In this document: piece after piece, positions 1 through 64,000 of the stretch
Position numbering within the stretch: the first letter of the stretch is position 1
Layout: the number at the start of each line of letters is the position of its first letter
Assembly (NCBI GenBank): GCA_003226295.1
Contig: CP029803.1
Location: forward strand, 1,545,477-1,609,476
Source of the DNA: Candidatus Moanabacter tarae
GTDB taxonomy: Bacteria; Verrucomicrobiota; Verrucomicrobiia; Opitutales; UBA2987
Direction: 5' to 3'
Length of the DNA stretch: 64,000 bases
Translations under genes and position numbers: made by a program
Notes under the pieces: generated by a model
The model's database searches: none
The model's input: only the letters and a program-made list of their open reading frames with translations
Told to the model about the DNA's origin: nothing

Positions 1-1999
1 TCTCCTCTGGAAGTTCTTTCCTGTCAAAAGGTTCAGAATTAAGTGAAGTGTTCAATGCGTCGAGAGCTAGAGGCAATGTTTCGAGCATACCTTTCTCTAG
101 ATCAGCAATACGCACACCCGTGCTCTTTTCATCTTCTTTTTCAATTAGCCGGAGCAGCTGATTGAGTAGACTCTCCATTCGAACCAGTTGATCCATACGC
201 GCCACCTCAGGATACTCTCCTAACTCGTTTAGGAATGACTCCATCTGTTCGATCTGCTCACTGAGACTCGGGGGCAGCTCTGGCTCTGTATCAAAAAATG
301 AAGCTCCAATGATTAATTCAAGATCCTCCGTGAGAAGAAGTTTCTCCTCCTGGTCACCGGGTACAAGATCATCAATTGAAATAACCTTCCCCACTGTCTC
401 CAATTTTTTGACCGCTTTCGATATTCGACGAGTTTCCTCTTCATCTGAACCCAATATGATGATACTGGAAGGATGCCTGTCACTCGTCTCTATGTATTCG
501 AGTAGAGATGATGCTGATTCGGTACTAGGATCACGTAATCTAATAGGGTCAAACTCGAAACGGGCGTGAAATATCAACGAGGCTGAAACAATAAGAAACC
601 CGAGACTCACCCATCGGATAGAAGGGCTATAGCGCGAGATAATCGAAGGACCACGCTGTTCTCTAGGCAAAGACGGTCTATATGATTTTCTGTCATAACT
701 AGGTAAAATACTGAGGATAGCAGGAAGAACTGACAGACTTATAATGAGACTAATAAACATTCCAGTCCCCGATATTAGTCCTAATTCTGAAACTCCGGCG
801 TAAGCAGTAGGGATGAAAGAATAAAATCCAATAGCTGTCGAAATCGTGCACATATTCAACGAAGGCCCGATATCAACAATAGCCCCTTTAAGGGCTTCCT
901 CCTTATCTTTTCCCTCCAGGAGCTTCTCACGATAGCAAAGACAGAGATGTATTGCGTAATCAACTCCAAGACCAATGTAGAGAACAGCAAAAGCTATCGA
1001 TATCAGATTCAGATGTCCAATAACCAGGGCTGCAAAACCCGCTGTCCAGATTATCCCAATGATCAGTGAAAGCAAAGTCGCGCAGACCATTGGAAAGGAA
1101 CGCAGCCCTACTAGGAGTGCAATACAGACAAGAAAAAGAGATAAAACCCCAGCCTCCGTTGAACCAGATGCCAGACTCTCCATCTCGTCGTGACCCAAAG
1201 CAGGACCTCCAGTGATTCTCACCCTAATTCCCCATCTTTTTTCTTCCTCCAATTCTCGGCTAAATCTGCGGATCCGCGCTAACGCATCTTTCGCGGGAAG
1301 CAGTCTGCTATAATCAAAATGAGGTCGAACCAGGATAATTTTGCGCAGATCCCCTATCTTGGACTCCTTGTTGCTCATCATTTCCTGCCATGAAAGTCGA
1401 AATTTCCTTCCCTCAAGATTTGCTTTCAATGCCTGATTGAGGTTCTTTAAAATTAAGTTGAGATCAATTTCAGGATCCTCATCGAGGAGCCCCAACGCTA
1501 CTTCGAGCATATCGAAAAGTCCGCGCAGACTTTGGTCACGATAGAGGATAGAAAGAGCTGGCTGAGCCCGGGCCAGGTCGTTTGTTAAGTCTTCCAACTC
1601 ATCGAGAGACAGAAACATAAGACCATTTTTTTCGATGAACTCTCCCCCTTCAGGTATATAGGCCTCGATGAAATACTCTCTATCCCCATTGATCTGTTTT
1701 GTCAAAATTCGGGACGCTTCCTTGGCAAATTCGGTCGTATCCGCCTCGACGAACACCATAAGAACACCCATGTACTGGGGGAATGCTTCACGATACTCGG
1801 CATAGACCTTTCTGAAAGGCAGCTCCGGAGAGATCATCTCATCTAGATCCGTGTTGAACCCGAGATTCTCTCTCGCATAGTGAAATAAAAACATGGTGAC
1901 GGTGACCACGCTCACCACCACCCAAATTGCCCTTCGAAGGACAAATTTAGCCCAGCCGGAGAGCACCTTTTTCTGAAGTGTTGCAAATCTGTCACTCAC
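1..1999 (-). CDS. hpnN: HpnN-like RND/MMPL transporter, C-terminus cut by window edge
   Basis: About 666 codons are open from a GTG at 1999 to the left edge, so the C-terminus is missing; family members run to roughly 850-900 residues. I translated the first ~190 codons and the last ~16 by hand. The protein starts SDRFATLQKK, has a hydrophobic segment near residues 24-40 (WVVVSVVTVTMFLF), then a large periplasmic loop beginning NLGFNTDLDEMISPELPFRK, as in hopanoid-associated RND exporters. HpnN moves hopanoids from the inner to the outer membrane in alphaproteobacteria (established). The start lies 8 bases after the hpnG stop, so the two genes form one operon, and this pairing is the main reason for choosing HpnN over a generic MMPL exporter. 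The GTG start is chosen because it directly follows hpnG. Confidence 0.75.
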   Translation of the reverse strand, partial: MSDRFATLQKKVLSGWAKFVLRRAIWVVVSVVTVTMFLFHYARENLGFNTDLDEMISPELPFRKVYAEYREAFPQYMGVLMVFVEADTTEFAKEASRILTKQINGDREYFIEAYIPEGGEFIEKNGLMFLSLDELEDLTNDLARAQPALSILYRDQSLRGLFDMLEVALGLLDEDPEIDLNLILKNLNQALKANLEGRKFRLSWQEMMSNKESKIGDLRKIILVRPHFDYSRLLPAKDALARIRRFSRELEEEKRWGIRVRITGGPALGHDEMESLASGSTEAGVLSLFLVCIALLVGLRSFPMVCATLLSLIIGIIWTAGFAALVIGHLNLISIAFAVLYIGLGVDYAIHLCLCYREKLLEGKDKEEALKGAIVDIGPSLNMCTISTAIGFYSFIPTAYAGVSELGLISGTGMFISLIISLSVLPAILSILPSYDRKSYRPSLPREQRGPSIISRYSPSIRWVSLGFLIVSASLIFHARFEFDPIRLRDPSTESASSLLEYIETSDRHPSSIIILGSDEEETRRISKAVKKLETVGKVISIDDLVPGDQEEKLLLTEDLELIIGASFFDTEPELPPSLSEQIEQMESFLNELGEYPEVARMDQLVRMESLLNQLLRLIEKEDEKSTGVRIADLEKGMLETLPLALDALNTSLNSEPFDRKELPEE

Positions 2000-2007
2000 T
2001 GGAAATA

Positions 2008-2697
2008 TTAGTCTATCTTCTGAGCAATAAGTGAAAGAGTAGAACAAGAGGCCCGGAACTCCCGAATCACCCGAATCGTATTCGGCCATTCGCTGGGGCG
2101 CACCAATAGTTTTCGGAAAATGGCCCTTCCATCAATAAAACCGTCCTTACCTATGGAGTCTCTAATAACTCCAGGTATCTTTGTTTCATAAATATCGGCC
2201 ACTACTCGGAGGACTACGACCGGAATCCCTTTCCTACCAGCGAATTCGGCTATGGCACTACTCTCTAAGTCAACGGCTATTGCTCCGGTCTTCTCGTAAA
2301 GTCGCTTCCTGGCACTTTTCGTCGTTACTGGTAATTCGCTTGTGTAGAGCGAACCTTGCCGTATTCTGCATAACCCACCCATTTGCAGCATCAATTTCAT
2401 GCGCCAATCCTCATCAAGTATCCATCTCCTATGATTGGAAGTGATCACAACCTCAGGAAGCAGGAGGTCTCCTGAACAAAGATCTGGTGCCAAAGCACCT
2501 GCACAACCCCAACTCACTAAACGGTCAATTCCTCGCTCTAACAGTTTCCTAGCTGCATCAGCAGCGCACCGCGCACCAACACCGGAAAGGATACAGAACA
2601 CGTTATCCCTCGGCGAAACAACAACACCGGGAGATGGAATAGGTCGTACTAATGTCGCCATCTCCTGCGGTAGGGCCGCAACGATGCCAGTTTTCAT
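2008..2697 (-). CDS. hpnG: HpnG-like hopanoid-associated nucleoside phosphorylase
   Basis: A 229-residue member of the purine nucleoside phosphorylase / MTA-SAH nucleosidase superfamily. Visible signatures are the N-terminal GIVAALPQEM strand, the glycine-rich LSGVGARCAADAA loop, VSWGCAGAL, and VDLESSAIA with the ribose-binding acidic residue, followed by VVLRVVAD. HpnG releases adenine from adenosylhopane to give ribosylhopane or its phosphate in C35 hopanoid synthesis (established for the family). Assignment to HpnG rather than a general nucleosidase rests on the hpnN-like gene immediately downstream. The ATG at 2697 fits the family N-terminus. HpnH (adenosylhopane synthase) and squalene-hopene cyclase are not in view and would have to lie elsewhere. 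No gene is seen in the 375 bases upstream, so this is probably the first gene of the operon. Confidence 0.72.
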   Translation of the reverse strand: MKTGIVAALPQEMATLVRPIPSPGVVVSPRDNVFCILSGVGARCAADAARKLLERGIDRLVSWGCAGALAPDLCSGDLLLPEVVITSNHRRWILDEDWRMKLMLQMGGLCRIRQGSLYTSELPVTTKSARKRLYEKTGAIAVDLESSAIAEFAGRKGIPVVVLRVVADIYETKIPGVIRDSIGKDGFIDGRAIFRKLLVRPSEWPNTIRVIREFRASCSTLSLIAQKID

Positions 2698-3072
2698 TTA
2701 GCTAGCAAGGTCTCAAGTTGGTATTATTTTGCGGAGATGGAGCCCCTTCGCAGACCCTCTTCAACAATCCAGAGACTATAAAACCCAGTCATCAATCAAT
2801 TCCAATCAGGAAGGGCAAGCCATGGAGCAAATTTAATAACAGTGTACTAATCAAAAACAAAATGACCCGAATTGCGACAATATATCACGACTTGTGTCCA
2901 TGAAGGAAAGTACATTTCCCCGTCCTAATAAGCAACCCGTGACCGTATCGCAAAATTACCCTATTTCTACCATAGGAAAGCATATCGCTATTATGCTCCG
3001 AACAGAACCCCTTGGTAGATGAACAAAATCAATAGAAATCCAGAACAATCGCCAAAAACCAGAAACAGACAT
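2698..3072. other. Intergenic region upstream of hpnG
   Basis: This 375-base stretch separates the hopanoid genes from the lipid A genes, all on the minus strand. Short ORFs on both strands look like chance. It probably carries the hpnG promoter and the end of the lpx transcript, but I see no clear hairpin terminator or strong promoter match. Confidence 0.4.
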
Positions 3073-4122
3073 TTAAAGCTCCACCGCTTCTCCCTTCCAA
3101 GCCGACTCGTAGACTGCTTGAACCACTTGCACTGCTTTCCTTCCCTCCGATCCCGAGATTGTAGGAGCACGTTTCTCCCTAATGGCATCGACAAGGTCCA
3201 TAATCTGTAACCGATGGCCCTCAGTGCTAATAGCCCTAGGATCTGAGGTTCCACCGCTAATGTCCACCTTGGGATCATCGAGTCGGATTCTTTCGTCCTC
3301 AGGGAACTCCTCTGAAAAATGCCAGGATTCGATCCTGTTGTCTTCTAGAACAACAGATCCCTTATCACCTACTATTTCGATACGCCGCTCAAATCCTGGA
3401 TAGGAGGAAGTCGAAGATTCTATCACCCCAAGGGCTCCTCCCGGATATCGCATCGAGACAACCGCAGTATCTTCAACCTCCACATCATCATGGGATAAAG
3501 TCGCACAATAGGCAAACACAGATTCTGGCATCCCTACCAACCACTGGAGAAGATCAACGTAGTGAATGCCTTGGTTCATGAGAGCCCCTCCTCCATCGAG
3601 TTTCCATGTTCCCCTCCAATCCGCACTAGAATAATAGGCATCGTCACGCCACCATTTGATGTAAGCACTGCATAGGGTAAGACGACCAAATCGACCCATA
3701 TTGATGGCCTCTTTCAACAACCTCGCCTCAGGACTAAAGCGCGACTGAAATACTACCGCCAAAATGCATCCAGTTATTTCAGCTGTCTCGATTATCTGAT
3801 CAACTTTCTCTACCGTGACTTCGAGGGGTTTCTCGCAAAGCACATGTTTCCCGGCCTCCATTGCCGGAATCGCAACCTCGCTGTGAGCTCCGCTTGGCGT
3901 AGTAACGCAGACTACGTCAATGTCATCTCTTTCCAACAGAGCATCAAATGAAACCTCAACCTCGACGCTTGAGTCCAAAACAAATTCTTCTGCTTTCTTT
4001 AACGACCGGTTATAAACTGCCCTCAAATCCGCTCCTGGCACCTGCCTAATGGCATCTAGATAAATCGCAGCAATCCCGCCCGTCCCCACAATCGCAAACC
4101 CTATATCCTCATTCTTACTCAT
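3073..4122 (-). CDS. Gfo/Idh/MocA family NAD(P)-dependent sugar oxidoreductase
   Basis: A 349-residue two-domain dehydrogenase. The Rossmann fingerprint is GTGGIAAIYLDAI at residues 13-25, VCVTTPSGAHSEVAIPA follows, and the family EKP motif (catalytic Lys) is in CEKPLEV. The C-terminal domain has GGGALMNQGIHYVDLLQW, where the His is the usual second catalytic residue. The family oxidises or reduces sugar hydroxyl groups. It lies 73 bases after lpxA on the same strand. In Acidithiobacillus, GnnA of this family oxidises UDP-GlcNAc at C3 and GnnB aminates it to make UDP-GlcNAc3N for lipid A, and both genes sit beside lpxA. A GnnA role is therefore possible, but no aminotransferase partner is present here. 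The substrate is undetermined. Confidence 0.85.
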   Translation of the reverse strand: MSKNEDIGFAIVGTGGIAAIYLDAIRQVPGADLRAVYNRSLKKAEEFVLDSSVEVEVSFDALLERDDIDVVCVTTPSGAHSEVAIPAMEAGKHVLCEKPLEVTVEKVDQIIETAEITGCILAVVFQSRFSPEARLLKEAINMGRFGRLTLCSAYIKWWRDDAYYSSADWRGTWKLDGGGALMNQGIHYVDLLQWLVGMPESVFAYCATLSHDDVEVEDTAVVSMRYPGGALGVIESSTSSYPGFERRIEIVGDKGSVVLEDNRIESWHFSEEFPEDERIRLDDPKVDISGGTSDPRAISTEGHRLQIMDLVDAIREKRAPTISGSEGRKAVQVVQAVYESAWKGEAVEL

Positions 4123-4195
4123 CAGTTTTATCGTCCACTGTATAAAACTGTATCACCTCGCGAACTAGGAAAGAACATGTCGACTAGATTATATT

Positions 4196-4972
4196 CTAAG
4201 CGAATCCGCGCTCGCTTTCATTAGCAAACCTGATTACGGCCCGAATGATGGAAGAATCAGATTCCTCATCGCTCATTAGTTTATCTAACGCTTGGCTCCG
4301 ATTCATTCCCTCTCTGTAAATAATCCGATAAACTCTACGGGCGAGTTGAATTTCCTGTTCACTGAAACCTGCTCTCTGCAAACCAATTGTATTTATGGTC
4401 CGAACTTCAGCTGGATTTCCTTCACAAATCATGAATGGCGGAACATCTTGGACCAATTTAGCACAGGCTCCGAGCATAGAGTAAGAACCAATTCTGCAGA
4501 ACTGATGAACTCCTGAACCCCAAGCAATGTTGACATGATCCTCAATCAGAACATGTCCGCCCAACGCCGCGTGACTGCTCATAATAAGGTGGTTTCCTAC
4601 AAAACAGTCATGGGCCACGTGACTGTAAGCGCATAACAAACAATCATTGCCAATGACAGTAATATCATCATCCCTACTCGCGGCATGAACAGTTGTATAC
4701 TCACGAAATATATTCCGGTCACCAATAACAACCCCTAATCGATCGCCCTTCGATTTAATATCCTGGCTTTTGGCGCCAATAAAAGAGTAGGGGAAAATCA
4801 TACAATCACATCCTATCTGAGTGCGGCCGACTACGGAAGAGTGGTGATCGATCTTAGTCCCGGATCCAATCTTTGCGCCAGACCCTATTAACGAGAAGGG
4901 TCCGACCATTACTCCTTGGTCAAGTTCCACACCTTCTTCGATAATCGCTGTGGGATGAATATTGGTCTCCAC
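4196..4972 (-). CDS. lpxA: UDP-N-acetylglucosamine O-acyltransferase LpxA
   Basis: A 258-residue left-handed beta-helix acyltransferase catalysing the first step of lipid A synthesis. Hexapeptide repeats fill residues 1-180. The catalytic His is H121 in YSHVAHDCFVG (E. coli H125). The C-terminal helical domain begins near residue 190 (NTIGLQRAGFSEQE). It starts 3 bases after the lpxC-fabZ stop, so the genes are coupled. At the E. coli acyl-chain ruler site (Gly173) the residue is Ala169, with Lys172 three residues on where E. coli has Gly176. E. coli Glu200, near the sugar site, is Ile here. These differences could alter acyl length or sugar preference, but that is inference from a hand alignment. 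Confidence 0.95.
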   Translation of the reverse strand: METNIHPTAIIEEGVELDQGVMVGPFSLIGSGAKIGSGTKIDHHSSVVGRTQIGCDCMIFPYSFIGAKSQDIKSKGDRLGVVIGDRNIFREYTTVHAASRDDDITVIGNDCLLCAYSHVAHDCFVGNHLIMSSHAALGGHVLIEDHVNIAWGSGVHQFCRIGSYSMLGACAKLVQDVPPFMICEGNPAEVRTINTIGLQRAGFSEQEIQLARRVYRIIYREGMNRSQALDKLMSDEESDSSIIRAVIRFANESERGFA

Positions 4973-4975
4973 CCT

Positions 4976-6316
4976 TCAATCGGCCTCCGCCGCATCTACG
5001 ATTGTAAACAGGAGTTCAGCCGATGAAGCCACTTTATTACCCACCTTGCAGACTGCCGAGGCAGCCGCCAGCTTTCGGGCACGGACCTTGGTTATTTTGA
5101 CATCGATCACGAGTTGATCACCTGGTACCACTGGCCGCCTGAACTTAACTTTGTCGCAACTCATAAAGAAGGCTACTTTGCCCTCACTCGCAACATGCCT
5201 GAGCATAAGAACACCTGCTGCTTGAGCCATCGCTTCGATCTGCAAGACCGCTGGCATGACAGGACGCCCTGGGAAATGCCCTTGGAAATAGGGCTCGTTG
5301 ATGGAGACATTTTTAATCGCACGCATTTCGAAATTGCTTCGAATTTCAACAACGCGATCAATCATAACAAAGGGATAGCGATGAGGAATAATATCCAGAA
5401 TTCTTCTTACATCCAATTCAGTCTCATTTATTCCTATCGACGGTTCATCTGATTCGTGTCCCTCCGGTTTTCCTTGCTCCCCTGTCTTTCTTTCAAGTTC
5501 TTCAACGAGACTTTTGGTCAATTTGTAATTGAGAGCGTGGCTAGGCTTTACCGCTACAATATGCGCTTTTAGTAAAACACCCAACAAGTGGATGTCCCCT
5601 ACGATATCTAAAATCTTGTGTCGCACGAATTCATCCTCAAAACGAAGAGGTTCCTTCGAGAGAATCTTATTACCCTTTATAACGATCGCTGAATCGAGAC
5701 TTCCTCCTCTAATTTTTCCCTGCCGAAGAAGCTCTTCTATGTCCTCGTAAATCGAGAATGTTCGCGCTGGCGCAATCTCAGAGATATAGGTCTCAGGATC
5801 AAGATCAATTGAGAGATGTTGCGTGTGAAATCCCCTATCGTCGGATGAGGTGCAGGTGATTTTCAGTCCATCATGCGGGAGTGCAACAAGTGATTGATTT
5901 CCTTGAGTCACCGAAACCGGCCGACTCAATTCGAAGTACGATCTCTCTTTTTCCTGTTCAACTAGTTCGCCTTCCAAGAGCAAATCTACGAAAACCTTAG
6001 CAGACCCGTCGATAATGGGTGGCTCACTTCCATCGAGTTCAATCAAAAGATTATCTACCCCAACACCAGAACAGGCACTTAATACGTGCTCAACCGTATG
6101 TATTTTCGTGTAACCCAACGTCACGCCTGTGTTCCGCACTAAATCGGAAACGAGGTCAACACCCGGTTTGATCTTTGGCTTTCCATGAAGATCAACCCTC
6201 TGAAACACAATACCGTGATCTTCCGAAGCCGGCTTCAGGGTCAATCGAACCGGATCCCCCGTATGCAACCCTTTGCCCCGTACCGTTGCCTCTCGTTGTA
6301 TTGTTCTCTGTTTCAT
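4976..6316 (-). CDS. lpxC-fabZ: Bifunctional LpxC deacetylase / FabZ dehydratase fusion
   Basis: One chain carries two enzymes. The N-terminal ~285 residues are LpxC, the committed deacetylase of lipid A synthesis, with Zn ligands in HTVEHVLSA and [10 protein letters not shown] (His and Asp). A charged linker ([18 protein letters not shown]) leads to FabZ, the 3-hydroxyacyl-ACP dehydratase, with [20 protein letters not shown] carrying the catalytic His and Glu. Such fusions are known in Bacteroidota and the PVC group. The fusion ties hydroxyacyl-ACP supply to lipid A flux. I start it at the ATG at 6316 ([12 protein letters not shown]), the usual LpxC N-terminus. A TTG at 6340 would add eight residues unlike the family. 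lpxA follows after 3 bases. Confidence 0.95.
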
Positions 6317-6520
6317 CGAATTCAGGAAGGAGATGGGCAAATTTCTGCCCTACGCTCAACTCCTCTACTAACTCTCCCTACCTATCTTCATTCTATTTTC
6401 ATTCCACTACAAGCTTCGAACGAGACCAGCACATTTTAACGAATTTGAGGCTGATCCCACCCTGCCGGCCCGGAGCAAAAAACGAACCCATAATCACCTA
6501 AAATGTCAATCAGCTACAAT

Positions 6521-6549
6521 TTGTTGTCTTTTTCTCAATTACCCATTAT
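6521..6549 (+). promoter_or_regulatory. Possible sigma-70 promoter for efp
   Basis: TTGTTG at 6521-6526 and CATTAT at 6544-6549 are 17 bases apart, about 42 bases before the efp ATG. The match is moderate, in AT-rich DNA, and was found by eye. Confidence 0.35.
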
Positions 6550-6590
6550 TAAATTAAGAATTTTTCAAAATCAAAGTTCCCATCATAAAC

Positions 6591-7148
6591 ATGCCTTCAC
6601 CAACAGAAATCCGAAAAGGTCGAGTGATCGAGTACAACGGGCTACCTCATCTGGTTCTTGAGATGCTTCACCGCACACAAGGAAGACAAGCTGGCTTCGT
6701 CCAAACTACACTCCGTAATCTTCAAACCCACTCGACAACCACCGTAAAGTTTCGCAGCACCGATGAAGTCCGGATCCTCCTAACGGAAACTGAGAAACTC
6801 GAATTCAGCTACATAGACTCTGATGGCTATCATTTCATGAATACTGAAACATTCGAAGATACTCTCATCGATGAGAGTTTTATCGAGGATACCAAGAAGT
6901 TTCTCTCTGAGGGCAACACTTACGATTTACTCTCCGTCGACGGACAAGCGGTCCAAATCCAACTTCCTTCGGCTGTAGAGCTGAAAGTCTCTGAGGCTCC
7001 AGACGCCATTCGTGGTGATACTTCAGGTGCCGCTCTGAAACCCGTTACTACCGAGACCGGTCTCGTCATCCAGACTCCCCTCTTCATCAAAACAGGCGAC
7101 ATTATCAAAGTCAGCACCTCCGATAACTCTTACCTGGGACGGGTATGA
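6591..7148 (+). CDS. efp: Elongation factor P with arginine at the tip
   Basis: A 185-residue EF-P of normal length with the three beta-barrel domains. It binds ribosomes stalled at polyproline and places a tip residue at the peptidyl-transferase centre. The tip loop is HRTQGRQAGF. By alignment on the following LRNL, Arg32 takes the place of E. coli Lys34, the residue lysylated by EpmA. Arg at this site is known in EF-P rhamnosylated by EarP (for example Pseudomonas), where earP usually adjoins efp. No glycosyltransferase lies next to this gene. The C-terminal domain ends with the family signature around DIIKVSTSDNSYLGRV. It is divergent from lpxC-fabZ with 274 bases between the starts, and is followed by a hairpin terminator. 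Confidence 0.96.
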   Translation: MPSPTEIRKGRVIEYNGLPHLVLEMLHRTQGRQAGFVQTTLRNLQTHSTTTVKFRSTDEVRILLTETEKLEFSYIDSDGYHFMNTETFEDTLIDESFIEDTKKFLSEGNTYDLLSVDGQAVQIQLPSAVELKVSEAPDAIRGDTSGAALKPVTTETGLVIQTPLFIKTGDIIKVSTSDNSYLGRV

Positions 7149-7220
7149 GAGGGAGGTACATCCTTCATCTCCCTGCCTAAACCCACAATTGAAACCAATA
7201 TGACGCCATCGAAGATCCCG

Positions 7221-7244
7221 CCCCCTTATTAGGGGGAAATTTTA
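7221..7244 (+). terminator. Hairpin terminator after efp
   Basis: CCCCCT (7221-7226), loop TATT, AGGGGG (7231-7236), then AAATTTT. This is a perfect 6-bp stem followed by a short T run on the plus strand, 73 bases past the efp stop. It also separates efp from the convergent phosphorylase-like gene. Confidence 0.65.
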
Positions 7245-7264
7245 GAAATCAGCTAGGAAGTTAA

Positions 7265-8599
7265 CTAGGCCACCCGCTCGACAATCAGCTGTGGCGGACT
7301 CGGTCGTTTAGGAGCGAGGCGGTAGGCCGTCCGCAGATATTCCAAGGCACTATCCAACCTCGATTCATCATTATAGTGAATCATCATAAGCGGTTCTCCT
7401 TGTTTTACCTGGGTTCCAATTTTACTAATGTCTGAAACACCCACTGATGGATCGTAGCTTCCTCTCTTATTCTGCGCCAAGATTTGCACCCCTCTCGCAA
7501 TCATTCCAGCATTGATCGTATGAACATAACCTCGTTTGGGGGCAGGGAGTTTTCGGATATATTTCGCCTTGGGAAGTTTCTCAGGATCATCGATAAAAGA
7601 AGAATCACCTCCCTGAGCATCAACCATCTTTTTGAATAATTTTAACGCGGACCCGTCCGCAAGATGCCTTTGTACCGTCTGCTTAGCAGAGAGGGTTGAA
7701 CCAGCCACACCAGCCAGCCGGACAATCTCCATACCCAGTTTCAAGACCAATTCTTTCAGATCCTCTGGTCCCTCTCCACTGAGTAATTCAACCGCTTCCT
7801 TGATTTCCAACCCTGTCCCCACTGTATCTCCCAATGGCTGATTCATATCGGTAACCAAAGCCACACACCTTCGCTTCAATGAACGCCCTACTCTAGTAAT
7901 AGATCGAGCCAGTTGTCTAGCCTGCTCAACATCTCTTATAAAGGATCCGTTCCCCCATTTGACATCGACAACCAGACCTTCTGCACCCTGCGCCAACTTG
8001 CGGCTCAAGACACTGCCAGTAATCAACGGCAAACTCGGGATCGTCGCTGTCCCCTGCCGCATCTTGTAAAGAACCTCATCGACTGGGGCTATTTGGGAGT
8101 CTTGGCGAACGATTCCACAATTGATTGATTTGAGCTGATTCACAAAATCCTGCAGCTCTAAATCAGGCCTAAAGCCGGGAATCGCCCGTAATTTGTCCAA
8201 GTTACTAATGACAAAGTCCTCATCCACTCCGTTCATCATCGGCATAACTACTCCACACGCTCCCGCCAAAGGTGCTAGTACCAAGGACGTCTTATCACCA
8301 ACTCCACCTGTTGAATACTTATCGATTTTGGGCTTTGTAATTTTCGATAGGTCAACTACCTCTCCAGACAGCATCAATTCCTCAGATAAAGCTGCAGTCT
8401 CTTGGGCCGACATTCCCTGGAAGTAAATCACCATTACCAAAGCGGCCAGTTGAAAAGAAGGTAATTTCTTATCGATAATCGAGTCTACTAGGTGGCGAAT
8501 CTCATCTTGCGTGAATTCGCCTCCATCTCGCTTCTTCTCAATCAAGTAGGTATACGAGGGTTTAATGAACTTTTGCGGAGATGTATATTTTTTCCTCAT
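7265..8599 (-). CDS. Thymidine/pyrimidine-nucleoside phosphorylase homologue with altered active site
   Basis: A 444-residue homologue of DeoA/Pdp. Fold and length are right: N-terminal EKKRDGGEFTQDEI, glycine-rich STGGVGD, and GLVVDVKWGNGSF. E. coli DeoA aligns with a constant offset of +10, and several key residues differ: His85 is Tyr95, Ser113 is Asn123, Thr123 is Asn133 and Lys190 is Arg200. The SGRGLGHTGGT signature is replaced over its full length by NGVDEDFVISN (residues 123-133) with no gap. Lys84 (Lys94), Ser86 (Ser96), Ser95 (Ser105), Arg171 (Arg181) and Ser186 (Ser196) remain. Phosphate and nucleoside binding should therefore be changed. It may be a new activity or an inactive paralogue, so I give no deoA symbol. 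The first ~12 residues (MRKKYTSPQKFI) extend beyond the usual family start. Confidence 0.8.
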   Translation of the reverse strand: MRKKYTSPQKFIKPSYTYLIEKKRDGGEFTQDEIRHLVDSIIDKKLPSFQLAALVMVIYFQGMSAQETAALSEELMLSGEVVDLSKITKPKIDKYSTGGVGDKTSLVLAPLAGACGVVMPMMNGVDEDFVISNLDKLRAIPGFRPDLELQDFVNQLKSINCGIVRQDSQIAPVDEVLYKMRQGTATIPSLPLITGSVLSRKLAQGAEGLVVDVKWGNGSFIRDVEQARQLARSITRVGRSLKRRCVALVTDMNQPLGDTVGTGLEIKEAVELLSGEGPEDLKELVLKLGMEIVRLAGVAGSTLSAKQTVQRHLADGSALKLFKKMVDAQGGDSSFIDDPEKLPKAKYIRKLPAPKRGYVHTINAGMIARGVQILAQNKRGSYDPSVGVSDISKIGTQVKQGEPLMMIHYNDESRLDSALEYLRTAYRLAPKRPSPPQLIVERVA

Positions 8600-8900
8600 A
8601 CTTCATGGGATTTCTTACCAACGCTTTTCCGCTGTGGGGGCTACCAAATACCGTAAGCCTCTTACTATTAGGTCATTAAGGAAAGAGATGTCGAGCTTTT
8701 TTTGCTTGCGTTCGGTTCCACTCGCTTTCATTAGCCAGGATTTCCTAGTCTTTTCTCTCCCGTCATTGGCAGGGCACATTTACAAGAGTCTGAAAAAAAA
8801 CGACTAACAAAACTGCAATGAATGTCTCGGAATTGATTAAAAAAGTCTTTTGGATCTCTTGGAATAATATCCATTAAGAATTCCCGGATCGCTTTTCACG
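8600..8900. other. Divergent intergenic region, phosphorylase homologue and argS
   Basis: This 301-base region between two divergent genes must hold promoters for both. The short plus-strand ORF here looks like chance. No specific site can be supported. Confidence 0.4.
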
Positions 8901-10667
8901 ATGAACAACGTTACATTCCATCCTCTAGAAGAGATAACCTCGGCTGTGGCCTCCGCTGCGGCGGCAGTCGAGGTTTTTGATGAGGATTTTCACCCTGAGA
9001 TTCGACCTGCAGATCCTCGTTTCGGTGATTTTCAAGCGAATGGGATTCTTCCTTTCTCCAAAAGGAAGAATCTTAACCCTAGAGAAGCAGCAAGTAAATT
9101 GGTAGATTACATGGCTGAGACAAAGAGTCTCAGTCCAAACTGCTTCGAATTGGAAATATCGGGCCCTGGATTCATTAACTTCCGAATGACTCAAAGCTAT
9201 CTAAAATCCTGGCTGAACACATTCGCTAATAAGTCTGCGCTTCAAAAAGCAGCAGGTAATATTCTTGGGGGCCATCGATTCGTAGTTGATTTTAGCTCCC
9301 CTAATACCGCTAAAGAGTTGAGTGTCGCAATCATTCGCACCACCGGTCTCGGCGAAGCGATCTGCCGTATTCTCACTTTTTGTGGAGGCCATGTAATCCG
9401 AGATAATCACATTGGGGATTGGGGTACCCAATTCGGTGTTTTGATAATGGCCATCAAGCAAGCCCACCCCGGCCCCAACCATCTTAAGGGTGCAACAATC
9501 ACTGATATTGAACAGCTGTACGTTGAGGGTAACAAACGAGCAAAAGCCGACCCGGCCGCTATGAATCTCGCCCGCGAAGAACGAAGAAAACTTCAAAACG
9601 GGGATCCCGAGAATCTCAAACTCTGGGAAACGATCAACACAATTAGCTACGCATCATTCCAAGAAATCTACGATCGACTAAATATACGCTTCGACCTGGT
9701 CCAGGGAGAGAGCTTCTACCGTAACAAATCAGAATTTGTCTACAATGAGCTAAGTCAACTTGGAATAGCCGAAGAGAGCGAAGGCGCCCTCGTCATTTTT
9801 CACCCAGAACACCCGAGATTCAAGGACCAACCCGCAATCATCCGCTTCTCCGACGGTTCTAGCAATTACCAGACGAGTGACCTCGCTACAATCCACCATC
9901 GGGTCGAGCAATTCAAACCGGACGAGATTATATACGTGACTGATTCCCGCCAAATTGATCACTTTGAACAACTCTTCTTAACTTCACAGAAATGGTTCGC
10001 TGCGAAAAATAAGAAGCTGCCAAAACTCGTTCACACTAACTTTGGAACTATTCTTGGCGAAAACGGGAAGGCTATGCGAACCCGGGATGGCGCTCCTATG
10101 AAACTTAAAGATCTCCTCGATGAAGCAATCGAGAGAGCATTTAAGGTTGTGACGGAAAAAAACCCTAACCTGTCCGAAGATGAAAGACGCAACATTGGAC
10201 GGGTTGTCGGCCTAGGCGCTGTCCGATATTCCGATCTCATGCAAAACCGAACTAGTGATTACATCTTCTCCTGGAATAAAATGCTCAGCCTTGAAGGGAA
10301 TACCGCACCCTATCTTCTTTACGCAGTGGCCCGCCTCTACAGCATCTTCCGGCGGGCCGGAGTTGAAGCATCTTATTCCGATGGAGAAATCGACTCCCTC
10401 AAAACAGAATCTGAAATCCAAATCGCTCGTAAACTCATTGGTTTTGTGGCGGCTCTTGAGCAAACTTTGGCTGATTACCGTCCTCATTTCCTCACTACTT
10501 ATCTCTATGAGCTGGCAGGAATCTTCTCAACCTTCTACAAGACTGATAAAGTTCTCGACTCCCACCCAGAGATACGGAGCCGTCGTCTCGCGCTCTGCGC
10601 TATGACTCTCAATACTCTTGAAACCGGACTCCACCTTCTCGGTCTCGAAACCCTAGAGCAGATGTAG
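8901..10667 (+). CDS. argS: Arginyl-tRNA synthetase, HIGH motif not conserved
   Basis: A 588-residue class I synthetase with the ArgRS N-terminal additional domain (residues 1-120). The catalytic entry is VVDFSSPNTAKEL, followed by RDNHIGDWGTQFG. The degenerate KMSK-type loop is GKAMRTRDGAPMKLKDLLDEA, and the DALR anticodon domain extends to the C-terminus (ALCAMTLNTLETGLHLLG). Normal ArgRS reads about KEMHVGHLRST after SSPN-A. Here residues 139-148 read ELSVAIIRTT, so both His residues and the Gly of HIGH (positions 141-144, bases 9321-9332) are replaced by SVAI without a gap. The HIGH His residues stabilise the adenylation transition state. Everything else looks like a full, constrained ArgRS. 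Whether it charges tRNA-Arg unaided is uncertain. Confidence 0.9.
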   Translation: MNNVTFHPLEEITSAVASAAAAVEVFDEDFHPEIRPADPRFGDFQANGILPFSKRKNLNPREAASKLVDYMAETKSLSPNCFELEISGPGFINFRMTQSYLKSWLNTFANKSALQKAAGNILGGHRFVVDFSSPNTAKELSVAIIRTTGLGEAICRILTFCGGHVIRDNHIGDWGTQFGVLIMAIKQAHPGPNHLKGATITDIEQLYVEGNKRAKADPAAMNLAREERRKLQNGDPENLKLWETINTISYASFQEIYDRLNIRFDLVQGESFYRNKSEFVYNELSQLGIAEESEGALVIFHPEHPRFKDQPAIIRFSDGSSNYQTSDLATIHHRVEQFKPDEIIYVTDSRQIDHFEQLFLTSQKWFAAKNKKLPKLVHTNFGTILGENGKAMRTRDGAPMKLKDLLDEAIERAFKVVTEKNPNLSEDERRNIGRVVGLGAVRYSDLMQNRTSDYIFSWNKMLSLEGNTAPYLLYAVARLYSIFRRAGVEASYSDGEIDSLKTESEIQIARKLIGFVAALEQTLADYRPHFLTTYLYELAGIFSTFYKTDKVLDSHPEIRSRRLALCAMTLNTLETGLHLLGLETLEQM

Positions 10668-10835
10668 ATTCGGTATTTTCGGTTCTTTCTCTTTGTCTTC
10701 CGCCTCCTATCAAATCCCTGATCCCGTGCATCTTGTCCAATTCGATTTCTACTCTCCAGAGGCTAGATAGCGCTCATCTCTCTATAAAGAAAACGAGGAA
10801 TCAACGAAAAACCTAAATTTGATATTCTGTATATC

Positions 10836-11399
10836 TTAACCAAGCGACTTTACGAAGTTAAGTAAATCTTCAAAAACAAGCACTTGATACTCCTTCAAGA
10901 GGTCCTCGTTTCCCTCCTCAATTGCATTACCCTTAACCAAAACCGGTTTTACTTCTGCGTTTAAGCCTGCGAGGATATCCGAATCCCGATCACCAACCAT
11001 ATAGCACTGGTCTCGATCGAGGGCATGCTTCACCACCATTTCTTCAATAAATCTTGGTGATGGCTTCCGATAAACCGCCAAATCGTCGGAAGCTTCCGGA
11101 GCAATACAAATCTCCTCAAACTTGAAATTGGGCAAATCGATGAGTTCGAGCATCCGATGGTTGCATGCCTCCACGTCCTCAAGACTATACCACCCTCTTC
11201 CCACTCCAGCCTGATTGGTATGAAGAAATAACATAAACCCTAGGATCCGAGCGTAATCCAGTGCTTCACTAACACCTGGAATCAATTCCACCCCATCTGG
11301 ATCCGAAAGGTAGTCCTTATCAAAAATTAGCGTTCCGTCCCGATCCAGAAAGAGGGCTTTATGACTCCTGTTCACAACCTGCATAATCCTTCCAGGCAC
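10836..11399 (-). CDS. gmhB: GmhB-like HAD phosphatase (heptose bisphosphate phosphatase)
   Basis: A 187-residue HAD-IIIA phosphatase. Motif I is FLDRDGTL (D19, D21), motif II TNQ (61-63), motif III Lys112 in YRKPSP, and motif IV GDRDSD (137-141). GmhB removes the C7 phosphate of heptose 1,7-bisphosphate in ADP-heptose synthesis. The heptose kinase gene is 267 bases upstream on the same strand, which supports the role. The Cys/His zinc-binding loop that normally precedes the RKP motif in GmhB is absent (ICIAPEASDDLAVYRKP has only one Cys), so substrate choice may be broader. The ATG at 11399 is taken; an ATG at 11384 is possible. Confidence 0.78.
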   Translation of the reverse strand: MPGRIMQVVNRSHKALFLDRDGTLIFDKDYLSDPDGVELIPGVSEALDYARILGFMLFLHTNQAGVGRGWYSLEDVEACNHRMLELIDLPNFKFEEICIAPEASDDLAVYRKPSPRFIEEMVVKHALDRDQCYMVGDRDSDILAGLNAEVKPVLVKGNAIEEGNEDLLKEYQVLVFEDLLNFVKSLG

Positions 11400-11666
11400 A
11401 TCTTACACAACTTAGAATTTAACTATCTAAAATTAAGTGACTTAAGTCTGCTATTCGACCTCAAAACAACATTCAACTTCAGTTCCCCCTCAGAATTTCA
11501 ACCTTGTAAAAGAAATTTTGGGGATCTCTGTAATTTTGCTGTTCTGCTGAATCTCGCATCAACCTTGTACATTCCTCAATAAAAATTACCCTAAGGATAG
11601 AAGAAGAAACGCCTATGGAAATCTGAGATATGTTTAAGGCAAATGCGCCGGGGAAGACCTGACCAA

Positions 11667-12671
11667 TCAATTTTCAGACGGGGCACAACCATGTAGCCGC
11701 GCGTATTCTAGAAGCTCCTCTGGAGTGGCCGTAGAGGTACCCCATTTCCCCACCACTATTCCAGCCGCCGTGTTCGCTAAGTGCGCCGCATCTTTTATTT
11801 CAGCACCTGCAGCCATTGCCGCAGTCAGAGCCGCGATTACGGTGTCCCCGGCACCTGATACTTCAAAAACCTCTCGCGCATAAGTTGGGATTGCCATCGT
11901 CACCTCTCCCTCTTCACTCAATAACAACCCATCACTTGCAAGAGTAACAGCCAGCAACCGTGGCTCGTATTTCTCCCATATTCGACGACACACTTCTGCC
12001 GCAGGGAAATCTGCGTGGATGCTGGTCTCAATTCCAGCCAACTCGAGTGACTCGATCCTGTTTGGCGTCATCAAACCGAAGCCTTTAAATTTGATTCGTC
12101 GCCGTGGTTTTGGGTCGTAGGCGACTATAGCCTCTTTCTCAGAAGCAAGTTCTTGTACCGTCTCAATCAGATTTTCGGTAATACATCCCTTTCCATAATC
12201 GGAGAAAATCACCGCATCTGCCTCTCTGACCAACTCTGCAACTTTTTCTCCCTCAAAAGATAACCCGATACTATATTCTTGCGGCGGAGATTCCCGATCA
12301 AGCCGACAAAGCTGTTGCTGTTGGGCTATTACTCGAGTTTTCAGGATGGTTGGAGCATTCCTACTAACGATTAGACCATCGCATTTGATTTGCGCATCTT
12401 CCATCAACACTCTAGTCCGTTCGCCAGCCCAATCATCTCCAATAATTCCCAAAATTGCCACCTGGCAACCGAGATCGTTCAGGTTTAGCGCTACGTTGGC
12501 CGCCCCACCCAACCCGTAGGTATCTCGATTCACAGTGACAACGGGAACTGGGGCTTCAGGAGAAACTCGGGATGTTTCGCCCCATATATAGTGGTCAAGA
12601 ATCACATCTCCCACGACCAAGAGTCTCAATCGGTTGATCCTCTCTAAAAGCGTTTTCACCTTATTACCCAT
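11667..12671 (-). CDS. hldA: Heptose 7-phosphate kinase (HldA / RfaE N-domain type)
   Basis: A 334-residue PfkB-family kinase. Diagnostic parts are VVGDVILDHYIWGETSRVSPEAPVPVV, GGAANVALNL, the LMTPNRIE stretch near the nucleotide site, and the catalytic GAGDT near residue 270. It phosphorylates D-glycero-D-manno-heptose 7-phosphate at C1 for the LPS inner core. E. coli HldE has a fused adenylyltransferase domain, but this protein ends after the kinase, so a separate HldC should exist elsewhere. The start overlaps the end of the M24 peptidase gene by 16 bases. Downstream gmhB continues the pathway. Confidence 0.9.
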   Translation of the reverse strand: MGNKVKTLLERINRLRLLVVGDVILDHYIWGETSRVSPEAPVPVVTVNRDTYGLGGAANVALNLNDLGCQVAILGIIGDDWAGERTRVLMEDAQIKCDGLIVSRNAPTILKTRVIAQQQQLCRLDRESPPQEYSIGLSFEGEKVAELVREADAVIFSDYGKGCITENLIETVQELASEKEAIVAYDPKPRRRIKFKGFGLMTPNRIESLELAGIETSIHADFPAAEVCRRIWEKYEPRLLAVTLASDGLLLSEEGEVTMAIPTYAREVFEVSGAGDTVIAALTAAMAAGAEIKDAAHLANTAAGIVVGKWGTSTATPEELLEYARLHGCAPSEN

Positions 12672-13819
12672 CGATAGTGATACTTTGATAACAGCTCACT
12701 ACCTCCCGTTCGCAATCTCGCAACGTCTTCAATGCGACACCCTCCCAAACCACGATAATACAGACCTGGCTCAATAGTGACCACAGATCCCGTTCGCAAT
12801 TTTTCACCCTGGCGACCCGCCCGAGGCAGCTCATGGACTTCCAACCCAAGCCCGTGACCCGTTCCGTGGAAAAACCCCTCATTGACCCCACCTTTCTTTC
12901 CTGTATTGAAGCCCTTCCGTTCAAAATGGTTTTGAACAAGCGAGTGAACTTTTGAACCCGCGATTCCCGGCTTTAAAGATTTCAACGCTAGGGTTTGTGC
13001 CTCCTTTACACACGAGACCAATTCCCGCTGACGGTCACTCGGTCTTCCTTTTAGAAAAGTACGAGTCATGTCCCCATAATAGCCGCTATTCTTTACCCTC
13101 GGAAAAACATCTATGATGATTAGCTCATTAGGCCATAGCGGTCCTGACCCTCGACAATGTGGATCACAGCCTTGATCACCTCCTGCCACAATCGTACCTG
13201 ACGCCACCGCTCCTTTTTCAATACAGGCGATTTCGATTGCCTCCTGTAAACGCTCTGATGTGAGAAGACGTCCACTTGAATAGATGCGGCCGTTCTTCAC
13301 AACCGACTGGCGAAGCATCCTTTCTGCTACCCGGATTCCACTTGCAGAAGCCTGGTTTCCTTTTCGGATCGCACTTGCTTCTAAATCACTCTTAATTTCT
13401 CTCTCGGGAAATAACGGACCTTCTGATACGATCAATCTCATACCTGCTGAACGCAGCCTGAAGGCCAGTCCGGCAGGAAAATCCTCAGCAATATGGAAGC
13501 TCGAGATCCCAAACTCTCTCGCCAACAATCGAATGATTTCGGCTACACCGCACTGCTCTCTTCTAAATTGCTTCCTTGCTCTCGTCATCCACTCTTCAAG
13601 CGCTAATACCTCGTCGAAATCAGACTCCTCTCTTACCCGTGCATATTCGAGAGCGCTGACTACTGCATATTTCTCTGAATTTCGACTGAATGAAATAAAA
13701 GGATCCGGGACGAATACTCCCCCAAAATACAACTGGTCAGCGTTGCTATCCGATTCAGCATAAATCAGAATGGATCTATCCTTTGCACTTTTTACTTTCA
13801 TAGTCTGAGGTAAAGACAT
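12656..13819 (-). CDS. M24 family metallopeptidase (Xaa-Pro aminopeptidase-like)
   Basis: A 387-residue creatinase/aminopeptidase-fold enzyme. The N-terminal ~150 residues form the creatinase-type domain, and the C-terminal pita-bread domain keeps all five metal ligands: Asp in IIDVFPR, Asp in GDMTRTF, His in GTGHGLGLEVHE, Glu in TIEPGLYY and Glu in CRIEDVA. Such enzymes cleave the N-terminal residue from Xaa-Pro peptides in the cytoplasm. No signal peptide is seen. Its 3' end overlaps hldA by 16 bases, which suggests co-transcription although no functional link is evident. Substrate specificity cannot be read from the sequence. Confidence 0.88.
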   Translation of the reverse strand: MSLPQTMKVKSAKDRSILIYAESDSNADQLYFGGVFVPDPFISFSRNSEKYAVVSALEYARVREESDFDEVLALEEWMTRARKQFRREQCGVAEIIRLLAREFGISSFHIAEDFPAGLAFRLRSAGMRLIVSEGPLFPEREIKSDLEASAIRKGNQASASGIRVAERMLRQSVVKNGRIYSSGRLLTSERLQEAIEIACIEKGAVASGTIVAGGDQGCDPHCRGSGPLWPNELIIIDVFPRVKNSGYYGDMTRTFLKGRPSDRQRELVSCVKEAQTLALKSLKPGIAGSKVHSLVQNHFERKGFNTGKKGGVNEGFFHGTGHGLGLEVHELPRAGRQGEKLRTGSVVTIEPGLYYRGLGGCRIEDVARLRTGGSELLSKYHYRWVIR

Positions 13820-14151
13820 TTTTCAGATTCTCGTCGCTCTTACAACCATCGATTGATCGTTTAAAATAGCCACATCGTGTGAATTCTTTCAATTTGGAAA
13901 TCGGTCCGTACTATATTACCCAGTTAAGGAAGGAAACCAGGCGTTAACAGATCGCAGAATTTCGGTAATCCTAAGTATAAACTCTTCCTCTCTCTCGAAA
14001 TGCATCTCCAATCCTCCTTGTTTTGGAAGTCAAGGTTCTTGTCACTTTCATCATAACGCTATGAAAGACCTGACAACCCATTGCCCAAAAAATATAATTT
14101 GCACTGCTCCTATGCCGGAGTAATCCCTGAACACCTCAATACCTGATATAA
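13820..14151. other. Divergent intergenic region with one inverted repeat
   Basis: This 332-base gap between divergent genes contains a 7-bp inverted repeat, CTTTCAT (14045-14051) and ATGAAAG (14061-14067), with a 9-base loop and no T tract. It may be an operator or a transcript hairpin. Nothing else is recognised. Confidence 0.4.
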
Positions 14152-14676
14152 ATGCGTTTTATCCATGTGGTGTATCCAGCTTCACTCATCTTAGTTCTCC
14201 TGATTTCAGCCTGCTACGAACGGGAGCCGAAAGCTAGTCCGTGGTCAGATAGCTTCCCCAAAGACCACTACTTCACTCTTCATCTGGAAAACAGTGAGAT
14301 CCAGGTTCAACTCGCAATCAACCAATCAGAATCCACAAGAGGACTAATGTTTCGCAAGGCGTTGGCACCGAATCATGGTATGCTCTTTATATATCCACGT
14401 GCCAAAAAACGTAATTTCTGGATGCGCAATACCGGAATTCCTTTGGATATTGGCTATTTCACCTCCAATGGAATTCTGCAAGAAATTCACCCCATGTATC
14501 CCCACACTGAAACCAGCGTTAGTTCTATAAACGAGCAAATTCAGTTTGCGCTGGAAATGAATCAGGGTTGGTTCGCACGAAACAAAATCAAGCGCGGGTG
14601 TCGTTTAAACCTAGAAGAAATCCGAAAAGCCCTCGCGGCACGAGGCTTCAACCCTGATTCCTATAATATTCAATAA
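14152..14676 (+). CDS. DUF192 family lipoprotein
   Basis: A 174-residue protein with a lipoprotein signal (hydrophobic ASLILVLLISAC, lipobox ISAC with Cys near residue 21). The mature part is a DUF192 domain: RGLMFRKALAPNHGMLFIYP, FWMRNTGIPLDIGYF, and a final FALEMNQGWFARNKIKRGC. DUF192 proteins are small exported beta-barrels of unknown function. It is convergent with psd, 16 bases away, and no operon partner is visible. The ATG is followed directly by the signal sequence, which fixes the start. Confidence 0.85.
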   Translation: MRFIHVVYPASLILVLLISACYEREPKASPWSDSFPKDHYFTLHLENSEIQVQLAINQSESTRGLMFRKALAPNHGMLFIYPRAKKRNFWMRNTGIPLDIGYFTSNGILQEIHPMYPHTETSVSSINEQIQFALEMNQGWFARNKIKRGCRLNLEEIRKALAARGFNPDSYNIQ

Positions 14677-14692
14677 ATTTAACCTGCTAGAT

Positions 14693-15586
14693 TCACCGCA
14701 CACTACCCATCCTATCCCCATAGTGGGCGTACAACTCCCTTCCCTCGCATGTATTCCTTAATAGATCGTCCGCCAGAACAACTCGACCCGGCTCAAACAG
14801 TGTGATTATCGCCGAACCACCGAACTCGAAGTATCCTTTCTCTTCACCTCTCTCAACTAAATCCTCCCCTGATCGTAATTGACGAATGCTGCCTACACAT
14901 GTCGCTCCGACCTCCATCATAATCACACACCCTACTTTGTCACTCTCGATTCGGGTTAAGATCCTTCGATTCGAGAATAGCCTCCAAATCCCTTTCCTAA
15001 GCACATAGGGATTCACTGAATATAAGTACCCGTCAATCCGTACTGGCGCACTTGTCTTTCCTGCCACCGGATAATGAAATCTATGACAGTCAACTGGACA
15101 TAACCGCGATATTACTGCACTCCCTTCCCTGTACTTCTCAACCAGAGAAGGATCCAGAAGCAACGACTCCAGCGTAAATTGTTGGTCCTTAACATAAATC
15201 CCATCAATCTCCGATAGGTTTGAATACCCAAGGTGACGGCCATCCGCCGGAAAAACGATACTACTAGCGCTCTTCTCAACAGGTCGAGACTCTACCGTCA
15301 ACCGGCGAATAAAGAACTCATTGAATGTCTTGAAATCGTCTATCGAAGCCACAGATTCATCAAGATAAACTCTATATTTTTTACAAAACTCTGAAATCCG
15401 ACCTCTACTTCCAGGTAACCTCATTCGCCATCCATACCACTGAGAAAAAATTGAGCGCTTGACGATCGCCCAAAGCAAGATCCTCCCCATTATTGTCCCA
15501 TAGGTCCATCTCAACCATGCCTCTCCATAGACCGCCTCGGTCTCAATCGCTCTCGAATAGCGATTAAAAAATCTTATAACCCGCAT
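14693..15586 (-). CDS. psd: Phosphatidylserine decarboxylase proenzyme
   Basis: A 297-residue pyruvoyl enzyme making phosphatidylethanolamine at the inner membrane. Diagnostic parts are FPADGR with the conserved Asp, CPVDCHRFHYPV with the catalytic His, and the self-cleavage site FGGSAII near residue 255, where the Ser becomes the pyruvoyl group of the alpha chain. The usual motif is GGS(T/S), so GGSA keeps the essential Ser. Length fits the longer bacterial (type II-like) Psd. No pssA is adjacent. Confidence 0.92.
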   Translation of the reverse strand: MRVIRFFNRYSRAIETEAVYGEAWLRWTYGTIMGRILLWAIVKRSIFSQWYGWRMRLPGSRGRISEFCKKYRVYLDESVASIDDFKTFNEFFIRRLTVESRPVEKSASSIVFPADGRHLGYSNLSEIDGIYVKDQQFTLESLLLDPSLVEKYREGSAVISRLCPVDCHRFHYPVAGKTSAPVRIDGYLYSVNPYVLRKGIWRLFSNRRILTRIESDKVGCVIMMEVGATCVGSIRQLRSGEDLVERGEEKGYFEFGGSAIITLFEPGRVVLADDLLRNTCEGRELYAHYGDRMGSVR

Positions 15587-15823
15587 TACCCCAGATCTCC
15601 AGGCCCACCGTTTCCTAATTTATATATGGAGAGCAACTGAATTCTGCACTCAATCATATCAAATGTTCGAGTTTTTTGGAGTAAAATGCCCCCAATTGAA
15701 GAAAGACGTTCCACTCGAGACACTGTGTCTCGGATTTGTAAGATTTCCCTAGGATTCAAAGGATCAATATTTACTAGCCCTCAAAACTAAACAGACACGC
15801 TTGCGCCGATTGAACTGGCGCCC

Positions 15824-16459
15824 TCATTGCTTCAATCTTCTGGGATAGCAACTCCGACAGATCCCGCACCCTGTCCCATCGCAACCTCGAGCCGTACAAT
15901 ACTCCCTGCCATAGAAGATTATCTGAAGATGCAGTCGGTTCCACGAATCCTCGGGAAAAATCGCTTTGAGATCAGCCTCGGTCTGGACTACATTTTTACC
16001 CCGCGTAAGACCCCAACGCTTTGCCAGCCGGTGAATGTGAGTGTCCACTGGAAAAGTGGAAATGCCGAAAGCCTGAGCCATTACAACCGAAGCCGTCTTA
16101 TGCCCAACTCCTGGTAATTCCTCAAGCGCCTCGAAAGTCTGGGGAACCGATCCCCCGTATTTCTCAACTAGTATACGTGAAAGTTTTGAAATTGCGTTCG
16201 CTTTATTTTTGAAAAGCCCACAAGGACGAATTACCGCTTCAATCTTCCCTACTTTTAGCCTAGCCATTTTTTCTGGAGTGTCGGCTAAACAGAATAAGAG
16301 AGGGGTCGTCTGGTTAACTCTGACATCAGTACACTGTGCAGAAAGGAGGACCGCTAAGAGTAACGTGTATGGATCGCTATGCTTTAACGGAATCTCAGGA
16401 TCTGGATAGAGCCGATTTAATTCCCTCTGAATGTAAGTTGCCCGCTCTTTCTTTATCAT
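15824..16459 (-). CDS. nth: Endonuclease III (DNA glycosylase/AP lyase), variant Fe-S loop
   Basis: A 211-residue HhH-GPD glycosylase removing oxidised pyrimidines. The helix-hairpin-helix is LPGVGHKTA with catalytic Lys121, and Asp139 is in FPVDTHIHR. E. coli binds its [4Fe-4S] cluster with C-x6-C-x2-C-x5-C. Here the C-terminus has Cys at 188, 193, 198, 201 and 204, so the spacing is different (x4, x4, x2, x2) and five Cys are available. A cluster is still likely, but the ligand set is unclear. The start is 30 bases from the divergent gcvP start, leaving very little promoter space. Confidence 0.93.
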   Translation of the reverse strand: MIKKERATYIQRELNRLYPDPEIPLKHSDPYTLLLAVLLSAQCTDVRVNQTTPLLFCLADTPEKMARLKVGKIEAVIRPCGLFKNKANAISKLSRILVEKYGGSVPQTFEALEELPGVGHKTASVVMAQAFGISTFPVDTHIHRLAKRWGLTRGKNVVQTEADLKAIFPEDSWNRLHLQIIFYGREYCTARGCDGTGCGICRSCYPRRLKQ

Positions 16460-16489
16460 ATCTGGATTGGGATTAAGCGTAACTATGGA

Positions 16490-19400
16490 ATGTCAAGACA
16501 AGCAACTTTACGTTCTCGACTTACAGGCTTTCAAACGCCATTCATCAAGTCTGATGATATGCCGGAACTAGGTTACGAACCCTCCTCTCTACCCAGAGAA
16601 CTTAATCGTCACTATATTGCCGCCAGCGATAATGACATAGCTTTGATGTTGGAAAGGGTTGGGGCAAGCTCTCTTGAAGAACTTTTCAATCACATTCCGA
16701 CAAATTGCCTTTTTACTAGTCCCCCATCGCTTCCAGGGGAACTGCTCTATGAAGAGATACAAGAGAAATTTCAGGCGATAGCAGACCGGAACGAAACTAG
16801 ATCCTCGTTTCTCGGCGATGGTCTACCGCACTATAAAGTCCCTGACATTGTTCCTTTTGTCTCCTCAATTCGAAATCTCACCACAACCTACACTCCCTAC
16901 CAGCCTGAACGAAGCCAAGGCACCCTGATTAGCCACTGGATTTACCAGTGCCTGCTAAGTATGTTGACCGGATTCGAAGCTATTAATTCCTCCCTCTACG
17001 ATAGAGCCACCGCGATCTATGAGGCAATCTGTGCATCAATTCGACTTAGCCGGTCAGCTAATACAGCGATTATTCCGGAAGCGCTCTATCCCGGAGACAT
17101 GCAGGTAATTGATACCCTCGCAGTCGATACCGCAGTAGAAATCGTAAAGCTGCCCTTGGATCCTTTAAATGGATGCATTCCTCTTGGAGAATTGCAGAAT
17201 GCCATCAATGATTGCGGTAATTCCCTGGCCTGTATCGTCTTTCCCCAAATAAATAACCTTGGTTTACTTGAAGATGTCGACGCTCTTACCGACATATGTC
17301 ACAAAACCGGTTCGCGTAGCATCGCCGTGGTGGACCCAATTTTGCTATCCACGGGTGGCCTCAAGCCTCCCAGTGAATTTGGCTCCTTGGGAGCCGACTT
17401 CGTCGTCGGCGAGGCCCAACATCTAGCTACACCGCCCAACTTCGGGGGACCCGGCCTTGGATTATTCGGGGCTCGTTTTAACAGCCAACATAGAAAAGAA
17501 ATACGCTTCACTCCTGGCCGCTATGTAGGGAAAGCTAAAGATCTAGCCGGTCGGGACTGTCGCGTGATGGTCCTCTCAACTCGAGAACAACATATAAGGA
17601 GAGAAAAGGCGACTTCCAATATCTGCTCGAACCAGGCTTTTATTGCCACAGCAGTTGGGGCCTCTATACTTGCCCGAGGCGAAATAGGAATGACTTCGTC
17701 TTGCTACAAAGCACAAGAGCAAGCCCACCGTGCAGCTAAGATTATCACCGCGGTGAATGGTGTCTCTATAGCCTTTCCAAAAAGACATTTCTTCAATGAG
17801 TTCGTCGTTGAAATTCCTGGGAGCGCTAAAGATCTAATTGATAAAGGTAAACTCTACAATATGCACATTGGGGTCGATGTTTCAGACCGAATTAAAGGTA
17901 CCAGGAGAAACCTCCTTAAGATCTCCTTTTCCGATCGGGACTGTAATATCGATAAACTCGCTAGGTTATTTGGGGAACTCTATGGTAGCCTAAATCGTGG
18001 CATATCGATTCCGAAGATTCCTTCAAAATATCTTCGATCTCGACCAGTCGGTCTACCTCAATTTGAGATCGATACGATCAAATCTTACTATACACGACTT
18101 GGTGAACTTAATGTCAGCCCCGATGATGCTTGCTATCCCCTCGGGTCCTGCACGATGAAATACAATCCCTACCTGAATGACTGGGCCGCATCTCTTCCCG
18201 GTTTTCAAGATACCCATCCTCAGGCACCGATTGAGGATGCACAGGGCTCACTTGAGGTCCTCTACGAAATTCAGGAGTGGTTCAAAGGCATTACAGGACT
18301 TGATGGAGTAACGACTCAACCCGTTGCAGGAGCACAAGGGGAATTAGTCGGGCTCAAGCTCTTTCAGGCTTACCATCGTGATCGGGGAAGCGATCACCGC
18401 GATATCGTCCTGATTCCGGAAACCGCTCACGGGACTAATTTTGCCACTGCTACTATGGCTTCCTTTGGCCTTAACTTGGAAAAAGAGGAAGAATCGGGCA
18501 TTGTTTTCTTAAGAACAGGGAAGGACGGAACCATCGATCTTGACGATCTCCGGAAAAAGACTTCGCGTTACGGCGAACGTATATGTGGGATCATGTTTAC
18601 TAATCCCAATACCAGCGGTATCTTTGAAAAAGAGTTCAAGACTATCGCTGACTGTGTCCATCAGACTGGAGGTCTTGTCTTCATGGATGGGGCTAATCTT
18701 AATGCCATCGCTGGTTGGGTCGACCTCGGCAAAGCTGGGGTTGATGCCGTTCACAGCAACCTACATAAGACGTGGACAATTCCCCATGGGGGGGGAGGCC
18801 CAGGCGATGCTATCGTCGCAGTCAGCAAGCATTTAACTGATTTTCTTCCTGGAATGCAGGTTGAGAAAAAAAACGGCCAATTTTCCTTCGTGCGCCCACC
18901 TAAAAGCATTGGATCCTTTCATCGACACTGGGGAAATTTCGGTCACAAGGTCCGCTGTTATAGTTACCTACTCCGCCTTGGAAGAGAGGGAATCAGACGT
19001 ATGTCCGCTGTCGCAGTTCTCTCAGCTCGGTATCTTTACGAGATCCTCAAAGAAATCTACCCGACCCTACCTAAAGGAGCTGAAAATATTCCACGAATGC
19101 ACGAATTCATCCTTTCTCTAACTCCATCTGATTTCGATCACCTCGAGAAATTCGGTATTCCCAAACCCGCTGCTATAACTAGGCTTGGGAAGCTCTTTCT
19201 CGATTTCGGTTTTCACACCCCAACCGTAGCCTGGCCGGAAGCTTACGGAGTAATGATAGAACCAACCGAAAGTTTTCGTAAAGAGGAACTAGACCGTTTC
19301 GCCAATGCTCTCAAAACTATCATGTATCTAGTTCGAGAAGTCCCTGAAACTCTGATCGGCACTCCGTACTTTACTCCAGTTGATCGCATTGACGAAGTTG

Positions 19401-19552
19401 ACGCCAATCGTAACCTTTGTCTCTCCGAACCCCTTTCCTCACTCCCACCACTCCACATCAATCGAATCTCTCCCCAAAACATAGCCCGAATGTCCATCAA
19501 CGAAATTCGCGATCAAATTATTACCGCCTCGGAATTAGACTCTCAAAAGTGA
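16490..19552 (+). CDS. gcvP: Glycine dehydrogenase (decarboxylating), GcvPA-GcvPB-type fusion
   Basis: A 1020-residue P-protein of the glycine cleavage system, decarboxylating glycine with PLP and passing aminomethyl to the H-protein lipoyl arm. The N-half (residues ~30-500) has TYTPYQPERSQGTL and ASLEEL/NHIP-like features of the alpha subunit of two-subunit enzymes. The C-half (~530-1000) has ACYPLGSCTMKYNP and NLHKTWTIPHGGGGPG, with the PLP Lys at 760. The SQGTL and CTMKYNP wordings resemble split GcvPA/GcvPB rather than the E. coli-type single chain, so this looks like a fusion of the split form. About 30 extra N-terminal residues precede the usual start. No gcvT, gcvH or lpd is nearby. 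Confidence 0.93.
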   Translation: MSRQATLRSRLTGFQTPFIKSDDMPELGYEPSSLPRELNRHYIAASDNDIALMLERVGASSLEELFNHIPTNCLFTSPPSLPGELLYEEIQEKFQAIADRNETRSSFLGDGLPHYKVPDIVPFVSSIRNLTTTYTPYQPERSQGTLISHWIYQCLLSMLTGFEAINSSLYDRATAIYEAICASIRLSRSANTAIIPEALYPGDMQVIDTLAVDTAVEIVKLPLDPLNGCIPLGELQNAINDCGNSLACIVFPQINNLGLLEDVDALTDICHKTGSRSIAVVDPILLSTGGLKPPSEFGSLGADFVVGEAQHLATPPNFGGPGLGLFGARFNSQHRKEIRFTPGRYVGKAKDLAGRDCRVMVLSTREQHIRREKATSNICSNQAFIATAVGASILARGEIGMTSSCYKAQEQAHRAAKIITAVNGVSIAFPKRHFFNEFVVEIPGSAKDLIDKGKLYNMHIGVDVSDRIKGTRRNLLKISFSDRDCNIDKLARLFGELYGSLNRGISIPKIPSKYLRSRPVGLPQFEIDTIKSYYTRLGELNVSPDDACYPLGSCTMKYNPYLNDWAASLPGFQDTHPQAPIEDAQGSLEVLYEIQEWFKGITGLDGVTTQPVAGAQGELVGLKLFQAYHRDRGSDHRDIVLIPETAHGTNFATATMASFGLNLEKEEESGIVFLRTGKDGTIDLDDLRKKTSRYGERICGIMFTNPNTSGIFEKEFKTIADCVHQTGGLVFMDGANLNAIAGWVDLGKAGVDAVHSNLHKTWTIPHGGGGPGDAIVAVSKHLTDFLPGMQVEKKNGQFSFVRPPKSIGSFHRHWGNFGHKVRCYSYLLRLGREGIRRMSAVAVLSARYLYEILKEIYPTLPKGAENIPRMHEFILSLTPSDFDHLEKFGIPKPAAITRLGKLFLDFGFHTPTVAWPEAYGVMIEPTESFRKEELDRFANALKTIMYLVREVPETLIGTPYFTPVDRIDEVDANRNLCLSEPLSSLPPLHINRISPQNIARMSINEIRDQIITASELDSQK

Positions 19553-20026
19553 CAAGACCGAACCAGCCTTGAACCATCTAACTTTGGGATTATGGTCTAA
19601 TGTTTCGTAATTACAGCCTACTTGAATATCCCTGCGAAATCAAAATGCCCTTATGTATCATCGGGACATTCCCCTTGGTAGGAAATCGTTGATTTTTATC
19701 GATAAGGAGACACCTGTCTGTCCTTTTTACATTGGAAGGTACCGATCCCTGAATTCAGCGCCAGATTGACTGGAACAACCTCTTTCTTTTATGGAGTACC
19801 ATAAATCTTAGAAAAGCCTAACATCATAACACTTCCTTCTGTATCAAGCAGCACGTGGATCACATGAAGTCAAAAGACAAGGAACCAAGTTGCCAGACTA
19901 AATATACAGCCTTCTAATTAAGTCGTACGCGAAGCAGGCTAAGTCACGTCAAGAGTATAGGAAATTAGAAACAGCGATAACAAAGTTGCCTTCCTCTTAT
20001 CTACCTTGTTAGCTAGGATAAAACAA
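19553..20026. other. Intergenic region between gcvP and FAH-family gene
   Basis: About 470 bases without a credible ORF on either strand. I found no convincing terminator, riboswitch or repeat. It must contain the promoter of the FAH-family gene. Confidence 0.35.
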
Positions 20027-20863
20027 ATGAAAATCTACCGAACCCTTGATTCTACTTTTTTGAATCTTGAAGATAATTGGTACCGTTTGGAATCGTTTTC
20101 CTTTGACAATTTGTTTAGTTCCGACGCACCGAGGGATCGATTATTCGATCTTGCAAGAAGAGAATACATTATATCTCCACAAGAATCCCCTCTCCGAGGA
20201 ACGATCTTACCTCCCATCGAAAGCCAGGAAATCTGGGGCGCGGGCGTTACCTATTTTAAAAGCCGGGAAGCGCGAATGGAGGAATCGGAATCGGCCAAGG
20301 GAGGCGATTTCTACGATAAAGTCTACTATGCCGAACGCCCTGAACTCTTCTTTAAGGCAAATGCCCCCCGTGTTGTTGGACACAAGGATCAGGTTGCAAT
20401 ACGTAGAGACTCTTCTTGGAACGTGCCAGAAGCAGAACTTACGTTGGCAATCAATCACCATGGTGAAATTTTTGGTTATGCAATTGGAAACGATATGAGC
20501 TCTCGAAGTATAGAGGGCGAGAACCCACTCTATTTGCCCCAGGCGAAAGTCTACGAACGGAGCTGCTCCATTGGGCCTTGCCTCTGTGTTCCTGCGTCTC
20601 CACCCCCACCTTCCACTATCATCTCCCTTTGTATCTCCCGTGATGGGACTGTGGCCTTCTCAGGCGAAACAACTCTATCTCAAATGAAACGCGAACTCGT
20701 TGAATTGGTAGAATACCTTTTCCGACAAAATCCTTTCCCAAACGGTGCCTACCTCATGACCGGAACTGGAATCATTCCCGAATCTGATTTCACTCTTAGA
20801 AGTGGGGACGAGATCTCCATGACCATCGACTTTATTGGCACGCTGGAAAATACCGTCGGGTAG
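20027..20863 (+). CDS. Fumarylacetoacetate hydrolase family protein
   Basis: A 278-residue FAH-fold enzyme (FAH domain from about residue 60). Metal and catalytic features are [10 protein letters not shown] (acidic ligands), [21 protein letters not shown] and YERSCSIGP. The [11 protein letters not shown] wording resembles 2-keto-3-deoxy-pentonate (arabinonate) dehydratases, so dehydration of a 2-keto-3-deoxy sugar acid is a reasonable guess, but the exact substrate is unproven. I use the ATG at 20027; an upstream TTG at 20006 would add seven residues. It is monocistronic, with no sugar-acid pathway genes around it. Confidence 0.8.
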
Positions 20864-21159
20864 TATAAAGGCCAAGCGCCAATAAGCCTCCACTCTTAAC
20901 GGAGGAACAACTTTGTATATGCCTGGCCGCATGAGACAAAAATTCATGAAAGGGCCCTCCAGCATCTTTAATTGGTTCAATGCCGCGACTTCCACAAGGT
21001 TTAAGGATTATCCTGGACGAGAGGCCAGGGATAATTGAAGCCAAATAGAATGCCTCCATTTACCCTTTAACAAGTATGGTATGCCTTAAAAACCAGAAAT
21101 GGGATCAGAGCCTTTCACACCGAGAAACGGTTGCACGAAGTTGTGTCGCCTCAGAATCC

Positions 21160-21579
21160 CTATTCGACCGTAATATCTATACTGTGAGACATCGTGTCCC
21201 CAAACGAACGATGTTTCGCATCCGCAAATTGCAGCGTCAATTTATACTTTCCAGGTTCCAAGTCTAATTTCGCTTCCGTCTGGCCCGCTCCAAAATGTCG
21301 ATTAATATCGTCATTCGGAATCACAACTCCCTTCGGATATTTTGGCCCAATGTTCACCAGTACATGATGATGGCCTGTCCCATCAACCAATCCTTCAGAT
21401 ATTGGGCGAACCTCCATTCCATTTACTCCCATCATAACCCTCACCGGACTTGACACAGTGGCACCATCCAAGGGTTCGATAAAAAAAACTTGTGGCTGCA
21501 CCTTTTGTTCTGACTCCGGTGCCGAACAACCTAAGAGTGAAAAAAGATAGAGTGTGATAAAACAACAAATCCTAAACAT
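21160..21579 (-). CDS. DUF4399 domain lipoprotein
   Basis: A 139-residue protein with a lipoprotein signal (FITLYLFSLLGCSAPE, lipobox LLGC). The mature part matches DUF4399: FFIEPLDGATVSSPV, GHHHVLVN, and HFGAGQTEAKLDLEPGKYKLTLQFAD. The His cluster suggests metal binding, but no function is established for the family. It stands alone between opposite-facing genes. Confidence 0.85.
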   Translation of the reverse strand: MFRICCFITLYLFSLLGCSAPESEQKVQPQVFFIEPLDGATVSSPVRVMMGVNGMEVRPISEGLVDGTGHHHVLVNIGPKYPKGVVIPNDDINRHFGAGQTEAKLDLEPGKYKLTLQFADAKHRSFGDTMSHSIDITVE

Positions 21580-21709
21580 TTGGACAGATATCAGAGATTA
21601 AACCCCAGAACTCGACCGCAGGGGTTATTCGGTATTTTATGCTCTACTGCTCAGTAACTAACAGAATTATCCGAAAGGTTACTTGCAATAAGAAAATATA
21701 ATTAACCCT

Positions 21710-21988
21710 TCACTTAATTGTAAAGCCTCGGAAGGAGGATGGCCGAATCTCCGATCGATATTCGACATTTCTTATGAATGGCTCAAGCTGCTCTTCGATT
21801 TCCGTCCGAAATCCAGTCACCTCGTCTTCAGGACCTTCTGCTTCAACGAGAACACGTCCGTCAGGCAAATTTTTTACATACCCTGAGACCTCGAAGCCCT
21901 TTGCCAACTGTAAGGTATGGTAACGAAACCCAACCCCCTGCACCCTGCCAGAAAAGTGAAGAATTACGCAATGGACAGTATCAACCAT
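21710..21988 (-). CDS. acyP: Acylphosphatase
   Basis: A 92-residue acylphosphatase hydrolysing acyl phosphates. Catalytic Arg22 is in [11 protein letters not shown] and Asn40 in [10 protein letters not shown] start at the ATG at 21988 (MVDTVHCVI), giving the usual size. The frame stays open to 22081, but the extra 31 residues have no family counterpart. It is a small cytoplasmic enzyme of unclear physiological role, and no operon is evident. Confidence 0.9.
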
Positions 21989-22165
21989 GTCAACTAGAAT
22001 GGATCTAGCCTTTGAATATGACGAGACCAAAACCCCGTAGGCAAAGATTACGTCCGCCACCTCGCCATTTGTTCTTTCCAAAATAACAAGCTTAGCTAAA
22101 TTTTCGAATTTTGTTGCATTCTCGACCAGTAATCCCAGATTCCAATTCTGCGTGGACTCTTTGCG

Positions 22166-22879
22166 ATGAGAAGCTTTGGGAACGAGGGCGATTTCGAGGG
22201 AGATTGGGAAGATAAAGGTGAGATCGCTTGGGGAGAAGGCGAGTGGCGAAATTACCTCTCTAGATCCAGGGACGATATTGAGAAATTTTTAGCCTACTAC
22301 ATGGAATTCCAAGATGACACCGAGCGCTTGGATAAAGTGGCTTGTCTCATGGGCTGGGATTCCGAAGAATGGCTAGATACTGAGTCGATGATCCTCCCTG
22401 GAAGTGGGAAGGACTCTATTCAACCCCAAAAGTTTGAAGAGGAAGATCTTGGTGAAGATGTTCACAGTGATCCGTATACCCTGCACCGCCATCCCATTTA
22501 CGTCGCAACGCAGGCATTGTATTTGAAAATAAGAAGGCATTGGGAAAAAATTCTGGCCGGGCATGTTGAACGTATTCCGCAAAGGACAATTTGGAAAGTC
22601 TTAGACAGTCTCCGTGTAGGCGAGAACAACGCGATTCTGGCGATTATCTCTCTAGATATGGGTGATTTTTCTTTGGCCGTATGTCACTTAAAGTTAGCTC
22701 TCAGCGCGATTAATGAGACGCTGGAAGCACAGCTAGGGCTATCTCAAAACTTACTCAATAAAGAGGCTTATTTTCATGATTCCTGTTGTGTATGCCTCTT
22801 TGACCTAAGAGAAATTTTGCTCCGAACGATTAGAGATTCACGCGAACAAGCGAACCACTATTTCGGGGAAAACGAGTAG
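22166..22879 (+). CDS. Hypothetical protein, acidic, unknown family
   Basis: A 237-residue protein I do not recognise. The first 30 residues are rich in Gly, Glu, Asp and Trp ([20 protein letters not shown]). The middle is acidic, and the C-terminal half (from ~residue 110) is helical with regular hydrophobic spacing ([25 protein letters not shown]), like a helical-repeat or four-helix protein. There is no signal peptide or clear membrane segment. Length, even composition and an isolated position in a clean gap support it as a real gene. TPR-like packing is possible but unproven. Confidence 0.7.
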
Positions 22880-23055
22880 ATTTTATTTCTCGCTGGCTTT
22901 AGAGATACTAGGATTAGGATTCAGGTAGGGAGAGGCTTTGGGTTCCCATTAACTCGTCGTCCATCAAACCTGCTCTGAAACTTTGAAAGCCCTATAGGAG
23001 TATATTGGTCTCTTCTTTCGTCTTTACTAGCTAACCGGAAAAACAACCAAACTTC

Positions 23056-25248
23056 CTAAATAAGTGAGTAAGCCACCGTTACCCCAGCCAAGGCGATCGA
23101 TACCATGCTCATCAATTTGATGAGGATGTTGAGACTAGGACCAGAAGTATCCTTGAAGGGATCACCCACCGTATCGCCTATAACCGTCGCCTTATGCGCA
23201 TCGGACCCTTTGCCTCCAAGATTTCCTTCTTCAACGTATTTCTTGGCGTTGTCCCAAGCACCTCCCGAATTAGCCATGAAAACTGCGAGGACGAAACCAG
23301 AGCAGAGTCCACCCGTAAGGAGACCAATAACTCCTGCCGGGCCGAAAAGAATACCGGTTACAACCGGGGTTCCGACGGCCACAAGAGATGGCATAAGTAT
23401 CTCCCTCTGAGCGCCAAGGGTGGATATCTCCACACATCGGGCGTAATCCGGTTCAGCTTCGCCCTCTAATATCCCGGGAATCTCTTTGAACTGCCTTCTC
23501 ACCTCCTCTACCATCGACGAGGCAGCCCTACCTACTGCATTCATGGTAAGCCCACAGAACAGAAAGGCCATCAAGGAGCCAATGAAGACCCCCACCAGCA
23601 CCACCGGATTAATCAATGTGATCTGAAAATAGCTGATAAAATCATAAAAAGAAGCGCTCTCCAGGGGAATCTCTCCTCCGTCCGGCATCTTTAATATTCC
23701 CCCCTCCTTCGCTAAAGCAGCTTTCAATTGTTCAATATAGGACGCCAACAATGCCAAAGCGGTCAAAGCTGCCGAACCGATGGCAAAGCCTTTGCCTATC
23801 GCAGCCGTTGTGTTTCCCAATGCATCCAACGCATCGGTCCGCTCTCGAACCTCCGGATCGAGTCCACTCATTTCAGCATTTCCTCCTGCATTATCAGCGA
23901 TAGGACCATAAGCATCCGTCGCTAAGGTAATCCCCAGGGTCGACAACATACCAACAGCTGCAAAACCGATCCCATACAATCCCATTGAGATATTACTGAA
24001 ACTAAAGCCAGAGGAAAAAAGGTATGCTAGAATAATTCCTGAGGCCACCGCCACAACGGGGATTACAGTTGAAATCATTCCGGTCCCAATACCTGAAATG
24101 ATGACGGTCGCTGGACCTGTCTCTGAACTCTCAGCTATACCTCGTGTCGGCTTGAAAGAGTGAGAGGTGTAGTGTTCTGTTGCCTTACCTATAACGATCC
24201 CAACCACCAGACCAGTTACAATCGCGGCCCAGAGCCCTAGGCTGTTTTCAATACCTAGGAGCCTCAACAGCAGATAAGAACCAATCACGACCAAGATTGC
24301 ACTTGTGTTAATCCCTCTGTCGAGGGCATGTAACAGCGCTCTTTGATCGGCCCCCTCTTTCACCCTTACAAAATAGACACCAAGAACCGAGAGTAGAGCA
24401 CCTAATCCTGCTACTAACATCGGTGCAATCACTGCTTTTATCTGCGCATCGGGGAAATTAATAAAAGCAGCCGCTCCCAATGCTGCTGTGGCTAGGATAG
24501 ATCCACAATAGGACTCAAATAGATCGGCACCCATTCCGGCAACATCGCCGACAAAATCTCCCACATTATCGGCAATAACAGCTGCATTTCTCGGATCATC
24601 TTCCGGTATACCAGCCTCAACTTTCCCAACCAAATCAGCTCCTACATCAGCCGCTTTGGTATAAATTCCTCCGCCCACACGAGCAAAAAGTGCCTGAAGA
24701 GAGGCTCCCATTCCATAACTTAGTAGTATAGTCGTCACAATAAGCAGATTCCTCCCGCCTCCCTCTCCCCCAATCGGGTAAAGACGCACCAGCACAGCAA
24801 ACCAAACACATATTGCCAGAAGACCCAAACCCACAACGGAAAGTCCCATAACCGCACCGCTCCGAAATGCGACCCGCAGTCCGTGGTCAAGCGAATTTTG
24901 AGCCGCTCGGGCAGTACGATTAGCTGCATGGGTCGCCGTTTTCATGCCAAAAAAACCAGCCAAGCCCGAAAAAAAGCCCCCCGTAATAAAAGCAAGCGGG
25001 GCCAGGGGATGCAGTACTTTCAATCCGAAGGCAAGAAATACAAACACAATCAAGAGAAGCAGGAAAACAATCACCACAACCTTGTACTGTTGCCGCAAAT
25101 AGGCATGCGCTCCCGCAGTAACGTGGGAAGCGATCGTCTTCATACGCTCGGTCCCTTCATCCTCCGCTTTCATTTGCCGGAAGAAATTCCAAGCGAAAAA
25201 CAAAGTTATCAAGGAGGCAACAGGAGCAATCCAAAATATAGGTTCCAT
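23056..25248 (-). CDS. hppA: Membrane-bound ion-pumping pyrophosphatase (K+-dependent type)
   Basis: A 730-residue integral membrane protein with about 16 helices that couples PPi hydrolysis to H+ or Na+ export. Catalytic sequences are [40 protein letters not shown], the [16 protein letters not shown] loop and the final [31 protein letters not shown] carries Ala where K+-independent enzymes have Lys, so it should need K+. The usual NVGDNVGD reads NVGDFVGD (Asn to Phe), with the metal-binding Asp residues kept. Whether Na+ or H+ is pumped cannot be decided here. It saves energy from biosynthetic PPi. Confidence 0.95.
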
Positions 25249-25424
25249 CTATCTATATGAGTGTGTTTGTAATTCTAAAAGATCAACAATTCGATAATTC
25301 AAAAGAGTTTATACAGGAAACCTCAAACAACTTCCTAGTCTAGAACTCGCAAGCTCGACGCAGCGAACAATCTTCGCTCTAAGTTTGTCAAGTCTGTTTA
25401 TAAAATCGGTGTCGTCTGTTCGGG

Positions 25425-26318
25425 CTATCGAACCTGTAGCCGTACTTCTCCAAGTTCGCCGAATATACCGACATATTCTCCTTTTTCTACAAGGACTAGC
25501 CCTCCTATCGCTCCCGTCAACAAAACCATCCCCGGTTCCAACGTCCAACCTTTCGACAGGGCGTGATTCGCTAGCCATAGCGCTGCCATCCAAGGATCAC
25601 CCATTACTTCATTTCCTTTCCCTTGGTTAACTAACGAACCATCCTTCAAAAGACCGACTTCAACTTCCCTCAATACAACATCCTGCTGAGCTATACGCTC
25701 ACCCACTACGAACCCGACGGCCGAAACGTTCGCCGCCACAAGATCTATCAATGTGAGTTTTTTTTGATTCCTGAACCCTAATTCCGGCAACTCCAATGCC
25801 GGTGCGATCCATTTTATTCGTCTCTTGAGATATTTGAGTTTGGAAATCGGACGACGAATTGGTTTACCCACGATAAATGCAATTTCGGTTTCGATCATTA
25901 ACCTCTGATGGTCGGCCAATATTACGTCGGGCCGAGAACTCAGGTCCATCGTCTCAAGAAGAACTCCGGACAACGGCTCGTCCGCTTGAAAACGCTTTCT
26001 CGCAGATTTGCTCGTAAGTCCCGCCTTAAAACCGACTACCCTACTCTCTCCCCGAATTCCCTCAACGAATTTCTTCTGTATCTGATAAGCCTCATGAAGA
26101 GTGATTTCCGGTACTGAAGTCGAGATTAAGGGCAAGAGCCTCCCTTCTTGAAAAGCCCCAATTAACGATTTAACACCTGCCTGTTCTTGGCTCTGCAAAG
26201 GTGTGAGTAAGACTAACCCGACAATTGAGAGTCCCAATCTAATTTTCTGAATTTCTTTTATGAAACTGCACTTTAGAATTTTTATCTGCTGCTCATATCC
26301 AATGCTCATAGGGCCCAA
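25425..26318 (-). CDS. Exported 2-keto-4-pentenoate hydratase-like protein
   Basis: A 297-residue MhpD/FAH-superfamily protein. It has GFKAGLTSKSARKRF, PLSGVLLE, a metal-site-like IETEIAFIVGKPI, APALELPELGF and VLLTGAIGG. Before the domain is a basic then hydrophobic stretch, KIRLGLSIVGLVLLTPLQSQEQ (about residues 25-46), which looks like a signal peptide with a cut after QSQ. Cytoplasmic hydratases lack this, so the protein is probably periplasmic. The first ~20 residues are unusual, and the true start may lie further in, although no internal ATG precedes the signal. The substrate is unknown. It lies between hppA and hisS on the same strand. Confidence 0.75.
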   Translation of the reverse strand: MGPMSIGYEQQIKILKCSFIKEIQKIRLGLSIVGLVLLTPLQSQEQAGVKSLIGAFQEGRLLPLISTSVPEITLHEAYQIQKKFVEGIRGESRVVGFKAGLTSKSARKRFQADEPLSGVLLETMDLSSRPDVILADHQRLMIETEIAFIVGKPIRRPISKLKYLKRRIKWIAPALELPELGFRNQKKLTLIDLVAANVSAVGFVVGERIAQQDVVLREVEVGLLKDGSLVNQGKGNEVMGDPWMAALWLANHALSKGWTLEPGMVLLTGAIGGLVLVEKGEYVGIFGELGEVRLQVR

Positions 26319-26356
26319 CGGGATAAATGATTTGATACCCTAAATACCGATTTTCA

Positions 26357-27679
26357 TCAGGATCCAAGAATCCTTTTTAACTCATCGACCAGTGCATCCC
26401 GCAAAACTATGGCCTCTTCTCGTGTCTTCAAATTACGTAGTTTGATCGTACCCTCCTTCAACTCCTCAGAACCATAAATGAGAGCAATCTTGGCTCTCTT
26501 CTCTACAGCTAATCCAAACTGCTTCCCGAATCCCTGCTTTCGGAAAGTATATTCGACCCGGAAATTTAATCGCCTCAACTTAGCGGCATCAGCCAAAACA
26601 ACTTTCCTTTCATTTTCGCCCCCGAATACCATAAAGATCTCTGGAGCATTCTTGCTATTGACTCCAAGCTTTCTTTCTTCGAGCAAATTGGCTAAGACCA
26701 CATCTCCAATTGCGAAACCAGAAGCCGGCATATCCGTATAACCCAATTTCGCAAGTAAACCGTCATATCTTCCTCCGGCGAAAAGGGACCGAGATTCGCC
26801 CTGTTTTTCGAATGCTTCGTAAACAAATCCTGTATAGTAGGCCAGGCCTCTCACAATTCCTAGATCTAGCTTGAGGAAAGCTATCAGCCCCATCGCCCTC
26901 AGGAGTTCCAGAAGTTCTTCCCACTCACCAAGTCGTCTCTCAATCCTGCTCAAGACTTCCGATGAGGATACCTGCTGATGGAAAAACTCCCTGATTTTAC
27001 GGACCGTATCACAATTTACTAGCTCCTCAACCTGAGTCAAAAAAGCCTGCTTTCGGGAACCCAAGTAGGGGTCCAGTTGCTTTACTAGAGTCGCACGGTC
27101 TTGTCGTTCAATCTTGTCAATAAGCGAGAGGACTCCACTCGCTTGGTCCCCTTCCAAGTCAAAGGCAGAAAGAAAAGCCATCCATAATTCTCGATCGCTC
27201 AGACGAATAACAAAGTCAGTTTCTCTTAACCCGAAGCCGATCAGGCTCTCGACACCCAATGCAATTAATTCAGCATCAGCCGCTACTCCCTCTTCCCCTA
27301 AAATGTCTGCATTAAATTGGAAAAAAGCCCGAGTTCGGCCTTTCTGAGGTTTCTCATATCGAAAGTGTTCTCCAATATTGAACCATTTAACTGGTTTTTT
27401 TAGACTCTGCTGCCTAGCCCCGACCAGCCGGCCTAAAGAAGGTGTCATCTCGGGCCGCAATGCCACTTCCCGACCCCCTCTATCCAAAAAGGAAAATAGC
27501 TGCCCTACAATCTCTTCTCCGCTCTTTTCCTTGAAAAGCTCTAGGGGTTCAAGGATGGGGGCGTCGTACTCTTCGAAACCAAAACAAGTAGCCGCATTCC
27601 TCCAAACCTCGAAAATATAATTGCGCAGCGCGCAACGGTCGGGATAGTACTCGCGAAACCCCGGGAGGTTTTCGAACAT
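26357..27679 (-). CDS. hisS: Histidyl-tRNA synthetase
   Basis: A 440-residue class II synthetase charging tRNA-His. Motif 2 is FRYEKPQKGRTRAFFQFNADI, the histidine motif LGIVRGLAYYTGFVYEAF contains the catalytic Arg, and motif 3 is SGFAIGDVVL. The C-terminal ~95 residues form the anticodon-binding domain, which separates it from HisZ. GLAYY replaces the common GLDYY, as in some other lineages. I use the ATG at 27679; a TTG just before it would add one residue. The HU gene lies 50 bases upstream on the same strand. Confidence 0.93.
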   Translation of the reverse strand: MFENLPGFREYYPDRCALRNYIFEVWRNAATCFGFEEYDAPILEPLELFKEKSGEEIVGQLFSFLDRGGREVALRPEMTPSLGRLVGARQQSLKKPVKWFNIGEHFRYEKPQKGRTRAFFQFNADILGEEGVAADAELIALGVESLIGFGLRETDFVIRLSDRELWMAFLSAFDLEGDQASGVLSLIDKIERQDRATLVKQLDPYLGSRKQAFLTQVEELVNCDTVRKIREFFHQQVSSSEVLSRIERRLGEWEELLELLRAMGLIAFLKLDLGIVRGLAYYTGFVYEAFEKQGESRSLFAGGRYDGLLAKLGYTDMPASGFAIGDVVLANLLEERKLGVNSKNAPEIFMVFGGENERKVVLADAAKLRRLNFRVEYTFRKQGFGKQFGLAVEKRAKIALIYGSEELKEGTIKLRNLKTREEAIVLRDALVDELKRILGS

Positions 27680-27729
27680 CAACCAACTATTTGAATTTAA
27701 ATGGGAAAAGGAAACCCATAATTAAAACT

Positions 27730-28044
27730 TTACTCGCTAACCCGATCGAGTTCAAGACGTTTGAGATCTCCTTTTAACTCCTTGCCAGCCTTAAACTTGA
27801 TCACCGCTCTCTTGGGAATTACGACGTCCTTCTCCGGCTTATTCGGGTTACGTCCAATTCGCGATTTCCGCACCTGAACCTCAAACACCCCAAAATTCCG
27901 CAACTCCACATTCCTTCCCATGGAAAGGGCCCCTGCAATCGAATCTAGAGTCAATTGTACCACCTCACGGACTTCCTTCTGAGCAAACCCCGTCTTATCG
28001 TAAATACCCAGTACAATGTCTCGCTTCGTAAGGTTCGCTGGCAT
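27730..28044 (-). CDS. HU/IHF family DNA-binding protein
   Basis: A 104-residue nucleoid protein. The family core is VELRNFGVFEV, KSRIGRNPNKPEKDVVIP (the DNA-binding arm with the kinking Pro) and AVIKFKAGKELK. The N-terminal helix-turn-helix dimer part is TKRDIVLGIYDKTGF. The C-terminus carries about ten extra charged residues. Whether it is HU or IHF cannot be told from sequence alone. It is divergent from the ClpX-like gene and followed by hisS. Confidence 0.95.
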   Translation of the reverse strand: MPANLTKRDIVLGIYDKTGFAQKEVREVVQLTLDSIAGALSMGRNVELRNFGVFEVQVRKSRIGRNPNKPEKDVVIPKRAVIKFKAGKELKGDLKRLELDRVSE

Positions 28045-28139
28045 ATTGATTGCGTTCTACACTCTCAGAGCTATATTTCGATAAAAGTTTAACTATCTGA
28101 TACTTCTGTAAATCTAATTGATCTGTCAACCCATTTATT

Positions 28140-29735
28140 ATGAGTGAGAAAGAGCCTACAAACCCCTTTGAGGATCTCCAAAAACAGATCCAAGATGCAC
28201 TTCGGAATCCGAACATTGGTTTGAATCTCCACAAACCGGGTACGTCCGAACAAAACCCAGAAAACGATGATGATAAAGAGTCTCAGAGTCCTGCAGAGAA
28301 CGACGAGGTGATCCTGCGACGGATTCGAGAATTCAACCTGCGGCCTAGAGAGATCCGTGATTATCTTAACCGGTTTGTGATTAAACAGTTAGAGGCTAAA
28401 AAAGTCCTTTCTGTTGCGATTTGTGACCATTACAACCATGTTCGCCAATGCATTGAGAAACCAGATCTGATCCATAGAAACTTTCAAAAACAGAACATTA
28501 TCCTTCTTGGACCAACTGGGGTTGGTAAAACATATCTCATGCGATGCATAGCCAAACTGATAGGAGTCCCTTATATAAAGGCAGATGCAACCAAGTTCTC
28601 CGAGACTGGGTATGTCGGCTATGATGTAGAGGACTTGGTCAGAGACCTCGTTAAGGCAGCTAACGGTAACGTTGATTTAGCTCAGTACGGAATAATCTAT
28701 ATCGACGAGATCGATAAGATTGCTTCCGTAGCTACCGGAAATGGACGCGACGTATCCGGAAGGGGCGTCCAGATTAATCTCCTGAAACTGATGGAGGACA
28801 CAGAGGTAAATCTTCTCAGTCCCACAGATATCACGTCCCAAATGCAGGCAATGATGGAACTATCCCGAGGTGGTCAACCTAGGAAGAAGTCAATCAATAC
28901 TCGCCATATTCTTTTCATCGTAAGTGGTGCATTCGATAAGCTAGCCGACATCGTTAAGAAACGGATTGATAATTCTCAAATCGGATTCAGCAGTTCCCCG
29001 ACAGAATTTGAAGACTCAAAATTTAACTTCCTTAGATTCGTCGAAGCCTCTGACCTCATAAATTTTGGTTTCGAACCAGAATTTGTCGGAAGGCTCCCGG
29101 TCCGAGAGATCTGCGAACCACTCTCAGTAGAAGACCTTGCCAATATCCTTCTAAGCTCGGAAGGGAACATACTCGAACAATACCGTCTTGACTTTAAAGG
29201 TTACGGCCTAGACATCAAAATCGACGAAAAGGCCATTCGAGAGATAGCCCAACGTGCACATAGCGAAAATACCGGGGCTCGGGGTCTCATGACGGTACTG
29301 GAACAAGCTTTTCGGAACTTCAAATTTGAATTGCCCTCCACCGCAGTGAAATCGTTCTCTGTTACGAGTGACACCATAAAAGATCCGGGAAAGGCTTTGG
29401 ACGAGCTCCTCAAAGAGAATGAGGACGCCCAAAGGGAAGTCATGAAAGATGATATTGCGGCATTTGCCAAACGGTTTAAAGACGACCATGATTTAGCTCT
29501 GAAATTCGAGGGAGAAGCCTGCCAAGCCTTGATCGATGAGTCACTTCACTCAAAGAAAACAATCCGAGCGCTTTGCGAGGAGAAGTTTTGCGATTTCGAG
29601 CACGGCCTTAAGATCATCTACCGCAATTCGGGAGAGGATTCATTCTCCATTTCGAAAGCAATTGTCGAGGATCCTGACAAAGAGCTCTCCCAAATGGTAG
29701 TTGCCAGTTTTGACGAGAGAAAAAACGGAAAGTAG
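28140..29735 (+). CDS. ClpX-family AAA+ unfoldase, no zinc finger, duplicated C-terminal domain
   Basis: A 531-residue AAA+ ATPase. Walker A is GPTGVGKT (124-131), pore loop GYVG (157-160), Walker B IIYIDE (185-190), Arg finger in FVGRLP (R318) and sensor-2 GAR (379-381). An IGF tripeptide (281-283) sits where ClpX docks to ClpP, which suggests it feeds a peptidase. The four-Cys zinc domain of true ClpX is missing, replaced by an acidic, disordered-looking ~60-residue leader. The C-terminal ~80 residues (about 453-520) mirror the small domain at 361-424: both run E-A-I/L, HS-x2-T, R-L, F-x2-F, SFS, then I-x-DP-x-K-x-L, but the second lacks GAR. It is probably a specialised ClpX paralogue, with substrates unknown. 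Confidence 0.88.
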   Translation: MSEKEPTNPFEDLQKQIQDALRNPNIGLNLHKPGTSEQNPENDDDKESQSPAENDEVILRRIREFNLRPREIRDYLNRFVIKQLEAKKVLSVAICDHYNHVRQCIEKPDLIHRNFQKQNIILLGPTGVGKTYLMRCIAKLIGVPYIKADATKFSETGYVGYDVEDLVRDLVKAANGNVDLAQYGIIYIDEIDKIASVATGNGRDVSGRGVQINLLKLMEDTEVNLLSPTDITSQMQAMMELSRGGQPRKKSINTRHILFIVSGAFDKLADIVKKRIDNSQIGFSSSPTEFEDSKFNFLRFVEASDLINFGFEPEFVGRLPVREICEPLSVEDLANILLSSEGNILEQYRLDFKGYGLDIKIDEKAIREIAQRAHSENTGARGLMTVLEQAFRNFKFELPSTAVKSFSVTSDTIKDPGKALDELLKENEDAQREVMKDDIAAFAKRFKDDHDLALKFEGEACQALIDESLHSKKTIRALCEEKFCDFEHGLKIIYRNSGEDSFSISKAIVEDPDKELSQMVVASFDERKNGK

Positions 29736-30045
29736 GAAATAAAAGAATCTATAGAAAACTTGCATCTCATTTCTTCTATTTATTATCGAAGTGCCTCTAG
29801 ATATTAGGTCTTTTCTTGCGCAATTTGGCAATCCCAGTTCTTGGAATTCTTTTACCCAATTCTGATGTAAAAAATAAGCCTTACCTTCGATCTCGAGGCA
29901 TCTAAAGATTAAAATCCAACAAGGCTAACAAAACAGAATTCTATTTTAGATCGCATGGAGCTAGGATCGAAGTACTTCACGGAATCCGGACACAGAAAAA
30001 TTACTAGCTCTCGGGCTAAGGAGAACCCATAATCTTCACCCTCAG
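29736..30045. other. Intergenic region before ubiE
   Basis: 310 AT-rich bases between two plus-strand genes. No ORF, clear terminator or repeat is seen; it presumably carries the ubiE promoter. Confidence 0.35.
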
Positions 30046-30777
30046 ATGATTTTAGCTAAAGATTTTCATCATAATCCTGATTCGGATAGAATAAACGAGA
30101 TCTTTTCCGACATAGCCGACCGCTACGATCTCACTAATCATGTACTCAGCATGGGGCTAGACTTCTACTGGCGCTCAATTCTGAGTAAGATGGTACAGAG
30201 TCGAAATCCTCAGACCCTTCTAGACTTGGCCACAGGAAGCGGTGATGTCGCCATCGCCTTGGCACGAAGACTGGGACGCCCTGTCCATATTACGGGAATG
30301 GACTTTTGCTCACCCATGCTACAAATAGCTCAAAAGAAGTTTGAGCGTCGGAGAAAACCTGGATGGGCACAACTTGAATTCAGACTAGGAGACTGTCTTG
30401 AAATACCGTGCCCAGATAATTCTTACGAAGCAATCAGTATTGCTTTCGGTTATCGAAATCTTAAGGATCGGAAGCAAGGGCTGAGTGAAATGAAACGAGT
30501 GCTCAAGTCCCCTGGCGGAACACTTTTCATACTAGATTTCAGCCAACCAGACAAATGGTTTCGCCCCCTCTATTTCACCTACCTAAACTTCCTACTACCT
30601 AAGATCGCTACCCTCATTACTGGCAGGTCTGATGCATATCTATATCTCGCCGACAGTATCTCTAATTTTCCGGATAAAGAGTCACTTCGACAAGAAATCC
30701 TCCAAGCCGGATTCTCCCATGTAGGTGCCTGTGGTCTTTCCCTCTCAACCGTTGCAATTCACACCGCCGTCTTATAA
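30046..30777 (+). CDS. ubiE: Demethylmenaquinone/ubiquinone C-methyltransferase
   Basis: A 243-residue SAM-dependent methyltransferase of the UbiE/MenG family, methylating the quinone ring late in menaquinone or ubiquinone synthesis. Signatures are FSDIADRYDLTNHVLSMGLD, SAM motif I LDLATGSGDVAIAL, FGYRNLKDRKQGLSEMKRVL and the C-terminal FPDKESLRQEILQAGF. No other quinone genes are adjacent, so the quinone type cannot be decided. The ATG start gives a normal N-terminus. Confidence 0.93.
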   Translation: MILAKDFHHNPDSDRINEIFSDIADRYDLTNHVLSMGLDFYWRSILSKMVQSRNPQTLLDLATGSGDVAIALARRLGRPVHITGMDFCSPMLQIAQKKFERRRKPGWAQLEFRLGDCLEIPCPDNSYEAISIAFGYRNLKDRKQGLSEMKRVLKSPGGTLFILDFSQPDKWFRPLYFTYLNFLLPKIATLITGRSDAYLYLADSISNFPDKESLRQEILQAGFSHVGACGLSLSTVAIHTAVL

Positions 30778-30860
30778 AGCTTCGACAGTACGGTATTTTC
30801 AAAATAGTCTTCCAAGACTATTTGTTAGTAATCAGAAGGACCGTCAAAAGTACAGAACCC

Positions 30861-31181
30861 CTACTGGAAAGATCTTCCGCAACCGCAAGTCGTATTTGCA
30901 TTTGGATTTCTAACTTCGAAGCCCTTGCCGTTTAAGCCATCGTCAAAGTCCACTTCCGAACCTTTAAGATATTCCAAACTTTCTGAGGCAACTAAGATCG
31001 AAACTCCCAGACTCTCGATCTCGGTATCACCCTCCTTCTTAAGATCGAAAGACATGGCGTATTCAAGACCTGAGCAGCCTCCTTTTTCAACCGACATCCT
31101 CAGCCGTTTCTCAGGATCATTAATGTTCCCAGTCAACGCGAGTACGCGTTTTGCAGCCCGCTCTGTCAATTTAATCAACAT
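30861..31181 (-). CDS. A-type iron-sulfur carrier (IscA/ErpA family)
   Basis: A 106-residue HesB/IscA-type protein that holds and transfers Fe-S clusters. The three conserved Cys are present: Cys36 in GGCSGLEY, and Cys99 and Cys101 in TCGCGRSF near the C-terminus. Which subtype (IscA, SufA or ErpA) cannot be told, since no isc or suf genes are adjacent. It is convergent with ubiE. Confidence 0.93.
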   Translation of the reverse strand: MLIKLTERAAKRVLALTGNINDPEKRLRMSVEKGGCSGLEYAMSFDLKKEGDTEIESLGVSILVASESLEYLKGSEVDFDDGLNGKGFEVRNPNANTTCGCGRSFQ

Positions 31182-31882
31182 CGTTAACTAATCACCTGGC
31201 TTTATTAAGTATACTACTACCGTGAGAAACCGATCCTTCTCTTCTATTGGATTGTAGAACCATTCCTTTGTACCCAGACTTCTAAAACAAAGGGTTTAAA
31301 CCCTGTCAAAGATTTCCGCATCAACGTATTGCAATCTTCTAGATTTCTCTTTCTAATAATTCTACATTCTAAGCAATACAAATATGTAGAAACATATCCA
31401 GTCCGAAACCTCGGACAGCATATGTAATAATCCTGTAAAGATCCCTTCTAAGGTAAATTTATTTCTGAAGGGGACAAACTATAGCCGAAAGGAGGAGGAA
31501 CATACTCGAACCGAGTGTCCACCGATTTCGCAAGCCTGTGAAATTAATATCTCACAAACTGATCGATACACTGGATAGATCTGGGCACGCGGTTTAGTCG
31601 CTATTAAAAGGCTAGCAATCTGATACCTCCTCTCAAACTCTAGCTCCCACGACAATCGTTATCACCCATAAATGAGTCGCCCACTGACTAATTAGAGGAA
31701 TTCATGAACAATATTGTCCGCGAATCGTAATCAAAAATTGTTAGGAGCTTATTCGACTATAGACAGGCAGCAATTACTTGTTGCCCTTAGGTCTATCGTT
31801 GAATAATGGGGTTAAAATCGTTGGTAAGAACTTGGTAAAACTTCATTCACAGAAAAATCTTCACTGCTAAACGACACCCAAA
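31182..31882. other. Long noncoding region with several hairpins upstream of rpoN
   Basis: About 700 bases with no credible ORF. It contains a 14-bp palindrome AGGGTTTAAACCCT (31291-31304) and a nested hairpin at 31392-31425: ACATAT/ATATGT outer stem, 3x3 internal loop, GTCCGA/TCGGAC inner stem, AACC loop. Further on are CCCTTC (31443-31448) pairing with GAAGGG (31467-31472), and a small hairpin ACTCG/CGAGT (31504-31516). This may be a structured leader or an unannotated ncRNA. It does not match RNase P, tmRNA or SRP RNA motifs that I know. Confidence 0.45.
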
Positions 31883-33328
31883 ATGCCAGTTCAAGGGCTA
31901 CATCAGGTCCAAAAACAGATCCAGACGCAAGTGCTGGCACCCCAACTGCGCCAATCTCTGAAGATCCTTCAAGTCCCGGCTCTTGAGCTACGTAATACCA
32001 TTCTGGGAGAGCTACAGTCGAACCCAACGCTCGAGGAACTCCCCATGGACGGAATCAGTATTGAGGAGGGAAGTGAGACGGATCGGACTCCAGAACGGGA
32101 AACCGATGGAAAGGAACTTAATTTTCTTGATGACCACACCGCACTTAGTCAACTCAATGAGGATCTGAGGGAATTCTATGCTGAGGAAAATGCTTTCACT
32201 CGCTACACCAACGAGGACACAAAAAAAAGACAGTACTTTTTCGATTCTCTGACCTCCGAAACCTCACTTCAGGAGCATCTTATGCGACAAGCAGAGATGA
32301 GCGACATCGATCCGGAAGTAATCACAGCATTTGAATTCATTATTGGAAGCCTGGATGATAAGGGCTTTCTTACCTCCTCACTTTCCGATATCTCACTTCT
32401 TGCGGCACTCCCACTTGCTACCATAGAGAGTGCACAAACCCTCCTTCGGAGTCTTGACCCTCCCGGTATCGGTTCTTCTAGTGTTCAGGATTGCCTACTC
32501 ATCCAACTCAATCTGGAAGGTAAAAAGGACAGCCTCGCAGGACAAATCATTACGGATCATTTTGGGCTCCTACTCAGAAATCGGATCCCTGAACTCGCCC
32601 GCCAAACCGGTAATAATGTCGAAGCTGTGCGAAAGGCTATCGAAGAGATATCCGCCCTTGATCCTGCTCCCGGAAGGCGTTTTGGCGAAGACAGCAATCG
32701 CGTCGTGATTCCGGATGTTCGAATCTTCAAGGAAGAAGATGAATGGATCGTCACGATGAATAGCGACTTTATCCCTAGGTTGAATTTGAGCGACACCTAT
32801 AAGAACCTTATAGCCAAAGGATGTTTACCGCCCAAGGAAAGAGATTACATTAAAGACAAGATAAAATCCGGACGATTCCTCATCAACTCGATCGAGCAAC
32901 GTCAGAACACGGTGGAGCGAATCGCTCGTGAAATCCTCATCTTTCAGAAGGATTTTTTTGAGAGCGGAGTATCGAAATTGCAACCACTGACTATGAGTCG
33001 CGTAGCCGAAATCGTGGGTGTACATGAAACGACCATCAGTCGTGCAATTGCAAATAAGTATATGGAAACACCTCACGGCGTCTTCAGTTTCAAGTACTTC
33101 TTCACTACGGGTTACACATCCCACTCCGGCGAAACGGTTGCCAATACATCAATCAAGGACCTAATCGCAAAAATAATCGAGAGCGAGAATCCAATGAAAC
33201 CATTGAGTGACCAAAAAATTGTCAATGAACTGGCTTCTCGTAACATTAGGATAGCCCGGCGAACAGTGGCCAAGTACCGTGAAGAATTACAAATTCCTCC
33301 CACCAATCTTCGGCGACAATATAACTAG
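31883..33328 (+). CDS. rpoN: RNA polymerase sigma-54 factor
   Basis: A 481-residue sigma-54. Region I is Gln/Leu-rich (VLAPQLRQSLKILQVPALEL), the core-binding domain follows, then a helix-turn-helix for the -12 element (RVAEIVGVHETTISRAI). The RpoN box ARRTVAKYR at 458-466 reads the -24 element. All functional regions are intact, so the cell should have sigma-54 promoters and AAA+ activators. None of those activators lie in this window. The ATG at 31883 gives the normal N-terminus, after a long structured leader. Confidence 0.97.
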   Translation: MPVQGLHQVQKQIQTQVLAPQLRQSLKILQVPALELRNTILGELQSNPTLEELPMDGISIEEGSETDRTPERETDGKELNFLDDHTALSQLNEDLREFYAEENAFTRYTNEDTKKRQYFFDSLTSETSLQEHLMRQAEMSDIDPEVITAFEFIIGSLDDKGFLTSSLSDISLLAALPLATIESAQTLLRSLDPPGIGSSSVQDCLLIQLNLEGKKDSLAGQIITDHFGLLLRNRIPELARQTGNNVEAVRKAIEEISALDPAPGRRFGEDSNRVVIPDVRIFKEEDEWIVTMNSDFIPRLNLSDTYKNLIAKGCLPPKERDYIKDKIKSGRFLINSIEQRQNTVERIAREILIFQKDFFESGVSKLQPLTMSRVAEIVGVHETTISRAIANKYMETPHGVFSFKYFFTTGYTSHSGETVANTSIKDLIAKIIESENPMKPLSDQKIVNELASRNIRIARRTVAKYREELQIPPTNLRRQYN

Positions 33329-33363
33329 TCGGTCATTAAAATCTTCAGCTGAACTCTACCGGT

Positions 33364-33978
33364 GTGAATCTTCCTGACAGAATTCTGTTTCTCGATGCCA
33401 GCTCTCTACAAACTCATGTTGGTATCTTCGAAGAAGGTCGGTGGCTATACCACCATAGATCAGATAAGGAAGCACTTAATTCTGTTTTCCAAGGAACCCG
33501 AAACTGTCTGGACCACACCGGCCTGAAGCTCCTCGATCTTCAAGGATTTGTATTCTGTGCGGGTCCAGGATCCACTCTTGGGATTAGAATCACGACCATG
33601 GCTATTAATGGCTGGAAGAGCTTTCCCTCCCATCAAAACATTCCTGTTTTTAAATACTATAGCCTAGAGGCAGTTGCCTGTCTCTTAATTGAAAAAGGCA
33701 CTTCCACTCCTTTTACACTCGTATCTGATTTTCGGAAAGACTTGTGGAATCATCTCGATGTGGACGGGGATGGCAACCTCTCACCCATCAAGGTGATAGG
33801 GCGTGAGGAAGCAGAGCGCATATCTCATCTCCTACTTCATATCCGACAGCGAAATCAATGGCTCGAACCTCCTGGGAATGCTACTACTATTCCCTATTCT
33901 CTTAAAGATCTTCCCGAAGTCATTCTCAAATACCAACTCCTCCTGAGGGTCTCATCCGCTGAGGCCTTCGCCCCTTAG
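33364..33978 (+). CDS. TsaB-like protein (t6A synthesis complex subunit)
   Basis: A 204-residue ASKHA-fold protein resembling TsaB, the partner of TsaD in making t6A on tRNA. It starts with the family strand ILFLDASSLQTHVGIFEEG. The TsaB landmark GPGSFTGLRIG appears as GPGSTLGIRIT, so it is clearly diverged. The C-terminal half is weakly conserved. The start is a GTG 35 bases after rpoN, so it is probably co-transcribed with it. It may be the organism's TsaB or a degenerate relative. Confidence 0.65.
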   Translation: MNLPDRILFLDASSLQTHVGIFEEGRWLYHHRSDKEALNSVFQGTRNCLDHTGLKLLDLQGFVFCAGPGSTLGIRITTMAINGWKSFPSHQNIPVFKYYSLEAVACLLIEKGTSTPFTLVSDFRKDLWNHLDVDGDGNLSPIKVIGREEAERISHLLLHIRQRNQWLEPPGNATTIPYSLKDLPEVILKYQLLLRVSSAEAFAP

Positions 33979-34007
33979 AAAACCAAATACAAACCCTGGA
34001 ACCCAAA

Positions 34008-34265
34008 TTGAAAAAGGATGATCAGGCATCCAGGCAACTCTGCGCATGGAACACTTGGCTTTCTCTTTCCAAATTGAACTTGGATCAAACTGTCTTACAG
34101 AATGGGAAATTCGAAGTCCTTAGTCATATCGTAATTCAACTTCTCGACGGCAAAGAGAGATGGTTCAACCACATTGAAAAAATTGCTAAAGCGATAGCTC
34201 CTTCACTGACTTATGGAAAAGAAATCGATATTGCATTCCTCAACTCGGAGGGAATTTCTTCGTAA
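34008..34265 (+). CDS. Small hypothetical protein between tsaB-like and DUF1501 genes
   Basis: An 85-residue ORF beginning with TTG and not recognised. It is helical and charged in appearance (SRQLCAWNTWLSLSKLNL, WFNHIEKIAKAIAPSL). It fills the gap after the tsaB-like stop and overlaps the DUF1501 start by 53 bases in another frame. That overlap, and the weak start codon, leave its reality uncertain. Confidence 0.4.
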   Translation: MKKDDQASRQLCAWNTWLSLSKLNLDQTVLQNGKFEVLSHIVIQLLDGKERWFNHIEKIAKAIAPSLTYGKEIDIAFLNSEGISS

Positions 34266-35451
34266 TAGCGCCCACGGAATCGGACTTCTAACTTCGTATC
34301 AATTAGTACCTTCTTTCTTTACACATACCACCTTGACGGGTTCCCCAAGCCTGGCAAAGGATCGAAAAGTAATCGTCCTGATTCAACTTGTTGGAGGTAA
34401 CGACGGTTTAAATACAGTAGTTCCATTCCGTGATTCCAACTATTTTCGACTCAGACCTACTCTTGCCCTCACTGAAAAAGAGCTAATTCCTGTTAGCAAA
34501 AATTTAGCTTTAAATTCTGCTCTAAAACAGTTAGCCGAGCTTCACCTGGATGGGAAAGTCTCCATCATCCAAAATGTCGGTTATCCAAATCCGAATCGGA
34601 GTCATTTCCGATCCTCGGAAATCTGGGAAACAGCATCAGATAGCGATGAATTTGTCTCCACTGGCTGGCTAGGTCGCTATTTTGACAATCACTGTACTAA
34701 TGGTTCATCCTCCGACCATCCTTTGGCGATCCATATCGGCAAACAGTTGCCCCAGACATTTCGATCAAGCGAATCTCATATTATTTCTGGAAGCACTCGA
34801 GAATTTCAACGTAGCGTCCGGGACAATTTGGTCGACCTATATGGAAACTTACCCACCTCTTCAACTCACGGTGAAAATCTGAAATCCCTCCAGCACAGGT
34901 TAAGGAAAAGGGTCGTAACAGAGGAGAAAATACGGTTTATCACTGAAAAATATCTTCCACATATCGACTATCCTCGGTCACGTCTCAGTGCAGATCTAAA
35001 AAGTGTTGCGGCGTTAATTGTTGGGGGCTTGGAAACTCGTGTATTTTTTGTCTCTCAGAGTGGTTATGACACCCATACTAACCAGGCAAATCCTCACCGT
35101 AGACTCCTTCAAGAGCTCTCTTCAGCGATGGCTGCATTTCAAAAAGACCTCGCAGCGAATCACCTAGAAAACCAAGTCCTAACCTTGACTTTTTCTGAAT
35201 TCGGGCGCCGTCCTCGCGAGAATACCAATGGAGGAACGGATCATGGGACTGGCGCCCCACTCTTTGTCATGGGTAGCCAAATTAATAAAGGCATAGTCGG
35301 GACAGCACCTTCTCTCGACCTAGACCCCACTCAAGACTTACAATTTTCTACTGATTTTCGGCAGGTGTATTCCACCATTCTAGAAAAATGGTTACAATGC
35401 TCCAGCCATTGCATACTCACTCGGACTTTCTCTCCTTTGGATTTTATATGA
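34213..35451 (+). CDS. Tat-exported DUF1501 family protein
   Basis: A 412-residue DUF1501 protein, related to the sulfatase/alkaline phosphatase-like fold. The N-terminus has a Tat-like signal, RREFLRNSAHGIGLLT, so export is expected. Family signatures are VIVLIQLVGGNDGLNTVVPF, HFRSSEIWETAS, STGWLGRYFD, VSQSGYDTHTNQ and FSEFGRRPRENTNGGTDHGTGAPLFVMG. A DUF1800 partner often precedes such genes in other bacteria but is absent here. The biochemical role of DUF1501 is not established. It is convergent with ftsZ, 149 bases away. Confidence 0.88.
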   Translation: MEKKSILHSSTRREFLRNSAHGIGLLTSYQLVPSFFTHTTLTGSPSLAKDRKVIVLIQLVGGNDGLNTVVPFRDSNYFRLRPTLALTEKELIPVSKNLALNSALKQLAELHLDGKVSIIQNVGYPNPNRSHFRSSEIWETASDSDEFVSTGWLGRYFDNHCTNGSSSDHPLAIHIGKQLPQTFRSSESHIISGSTREFQRSVRDNLVDLYGNLPTSSTHGENLKSLQHRLRKRVVTEEKIRFITEKYLPHIDYPRSRLSADLKSVAALIVGGLETRVFFVSQSGYDTHTNQANPHRRLLQELSSAMAAFQKDLAANHLENQVLTLTFSEFGRRPRENTNGGTDHGTGAPLFVMGSQINKGIVGTAPSLDLDPTQDLQFSTDFRQVYSTILEKWLQCSSHCILTRTFSPLDFI

Positions 35452-35600
35452 GGCCTTTCAAAGCACTATTCCTACTTTAAATGTTTCTAAAGATTCTGGT
35501 TCTTGTCAGGCTCTAACTAGGAAATAGGTTCACTGTTATGGCTTTATCCTCTAAGGAGGAAATCACTCACCCATTCTAGCATTAAGCCGTTCAAACCTCA

Positions 35601-36887
35601 TCACAGCACTATCCGAATTCCCCGACGCAAATAAGTAGGAACATCGAGATCCTCATCATCGTATATATTGGGATCAGTCGTTTCGAAATATCCTCTTTGT
35701 TCTTCATCCCTGCAGAAATCGAACTCCTCCTGTTCCCGTTTCACCGAATTATTCTTTCGAATCAGCTTTGAACGGTGGACGGGTTTCAGCCGGGCTTCCG
35801 TCTCTAATTCTGGATTCTTGGCTTCGGACCGCCTGTTCTTAACCGACGCCAAGCTTTTGGAAGGACGATATCGACCGCGTCCTTCGATATCGGTTGTTCC
35901 TAACACACAAATACTGAGACTTGCCGATAGATTCTCATCGATTGTCGCCCCGATCAAAGTGCTCTCCTTGCTTCCAAATTTATCCGCGACAATCGTAAGG
36001 ATCTCATTTACTTTGGCCATCGTAAGGTCAGTTCCCCCTGAAAGATTTACAATCAAGTTATCAGCCCGTTTGGAAAACTCTGGTGTATGAAGCAGGGGAC
36101 AGAGCATTAAATCGTTGACTGCTCCACCCACAAAATCGTCACCACTCCCTTTTCCCATTCCGAAGAGCGTCTTGCCGCCTCGGGATTCAAAAACCTTTTT
36201 AAGGGAAGAAAAATCGATATTAATCAAACCAGTCTCAAACAGCATTGAGCAAATCGATTGGATACCCTTGGTAATCCATTCATCAGCCAATGAAAATGCT
36301 TCCAGAACGGTTGCATCTTCATCCGCCTGTTGAAGAAGAATATCATTTGGTAAAGGAATTACGGCGTGGCATATCTTCCGCAATGAAACCAGGCTATCCT
36401 CAGCCTGCCGATGGCGCCGTGAGCCTTCGAGAGTAAATGGAAGAGTGACAAATGCAATCACAACTGCTCCGGCTTCAACTGCTGTCTCCGCCACTATGGG
36501 TGTACTTCCACTTCCCGTACCGCCTCCGAGACCAGCAATCAAAAAGATCAAGTCAGCTCCTATTACGACTTTTTTAATACTATCGCGATCGGCCTCAGCC
36601 GCCTCTCTTCCTATCTTAATCTCTCCCCCAGCTCCTAAACCTCGAGTAATGGGCTTACCGATCATCAGTTTCTCGCTAATCGGAGAAGAAGCCAATACTT
36701 GGCCATCGGTATTGACCGCAGCTAAATTCACCCCTCCTAGGTTATCGAGTTTCAGCCGATCGACAGTATTGTTCCCAGCCCCCCCTACACCGATGACCTT
36801 TACTTTAATCAGATCGCTGGCCGCTTTGTCCTCCGACACTTCGTTGAAATCTTTCGAGTTCCCCTCCTCTATTTTCCTGTCCATCAT
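35601..36887 (-). CDS. ftsZ: Cell division protein FtsZ, divergent T7 loop
   Basis: A 428-residue tubulin-like GTPase forming the Z-ring. The N-terminal VIGVGGAGNN and tubulin signature GLGGGTGSGSTP (119-130) are present, as are VTLPFTLEGSRR and PNDILL. The T7 loop, which completes the GTPase site of the next subunit, reads NIDFSS (223-228) against the usual N-x-DFAD. The Asp matching E. coli D209 is kept (D225), but D212 is Ser228. The C-terminal linker is charged and ends with a normal partner-binding peptide, DVPTYLRRGIRIVL. It overlaps ftsA by ATGA and is the last gene of the dcw cluster. Confidence 0.96.
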   Translation of the reverse strand: MMDRKIEEGNSKDFNEVSEDKAASDLIKVKVIGVGGAGNNTVDRLKLDNLGGVNLAAVNTDGQVLASSPISEKLMIGKPITRGLGAGGEIKIGREAAEADRDSIKKVVIGADLIFLIAGLGGGTGSGSTPIVAETAVEAGAVVIAFVTLPFTLEGSRRHRQAEDSLVSLRKICHAVIPLPNDILLQQADEDATVLEAFSLADEWITKGIQSICSMLFETGLINIDFSSLKKVFESRGGKTLFGMGKGSGDDFVGGAVNDLMLCPLLHTPEFSKRADNLIVNLSGGTDLTMAKVNEILTIVADKFGSKESTLIGATIDENLSASLSICVLGTTDIEGRGRYRPSKSLASVKNRRSEAKNPELETEARLKPVHRSKLIRKNNSVKREQEEFDFCRDEEQRGYFETTDPNIYDDEDLDVPTYLRRGIRIVL

Positions 36888-38092
36888 ACAAGATTGAAAA
36901 TCCTTGCGACTTTCTTCATCAATCCATCGGATGGATTTTCTTCCGTTTCGGTTTGCTGAGCCGTTAGTCCATAGTGCAACAATCCTAAAACAGTGCTATA
37001 CTCGGGCTTTCGCAAATCCTCGCGTACCCATAAGGGATTCTCTCCTGCCCTCACCGTAACGCCCAAAATACTTGTTCCTAAGGAAATAAGACCTTCCATA
37101 CGAGAACCCCCTCCAGTTAATATCACCCCAGCCGGTACCTGATCCGCGGTCAACAAAGGACCGAATTCCTTCAACAGAATCCCGAACAGCTCGACTGCCC
37201 TAGCATTTAAGATCTTATAAATAGCCAGTTTCGGTATCGGACGGTCCCCAATAGTTAGATCCCCAATCAACCAAACATAATCTCCTTTGTCAGAATCATC
37301 TATTTCCGCCTTGCCAAAATCCAGCTTAAGTTTTTCAGCCTGTTTAGCACTTATCCGAAGTCCCAGACTCAAGTCGTTAGTAAAGTGATCACCACCTATT
37401 CCAACTACTCCGGTCTTCAGGATTCTCCCCCCACGGTAAAGAACATAGTCGGTCGTCCCACAGCCCATATCCAAGACTAATACACCATGCTTCTTCTCGG
37501 ACTCTGTCGCAATCATCGATCCAGATGCAATACTCGATACGATCATATCCTGTACCGGCACACCATACGCATTAATTACATGCAGATGGTCACTTATCTT
37601 TTTTTCATCTGCATGCAAATGCCAATAACATACTTCTATCTGATCGCCTCGCATCCCGATTGGCTTCTCCACTGCGCGCCCATCCAGTAGGAAACCACAC
37701 TGAACATGGTGGATAAATACTCTGCCCTGGGGAAGTGCCTTCCTCTTTGCCTCCTCAACTCCCCGCCTGATATCTTCCACTCGAACAACGTTACTAGAAG
37801 AACTTACAGTAACTGATCCTCTATTGGAGAATCCCGCTAAATGGGAACCCGATTGAGAAAGGTATACACCCTCAATAGGCACTCCCGCACTCTTCTCAGC
37901 GGAACTAATGGCTGCATGGGTAGAATTACTGACGGATCGAAAGTCTGTTATTTCGCCTTTCTTCACTCCTACGGCCGTCGATTGACCCAAGCCGATAATA
38001 TTTAAGCTTCGTTCTCCAATCAACTGACCAACGAGAGCGACCACCTTAGAAGTCCCAATTTCTACTGCTCCAATAAACTGCCTCTGTGTCAT
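36884..38092 (-). CDS. ftsA: Cell division protein FtsA
   Basis: A 402-residue actin-like protein that tethers FtsZ to the membrane. Phosphate 1 is AVEIGTSKVVALVG, phosphate 2 LVLDMGCGTTDYVLY and the adenosine loop VILTGGGSRMEGL. The C-terminal GLMKKVARIFNLV is the expected amphipathic membrane helix. It starts in an ATGA overlap with ftsQ and ends in one with ftsZ, so the three are translationally coupled. Confidence 0.95.
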   Translation of the reverse strand: MTQRQFIGAVEIGTSKVVALVGQLIGERSLNIIGLGQSTAVGVKKGEITDFRSVSNSTHAAISSAEKSAGVPIEGVYLSQSGSHLAGFSNRGSVTVSSSSNVVRVEDIRRGVEEAKRKALPQGRVFIHHVQCGFLLDGRAVEKPIGMRGDQIEVCYWHLHADEKKISDHLHVINAYGVPVQDMIVSSIASGSMIATESEKKHGVLVLDMGCGTTDYVLYRGGRILKTGVVGIGGDHFTNDLSLGLRISAKQAEKLKLDFGKAEIDDSDKGDYVWLIGDLTIGDRPIPKLAIYKILNARAVELFGILLKEFGPLLTADQVPAGVILTGGGSRMEGLISLGTSILGVTVRAGENPLWVREDLRKPEYSTVLGLLHYGLTAQQTETEENPSDGLMKKVARIFNLV

Positions 38093-39033
38093 GGATTGGA
38101 ATGCATTCTCGGGTTCAGTTTTGAGTAAAACTCAACCACCACTTGATCACCCTTGGAAAGATCCACTCGTTTCAGGTACTGTATCCCCCAATCTTTTGCT
38201 TGCTTCAGGATTCGATTAAGCTTCTCTAGCTGTGCAGGAAATTCAACAGGAGAGAATGCAATTTCTCGGACATTATCACTCCGTATTTTTATCATTCCAC
38301 GGTATGCATTTCCTTCGCCCAGATAATCTTCGCAAGATACAACCCGCCATCCTTCGATCATTCCAAGATGTCGGTTTCTTGTAACGTCGAGAAGATCAAC
38401 TATTCGGCTAATACCATCAACCTTACGGATTCCGTTCTTTTCACGAACAAATTTTACCCCGCCGATGTACGGAAGTGTGTTGATAGACTCAGGCAAATAG
38501 TTCCAACCCTTGAAAACCACACCATCACGTCCTACAAGAAAGTCTTCGTGAGATAGTTTGTCAGCTTTAGTTCTCACTCGTAGAATGGGGTCCCTCTCCT
38601 TAACGGAAATGTGAATTTCATCAGGAAATCGACGGGTAACAGTAGCAGATTTAATCTGCCGGAAATTCTCCAATCGACCCTTTATCTCGTATATATCCAC
38701 ATCCATCATGCCTGTTTCCGGACTGATCTCTATCCACTTGTCAGCCCAATCGGAATCAAGCACGCCGTCCGATCCAAATTTTATGCTCCTTAAATTTTCG
38801 GACGTCTTCGAGCTAATCACTTTCTTGCCTTCAACAAAAATTTGGTAACCTCCGTACCCAAATCCGGTCAACACTCCCATCCCAACCAAAGTTATGGTTA
38901 CCTTCCTAAACAAAGACACCCGCTGACGTCGCCGTGCAAATCGGGTAACTAATTCCTTTTCAGCCGTCTGACTAATGTCACGCCACGATCTTGCTTCCGA
39001 AGAACCCTTCTTTTCTGTCTTCTTCTTCATCAT
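38089..39033 (-). CDS. ftsQ: Cell division protein FtsQ/DivIB
   Basis: A 314-residue bitopic divisome protein. A basic cytoplasmic N-terminus (residues 1-45) precedes one membrane segment, VTITLVGMGVLTGFGYGGYQ. A POTRA domain begins near IKFGSDGVLDSDW and contains FRQIKSATVTRRFPDEIHISVKERDP. I start it at the ATG at 39033, which overlaps the murB stop. The frame is open a few codons further to a TTG at 39048, but the overlap start is more likely. Confidence 0.9.
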   Translation of the reverse strand: MMKKKTEKKGSSEARSWRDISQTAEKELVTRFARRRQRVSLFRKVTITLVGMGVLTGFGYGGYQIFVEGKKVISSKTSENLRSIKFGSDGVLDSDWADKWIEISPETGMMDVDIYEIKGRLENFRQIKSATVTRRFPDEIHISVKERDPILRVRTKADKLSHEDFLVGRDGVVFKGWNYLPESINTLPYIGGVKFVREKNGIRKVDGISRIVDLLDVTRNRHLGMIEGWRVVSCEDYLGEGNAYRGMIKIRSDNVREIAFSPVEFPAQLEKLNRILKQAKDWGIQYLKRVDLSKGDQVVVEFYSKLNPRMHSNP

Positions 39034-39977
39034 AAAACCTCGTCCCAATCTCTTCCCAATAACAGTACTTCAGGTCGTAGATCGATTCCTCTATTTCGGC
39101 GTACTTCTTCCCTCACATCCTTGATCAGTGCTATAACGTCCGCACAAGTTGCATTGCCGCGATTGACGATGAAGTTTCCGTGCAGATTTGATATCTCGGC
39201 TCCCCCCACACGTCTTCCTTTAAGTCCTAGCTCATCGATAATCTGGCCAGTATATTCACCAGCTGGATTCTTAAAAATACAGCCGGCATTTCGCCCTCCT
39301 GGTTGTGACTTCTTCCGCTCACGTGCAAAGTGCTCCAGCTTCTCTTTAATCGTCCGCTCAACTTCTTCTGTATCCGCCCGAAGAATAGCACTCAATACCA
39401 CAGAGTTTTCTAGTTCGCGACATTCACGATAACCCACTTGAAACCAATCACGCCTTTCCTTCTTTAGCTCACCATCATATCGAATAAATTCTACCTCTTC
39501 AATTAGATCAAAGATTCGACTTCCCATGGCTCCTGCATTCATTGCCAATCCACCGCCCAAAGTTCCCGGAATACCCTCAAGAAACTCAAATCCCGACAGT
39601 CCAAGTTTGCAAGCCACCCTGCAAATCTCCTTTAACCTCGCACCTCCTCCGGCGTATATTCGGCCATCCGCTTCCGAACTAATCCCCCTCCAATACTTTC
39701 GATTGAGTCTTACAATCATCCCATTGAATCCCTCGTCGGGAACAAGCAAGTTCGAACCCCTCCCGATAAAAAAGATTGGCTTTCCGCGATCTCGAGCCCC
39801 TTCAATTGCAATCCGTAGATCATTAACAGATCCAGGTTCAATATAGTAACGCGCCTTTCCCCCAACGCCAAATGTAGTCATCTTGGCGAGAGAGACGTCC
39901 AGCTCCAGAAGTGAATGGTTGCTCAACATTCCTTTCAACTCATCCCACCACTCGGTATCCGAAATTGCCTTCAACAT
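39030..39977 (-). CDS. murB: UDP-N-acetylenolpyruvoylglucosamine reductase MurB
   Basis: A 315-residue FAD enzyme making UDP-MurNAc. FAD-binding parts are TTFGVGGKARYY and FIGRGSNLLVPDEGF, then EFLEGIPGTLGGGLAMNAGA, YRECRE with the substrate Arg, and the C-terminal RPEVLLLG with the catalytic Glu. The proton donor is in AGCIFKNP, where Cys replaces the E. coli Ser. The chosen ATG at 39977 has a good Shine-Dalgarno AAGGGGTGA six bases ahead; the frame continues upstream to 40013. murG precedes it, with no murC between them as many dcw clusters have. Confidence 0.93.
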   Translation of the reverse strand: MLKAISDTEWWDELKGMLSNHSLLELDVSLAKMTTFGVGGKARYYIEPGSVNDLRIAIEGARDRGKPIFFIGRGSNLLVPDEGFNGMIVRLNRKYWRGISSEADGRIYAGGGARLKEICRVACKLGLSGFEFLEGIPGTLGGGLAMNAGAMGSRIFDLIEEVEFIRYDGELKKERRDWFQVGYRECRELENSVVLSAILRADTEEVERTIKEKLEHFARERKKSQPGGRNAGCIFKNPAGEYTGQIIDELGLKGRRVGGAEISNLHGNFIVNRGNATCADVIALIKDVREEVRRNRGIDLRPEVLLLGRDWDEVL

Positions 39978-40051
39978 TGAATCACCCCTTAATAAAAGCC
40001 GATCCCATTCCAAGCAGGATAAGAATTATATGTACAAGATCTTGCATCGCA

Positions 40052-41185
40052 TCAGACTGATATCTCAACCTTCCCTGTAGTAATCCTATTACTAGATCCC
40101 GAAGCAATTTGCTCAAGATCTTCCGCGATAACATCGGAAGTTTTTTTATTTTCTAATCTCTCGAGGTCCTGCCTCATACTTCTGAGACGTTCGTCGTTAC
40201 CTATTAGATCCAACACTGCACCTGTCAACTTACCGATAAATCTCTGCTCTAGCACCACACATCCCCCCTTCACCTGAAGATAATGCGCATTTGCGATTTG
40301 ATGATCGTCTGCTGCATAAGGATAGGGAATGAGAATTGCGGGAACTTGGCATTGAATCAGCTCGGCTATGGTACCGGCCCCAGCCCTGGAAACAACTAGA
40401 TCAGCACTCGATAAAACCTCGCCCATTCGATTCGTGAACGGTATAAAATGGGCCTTGATCCGTTTCCCGTTTTTGCCCTCGACCTCCTTCAGTTTTTCAT
40501 GCCCTTTACCTAATCCAGTAACACAATACAGACTTACTCCCTCCATTGCCAAATCTTCCAGGCATTGGCTTGCCCAATCATTAAGCGCCTGAGCACCCTG
40601 ACTACCTCCAACGATGACAACTAGCTTTCCTTTTTCTGTGATCCCAATTTCTTCTCGGGCTTCTACCCGCGGAATTTTCTGAATTTGCCTGCGTACCGGA
40701 TAACCAAAATGCCTAACCTGACTTGCTCTCTTCTGCCAAGGAACTGTAACCTCTTCTGGAAGGTATATTCGCAAAGCAAATCGTGCCAAAATTCGAATTG
40801 CTTTGCCTATCACTCGATTAGCCTCGTGGAGTACTAGGGGACATTTACGGAAGAATGCAGCAACCGCGATTCCACCGGAAGCAAATCCGCCAAACGCCAT
40901 TACCGCTTCCGGCTTAACCTTACAAAAAAACCGGAGCGCAAACACCGTTAACCGGATTTGACCGAAGATGAAATAGATCAACCCTAGAGGGTTACCTGAC
41001 AAGGGCGAACCGGGAGCCCGGACAAATTCGAGTTGGGGGTAGTCCTCAATCAGACGAGCGTCAACCTGTTTTCGGCTGATAACAAGCCAACAGTCGTGTC
41101 CGCGGTCTATGAGCACTTCTGCAACTGAGATTCCTGGGGAGAGATGTCCCCCTGTTCCTCCGCACGAGATTACGAATCGACTCAT
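40052..41185 (-). CDS. murG: Lipid II synthase MurG
   Basis: A 377-residue GT-B glycosyltransferase adding GlcNAc to lipid I at the inner face of the membrane. Signatures are CGGTGGHLSPGISVAE, FGGFASGGIAVAA, VVIVGGSQGAQALND and SRAGAGTIAELI near the UDP site. The ATG at 41185 forms an ATGA overlap with the ftsW stop and matches the family N-terminus; the frame is open to 41221 but inside ftsW. It ends 74 bases before the murB start. Confidence 0.95.
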   Translation of the reverse strand: MSRFVISCGGTGGHLSPGISVAEVLIDRGHDCWLVISRKQVDARLIEDYPQLEFVRAPGSPLSGNPLGLIYFIFGQIRLTVFALRFFCKVKPEAVMAFGGFASGGIAVAAFFRKCPLVLHEANRVIGKAIRILARFALRIYLPEEVTVPWQKRASQVRHFGYPVRRQIQKIPRVEAREEIGITEKGKLVVIVGGSQGAQALNDWASQCLEDLAMEGVSLYCVTGLGKGHEKLKEVEGKNGKRIKAHFIPFTNRMGEVLSSADLVVSRAGAGTIAELIQCQVPAILIPYPYAADDHQIANAHYLQVKGGCVVLEQRFIGKLTGAVLDLIGNDERLRSMRQDLERLENKKTSDVIAEDLEQIASGSSNRITTGKVEISV

Positions 41186-42324
41186 AGATGCATCGGCTTG
41201 ATGGGTGGGATCCGACTCCACCTTCGGAAACAGTTTAAGAGAATACCAACCAAAATAAAAGTCGCCACTAAATTAGATCCACCATAGCTCAAGAAGGGAA
41301 GAGAAAGCCCTTTTGTCGGCAGACATCCCGTTACCACTGCAAAGTTTAGAAGCGCCTGGACCGAGATCATCAGGAGTGCACCACACGCCAGGATATAGTA
41401 GAAAAGATTCGGAGCTTTTCGCAGTTGTCTAATTCCCGTTAAGAATAAAACCAGGAAAATAATGACAACACCCGATGTGCATACAAAGCCCAGCTCCTCT
41501 CCAACAATGGGAAAGATAAAATCTGTATGAGCCTCGGGCAAAAAAGCTCTTTGTTGACGCCCATTTCCTATCCCGACACCTCCCAATCCACCCGCTGCAA
41601 AGGCCAACATAGCCTGCCAGACTTGGTAAGTAGCATCGGAACGATTGCCCTCTATATCAAAAAAGGTTACCACTCTCCTCATCCGGACAGGATCTGCAGC
41701 AATTGCGGCAAAAAAAAGGAACAAGCCTATTAAAATCGTAGGGAGGAGAAAAACCAGACGTGCTCCACCTAAAAAGAGAAGAATGAATCCAACAAATGCA
41801 ACGATGAATGCGGTCCCATAGTCTGGCTCCAGAAGGATGAGTAAAGACGTTATCCCGATTATTCCACCCGGGATTAGAAACCCTCTTCGAAGTGAGTCCA
41901 TGCGGCGCTGATTTAAGGCTAAATAGTGTGCCAACACAAACACCAGACCGATCCTAGAAAAATCAGAGACTTGCAAATTTATTAGACCCAAATCCAGCCA
42001 TCGCCGTGCCCCATTAACACTCACACCGATCCCTGGAACTAAAACAATGGTCAGTGAAACCAATAAGGCCCCCGCTAATACCCATGTCACTGAACGCAGC
42101 TCCTCCAGATCGATAAAATAGGTAATCATTCCTGCTATAGCAGCTGCTACAAACCAGAGTGCCTGTTTCCCAACCAAATAATAGGATCCCCCCAAAGAAC
42201 TCTGGGTCACACTCGAAAGTATAATAAGGCCAAATAAAGTTAATCCAATAGCACCCCCCCCGATGATAAGGGCGGGCAGTCTTCTTCCTGCTACCCCGAT
42301 TTGACTATTTGAATTAGCGTGCAT
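41182..42324 (-). CDS. ftsW: SEDS peptidoglycan glycosyltransferase FtsW
   Basis: A 380-residue multi-pass membrane protein (about ten helices) that polymerises septal peptidoglycan with FtsI. SEDS features are GVSVNGARRWLDLG, QVSDFSRIGLVFVLAHYL, LILLEPDYGTAF with the catalytic Asp, DFIFPIVGEELGF and LPFLSYGGSNL. It is coupled to murG through ATGA. The 115 bases before its start, after the LysM gene, could hold an internal promoter. Confidence 0.95.
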   Translation of the reverse strand: MHANSNSQIGVAGRRLPALIIGGGAIGLTLFGLIILSSVTQSSLGGSYYLVGKQALWFVAAAIAGMITYFIDLEELRSVTWVLAGALLVSLTIVLVPGIGVSVNGARRWLDLGLINLQVSDFSRIGLVFVLAHYLALNQRRMDSLRRGFLIPGGIIGITSLLILLEPDYGTAFIVAFVGFILLFLGGARLVFLLPTILIGLFLFFAAIAADPVRMRRVVTFFDIEGNRSDATYQVWQAMLAFAAGGLGGVGIGNGRQQRAFLPEAHTDFIFPIVGEELGFVCTSGVVIIFLVLFLTGIRQLRKAPNLFYYILACGALLMISVQALLNFAVVTGCLPTKGLSLPFLSYGGSNLVATFILVGILLNCFRRWSRIPPIKPMHL

Positions 42325-42439
42325 TATCTGCTCTTTGGAAGTCTCGCCTTATGAGGATATCTGTATCGATTGAATCTCAGGAATACTCTTGTAATCTGTT
42401 CCTCGAGGTGTTTTTGAGCAACGTCCTGTTCAAACCCAG

Positions 42440-43513
42440 CTACTCCTCATCCGCCTCGAGAGGCACCACTGGGATTTCCAGTTCGTCCTCTTGCATGTCA
42501 AGTTCCTCCAAGGATGGAGGTAGCTCTAAAACGGGCTTGATCTCGGGAGGTTTTGGCTTTTTCTCCTCAATGTTCTCTCGGATCAACTGGCCACTATCAA
42601 GAACAGAAGGCGATGAATCTTTGTCCTCGCTATCAACAATCAGTTCCTGCCCAACTTTAAGTTTGGTAGGATCCGTTATATTGTTCTTCCGCATCAATTC
42701 CACAGTTTCCATCCCGTACCAAGTGGCGATCCCACTCGGCGTTTCACCACTTGCCACAGTGTGAATTATTTCGCCTTGGCCCAGCTCACGCTCTTCTTCA
42801 CTCACATTTACCTGTGGTACCGAATCCTTTAGGTCCATAGCATAAGCTCCGCGAAGATTAAGCTTCTGCCCGGCATATATCGTGTCTCCCCTCAACCCGT
42901 TATCCCTCTTCAGGTTTTCCAAAGGAACTCCCGACCGAACTGCGATACCCGAGAGAGTGTCTCCCGTTTGTACTATGTATTCTAGCGAGGAATCATTCGC
43001 TCCAGTTGATTTGTTGAAGTCTTCCTCTCCGTCGAACAAATTCGAGCGGTCAGGAACATTGATTTCGTCTCCCTCATAGATAGTTTCATCTCGAGCGATA
43101 TCATTAATTTGGATCAGCTCATCAAGAGAGATCCCATGCTGATTCGCTATCGTCCAAAGGTTATCTCCACTCTTTACCTTGTAGGTTGACACTTTCGGCT
43201 CCAAAGCGACGTCAAGTGATTGTAGAATACTCATGTCGGAATCAGGATCTCGCTCCGGTCGTGTGGGGACATAACGTTCAGGTTGGCTCGCTAAGGGTGT
43301 TGCTTCCATTAGACCAGCATTATAGGATGGATCCAGTTCCCCGCTTAGAGCCTCCTCGGTAATCGGCTCGTCATTTCCGGCCAATACACCTCCCGAAGTA
43401 TCAGAGACCTCCGCCAACTCTGGCGTTGTCTGACACGCCGGAAGAATAAATAAAAGACTGATGACAAAAACATGCAGTCCAAACACCAAGCCGAATATCC
43501 TAATCAGTTTCAT
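42440..43513 (-). CDS. Triple-LysM lipoprotein within the dcw cluster
   Basis: A 357-residue exported protein with a lipoprotein signal (VFVISLLFILPACQTT, lipobox LPAC). Three LysM domains follow: about residues 115-162 (YKVKSGDNLWTIANQHG), 178-222 (YIVQTGDTLSGIAVRSG) and 253-297 (HTVASGETPSGIATWYG). The C-terminal 45 residues are Pro/Glu-rich. LysM binds peptidoglycan GlcNAc chains, and no catalytic domain is visible, so a structural or recruiting role at the septum is plausible. The gene lies between murD and ftsW, an unusual insertion in the cluster. Confidence 0.88.
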   Translation of the reverse strand: MKLIRIFGLVFGLHVFVISLLFILPACQTTPELAEVSDTSGGVLAGNDEPITEEALSGELDPSYNAGLMEATPLASQPERYVPTRPERDPDSDMSILQSLDVALEPKVSTYKVKSGDNLWTIANQHGISLDELIQINDIARDETIYEGDEINVPDRSNLFDGEEDFNKSTGANDSSLEYIVQTGDTLSGIAVRSGVPLENLKRDNGLRGDTIYAGQKLNLRGAYAMDLKDSVPQVNVSEEERELGQGEIIHTVASGETPSGIATWYGMETVELMRKNNITDPTKLKVGQELIVDSEDKDSSPSVLDSGQLIRENIEEKKPKPPEIKPVLELPPSLEELDMQEDELEIPVVPLEADEE

Positions 43514-43629
43514 GAGTAGATTTTATAGAATTTATGGATTTTCATTACTATCAAATTTGAAAAATCAACTGTCACTATATTAATATCCCTATCATATCTA
43601 GGCCCATTAATTTTTGATTTAACGTATCG

Positions 43630-44973
43630 CTATGCGAATGGTGACGCATCATACCGTAAGGAAGAACTAGGAAATCTGTCAGAATAGGAAGCCGGTCGAT
43701 ATTTCAAATTCGACACCGTATTTTCAAAACAATCTCCCCGATCAAAAAAATCCCGGAACATATCTAAACTCGAGAACCCGGGACTGAAAAGGATAACATC
43801 ACCCGGCTTAGCCGCCTCGAAGGCAGCATTGACAGCATTGGGAAGTGAACCAAACCGAGTCCAATCTACACTAAATCCATCTAGTAGAGAACCAACTTGA
43901 AGTGCCGTCTCTCCAATTAAGTAAGCTTGCTGGACCTGCCGTGCCATATCCTCGACAAACCCATTAATGTCACCACCTCGCCATTTTCCGCCACCGATCC
44001 ATAAGACTGGTTTCTTAAAATTGGATACTGCAGCTCTGGTAGCTGAAAAATTGGTCGCTTTGGAATCATTCCATATCTCGACTCCGTCGATCTCTGCTGT
44101 CTTCGCTAACCTGTGATTCCTCGCCGGAAAGCGCTCAGCAGCATTACGGAGTGCCTCCTCCGGAAGCGATTCGATGCCCCAATAGGTCCTCGCCATCGTT
44201 AGATTCTCTTTTTGGGAAAGAAGCGAAAATACTGATCCTCTAGGTAGGTCCCAATCCGCTTGGGTAGCCCCCTCAACAACGGTGGTAAAATCTGGGAGCT
44301 GGAAACCGAATTTTTCCGCCGCTTCCGCTACACTCGCACCAGCTAGAAAGAATGAGTGCGACAGCCTTTCCACAAGATTCCATTTATCCGAAAAGTACCT
44401 TTCCATTGAGTCATATCGATCCAGATGATCCTCGTGAAAATTCGTCCAAATCAAAGCATCGGGTTGGAAAAATTCTAGAGCTCCTGCTTCGAATGAGCTG
44501 ACCTCGCAAATAGCTAGTACATTCTCACAATCAATCCTTCCACAGATCCGGGACAGGGGAGAACCATTGTTGCCAACAACCACCGCATCGATTCTATAGC
44601 GCTTAAGAGCGTATACGAGAAACTCAGCCAGAGTCGTTTTCCCATTCGTACCAGTAACGGCAATTGCTTTTCCCTTCCAGAATAGTGATGCAAAATCCAG
44701 CTCTGTGAGGCAATGACACCCCGCCTGCCTTGCTTCACTTAACCATGGGTGATCAAAATGAAATCGCGGGCTATAGATTACTAATCGGTGACCTTTTGCG
44801 GTCCTTTCATCGAACTGTGTTCGCACGCCCGATGCCGACCGTTCATCGTAGCACAAATAATCTACCTCTAAAGAAGAAAGGAGGTTTGCCACGGCATGAC
44901 CGCTCACCCCATGTCCAAAAATAGCCACCGGTTCCTCTAGAAACGACATGATCGCGGGTGGGACTAATGTCAT
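43630..44973 (-). CDS. murD: UDP-MurNAc-L-Ala:D-Glu ligase MurD
   Basis: A 447-residue Mur ligase adding D-glutamate. The N-terminal nucleotide-sugar domain has VAIFGHGVSGHAVA. The ATP loop is VTGTNGKTTLAEF, then WTNFHEDHLDRY, ARNHRLA and NDSKATNFSATRAA. I use the ATG at 44973 because AGGAG lies nine bases ahead; an ATG at 44982 directly abuts that site, and one at 44949 is also possible. mraY precedes and the LysM gene follows. Confidence 0.93.
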   Translation of the reverse strand: MTLVPPAIMSFLEEPVAIFGHGVSGHAVANLLSSLEVDYLCYDERSASGVRTQFDERTAKGHRLVIYSPRFHFDHPWLSEARQAGCHCLTELDFASLFWKGKAIAVTGTNGKTTLAEFLVYALKRYRIDAVVVGNNGSPLSRICGRIDCENVLAICEVSSFEAGALEFFQPDALIWTNFHEDHLDRYDSMERYFSDKWNLVERLSHSFFLAGASVAEAAEKFGFQLPDFTTVVEGATQADWDLPRGSVFSLLSQKENLTMARTYWGIESLPEEALRNAAERFPARNHRLAKTAEIDGVEIWNDSKATNFSATRAAVSNFKKPVLWIGGGKWRGGDINGFVEDMARQVQQAYLIGETALQVGSLLDGFSVDWTRFGSLPNAVNAAFEAAKPGDVILFSPGFSSLDMFRDFFDRGDCFENTVSNLKYRPASYSDRFPSSSLRYDASPFA

Positions 44974-45031
44974 CGTTTTCATCTCCTACTCGAGTTTTAG
45001 GTAGTTGTTAATCTTTCGCTAATTTGAATCC

Positions 45032-46132
45032 TTATCGGAGCTTAAGGGTGGCGAGTCCGAAAAAGGCAAAAATGAGGGAAAGAATCCAGAATCGGACCAC
45101 AACTTTAGATTCCACCCATCCTTTTAATTCGAAATGATGATGCAATGGGGCCATTCGAAAGATCCGTTTTTTTCGAGTTTTGAATGAAACCACCTGAATA
45201 ATAACTGATAAAGCTTCTATAACAAAAATTCCTCCGACTAAAACTAGAGTCATGGGTTGGTGAATCATAAGTGCAATAGCTCCGATTAGACCACCCAATG
45301 CAAGTGATCCAGTGTCTCCCATAAATACCTCTGCTGGATGGGCGTTGAACCAGAGGAAAGCTAGGCTGGCGCCCACTGTCGCTGCACACACCACTGCGAG
45401 TTCACCAGAACCTGAAACATTACTCACCAGAAGATAGTCAGCGATGATGGCGTGACCCGCAGCATAAGCCATAATCGCGTAGACAAGAAAAACACTGATG
45501 GTACATCCAATCGCTAGACCGTCTATTCCATCCGTCAGGTTGATCGCATTACTTGAACCGGCTAAAACGAGGAAGAAAAATGCAGCAAGGAACCAGAACG
45601 GAGCATTTTCAAACAGGGGAGTCTTTAGAAAGGGAATCCAAATTTCAGCGGCCTTCGAAGAAGAGGGCTCGTGAGTCAATAGAAACCCCAACGCACATAG
45701 GGTGATAAAGGCTTGAGCGATTAATTTGATACTGCCAGGTATCCCGCGGCTGCTTTGTTGCTTCACTTTTTTGAAGTCGTCGATAAAGCCTACCAGAGTC
45801 AGCCCAGAAAAAACGAACAGGGCAACCAACACATATATGTTGGGCCGGGCCCAAAGCACTGTACTTACGGTAAGGGAGAGAAAAATCAGCAACCCACCCA
45901 TAGTAGGAGTATTTCGCTTATCAGCATGAAGCTCTGCTAACCTTCCGACTTCACTGCTACTTCTTAATTCCTGTGCCAACCCCAAACCTCTCAATCTAGC
46001 AAGGAGCCAAGGTCCAACCATGAAACCAATCATGAGAGCAGTAGCCGTCGCCAATACGCTGCGTAAAGTAATATAACGAAAGAGCCGGAAGGGACCAAAA
46101 ATAGCCTCGTAATCTGCCAGGTAACTCAGCAT
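45032..46132 (-). CDS. mraY: Phospho-MurNAc-pentapeptide transferase MraY
   Basis: A 366-residue membrane enzyme making lipid I from UDP-MurNAc-pentapeptide and undecaprenyl phosphate. About ten helices with the catalytic loops intact: HADKRNTPTMGGLLI, GFIDDFKK (Asp pair), NLTDGIDGLAIG, FMGDTGSLALGG and MAPLHHHFEL. It overlaps the end of murF by 7 bases. Confidence 0.96.
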   Translation of the reverse strand: MLSYLADYEAIFGPFRLFRYITLRSVLATATALMIGFMVGPWLLARLRGLGLAQELRSSSEVGRLAELHADKRNTPTMGGLLIFLSLTVSTVLWARPNIYVLVALFVFSGLTLVGFIDDFKKVKQQSSRGIPGSIKLIAQAFITLCALGFLLTHEPSSSKAAEIWIPFLKTPLFENAPFWFLAAFFFLVLAGSSNAINLTDGIDGLAIGCTISVFLVYAIMAYAAGHAIIADYLLVSNVSGSGELAVVCAATVGASLAFLWFNAHPAEVFMGDTGSLALGGLIGAIALMIHQPMTLVLVGGIFVIEALSVIIQVVSFKTRKKRIFRMAPLHHHFELKGWVESKVVVRFWILSLIFAFFGLATLKLR

Positions 46133-47547
46133 GCCTCCTCCCCTCTATCGTCCATATCGCTGATTGATTCGGGCACCAGTCTCTCCAGTTGAAAACTCCG
46201 GCTTCCTTTGATGAAAACAGCGCCTCGGAAAAACCTCAGGATACCCCGAGCCTCTTCTACTGAATCCTTTAGGATAATCTGAGATTCCTGAGCCCCTGAG
46301 GCAAGCAACCCCTCCTTATATTGCTCGGATTCGTCTCCTATCAAAACAACTCTATCTTCGCCTCTCAGAACCAGTTTCTCCCCGACCTCACGATGAAACT
46401 GTGAGGAGAGTTCACCTAATTCCGCCATACCTCCGAGGATGTAAAGACGGGCCATCTCCGGTGGAGCGAAAATGTCGAAAGCATCGAATGCATCCAACAT
46501 TGAGGTAGGATTTGCGTTGTAACAATCAACATAGTAGAGTTGCTCTCCGCGAACTACGCCTTCACCTCTAAAAGGGGAAGGTTTCCACCTCCGTAGGCCC
46601 TCTCTAATCTCCTCATCGCTTCGTCCAAGAACTGTTGCAGCTACTATTGCCAGCGCTGCATTAGCCAACATCCCAGGACTAAAACAGGATATTTCGAAGC
46701 GGCGTTGGGACAAAGGCGGCTGCCGAAGTTCAATCCAACAGACACCCTTTGCGGGAGTGTGGCGAAAGTGATTCCAATAGACTAACTTACCATTAAGCTG
46801 TGGGGTTGCTTCCGAGAGAGCACTCGGAACCAAGATAACTGATGTGGCTAAAAAATCTTCAAAGTCGGAGAATTTCGCACAAGAACCAGGAAATATTACA
46901 TTCCCGTCTGGGCGCGTGTACTTACCTAGCTGAGCCTTTTCTGTCGCAATTTTCTCTATCGTACCAAAATTACCAATATGTGCCGGAGCCACTCCTGTGA
47001 TAAGGCTTTCGTTGCAATCGATTAGCCTAGCTAGAAATTCAATCTCACCGGGAGAGTTCGATCCGGCTTCCACTACAGCAAAATGATGACGGAAGGGATC
47101 AATCTCCAAGAGTGTCAAGGGCACTCCTATATGATTGTTACTATTATCCTTTGTCCTATGAACCCCTGTGTCACCTAATAACTTCGCCAGTAATTCTTTG
47201 GTTGAAGTTTTGCCACAGCTTCCGGTAACGCCTATAACCGGATGGGGAAATCTACGCCGCCAGGTTGCGGCGATCCTCTGTAGGGATCGCAAGGGATCAT
47301 CCACCTTCAGTTGAGGCAATCGAATCTGATTGTTGACCCTCGTAACCATGGCTCCCGAAGCACCCCTAAGACGGGCGGATTCAAGAAAATCATGCCCGTC
47401 TCGACTATCCGTCTTGAGTGCGACAAAAAGATCACCATTTTTTATCTTTCGGGTATCAATCGAGAATCCTGATACCTTTTGCGGACGGCCTTGAACCCAA
47501 CGTCCTAAAGCCCATTCCCTTAACACATCTGTATCAAACTCGGGCAT
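46126..47547 (-). CDS. murF: UDP-MurNAc-tripeptide:D-Ala-D-Ala ligase MurF
   Basis: A 473-residue Mur ligase completing the pentapeptide. The N-terminal domain has SIDTRKIKNGDLFVALK. The ATP loop is GVTGSCGKTSTKELLA, then DNSNNHIGVPLTLL, EAGSNSPGEI and DCYNANPTSMLDA. murE ends 175 bases upstream, a gap with no ORF. It overlaps mraY. Confidence 0.95.
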   Translation of the reverse strand: MPEFDTDVLREWALGRWVQGRPQKVSGFSIDTRKIKNGDLFVALKTDSRDGHDFLESARLRGASGAMVTRVNNQIRLPQLKVDDPLRSLQRIAATWRRRFPHPVIGVTGSCGKTSTKELLAKLLGDTGVHRTKDNSNNHIGVPLTLLEIDPFRHHFAVVEAGSNSPGEIEFLARLIDCNESLITGVAPAHIGNFGTIEKIATEKAQLGKYTRPDGNVIFPGSCAKFSDFEDFLATSVILVPSALSEATPQLNGKLVYWNHFRHTPAKGVCWIELRQPPLSQRRFEISCFSPGMLANAALAIVAATVLGRSDEEIREGLRRWKPSPFRGEGVVRGEQLYYVDCYNANPTSMLDAFDAFDIFAPPEMARLYILGGMAELGELSSQFHREVGEKLVLRGEDRVVLIGDESEQYKEGLLASGAQESQIILKDSVEEARGILRFFRGAVFIKGSRSFQLERLVPESISDMDDRGEEAC

Positions 47548-47722
47548 ATTCGATGTTCAACTTTCGGTGTCTACAACTCACTGTTATACAGAATCTTCGG
47601 GCAATGCCCTCCCTTAGGAGAGCCCTCGTAGAGTGGTATGGGTGATTTTTCTCTAATAGTGAATCTGCCATGTCTTGAAATCTCAGCCTATCTTCGCCTA
47701 GTAGTTTCCATTTATTTTGTTC

Positions 47723-49258
47723 CTAAACCCAGTTTCTCTTAGCTTTCACTAATTCTAGGGCCACCAGATTATCGTTGAAAGGTACTGTCGAATCGTTAAA
47801 TTCCTGAAAAGTCTCGTGCCCTTTACCCGCAATCAGAAGAGAATCCCCACTCTCTGCCTCACTGATTGCGAGACGGATTGCCTCGCGCCGATCCTCCACG
47901 AATTCAATCTGGTCCTCTTGGTCGACACCCTTCTTCATATCAGAAAATATGTCCCCGATAAATTCACTCCGAGAATTATCAGAAGTAGCCCACGATCGAT
48001 CACTATTTCTTATAACTGAACGAGTCATCAGCGGGCGTTTTTCCCGATCTCGGTCCCCTCCACACCCGAAAACAACCATAACTTTGCCTTTGGTGATGTT
48101 TCGCAACATCACCAGCACATTTGTGAGCGCATCATGAGTGTGGGCGTAGTCAACTAATACATTGAAGGGCTGTCCCACATCAACTCGCTCTAGCCTGCCT
48201 GGTACACCTGGAAAATAGGCCAGACGGTCGGCCAGCGGCTCAAGATCGTAGCCGAGAGCGTAACAAACTCCCAGAGAAGCTAGGCTGTTATTCAAGTTAA
48301 AACGTCCTAAGAGCGAAGTGCTGACTCTTTTTTCTCCTTCCGGCCAACATAGGGTAAACTGGCATCCTCGGTCATCGAACTCCACTTCTTTAGCTCTCAA
48401 GTCAGCTCGCGTATCCTCTCCAACTCGAATCACCTGCATATCATCGGGTATATCTGTGACTAATTTTTTTCCGTAGGGATCGTCGATATTGACCACCGCG
48501 ATTTCGGGAACTCTGCCAATACCGCCATTGAAAAGCCGTTGTTTTACCTCGAAATAACTATCCATGGAAGAGTGGTAATCGATGTGATCTCGTGTAAGAT
48601 TGAGGAAAACACTGACTCGAAATCCAATTCCATCGACCCGTCGTTGATCGATACCGTGTGAGCTCACCTCGAGTATACCATAACGACAACCCGACTTTCG
48701 CATCTGGTCTAGCATAGCGTGCATCTCAATTGGATCAGGCGTGGTCTGACTCGAAGGTATCGTTCGGTTCCCCAGGTAATATTTTATGGTTCCGATTATC
48801 CCCGCTTCCTCCTTGGCTTCCCGCAAAAGAAAGCTGACTAGAAAAGAAACCGTGGTCTTGCCATTTGTTCCTGTTATCCCGACTAGCTCTAGATCCTCCT
48901 CCGGAAAACCGGAGAAGCGACGAGCGACTTCTGCCATTACTTTTCTGATGTCTCCTACCTCGATAAGAGAAACATTACCAAGCTTCTTTACCGTTTCCTC
49001 TGTTACAATCGCCCGCGCCCCACGTTCGATCGCCTCTTGGATAAATAAGTTCCCATTCGTTCGCAATCCCTTGATTGCGAAAAACAAGGAGTCCGGGCCA
49101 GTTTTTCGGCTGTCCATACTAATTCCTTCTACCACCGTATTCCAATTGCCAAAAAAGGAACGCACCGGCAGATCCCTGAATAGGGTTTTCAGATCTCTAG
49201 CAATCGATCGCGAGCCATCTCTTCCCGTTAAGGCTCCGCTGGAAGACACACAGTTCAA
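47723..49258 (-). CDS. murE: UDP-MurNAc-tripeptide synthetase MurE
   Basis: A 511-residue Mur ligase adding the third residue of the stem peptide. The ATP loop is GITGTNGKTTVSFL, then FLNLTRDHIDYH, LLGRFNLNNSLASLG and VVFGCGGDRDREKRPLM. Meso-diaminopimelate enzymes carry DNPR; here the motif reads DNSR (residues 427-430), close to the DAP type but with Pro lost. DAP is still the likely substrate. The chosen start is a TTG at 49258 with AGGAGG seven bases ahead, overlapping the ftsI stop as TTGA. Confidence 0.93.
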   Translation of the reverse strand: MNCVSSSGALTGRDGSRSIARDLKTLFRDLPVRSFFGNWNTVVEGISMDSRKTGPDSLFFAIKGLRTNGNLFIQEAIERGARAIVTEETVKKLGNVSLIEVGDIRKVMAEVARRFSGFPEEDLELVGITGTNGKTTVSFLVSFLLREAKEEAGIIGTIKYYLGNRTIPSSQTTPDPIEMHAMLDQMRKSGCRYGILEVSSHGIDQRRVDGIGFRVSVFLNLTRDHIDYHSSMDSYFEVKQRLFNGGIGRVPEIAVVNIDDPYGKKLVTDIPDDMQVIRVGEDTRADLRAKEVEFDDRGCQFTLCWPEGEKRVSTSLLGRFNLNNSLASLGVCYALGYDLEPLADRLAYFPGVPGRLERVDVGQPFNVLVDYAHTHDALTNVLVMLRNITKGKVMVVFGCGGDRDREKRPLMTRSVIRNSDRSWATSDNSRSEFIGDIFSDMKKGVDQEDQIEFVEDRREAIRLAISEAESGDSLLIAGKGHETFQEFNDSTVPFNDNLVALELVKAKRNWV

Positions 49259-51039
49259 TCTATTGCCTCCTTCCAAACGTACAGTTCCTTTGTTCTCGTT
49301 TCGGGCTTAATCCCATAGTATCGGATAAGATTCTCAGCCAAGGATCTAAAAATTGGCGCTGCTATTCGGCCACCGTAGGGCACTCCTCGAACCTCAGGTT
49401 CGTCAATAATCACGCTTATCAAAAATCTAGGGTTACGGGCTGGGAAAAAGCCGATAAAGGAGGCAATATGGTGTTGAGGAGAATAACGACCATTGACAAT
49501 CTTCCGTGCTGTACCCGTTTTCCCTGCTACATCGTATCCATTAATCGCTGCCTTGGATGCAGTCCCCTCAGGAGAAACGGCTTTTTGCAACACTTCTCTC
49601 ATCGTCCAGGCAGTTGCTTCACTGATAACACGCCTCCGCGCTTTCGGTTCGTAGCGCACCACCGTATTCCCCACCTCGTCAAAAACACGTCGCAAAAGCT
49701 GGGGAGCCATCAGAATTCCACCGTTTGCAATGACGGACATCGCAAAGTGAATTTGTAACACTGTTACACCGACGGCATGACCAATCGGGAGCCGGCTGAT
49801 TGTCAAACCATCCCAATCGCTTACCGGATGCAGGAGACCTCTAACCTCACCACCGAGCCGAATATTTGTTTCTTCTCCAAATCCAAACGAAGAAGCGTAA
49901 CGCCGTAGCCCTTTTTTACCTAGAAGCATTCCGAGCTGCGCAGCTCCCCGATTGCTTGATTTAGAGATGATCTCCCTGACCGTTAGGAAATCGAAAGGAT
50001 GGTCATCAACTGGGAGTTGTACCATCTTTCCCTGGAAACGGACTGCGTTTATGCTGCAGTCTACCTTCGTGTCAGGATCCACAATCCCTTCATTCAATAC
50101 ACCGCTTGCTGTCACAATTTTGAAGGTGGAACCTGGTTCAAAAATATCTGTAAGCGCCCGATTTCGATGACTTCCGATTGGATACTTCCAAAATAGATTG
50201 AGATCATATGTGGGTGTATTTGCCATGGCCACAATACGACCCGTAGGAGGCTCACTTACAATAATGGTTGCAGCATTCGGGCTATAGGTTTTTACGAGAA
50301 TTCCAATCTCTTCTTCGACTATGTGTTGGACAAATGAATCTATCGTGGTTTCAAGGTTAAGCCCATCTCTTGGGAATACTTCTCTGGATCTAAAATGGGG
50401 TAATTCACGTCTGCGTCCATCACGTTCCGTCTCCCTCCACCCATCCTGGCCACGAAGATAAAAATCCATCTGTTTTTCAAGTCCGATCGTCGCAAGACCT
50501 TCCCAGTTGACAAAGCCGACCACATGAGCGGCCAGCTCTTTACCTGGATAAAACCGTTGGAATGTACGATTCCCGTAAAGACCGCTAATTCCGAGTTTCA
50601 TAACTTCCTTGTAACGCGCCTCATCTATCCCTTCGGCCAGCTTCCTCCACCTTACATTGGCGCCCTTCTCTGATCTTTTCAGTAGTTTGTCTCCTAGAGC
50701 TCTCTCGAATTGACGGCCCAGTTCGTCAGTGGAAACACCGGTAATATTAGCAAGGCTCGGAATTTTTTTGGCATCTAGTGGATCCATCCAATGGGGATCG
50801 ATCCCTAATTCTACCGTGGAACGTGTAGCAGCTAGAACATTTCCTCTGACATCGTAAATGGCACCCCGCCGGGCCGGCAAAACTTTCACATCAGTCCGGC
50901 TTCTTTCAATCATTGAAACGAGCCTCTCTCTATCTAGGACATGTAGGTAATAAAGTCGCCCTATGATACCCAGAAAGCACCCCAAGATTCCAAAAACTAC
51001 CAACCTTATCCTCCAATCAGATGGATAGGCTCCGTTCAC
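49255..51039 (-). CDS. ftsI: Peptidoglycan transpeptidase FtsI (PBP3-like)
   Basis: A 594-residue class B penicillin-binding protein for septal cross-linking. One membrane segment near residues 10-28 (RLVVFGILGCFLGIIGRLYYL) precedes a dimerisation domain and the transpeptidase domain: active Ser in FEPGSTFKI (SxxK), SSN in KSSNRGAAQ, and KTG in VAGKTGTARKI. No C-terminal PASTA domain is seen. The GTG at 51039 overlaps the ftsL stop as GTGA. Confidence 0.95.
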   Translation of the reverse strand: MNGAYPSDWRIRLVVFGILGCFLGIIGRLYYLHVLDRERLVSMIERSRTDVKVLPARRGAIYDVRGNVLAATRSTVELGIDPHWMDPLDAKKIPSLANITGVSTDELGRQFERALGDKLLKRSEKGANVRWRKLAEGIDEARYKEVMKLGISGLYGNRTFQRFYPGKELAAHVVGFVNWEGLATIGLEKQMDFYLRGQDGWRETERDGRRRELPHFRSREVFPRDGLNLETTIDSFVQHIVEEEIGILVKTYSPNAATIIVSEPPTGRIVAMANTPTYDLNLFWKYPIGSHRNRALTDIFEPGSTFKIVTASGVLNEGIVDPDTKVDCSINAVRFQGKMVQLPVDDHPFDFLTVREIISKSSNRGAAQLGMLLGKKGLRRYASSFGFGEETNIRLGGEVRGLLHPVSDWDGLTISRLPIGHAVGVTVLQIHFAMSVIANGGILMAPQLLRRVFDEVGNTVVRYEPKARRRVISEATAWTMREVLQKAVSPEGTASKAAINGYDVAGKTGTARKIVNGRYSPQHHIASFIGFFPARNPRFLISVIIDEPEVRGVPYGGRIAAPIFRSLAENLIRYYGIKPETRTKELYVWKEAID

Positions 51040-51464
51040 TTCCCAATCTCCTTTCTCGCCCCCAATTCGACCAGAGCAACACCGAAGCTCACATCTCCCG
51101 TTTTCCTACCAGTCTTTCTAATTGGATCAATCACCTCTTTTTCATGCAATATATAGAAGGTTTGTTCCTCAACTGGCCATGCCAGCTTAAGTCCAAACTT
51201 CTCGTTCAGTTTTCTGAGGCGTTCCGGTTGATGCATAGAAGCCGTCTCCGCATTTAAATCCTGGATTCTTATCTTCAGTACTTCTAGTTGCCGTTCATAT
51301 TCAGCACTTCGAAGGGCAGACTCTGATATTTGCCGACGTTGCCAGACCACGATTAGTCCACATCCAATTGCAACCATCAAAGTCAAAACTACTAAGATCA
51401 GCGTCCTGTAGAGAAATAAGCTGGTTTCCTCCCGGTCCAAAACCTGCTTTGTACCCTTATCCAT
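51036..51464 (-). CDS. ftsL: FtsL-like divisome protein
   Basis: A 142-residue bitopic protein. One membrane helix (LILVVLTLMVAIGCGLIVVW, about residues 22-41) is followed by a coiled coil (SALRSAEYERQLEVLKIRIQDLN) and a tail containing LNEKFGLKLAWP. FtsL links FtsQ/B to FtsW-FtsI. Sequence conservation in this family is low, so the call rests on topology and on position between rsmH and ftsI. Confidence 0.82.
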   Translation of the reverse strand: MDKGTKQVLDREETSLFLYRTLILVVLTLMVAIGCGLIVVWQRRQISESALRSAEYERQLEVLKIRIQDLNAETASMHQPERLRKLNEKFGLKLAWPVEEQTFYILHEKEVIDPIRKTGRKTGDVSFGVALVELGARKEIGK

Positions 51465-51622
51465 TGATTCTACTATTTGGAATCGATCGTTAAATTATGT
51501 AACTTATTTATTATAAGATTCTTATGTTGGTTAATACCAAAATAACATGACCACCTAAACAGATGTAACCATATCGGCTCCAATCGTCTTTCGCCTTGCT
51601 CCTATCACCCTGAAAATCCATT

Positions 51623-52570
51623 TTAACGAAACCCTTTTACACTCCCTTGGGCCTTCTTTCTGACCGCCCGCAGTCGAGCAGACCTACTTTTGGGATTATT
51701 CTGCGTTTCCTCTGCTGAACCTCTGATTGGTTTTTTGGTAAGAAGCTCAGCCCTCTTTTCTTTTAGCTGCCGAGGCGTAGCATCACCCTTATGCTCAGCT
51801 AAACCAGCTAATCCTCGAAAGTATCGCTTCACAATTCGATCCTCAAGAGAATGAAAACTAATTACCGCCAACACCCCGTTTTGCCCGAGCATGGCAAAGA
51901 TCTCGGGTAGCGTCGTCCGTAGATTCTCTAATTCACCGTTAACCGCAATTCTAATCCCCTGAAATGTCTGAGTAGCCGGATGGATCCAGGTTCTCCCTCG
52001 CCTCCCGGACCCTCCAACCGATCTACCCACTAACTCCGCAAGCTTTAGCGTATCTCCCAAAATTCCTGTGCCTCTCGCTCCCAAAATCGCATTAACCACT
52101 CGACGCCAATGTCGCTCCTGTCCGTACTCCCGAACTGCCCTCTCCAGCTCACCTCTATTACTTTGTTCCAGAAACTCACTAGCCGAAATACCCTTTCTTG
52201 GATCGAAACGCATATCGGCCGGACCCGATTTCTGGAAAGAGAAACCTCGTTCTGCTTTCTCGAGTTGATAAGTTGATACTCCTAAATCCAGAATCGCTCC
52301 GGCAAAGCCCGACTCTGATAGATTAGCGACCTCGCTAAAATTCATATCATGGAACCGAAAACGATATCCAAATTCGGTCCATAAGGTTTTCGATCGCTGT
52401 CTTGCCTCCGGATCACAATCCAAGGCTACAACTTCCGTTTCCGGGGAAACCTCCAGTAGTGCTCGAGCCAGTCCACCTCCTCCGAAAGTTGCATCCAGGT
52501 AACAATCTCCCCTCGACGGCTTAAACAGGTCCAAAACCTCTTCCAGAAGCACTGGAATGTGTTCCGCCAT
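51623..52570 (-). CDS. rsmH: 16S rRNA m4C1402 methyltransferase RsmH (MraW)
   Basis: A 315-residue SAM methyltransferase modifying C1402 in the ribosomal P site. It begins MAEHIPVLLEEVL, then DATFGGGGLARALL (His-Ser usually follows GGGG; here Leu-Ala), AILDLGVSTYQLEKAERGFSF, HPATQTFQGIRIAVN and VISFHSLEDRIVKR. I choose the ATG at 52570 for its family-standard start; the frame is open to 52615 inside the upstream small ORF. Confidence 0.95.
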   Translation of the reverse strand: MAEHIPVLLEEVLDLFKPSRGDCYLDATFGGGGLARALLEVSPETEVVALDCDPEARQRSKTLWTEFGYRFRFHDMNFSEVANLSESGFAGAILDLGVSTYQLEKAERGFSFQKSGPADMRFDPRKGISASEFLEQSNRGELERAVREYGQERHWRRVVNAILGARGTGILGDTLKLAELVGRSVGGSGRRGRTWIHPATQTFQGIRIAVNGELENLRTTLPEIFAMLGQNGVLAVISFHSLEDRIVKRYFRGLAGLAEHKGDATPRQLKEKRAELLTKKPIRGSAEETQNNPKSRSARLRAVRKKAQGSVKGFR

Positions 52571-52589
52571 TATCCGTTTAATCCTTAAC

Positions 52590-52808
52590 TCAGCGACTGT
52601 GAAGAACATTAACAAGTGCTCGACGCATCCTCGCTGCGTCTTCAGAGGTCCTCCGGGGTTTCTTGGATTTCCCTATCCGGGATAGAGGAATCCCAGGTAT
52701 ATCTCCTTTCATGTAGCCTACCTCCCAGTCGGAACAGTGTCGCGGCTCTCCGTCCCGCAATATCCCATTCAACACTAATTTCTGTCCGATATTCAGAAAA
52801 TTTCTCAT
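52590..52808 (-). CDS. Small hypothetical protein between mraZ and rsmH
   Basis: A 72-residue ORF that fits exactly between the mraZ stop (3 bases before its ATG, with AAGG at the junction) and the rsmH start (19 bases after its stop). It is basic, especially near the C-terminus (KSKKPRRTSEDAARMRRALVNVLHSR), and has no membrane segment or signal. I do not recognise it. The position suggests a genuine, translationally coupled gene; the tail could bind nucleic acid. Confidence 0.55.
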   Translation of the reverse strand: MRNFLNIGQKLVLNGILRDGEPRHCSDWEVGYMKGDIPGIPLSRIGKSKKPRRTSEDAARMRRALVNVLHSR

Positions 52809-52811
52809 TCC

Positions 52812-53261
52812 TTAGATCCCAAATTCCCGCATTGCCGACAACAAATCGAATTCTTCTCCTGCCTGATCCTGATACAGTTTTTCGTTCCAAATATTGAAAC
52901 TCTCTCCCAAGCCAACCAATACCACCGCTTTCGTTAGTCCCGCTAGTTGGACTAGAGCACCATGCAGCTTAATCCTCCCCTGCGAATCACATCCAAACTG
53001 ATGAGCCTTCCCGAATAGCCGCCTTAGTATCCCTTGTCCCTGCCGATCACTCTCTGCAATTCCACGGATTCGTTCCCGGAATTCTGTAATCTTCTTTGGA
53101 GGATAAACTGCAATATAACCATCTGGATGCCACCACCCGACATAGATGTCGCCGTCATCTCCCAGAAATCGCCATTTCGACGGTATTGTCACCCGGTTCT
53201 TACCGTCCAGATTGTGCCGGTACTCCCCTACATAAAACGGCTCTGTTTCAACTCCGGCCAT
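52812..53261 (-). CDS. mraZ: Transcriptional regulator MraZ
   Basis: A 149-residue MraZ with two SpoVT/AbrB-like swapped-hairpin halves: EYRHNLDGKNRVTIPSKWRF, and AHQFGCDSQGRIKLHGAL with the DxxGR signature. MraZ is a ring-forming regulator that represses its own dcw operon. The frame is open to 53324, but I start at the ATG at 53261. This fits the family N-terminus and leaves three phased repeats upstream as an operator. An ATG at 53306 with AAGGTGG before it is an alternative and would put the repeats inside the gene. Confidence 0.9.
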   Translation of the reverse strand: MAGVETEPFYVGEYRHNLDGKNRVTIPSKWRFLGDDGDIYVGWWHPDGYIAVYPPKKITEFRERIRGIAESDRQGQGILRRLFGKAHQFGCDSQGRIKLHGALVQLAGLTKAVVLVGLGESFNIWNEKLYQDQAGEEFDLLSAMREFGI

Positions 53262-53280
53262 ACCTTGCGCTGTACAATAA

Positions 53281-53307
53281 CAACATTTTCTGACATTCCT
53301 TGACATT
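53281..53307 (-). promoter_or_regulatory. Candidate MraZ operator: three 7-bp repeats at 10-bp period
   Basis: On the minus strand AATGTCA, AATGTCA and AATGTTG occur at exactly 10-bp steps (plus-strand starts 53301, 53291, 53281), ending 20 bases before the mraZ ATG. MraZ is known to bind short direct repeats at about 10-bp spacing upstream of its own gene. The repeat word differs from the E. coli TGGG box. Confidence 0.55.
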
Positions 53308-53333
53308 TCAACCCACCTTGTCAAGTGATTTAC

Positions 53334-53361
53334 TTGAGAAAGTTGTTCACAACTTGCTCAA
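53334..53361. promoter_or_regulatory. Imperfect palindrome upstream of mraZ
   Basis: TTGAG-AA-AGTTGT-TC-ACAACT-TG-CTCAA is an 11-bp-per-arm inverted repeat with one 2x2 mismatch. Its position just outside the phased repeats suggests a second regulator site. GGATAA-CAC-TTATCC at 53608-53622 is another short inverted repeat in the same gap. Confidence 0.4.
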
Positions 53362-53741
53362 AGCCTTTGGGTTACGAAATGCTGACGGTCCTAAATAAGT
53401 TAAACTCTACACCGAAGTGTATATCTCCAAAGAAGAAGCAATTTAGGCAGAGTGAAACTTTCACGGACTGATCTCGAACTTATCTGGTTTTGTGTGATTC
53501 GCGGTAGGAGCTCGCGAAATTTAACTCAATAATTTTAACGTTATCTTCTTTAAACAACTATCGAAGTTTATAGTTCGACCCGCCACTTTTTGTAACTAAA
53601 CTTCTTTGGATAACACTTATCCTCTCAAGAAAGGAACCAGCTAAATTTTGAGAATATAGGTCTTCACTCGAGGCCAGTACCTGGAGGAATTTTATCCTAC
53701 ATCAAAATATTCAACTTCAAAATCGTTAAGCAAGGTCTGCT

Positions 53742-54491
53742 ATCAATACTCGCCTCGATTCTATACTCCTTTCACGTGGCCTCTGTGAGTCTCGTAGCCA
53801 GGCCAAAGGACTAATTATGTCTGGAAGGGTCCGTCGAGGCACCGAAATACTCGACAAACCGGGTAAAATCTACCCAAAAACCATAGAGCTCTCGATTGTC
53901 GACCCTCCTCGCTACGTTAGCCGTGGCGGAGAAAAACTCGAAACCTTTCTCACCTCCATGGATCTTCCTGTTTTGGGAGCCGACACCCTTGACGTAGGTG
54001 CTTCAACTGGTGGATTCACCGATTGCCTCCTTCAACGGGGCGCTTCGTCTGCAACATGCGTCGATGTCGGCCGCGGGCAACTCCACCCAAAACTCCTTGG
54101 CAATCCTCGGATAGCAAATCGTGAGAAATTGAATGCCCGCTACCTCAAGCCTGCTGACCTGCCGAAATCTACTTACTCGATTATTACCGTCGACGTTTCT
54201 TTCATTTCCCTCAAGCTGGTACTACCGCCTCTATGGCCTTTTTTGAAGGATAACGGCACCCTCATATCTCTAATCAAGCCGCAATTTGAAGCCACCAAGG
54301 AAGAGGCTGATAAAGGTAGAGGCGTGATTCGTGACCCATCTATCCATCATCGTGTCACCGAGGGAATCCGTCGCTTCGCCTGGAAACACCTCCCAGACTC
54401 TCGCGAAGTCAAGATTTCACAATCCTCCCTGCCAGGTAATGATGGAAACATCGAATTTTTCCTTGCCTTGCAAAAGAAGAGAAAGAATTAA
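53742..54491 (+). CDS. tlyA: TlyA family rRNA methyltransferase with S4 domain, non-standard start
   Basis: An S4 plus Rossmann methyltransferase of the TlyA/hemolysin A family; TlyA 2'-O-methylates rRNA. The S4 domain reads RLDSILLSRGLCESRSQAKGLIMSGRV, then DPPRYVSRGGEKLE, LDVGASTGGFTDCLLQ, SAM-site VDVGRGQLHPKL and SLIKPQFEA. The first ATG (53817) would remove most of the S4 domain. The frame is open back to a TAA at 53727, but no ATG, GTG or TTG occurs there. ATC at 53742 sits where the start belongs (x-N-T-RLD), with AAGG six bases ahead. Either a rare AUC start is used or a base is wrong. Confidence 0.85.
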   Translation: MNTRLDSILLSRGLCESRSQAKGLIMSGRVRRGTEILDKPGKIYPKTIELSIVDPPRYVSRGGEKLETFLTSMDLPVLGADTLDVGASTGGFTDCLLQRGASSATCVDVGRGQLHPKLLGNPRIANREKLNARYLKPADLPKSTYSIITVDVSFISLKLVLPPLWPFLKDNGTLISLIKPQFEATKEEADKGRGVIRDPSIHHRVTEGIRRFAWKHLPDSREVKISQSSLPGNDGNIEFFLALQKKRKN

Positions 54492-54511
54492 GATTCATCG
54501 CACAAATTATC

Positions 54512-55159
54512 GTGAATGAGATTCTTCCAGGGCTCCATCATTGGAGGGTCGTCTGGCCTGGCATCTGGTCACTCGAATCCTACTTCCTTCAAACAGAGAC
54601 CGGCAGCGTAATAGTAGATCCGATTGAAAGCTCCGGCCTCGATCTCATTGATGCCACTACCGATATCCAAGCAGTTATTGTAACCGTAGGTTGGCATGAA
54701 CGATCAAGTCGTCTCTTTGGGAAAAGAACCAGAACCCCCGTCTTCGTTCCGGAACTAGATCTCTGTATGCTCGAAGACCTTGATTCCCGAAAGGTCTATA
54801 GGGACGGAGACATACTTCCAGGCGAACTTCGAGCAATCGGAACACCCGGGCTTACGCGAGGTGAAAATGTTCTTCTCTCTAGAACAAACGGCGGCACTCT
54901 CTTTGTCGGAGACTGCCTTGGGACAACTGCTAAATGGGCTCCCGACGGAATGCCGCTCGGCGGACATCCCAACGGCCATCCGATTCCTAAAGATACCCTC
55001 TCCCACCTCCTTGACCTTGAATTTGTCAACCTTTGCCCGGGGCATGGCGATCCCATCCTTGGAAACGGGAAACAAAAACTCATCGAACTCTTTCAATCAG
55101 GAAAGTCCACGTCAACCGGACCTCAAAGTGTAACCTACTTCCCTTTACACGACATCTAA
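54512..55159 (+). CDS. Metallo-beta-lactamase-fold protein lacking HxHxDH
   Basis: A 215-residue protein with MBL-fold architecture: early VIVDPIES, the TPG-type turn as GTPGLTRGEN, LFVGDCLG with the Asp ligand and CPGHGDPI with the last His. The central HxHxDH zinc motif is replaced by VGWHERSS after VIVT, and the His usual in TPGH is Leu. A normal two-zinc centre cannot form, so it may be a one-metal or non-catalytic member. It starts with GTG 20 bases after tlyA, so an operon is likely. No substrate can be inferred. Confidence 0.7.
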   Translation: MNEILPGLHHWRVVWPGIWSLESYFLQTETGSVIVDPIESSGLDLIDATTDIQAVIVTVGWHERSSRLFGKRTRTPVFVPELDLCMLEDLDSRKVYRDGDILPGELRAIGTPGLTRGENVLLSRTNGGTLFVGDCLGTTAKWAPDGMPLGGHPNGHPIPKDTLSHLLDLEFVNLCPGHGDPILGNGKQKLIELFQSGKSTSTGPQSVTYFPLHDI

Positions 55160-55199
55160 TCCCTAAACCCATCGAGACTAACCAGTTTATTATTCAGGA

Positions 55200-55535
55200 T
55201 TAACCCAATAGAATTGCGACAGGCAAACGACGATAATGGGCCGATTCTGGGCAATCACGTGTTTTCATAACTCGACGATTCCCGACCCTCCACAAGGCTA
55301 ACGCATAACCTGCAGACAGCAAATCCACCCTAGAGTTTACAAAAACCGCCAACCTCATCAATTGCACCAGCTCCATTACCAAATCGAAACTTGATATCAG
55401 CATTGCTATGATTCCCAAGCTTGTATCAGATATGCTAAACATCTCAACAATTGTATCAACAATGGATCTCTTGACAATCTGGGGCTGAAACTGAATTTTC
55501 TGGCGAACTCCGGAATTTCCAAGAAATACCGCCAT
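55200..55535 (-). CDS. Possible small hypothetical protein, antisense to nadK leader
   Basis: A 111-residue open frame covering most of the gap before nadK. The middle is hydrophobic (LGIIAMLISSFDLVMELVQLMRLAVFV) and could be a membrane segment; the C-terminus is basic. No family is recognised and no ribosome binding site is clear. It may be a chance ORF. Confidence 0.3.
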   Translation of the reverse strand: MAVFLGNSGVRQKIQFQPQIVKRSIVDTIVEMFSISDTSLGIIAMLISSFDLVMELVQLMRLAVFVNSRVDLLSAGYALALWRVGNRRVMKTRDCPESAHYRRLPVAILLG

Positions 55536-55543
55536 ATTCACGC

Positions 55544-56371
55544 TTGAACACAATCCGATCAGTCATTTTCGTTGTCAACGGCAACAAGGAGGGAGCTACT
55601 TCATTGGCACAATCCCTGCAAAAAGAAGCGGAGACATTGAATGTTCAGTGCCGGATTACAACGTGTTATCCACTCCCACGGGAGGACCTAAATGGAGTGG
55701 ATCTCTGCTGTGTGATTGGTGGTGACGGAACACTTCTTGGCGTCGTAGAAAGCGCTCTCGAGACACAAGTTCCCGTTCTCGGAGTGAACATGGGGAAGCT
55801 GGGGTTTCTCGCGACTTACTCCGCTGCACAAGTTAAAGAGAATTTCATTTCTTTGCTGAAAGGGGAATTCCAAGTTGCAGCACGGACTGTTTTAGAATGT
55901 TGGGATGCCTCTGGGAAAAAAACATACTCGTTAAACGATATCGTTGTGAAAAATCATTCTGCCGGTCTCATCTCTCTCGATCTCTATTCAAATGATCAAC
56001 AGGTCAACGATTACAACTGTGACGGGATCATCCTCTCCACCCCCACTGGATCGACAGCCTATAATCTCTCTGCTGGCGGACCTCTTATTCATCCCGAAGC
56101 CAAGGTCGTTGCCGTGACGCCCATTTGTCCTCATACATTAAGCAATCGCAGTGTAATTTTTGATCAAGGCACTGAACTAAGAGTCTTTCTTCGCGAACAT
56201 CCAAACTCGGTCTACCTTAGCACCGATGGCCATCCTGCTTTTGAAAATAAGGGGCAGTTTCCCCTCACCATTACTATTGCTACAACAACCTTCCCCCTTG
56301 TTGAACACAGAAAATACGACCACTTCCACCTAGTCCGAACCAAGCTCCGTTGGGGAAACGATTCCTCCTAG
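55544..56371 (+). CDS. nadK: NAD kinase
   Basis: A 275-residue kinase making NADP. Signatures are VIGGDGTLLGVV (catalytic GGDGT), VLGVNMGKLGFLA, LNDIVVKNH (NE/D motif), STPTGSTAYNLSAGG and the C-terminal VYLSTDGHPAF. The start is a TTG; the frame runs back to a TGA at 55472 with no ATG, GTG or other TTG. Translation is therefore probably weak. Confidence 0.94.
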   Translation: MNTIRSVIFVVNGNKEGATSLAQSLQKEAETLNVQCRITTCYPLPREDLNGVDLCCVIGGDGTLLGVVESALETQVPVLGVNMGKLGFLATYSAAQVKENFISLLKGEFQVAARTVLECWDASGKKTYSLNDIVVKNHSAGLISLDLYSNDQQVNDYNCDGIILSTPTGSTAYNLSAGGPLIHPEAKVVAVTPICPHTLSNRSVIFDQGTELRVFLREHPNSVYLSTDGHPAFENKGQFPLTITIATTTFPLVEHRKYDHFHLVRTKLRWGNDSS

Positions 56372-56891
56372 GAATTATTCTGATATTTCAGCCTGATGAA
56401 CTGACTTTAATAATGGAATAGTTCTTTTTAAAATTTCCTAAATCATAGTGAGAAGAGACTTTTATCGTATCTCAAATCCGGCACCTAAACTTCAAGCAAG
56501 AAGGAACCAATCCCGATGAGCTAGCATAGCTGAGAAATGTAGATCAAGTAGATACTCGAGTTCCTAGTATTTCAAAAAATGGCAACCTAAAAGTCACGAT
56601 TGACGAAATGTCAGCAAAAGCCAAAGTCTCAGTCATGGAAACAATTTGTTTGAAGAGCGGTTAAATTAATGGAGAAAGTCATCGAGCTAAGATTGTATCG
56701 AAAGGCTAAAGCAACAACGTAGAGCGGATTAATCTCGATCACATCTGGCGAAGTAAATGTACGGATATTAAAATCAAAAGAGTTACTTTTGAGCGGCTTT
56801 TCCAGCCAACCAACTCCTTGACACGAATCTACCTCGCAAAGTTTGCTACTATTACAAGAATTGAATAACTAAGTTATCGAGCTCGATTAAA
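56372..56891. other. Intergenic region before the PpiD-like gene
   Basis: 520 AT-rich bases. One plus-strand frame (about 56515-56870) reads with only a few stops, but the number is not fewer than chance predicts. I see no clear promoter, repeat or RNA. Confidence 0.35.
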
Positions 56892-58532
56892 GTGATAGCC
56901 TGGACACAGAAATACATTATCAACAAGTGGTTTTTCCTTATTCTCCTCACAGTCGTTATAGTTGCCTTCGTTCTCACTATAACTCCTGCCGGGAGCGGGC
57001 TAACCCAAACCGGCGAAGACATTCGCAAACGTGACTTCTTTGGAATCAATCTGGCTTCACGTAAGGATGTCGGTCCAGTGATCGCTAGTGCTACAGCGAG
57101 CGCCTGGATCAATACAGGGGAACGCGGCTTTATTGAATCGAGCTCAGGGGATCTTCTTCTAGGCCGGGTTGCTTACCTTCACTATGCGCACAAACTTGGT
57201 CTCCCCCCACCATCCAAAGTGGAATTGGAGAGATATATCCGGTCTAAACGGATATTTTTAGGAGAGGATGGATTCTTTAGCAAGCAAGCTTATGATGACT
57301 TTAAGCAACTCATCGACGACGATCCCGCGATTACTCAAGAATTGATGATGCAAGCACTGCTTGAGGATTTTCAAATCGATAAAATAAGTTCTGCACTTGT
57401 CGGACCCGGATTTGCTCTTCCCTTTGAAACCCAAAAACAGGTTGAGCATTCAAAGACAGTTTGGTCAATTGATGTTGCCACCCTCAAATATGAACCTTTC
57501 CAGCCGAAAGTTGAAATCGATGAGGAAAAACTGTCCAGTTATTATAAGAGTAATTTAGCGCGCTTTGAGGAGAGTGCCAAAGTTAAGGTCTCCCTCATCA
57601 AGTTCGATTACGATCGTTACGCCGGAACGGCACAACCTACGGCTGATGAATTGCGTGAATTCTATGAAGAGCACAAAGATCAGTTTAAGGAGCTGCGTTC
57701 CTCCAGCGAAGCGGGGAGCGAACCGGACCCGGAACCCCTCACATTCGAGTCTGTAAAAGATAGCGTGACCAAGGTTATGGTCGAGGAAAGGGCCAGACGA
57801 CTTGCAGAAGAAGCCGCCCATGCATTTATCCTCAAACTCTACGAAAGGAAAATAAGCCGAGATTCTAAACAACAAATAACAGGTTTGCTGGAAGATGCTG
57901 GGATCACTCCCATCGAACTACCAGCCTACACAAGGAGCAATCCACCAGAAGATACTGATCTGCCCAGAAGAAGTCTTGAAGAGGCATTCGCCTTGTCCAA
58001 TACCCGTTATTATTCCGATGTAATCGAAACGAATAATGCAGCAGCTGTTTTACTGCTAAGATCAATCGAAGAAGCCCGAATTCCTTCCTTCAATGAAATT
58101 TACGCGAAAGTGGAAGCAGAATATCGGGCCAAGGAAAAGAAGAAACTCTTTGCTGAAATTGGATTGAAATTGAAAACCCGCCTAGAGGCTGCGCTTGCGG
58201 AGGGAAACCCTTTCCGAAAAAGTGCAGAGGCTGTAGGTCTCGAGGTCGAGACTTTTAATGACTTTACACGCCGTAATCCTCCCTCGGAACTCGACCGCCG
58301 GCTTTTTATACAGAATTCCCATCTCGGGAAAGGCCAAATCTCCCCCATGGTCATTCTCGATAAAGATGGCAAATTTGTTCATATCCTGGGCAAAGAAATC
58401 CCTGAAGAGGAATCGAGTCTCTCGGAATTAGCAGACCAGGAAGAAATACTTCAGAGGATCAATCTCTATTACCAAACAACTAATTTGATCGCAGAGATTG
58501 TAGCCCGAGAACAACAAAAATCCGAAGAGTAA
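56892..58532 (+). CDS. SurA/PpiD-like membrane-anchored periplasmic chaperone
   Basis: A 546-residue protein with one N-terminal membrane anchor (WFFLILLTVVIVAFVLTI, about residues 13-30), as in PpiD. A SurA-N-like helical chaperone region follows (residues ~95-210: LEDFQIDKISSALV, VEIDEEKLSSYYKSN), then a long helical part (TADELREFYEEHKDQF). No complete parvulin isomerase signature is seen, so it is probably a holdase for outer-membrane proteins rather than an isomerase. The start is GTG, and it is convergent with miaA. Confidence 0.8.
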   Translation: MIAWTQKYIINKWFFLILLTVVIVAFVLTITPAGSGLTQTGEDIRKRDFFGINLASRKDVGPVIASATASAWINTGERGFIESSSGDLLLGRVAYLHYAHKLGLPPPSKVELERYIRSKRIFLGEDGFFSKQAYDDFKQLIDDDPAITQELMMQALLEDFQIDKISSALVGPGFALPFETQKQVEHSKTVWSIDVATLKYEPFQPKVEIDEEKLSSYYKSNLARFEESAKVKVSLIKFDYDRYAGTAQPTADELREFYEEHKDQFKELRSSSEAGSEPDPEPLTFESVKDSVTKVMVEERARRLAEEAAHAFILKLYERKISRDSKQQITGLLEDAGITPIELPAYTRSNPPEDTDLPRRSLEEAFALSNTRYYSDVIETNNAAAVLLLRSIEEARIPSFNEIYAKVEAEYRAKEKKKLFAEIGLKLKTRLEAALAEGNPFRKSAEAVGLEVETFNDFTRRNPPSELDRRLFIQNSHLGKGQISPMVILDKDGKFVHILGKEIPEEESSLSELADQEEILQRINLYYQTTNLIAEIVAREQQKSEE

Positions 58533-58559
58533 TAAATCGGTTTTCCAGTGGGGGTTGGG

Positions 58560-59477
58560 CTATTCCAGAAACAACTCTTCTACCCTCTCCCCTCCAATTA
58601 GATTAACCTCACGATCAATCGGAATCTGCTTACGTATCGACTTCAACTGTTTCTTGGCCAAAGCGATCGTATTTTGGATAATCTCTTTTTCCAATTTCTC
58701 AAGTGAAATATCTCCGTTCAAATAAGCAATGGTTTCGCGGTAACCGATCGCAGATGCAGCGGTTGGATTCGATTTGATTCCTTTAGAAATTAAGAAATTC
58801 ACTTCTTCAACTAGTCCAGCCTCCATCATCGCTCGAGTTCGATCTTCGATTCGACTCCTCAAATCTTCCGGACTTCGCATCAGACAACACACCTGTTTTC
58901 TAAAATCCGCAAAAGGCGATCGCCCCTCTAGAAACGCTTCCTTCAAAGCGTTAACTGTCTTTCCAGATGCAAGACACCGCTTTAGGGCATTCGCTACTCG
59001 TCGCGGATTCCTCGTATCCAGCTCCCCGAGTCCCAATGGATTCAACCTCGTTAGTTCTAGAACCAACCCATCTAGTCCCTTCTTAGTATTCAAGCGCTCA
59101 ACTTGTTCAGTAACCGCCTCCGGTATTTTCATGTCATCAACAACCGGACTGAAAAAGCATCGGAGATAGAAACTACTTCCCCCTACTACAAGAGCCTTAT
59201 CTCCCTTCTCTTGAATCTCCCGGATTGAGTTTTCTGCCAACTTAACGTAGTCGCCTATCGAGTACGCTGAGGTTAAATCCACTACATTAATTCCGTGATG
59301 TGGGATCCTCCTCATACTTTCAGTTGACGGTTTCGCCGTTCCTACATCCATTCCACTATATACAAGGAGTGAATCACAGGAAAGAATCTCCGCCCCATTC
59401 GTCTCAGCCCAATTAACAGCGATCTCTGTTTTGCCCACTCCAGTGGGTCCAGTGAGAATGTAGATTATTTCATTCAC
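58560..59477 (-). CDS. miaA: tRNA dimethylallyltransferase MiaA
   Basis: A 305-residue enzyme adding dimethylallyl to A37 of tRNAs reading UNN codons. Signatures are the P-loop LTGPTGVGKTEIAV, SCDSLLVYSGMDVGTAKPS, HHGINVVDL, VVGGSSFYLR and TAASAIGYRETIAYL. The start is GTG; no ATG fits in frame. No hfq or miaB is adjacent. Confidence 0.95.
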   Translation of the reverse strand: MNEIIYILTGPTGVGKTEIAVNWAETNGAEILSCDSLLVYSGMDVGTAKPSTESMRRIPHHGINVVDLTSAYSIGDYVKLAENSIREIQEKGDKALVVGGSSFYLRCFFSPVVDDMKIPEAVTEQVERLNTKKGLDGLVLELTRLNPLGLGELDTRNPRRVANALKRCLASGKTVNALKEAFLEGRSPFADFRKQVCCLMRSPEDLRSRIEDRTRAMMEAGLVEEVNFLISKGIKSNPTAASAIGYRETIAYLNGDISLEKLEKEIIQNTIALAKKQLKSIRKQIPIDREVNLIGGERVEELFLE

Positions 59478-60024
59478 GCTCTTCGTTAATGCGGTCGCAA
59501 AGCAATCAGGTTAGGATGAGATTCTCTGTGAAATCTCGAGGTTACGACCTAGAATTAAAAATTCCCATTACAGCTATTAATCTCCCTAAGATGTTCTTGG
59601 TCAAAATATTATATTCCTCTGATCAATCACCCTATGTCCATCTCTTGAATGCTCACGGAATTCACACATTACTCACCCTGAGGATAAGTCCATCCAAAAC
59701 ACACAGCAATTGAAGATGTCCGGCACTCTATTGCACAGGATTAAACTCCTAAACTGTCCAAGAATCTAAATTCTAAGTCCTTTACCCAAATTTATTACAA
59801 TCCAGTCTTCATTAGGCTATAACGGTTTAGTAATAAGCTACTTATAAAATATTTTTTTTATTTAAAAAATCTGAATACAGGATAAACAGACCACTATTAG
59901 AAGAGTTGTAGCTAAATTGGGATAGCTATAACCACCATAGGATTGACGGGATGCGGTAGCCTGTGAATAACTTGTGGACAAAATTGCTAAACCCCAATCC
60001 ACCATCCTCTCTCGAGTAATGATC
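59478..60024. other. Intergenic region with AT-rich tract and DnaA-box-like pair
   Basis: 547 bases without a credible gene. A very AT-rich run lies at about 59845-59875. At 59962-59970 (TGTGAATAA) and 59973-59981 (TGTGGACAA) are two words each one mismatch from the DnaA box TGTGGATAA, in the same orientation 11 bases apart. No dnaA or other replication gene is nearby, so origin function is speculative. Confidence 0.3.
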
Positions 60025-60810
60025 CTATAGTAAATAAGCCAATTTTTTGGAAAGATTTCCTAGAATTTGTTCAGGGTCCGAGGGGTCTGAAGCAATGCAA
60101 TTTACCAGGGCGCTCCCAACCACGAACCCGTCGGCAACTTCAGAAATCGCTCTAACATGCTCTGGTGTCGAAATTCCGAAACCAACGGCTACCGGAAGGT
60201 TGGAGATCTCCTTGATTTCGGCAACAGCTTGCCCAATGTTTCCGGAAAGTTTTGCCCGCTCCCCTGTCACTCCCTCCCGTGAGACATAGTATATGAATCC
60301 CGAGGCTACTTCAGTAATCAATCGAATTCGATTCTTCGGGGTGGTTGGAGCCACGATGAAAATGTTCTTTAAGTCAACATTTTGACAGGCAACCAGCAGA
60401 TCCTTAGCTTCCTCAGGTGGCAAATCTAGAGTGAGGATTCCGTCGACCCCTGCATCTTTAGCAATACTTACATATTCTTCGATCCCTTTGGCAAAGATGA
60501 GATTGTAGTAAGTGTAGATAACGATTGGTTTTTCTGTCTGCTCTCGAAGTAGCCGGATCAATTTGAACACATGGCTATGGTCCGCCCCTCCATCCAATGC
60601 TCTTTTCGCTGCCAGCTGGTTAGTCAGCCCATCAGCCAAAGGATCGGAAAACGGAACGCCTATTTCCATAATGTCGACCGGGCTTTCGGCAAGGAACTTA
60701 CATATCCGGAGCGAGACCTCAAAGCTTGGATCACCTGCACAGACATAACTCAAGAAACAAGAGCGTTTCTCGTTAGCAGCTATGCTAAAAGCGTCTGCAA
60801 TCCGGTCCAT
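60025..60810 (-). CDS. trpA: Tryptophan synthase alpha chain
   Basis: A 261-residue TIM-barrel enzyme splitting indole-3-glycerol phosphate. Catalytic Glu49 (IMEIGVPFSDP) and Asp60 (LADG) match E. coli numbering exactly. The phosphate loop is VAVGFGIS and the mobile loop YYVSREGVTGERAKL. trpB and other trp genes are absent nearby, so trpA stands alone. Confidence 0.95.
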   Translation of the reverse strand: MDRIADAFSIAANEKRSCFLSYVCAGDPSFEVSLRICKFLAESPVDIMEIGVPFSDPLADGLTNQLAAKRALDGGADHSHVFKLIRLLREQTEKPIVIYTYYNLIFAKGIEEYVSIAKDAGVDGILTLDLPPEEAKDLLVACQNVDLKNIFIVAPTTPKNRIRLITEVASGFIYYVSREGVTGERAKLSGNIGQAVAEIKEISNLPVAVGFGISTPEHVRAISEVADGFVVGSALVNCIASDPSDPEQILGNLSKKLAYLL

Positions 60811-60978
60811 AGTCCTCTTTGTGGAGATTTAGTAGCCGTGCGACAACGAGAAAATCTACCAAGGATAAAAGTTGTGATCGCACAGAAATTTGGGTACCTC
60901 TTTCAGGGGAAACTATCACTTTCTAAATTCAAAGAATATCACGGATCTCCCAACTAATGAAAGAGAGCAACCTCGCAT

Positions 60979-63810
60979 TCATTTTCCATCCGGTACTATA
61001 TAAACCCTGAGCGCATTTTCTGCCACGAGATATTCTTTGGCTACACGATTCACATCTTCAACCGATATACTTTTGTAGTCCTCAACCATAGAAAGAGCCC
61101 AGTCGAGTTTTTCGGGATATTCCTGTGAGCTGGCTAAAACAGTTTCGAGCCAGTAGCGGTTGTTTCGAACCCATTCCTTTAGTCCATTTAGTAAAGGTCG
61201 AAGAGTTCGGTCGAGCTCATCCTGATTGGTTCCATGAACATATAGATCAGACGCGATTTTCTGTACTAGCCTTGCTACATTGTCTACCTCTTTTGGATCT
61301 GTCACACTGATCGCAAAAAAATAACCGTGATCGGTGAAAGTATCGCTTGGCCGACTGAAGGCAGCGGGGCTGTAGGCTTCGCCCAATTCTTCCCTGATTT
61401 TTACTCGCAACCGATCTGAAAAGACTGCAGCCAACATGCTCAGCCTTCGTGTCCGTCCAATATCCCATATATCGCCCGTTGGCCAGTACACAGCTGCGAC
61501 TCCCTTCGGGATTTCAGATTCTACTAGGAAACTCTTCTCCCCAACAGTCGATGGAAATGAAATGATTCTCTTTTCCGCATAGGCCTGTTTTTCCTCTTCT
61601 CGCAACGGAAGATTGCCAAAAGCCCTCGCCACGCCTTCGATAGTATTCTCTAGATCTATATCCCCAACAACCGTCACCTCCAAGTAGTGAGAATTTAGCG
61701 GTTCAGAAAGCCATTCCTTTACCTCTAAAAGGTCTCTCTTCTGCAACTCGGCCTTGCTAGGTAAACCAAATCGAAAATCTCCCCCAGCTAGGAAATGCCT
61801 GACTCCATTCTCCAGGATCCCACGAGGCGTCTGGGAGAGCTGAAGATAGAGGCGGTCGAAATTTCTCTGCACCTTAATAATCGATTCTTCCCGATATCCC
61901 GGTGCGACAATATAGGCCCGAAGCAGTTCCAACTGGTGCACAAAGTCACCTCTGTTTGTAGTTCCGCTCAATATAAACGCATCACTACCCACCGAGAAAT
62001 TGATCCCAACTGTTTTTCCCGCAAAAATTCTTTCGATTTCGTCCGAACTGTGCTCAAGTAACCCACCATTCACATAGGTAGCCGATGCCAAGTAGGGAAG
62101 CCCTCTTAATCCTTCAGGCGCCGAAAGTAAACCGCCTCCTAGGCGAATTTGGATATGGATCGTATCTTTTTCAAATTCCGTCTTCTTAAGATTAAGTCTA
62201 ACATTATTTTTGAACCGAACCTGGCTCACATCGAGTTCTTCGAGGTAGACCCTTGAATCAATCTCGCCGAATTCTTCGTTGAACGAGTAAGCAAAGGCCT
62301 TTAGTTCGCTCTCTTCCGGCCGCATAACAGGATCTCGCAGACTGGCTTCATACACAGCATTCACAACATCTTTCCCATCTTCAGCCTTGAGATTTCCCGC
62401 CACAATCAATGACATGTTATTTAGGTTCCAGGCTCGTTTCAGCGCTCTCCGACATTCCTCAGGCGTCAGGTCACTTAGAACTGTTCGAACGAATTTAAGT
62501 TCGTCTTCAGGACTCGTAAAGACTCGATGATTGCTGATGCTCCCCACCAAAGCCCTTGCCCTTTGCCGAGACTTTCGAGTAGGAGCTTCACGAACTGTTT
62601 GCTCATGTGCATTGAGAATCTTTGCCTTTGCTTCCCCCATCTCTGCCTCTGTAAACCCGTGCTGGAGAGCCCTCCTACTTTCCCGCTCTGCCGTCTGCAA
62701 GGCCCTTCGCCAATCCTTCTCTTTAGTAGTCAATTCCACACCCGTGATCTCAACAAAATCGAGCCAAGTGTAAGCATAGGACGATCCCTTGGAAAAGGGC
62801 GCATCCTTCATTTTGGTCAGAATCTCGAAACGCCTCTCCAAAATGTTCGTGGCCATTTGCCGCAACAACTCTTCGCGCCTCCGCTTTGATGAATCCGGTT
62901 GGAATACGAAAGGTCGCAAAGTCTGAATTGAAACCGTCACTGCCGGAGCCTCTGACTCTCTTATAAACTTCGCCCTTCGTCCGAATTCAGTTACTTGCCC
63001 CCAATCCGACTCCGGACTAACCAGTCGGTTTTTGAAAGTCGCGAAATGTTCCTCGATCTGTTTCTCAACTTCCAAAGGATCAACGTCACCAACCGCCACC
63101 AATACCATTCTCATGGGAGAATACCACTTGCTATAGAATCTTCGAAAATCCTTCTCGTTCAATTCTTCTAAAACCGCCTCTTCTCCAATGGGAAGCCGTT
63201 GTGATAGCTTTGCGTCTGGCAGCAAGAACATTATTTCTTTCTTGAAGAGCCGGAATTCAGCCGAATCACGCGATCGCTTTTCGCTTAAGATTACTCCACG
63301 TTCCCGGTCTATATGCTTAGATTCTAAGAGCAACCCGTCTGCATAATCCCGAAAAATGCGCAAGCCTTCATCCAGCATCTCCTTGTCGTTACTCGGCAGC
63401 TCCAGGTAATAAACCGTCTCGTCCCAAGAGGTGTGAGCGTTCGTGTCGGCACCAAAACTCATACCGAGTCTTTGAAGGTATTCAACTAATTCTCCGGCCT
63501 CGAAATTTCGAGAACCATTGAAAGCCATGTGTTCAAGAAAGTGGGCCAAACCTTTTTCGTCGTCTTTTTCCATAAGAGAGCCAACCTTAACTAGGAGCCG
63601 TAGACTCAACCTTTCTGGCGGCTCACCATGCGGCATGATAGCATACCGCATCCCGTTCTCTAACACCCCCCAATGTACCGCTTTATCGGCCTTTAAATCA
63701 CTTCCCTCATGAGCCCAATCTTTTTTTGCTTCCAGAATTGGTGCTAAGACAATGAAGATTGTTGTTGCCAGAACCAAACTCCGCTTTTTTTCCATTCTAT
63801 CGTTCTTCAT
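60979..63810 (-). CDS. Exported M16 family zinc peptidase (PqqL/insulinase-like)
   Basis: A 943-residue two-half M16 peptidase with an N-terminal signal (RSLVLATTIFIVLAPILEAKK). The inverted zinc motif HFLEH is at 90-94, with the distal Glu ligand at 170 (DRERGVI) 76 residues on. The C-half (from ~500) is the inactive M16 repeat with a typical RLRVKIREELGEAYSPAAF motif near residue 810. Such periplasmic enzymes resemble PqqL and degrade peptides. It is separate from trpA, and its start overlaps a broken frame at the right edge by 14 bases. Confidence 0.93.
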   Translation of the reverse strand: MKNDRMEKKRSLVLATTIFIVLAPILEAKKDWAHEGSDLKADKAVHWGVLENGMRYAIMPHGEPPERLSLRLLVKVGSLMEKDDEKGLAHFLEHMAFNGSRNFEAGELVEYLQRLGMSFGADTNAHTSWDETVYYLELPSNDKEMLDEGLRIFRDYADGLLLESKHIDRERGVILSEKRSRDSAEFRLFKKEIMFLLPDAKLSQRLPIGEEAVLEELNEKDFRRFYSKWYSPMRMVLVAVGDVDPLEVEKQIEEHFATFKNRLVSPESDWGQVTEFGRRAKFIRESEAPAVTVSIQTLRPFVFQPDSSKRRREELLRQMATNILERRFEILTKMKDAPFSKGSSYAYTWLDFVEITGVELTTKEKDWRRALQTAERESRRALQHGFTEAEMGEAKAKILNAHEQTVREAPTRKSRQRARALVGSISNHRVFTSPEDELKFVRTVLSDLTPEECRRALKRAWNLNNMSLIVAGNLKAEDGKDVVNAVYEASLRDPVMRPEESELKAFAYSFNEEFGEIDSRVYLEELDVSQVRFKNNVRLNLKKTEFEKDTIHIQIRLGGGLLSAPEGLRGLPYLASATYVNGGLLEHSSDEIERIFAGKTVGINFSVGSDAFILSGTTNRGDFVHQLELLRAYIVAPGYREESIIKVQRNFDRLYLQLSQTPRGILENGVRHFLAGGDFRFGLPSKAELQKRDLLEVKEWLSEPLNSHYLEVTVVGDIDLENTIEGVARAFGNLPLREEEKQAYAEKRIISFPSTVGEKSFLVESEIPKGVAAVYWPTGDIWDIGRTRRLSMLAAVFSDRLRVKIREELGEAYSPAAFSRPSDTFTDHGYFFAISVTDPKEVDNVARLVQKIASDLYVHGTNQDELDRTLRPLLNGLKEWVRNNRYWLETVLASSQEYPEKLDWALSMVEDYKSISVEDVNRVAKEYLVAENALRVYIVPDGK

Positions 63811-64000
63811 TGGTCTTTTTAGATACCTTGATCAAACGATCTACGGTTTCTTTTACAAAGCTTTTCCCTATACCCGGGATACCAAAACCCACACCTGAGA
63901 CTCTATCGTATGTAACGGTTAATTCCAGTCTTATAGCTATTCCCGTGCAAAGACACATCCATTTCTATCAATTTTGAATCTAGATCAATGATTCGGTCTA
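63797..64000 (-). pseudogene. 3' end of a gene with an apparent frameshift, cut by window edge
   Basis: On the minus strand two adjoining frames both look coding. One reads IIDLDSKLIEMDVSLHGNSYK and stops at TAG near 63907. The other continues as IRLELTVTYDRVSGVGFGI and then to a stop at 63797-63799, inside the M16 start. A single-base shift near 63940 would join them into one frame. A real frameshift, a sequencing error or two chance frames are all possible. No family is assigned. Confidence 0.35.

Follow-up and report, generated by a model that had tools for sequence, protein, structure and literature searches.

A ClpX paralogue with a predicted second small domain in Candidatus Moanabacter tarae and its relatives

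Background

In textbooks ClpX is a single-ring unfoldase whose subunits have one small domain each, and small domains serve as the rigid-body contacts of ClpX rings. Among related proteins, HslU (ClpY) is an AAA+ unfoldase without a zinc domain that partners HslV; mitochondrial ClpX and yeast Mcx1 belong to a lineage different from that of the protein described here, and we know of no second small domain in either. The mitochondrial proteins are ClpX relatives that act as unfoldases on a dedicated client (PMC7077987). The closest studied case found, going by its description, is ClpX3 of Myxococcus xanthus (MXAN_2743), encoded by an isolated, dispensable gene beside the canonical operon and contributing to heat tolerance (PMC11423568). 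ClpX3 is 43.5% identical to E. coli ClpX and shares with the present protein the absence of an N-terminal domain and of the RKH motif; the two are compared by description only, and a duplicated small domain goes unmentioned in the accessible part of that source (PMC11423568). No published description of a duplicated ClpX small domain was found in the openly accessible literature.

Here the motif content, losses, duplication, predicted fold and constraint of such a paralogue are established from sequence comparisons and structure models. A phylum-wide, constrained family with a doubled small domain, in which both specificity elements were dropped and the motor and ClpP loop were kept, amounts to a natural experiment bearing on the capabilities of a small domain and on ways of rewiring the client choice of ClpXP.

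Results and discussion

Family assignment

The window is the whole stretch of 64,000 nucleotides that was analysed; coordinates below are positions in it, on the forward strand unless otherwise given. The open reading frame at 28140-29735 starts with ATG and encodes 531 aa, as the sequence-only reading had it. Pfam detects AAA_2 (7.5e-27) and the first small domain only. In NCBIfam the top-ranking family is ClpX, yet the scores fall under both curated equivalog cut-offs (332.5 bits against 359 for NF003745, 302.3 against 370.75 for TIGR00382). HslU is the next best distinct family (202 bits), with the protein far below the hslU equivalog cut-off (201.7 against 362.45) and, in contrast to HslU, keeping a ClpX-type [ILVM]GF loop. 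A phmmer match reached 5e-63. A full-length AF2 model (mean pLDDT 84.5) was searched with Foldseek, and ClpX and ClpXP structures ranked first (E 4.6e-28). A homologous large domain and the small domain fold place the protein in the broad ClpX/HslU-type AAA+ unfoldase superfamily. It shares with ClpX (PDB 6wrf, 3hws) an AAA+ core about 38% identical, the GYVG pore loop, an IGF-type loop, the Arg finger and the sensor-2 GAR, and differs from it in the missing zinc domain and RKH loop, an E to R change in pore 2, an extra C-terminal small domain and the sub-cut-off scores. By these sequence criteria the product is a ClpX paralogue, a variant of the ClpX kind distinct from canonical ClpX.

Motor, docking loop and lost specificity elements

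Motifs were counted in 172 relatives of the paralogue and in 19 canonical ClpXs of the same phylum. The large AAA+ domain (residues 65-335, 28332-29144), delimited by profile matches and the model, carries Walker A GPTGVGKT (residues 124-131, 28509-28532; 170/172 relatives), the pore-1 loop GYVG (residues 157-160, 28608-28619; 171/172), Walker B IIYIDEIDK (residues 185-193, 28692-28718; 168/172); the Arg finger is present too, and sensor-2 GAR, in the first small domain, is found in all 172. The docking loop agrees with the ClpX-type pattern [LIVMP]G[FL]: it reads IGF in this protein (residues 281-283, 28980-28988), is the predicted site of ClpP docking, and is [ILVM]GF in 171 of the 172. The ATPase core, pore loop and IGF loop recognised in the sequence-only reading are present, and their motifs are near-invariant in the relatives. 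The genome's own canonical ClpX (locus L002, 1315-2604) has LGY at the docking loop where the paralogue has the textbook IGF, and other canonical ClpXs in the phylum have LGF, IGW or VGW.

The N-terminal segment (residues 1-64, 28140-28331) consists of a short helix with a conserved NPFEELQKQ, a low-confidence linker and a further helix, and has no zinc-binding cysteines. Absence of the zinc domain, already noted from the single sequence, extends to the whole family, the C4 motif being found in 0/172 relatives and 19/19 canonical ClpXs. The RKH substrate loop, which grips ssrA, is likewise present in 1/172 and 19/19, respectively, a feature absent from the earlier description. Its former site (residues 229-250, 28824-28889) is taken by a Gln/Met-rich helix around QMQAMM, residues 231-242 being helical in the AF2 model. 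The pore-2 region reads DVSGRGVQ (residues 204-211, 28749-28772) in 168/172 relatives and 0/19 canonical proteins, whereas DVSGEGVQ is found in none of the relatives and in 18/19 canonical ClpXs; DVSGRGVQ is a diagnostic signature of the paralogue.

This motif content leads us to infer a motor that is coupled to ClpP and whose choice of clients has changed. The paralogue would be a hexameric ATPase that pulls polypeptides through its GYVG pore in the manner of ClpX. Since both known ClpX specificity elements are gone, ssrA-tagged and zinc-domain-adaptor clients would not be taken, and altered client choice is more likely than altered assembly.

The second small domain

The first small domain, here SD1 (residues 336-427, 29145-29420; alignment and model), holds sensor-2 GARGL at residues 379-383 and is followed by a second, SD2 (residues 428-531, 29421-29732; profile, fold and selection), without the sensor-2 motif. 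The C-terminal 98 residues gave no Pfam match above chance, and the SD2 module is covered by no Pfam or NCBIfam model. That the C-terminal part repeats the preceding small domain had been proposed from patterned residues, and profile alignment bears this out: SD2 (434-531) aligned by hhalign to SD1 (336-433) with Prob 98.2, E 2.9e-14 and score 75.6, against a maximum of 19.4 for 60 column-shuffled profiles. Profiles from wider sets (160 and 172 sequences for SD2 and SD1) scored 83.0 (E 5e-16), and BLASTP between the paralogue's own two copies gave E 1e-4. A C-terminal DP-x-K-x-L helix is common to both. The order of helices (H) and strands (E) in the AF2 model is identical, running H344-354 E358-361 H363-375 H381-400 E405-408 H410-414 H416-426 in SD1 and H428-450 E453-456 H458-471 H475-482/H486-497 E501-504 H506-510 H512-530 in SD2, with pLDDT of about 92-97 over the SD2 block. 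Folded alone, SD2 reached pLDDT 90.4, and the best 50 PDB matches listed for that model were all ClpX (prob 0.92-0.99, TMq 0.49-0.60), with individual E values of 0.05-0.4 that are modest because the domain is short. Structure prediction thus returned the ClpX small-domain fold; a foreign or different fold is ruled out by the profile comparison and the PDB matches, and both lines identify SD2 as a real duplicate small domain. The sensor-2 GAR loss proposed earlier holds for SD2, with SD1 keeping the motif.

Against a canonical small-domain profile, which was built on fewer sequences (19), SD2 scored 45.2 (E 2.6e-8) and SD1 124.5. Since SD2 scores higher with the SD1 of the paralogue than with the canonical profile, the duplication most likely postdates the origin of the paralogue, and SD2 most likely arose by internal (tandem) duplication of the paralogue's own SD1.

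Distribution, age and constraint

Across 132 genomes of the order, most have a close orthologue, at roughly 49-67% identity, besides canonical ClpX, and whole sets of genera are without it. In the phylum as a whole the paralogue turns up repeatedly, with many lineages lacking it. In a scan of GTDB genomes, of which the best 80 loci were listed, matches came from Opitutia, Verrucomicrobiia, Kiritimatiellota and Lentisphaerota, with one Candidatus Poribacteria record (L154, 48%) among the matches listed. The family spans at least Verrucomicrobiota, Kiritimatiellota and Lentisphaerota. In a tree of the core domain, a long branch (1.36, moderate support 0.71) separated all the paralogues from the phylum's canonical ClpXs. 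That branch has the look of an old paralogue and not of a recent copy, and the family appears to be ancient in Verrucomicrobiota and allied phyla. A mobile-element origin was rejected, there being no close plasmid copy (the best match is an ordinary ClpX, 42%) and one weak viral match (27%).

Median dN/dS, from 18 usable sequence pairs, was 0.051 for the ATPase domain, 0.108 for SD1 and 0.117 for SD2; purifying selection on SD2 is nearly equal in strength to that on SD1. Decaying C-terminal junk is ruled out by an omega of 0.12 and high pLDDT. The second small domain of the sequence-only reading therefore stands, and its description as degenerate does not, given this omega, the confident fold and phylum-wide retention.

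Loss and role of SD2

Several families with small genomes (0.8-1.0 Mb) keep the paralogue and are without SD2. These forms are nested among SD2-bearing relatives, and one genome (G241) has two copies of the paralogue, one full-length and one without SD2 (L159 and L160). By parsimony, the pattern of SD2 presence takes six changes, the simplest account being a single gain with five losses. Frameshift or truncation was rejected as the source of these forms: no downstream SD2 was found in ten SD2-less loci, where tblastn with SD2 of relatives lands on SD1 (E 7.6e-9 and 1.7e-8), matches that add support for the duplication; L133 and L145, cut at contig ends, were set aside. As the paralogue is kept without SD2 in several lineages, SD2 is not essential to core activity, and these natural SD2-less relatives make its role directly testable.

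Roles in ring assembly and in substrate recruitment, both raised in the sequence-only reading, are plausible. SD2 would not bind nucleotide through sensor 2. It would extend the structure at the edge of the ring, where its most likely task is to recruit clients or an adaptor, the alternative being to brace subunits. Recruitment is favoured over assembly because both older specificity elements are lost. That SD2 mainly braces the ring, packing on neighbouring subunits or on SD1 and taking over hexamer stabilisation from the zinc domain without any part in client choice, seems doubtful to us: SD2 does keep the small-domain fold that makes ClpX ring contacts, and the zinc domain, on which dimerisation is described as depending (cited in PMC11423568), is gone, but in lineages without SD2 the remainder of the protein is intact and the RKH loss indicates that client choice changed anyway. 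Our preferred explanation, a second ClpX-type unfoldase that is blind to ssrA, shares ClpP and uses SD2 for recruiting or bracing, is taken as a whole to be fairly likely.

Genome context

The genome (one 2.63-Mb contig) gave three matches: the paralogue, a canonical zinc-bearing ClpX and a weak AAA match. The canonical ClpX is encoded in an operon of the order tig-clpP-clpX. Another clpP is found in the same genome, with a Ser-His-Asp triad that looks intact by eye; a standard clpX with clpP is thus present elsewhere. The paralogue gene is unlinked to clpP. Almost all genomes of the order have two clpPs, whether the paralogue is present or not, and among these genomes no co-loss of the paralogue with clpP copies was found. 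A dedicated ClpP partner is ruled out, two clpPs being the rule regardless of the paralogue.

The absence of linkage and of co-loss would also suit an unfoldase or chaperone that works independently of ClpP and remodels a single partner or a small number of them, in the way that mitochondrial ClpX remodels ALAS; partial unfolding is a known mode of action of ClpX-type chaperones (PMC7077987). We consider this unlikely, since retention of [ILVM]GF across nearly the entire family is hard to explain without a ClpP-type partner. Under the shared-ClpP explanation, the loops would dock on the ClpP that canonical ClpX also uses, and the paralogue probably feeds a different protein set to ordinary ClpP. 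The broader proposal, of a second ClpXP pathway in Verrucomicrobiota and allies that is ssrA-blind and in which a duplicated, catalytically dead C-terminal small domain has taken over the recognition of clients or adaptors from the RKH loop and the N-terminal zinc domain, is offered tentatively, at somewhat less than even chances.

Gene order in Opitutia is conserved as hisZ-HU (divergent)-paralogue-ubiE. The divergent upstream neighbour in the window is an HU/IHF-like gene (27730-28044, reverse strand), and in most Opitutia loci HU lies about 100 bp upstream in this orientation; in three loci (L096 and L142, of Kiritimatiellia, and L137) it is upstream on the same strand as the paralogue. This proximity could indicate a functional partnership, the paralogue controlling, for example, the level of HU or its DNA occupancy, but HU is missing from the neighbourhood in many relatives outside Opitutia. 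Where the paralogue is lacking, genomes retain hisZ, HU beside it in nearly all cases and ubiE in most, and in several families the paralogue is cleanly missing from the interval between HU and ubiE. HU staying in place when the paralogue is lost indicates that the linkage is mostly conserved synteny and that the paralogue gene is dispensable; it weakens the case for HU as an obligate partner, and we regard a partnership of any such kind as very improbable.

Scans for promoters and terminators returned nothing above chance. Elsewhere in the window, 35601-36887 encodes an FtsZ-like protein in which GGTGSGSTP replaces the usual tubulin signature GGTGTGAAP, and two apparent fusions were noted by eye, an LpxC-FabZ protein of 454 aa (4976-6340) and a single-chain glycine dehydrogenase of 1020 aa (16490-19552).
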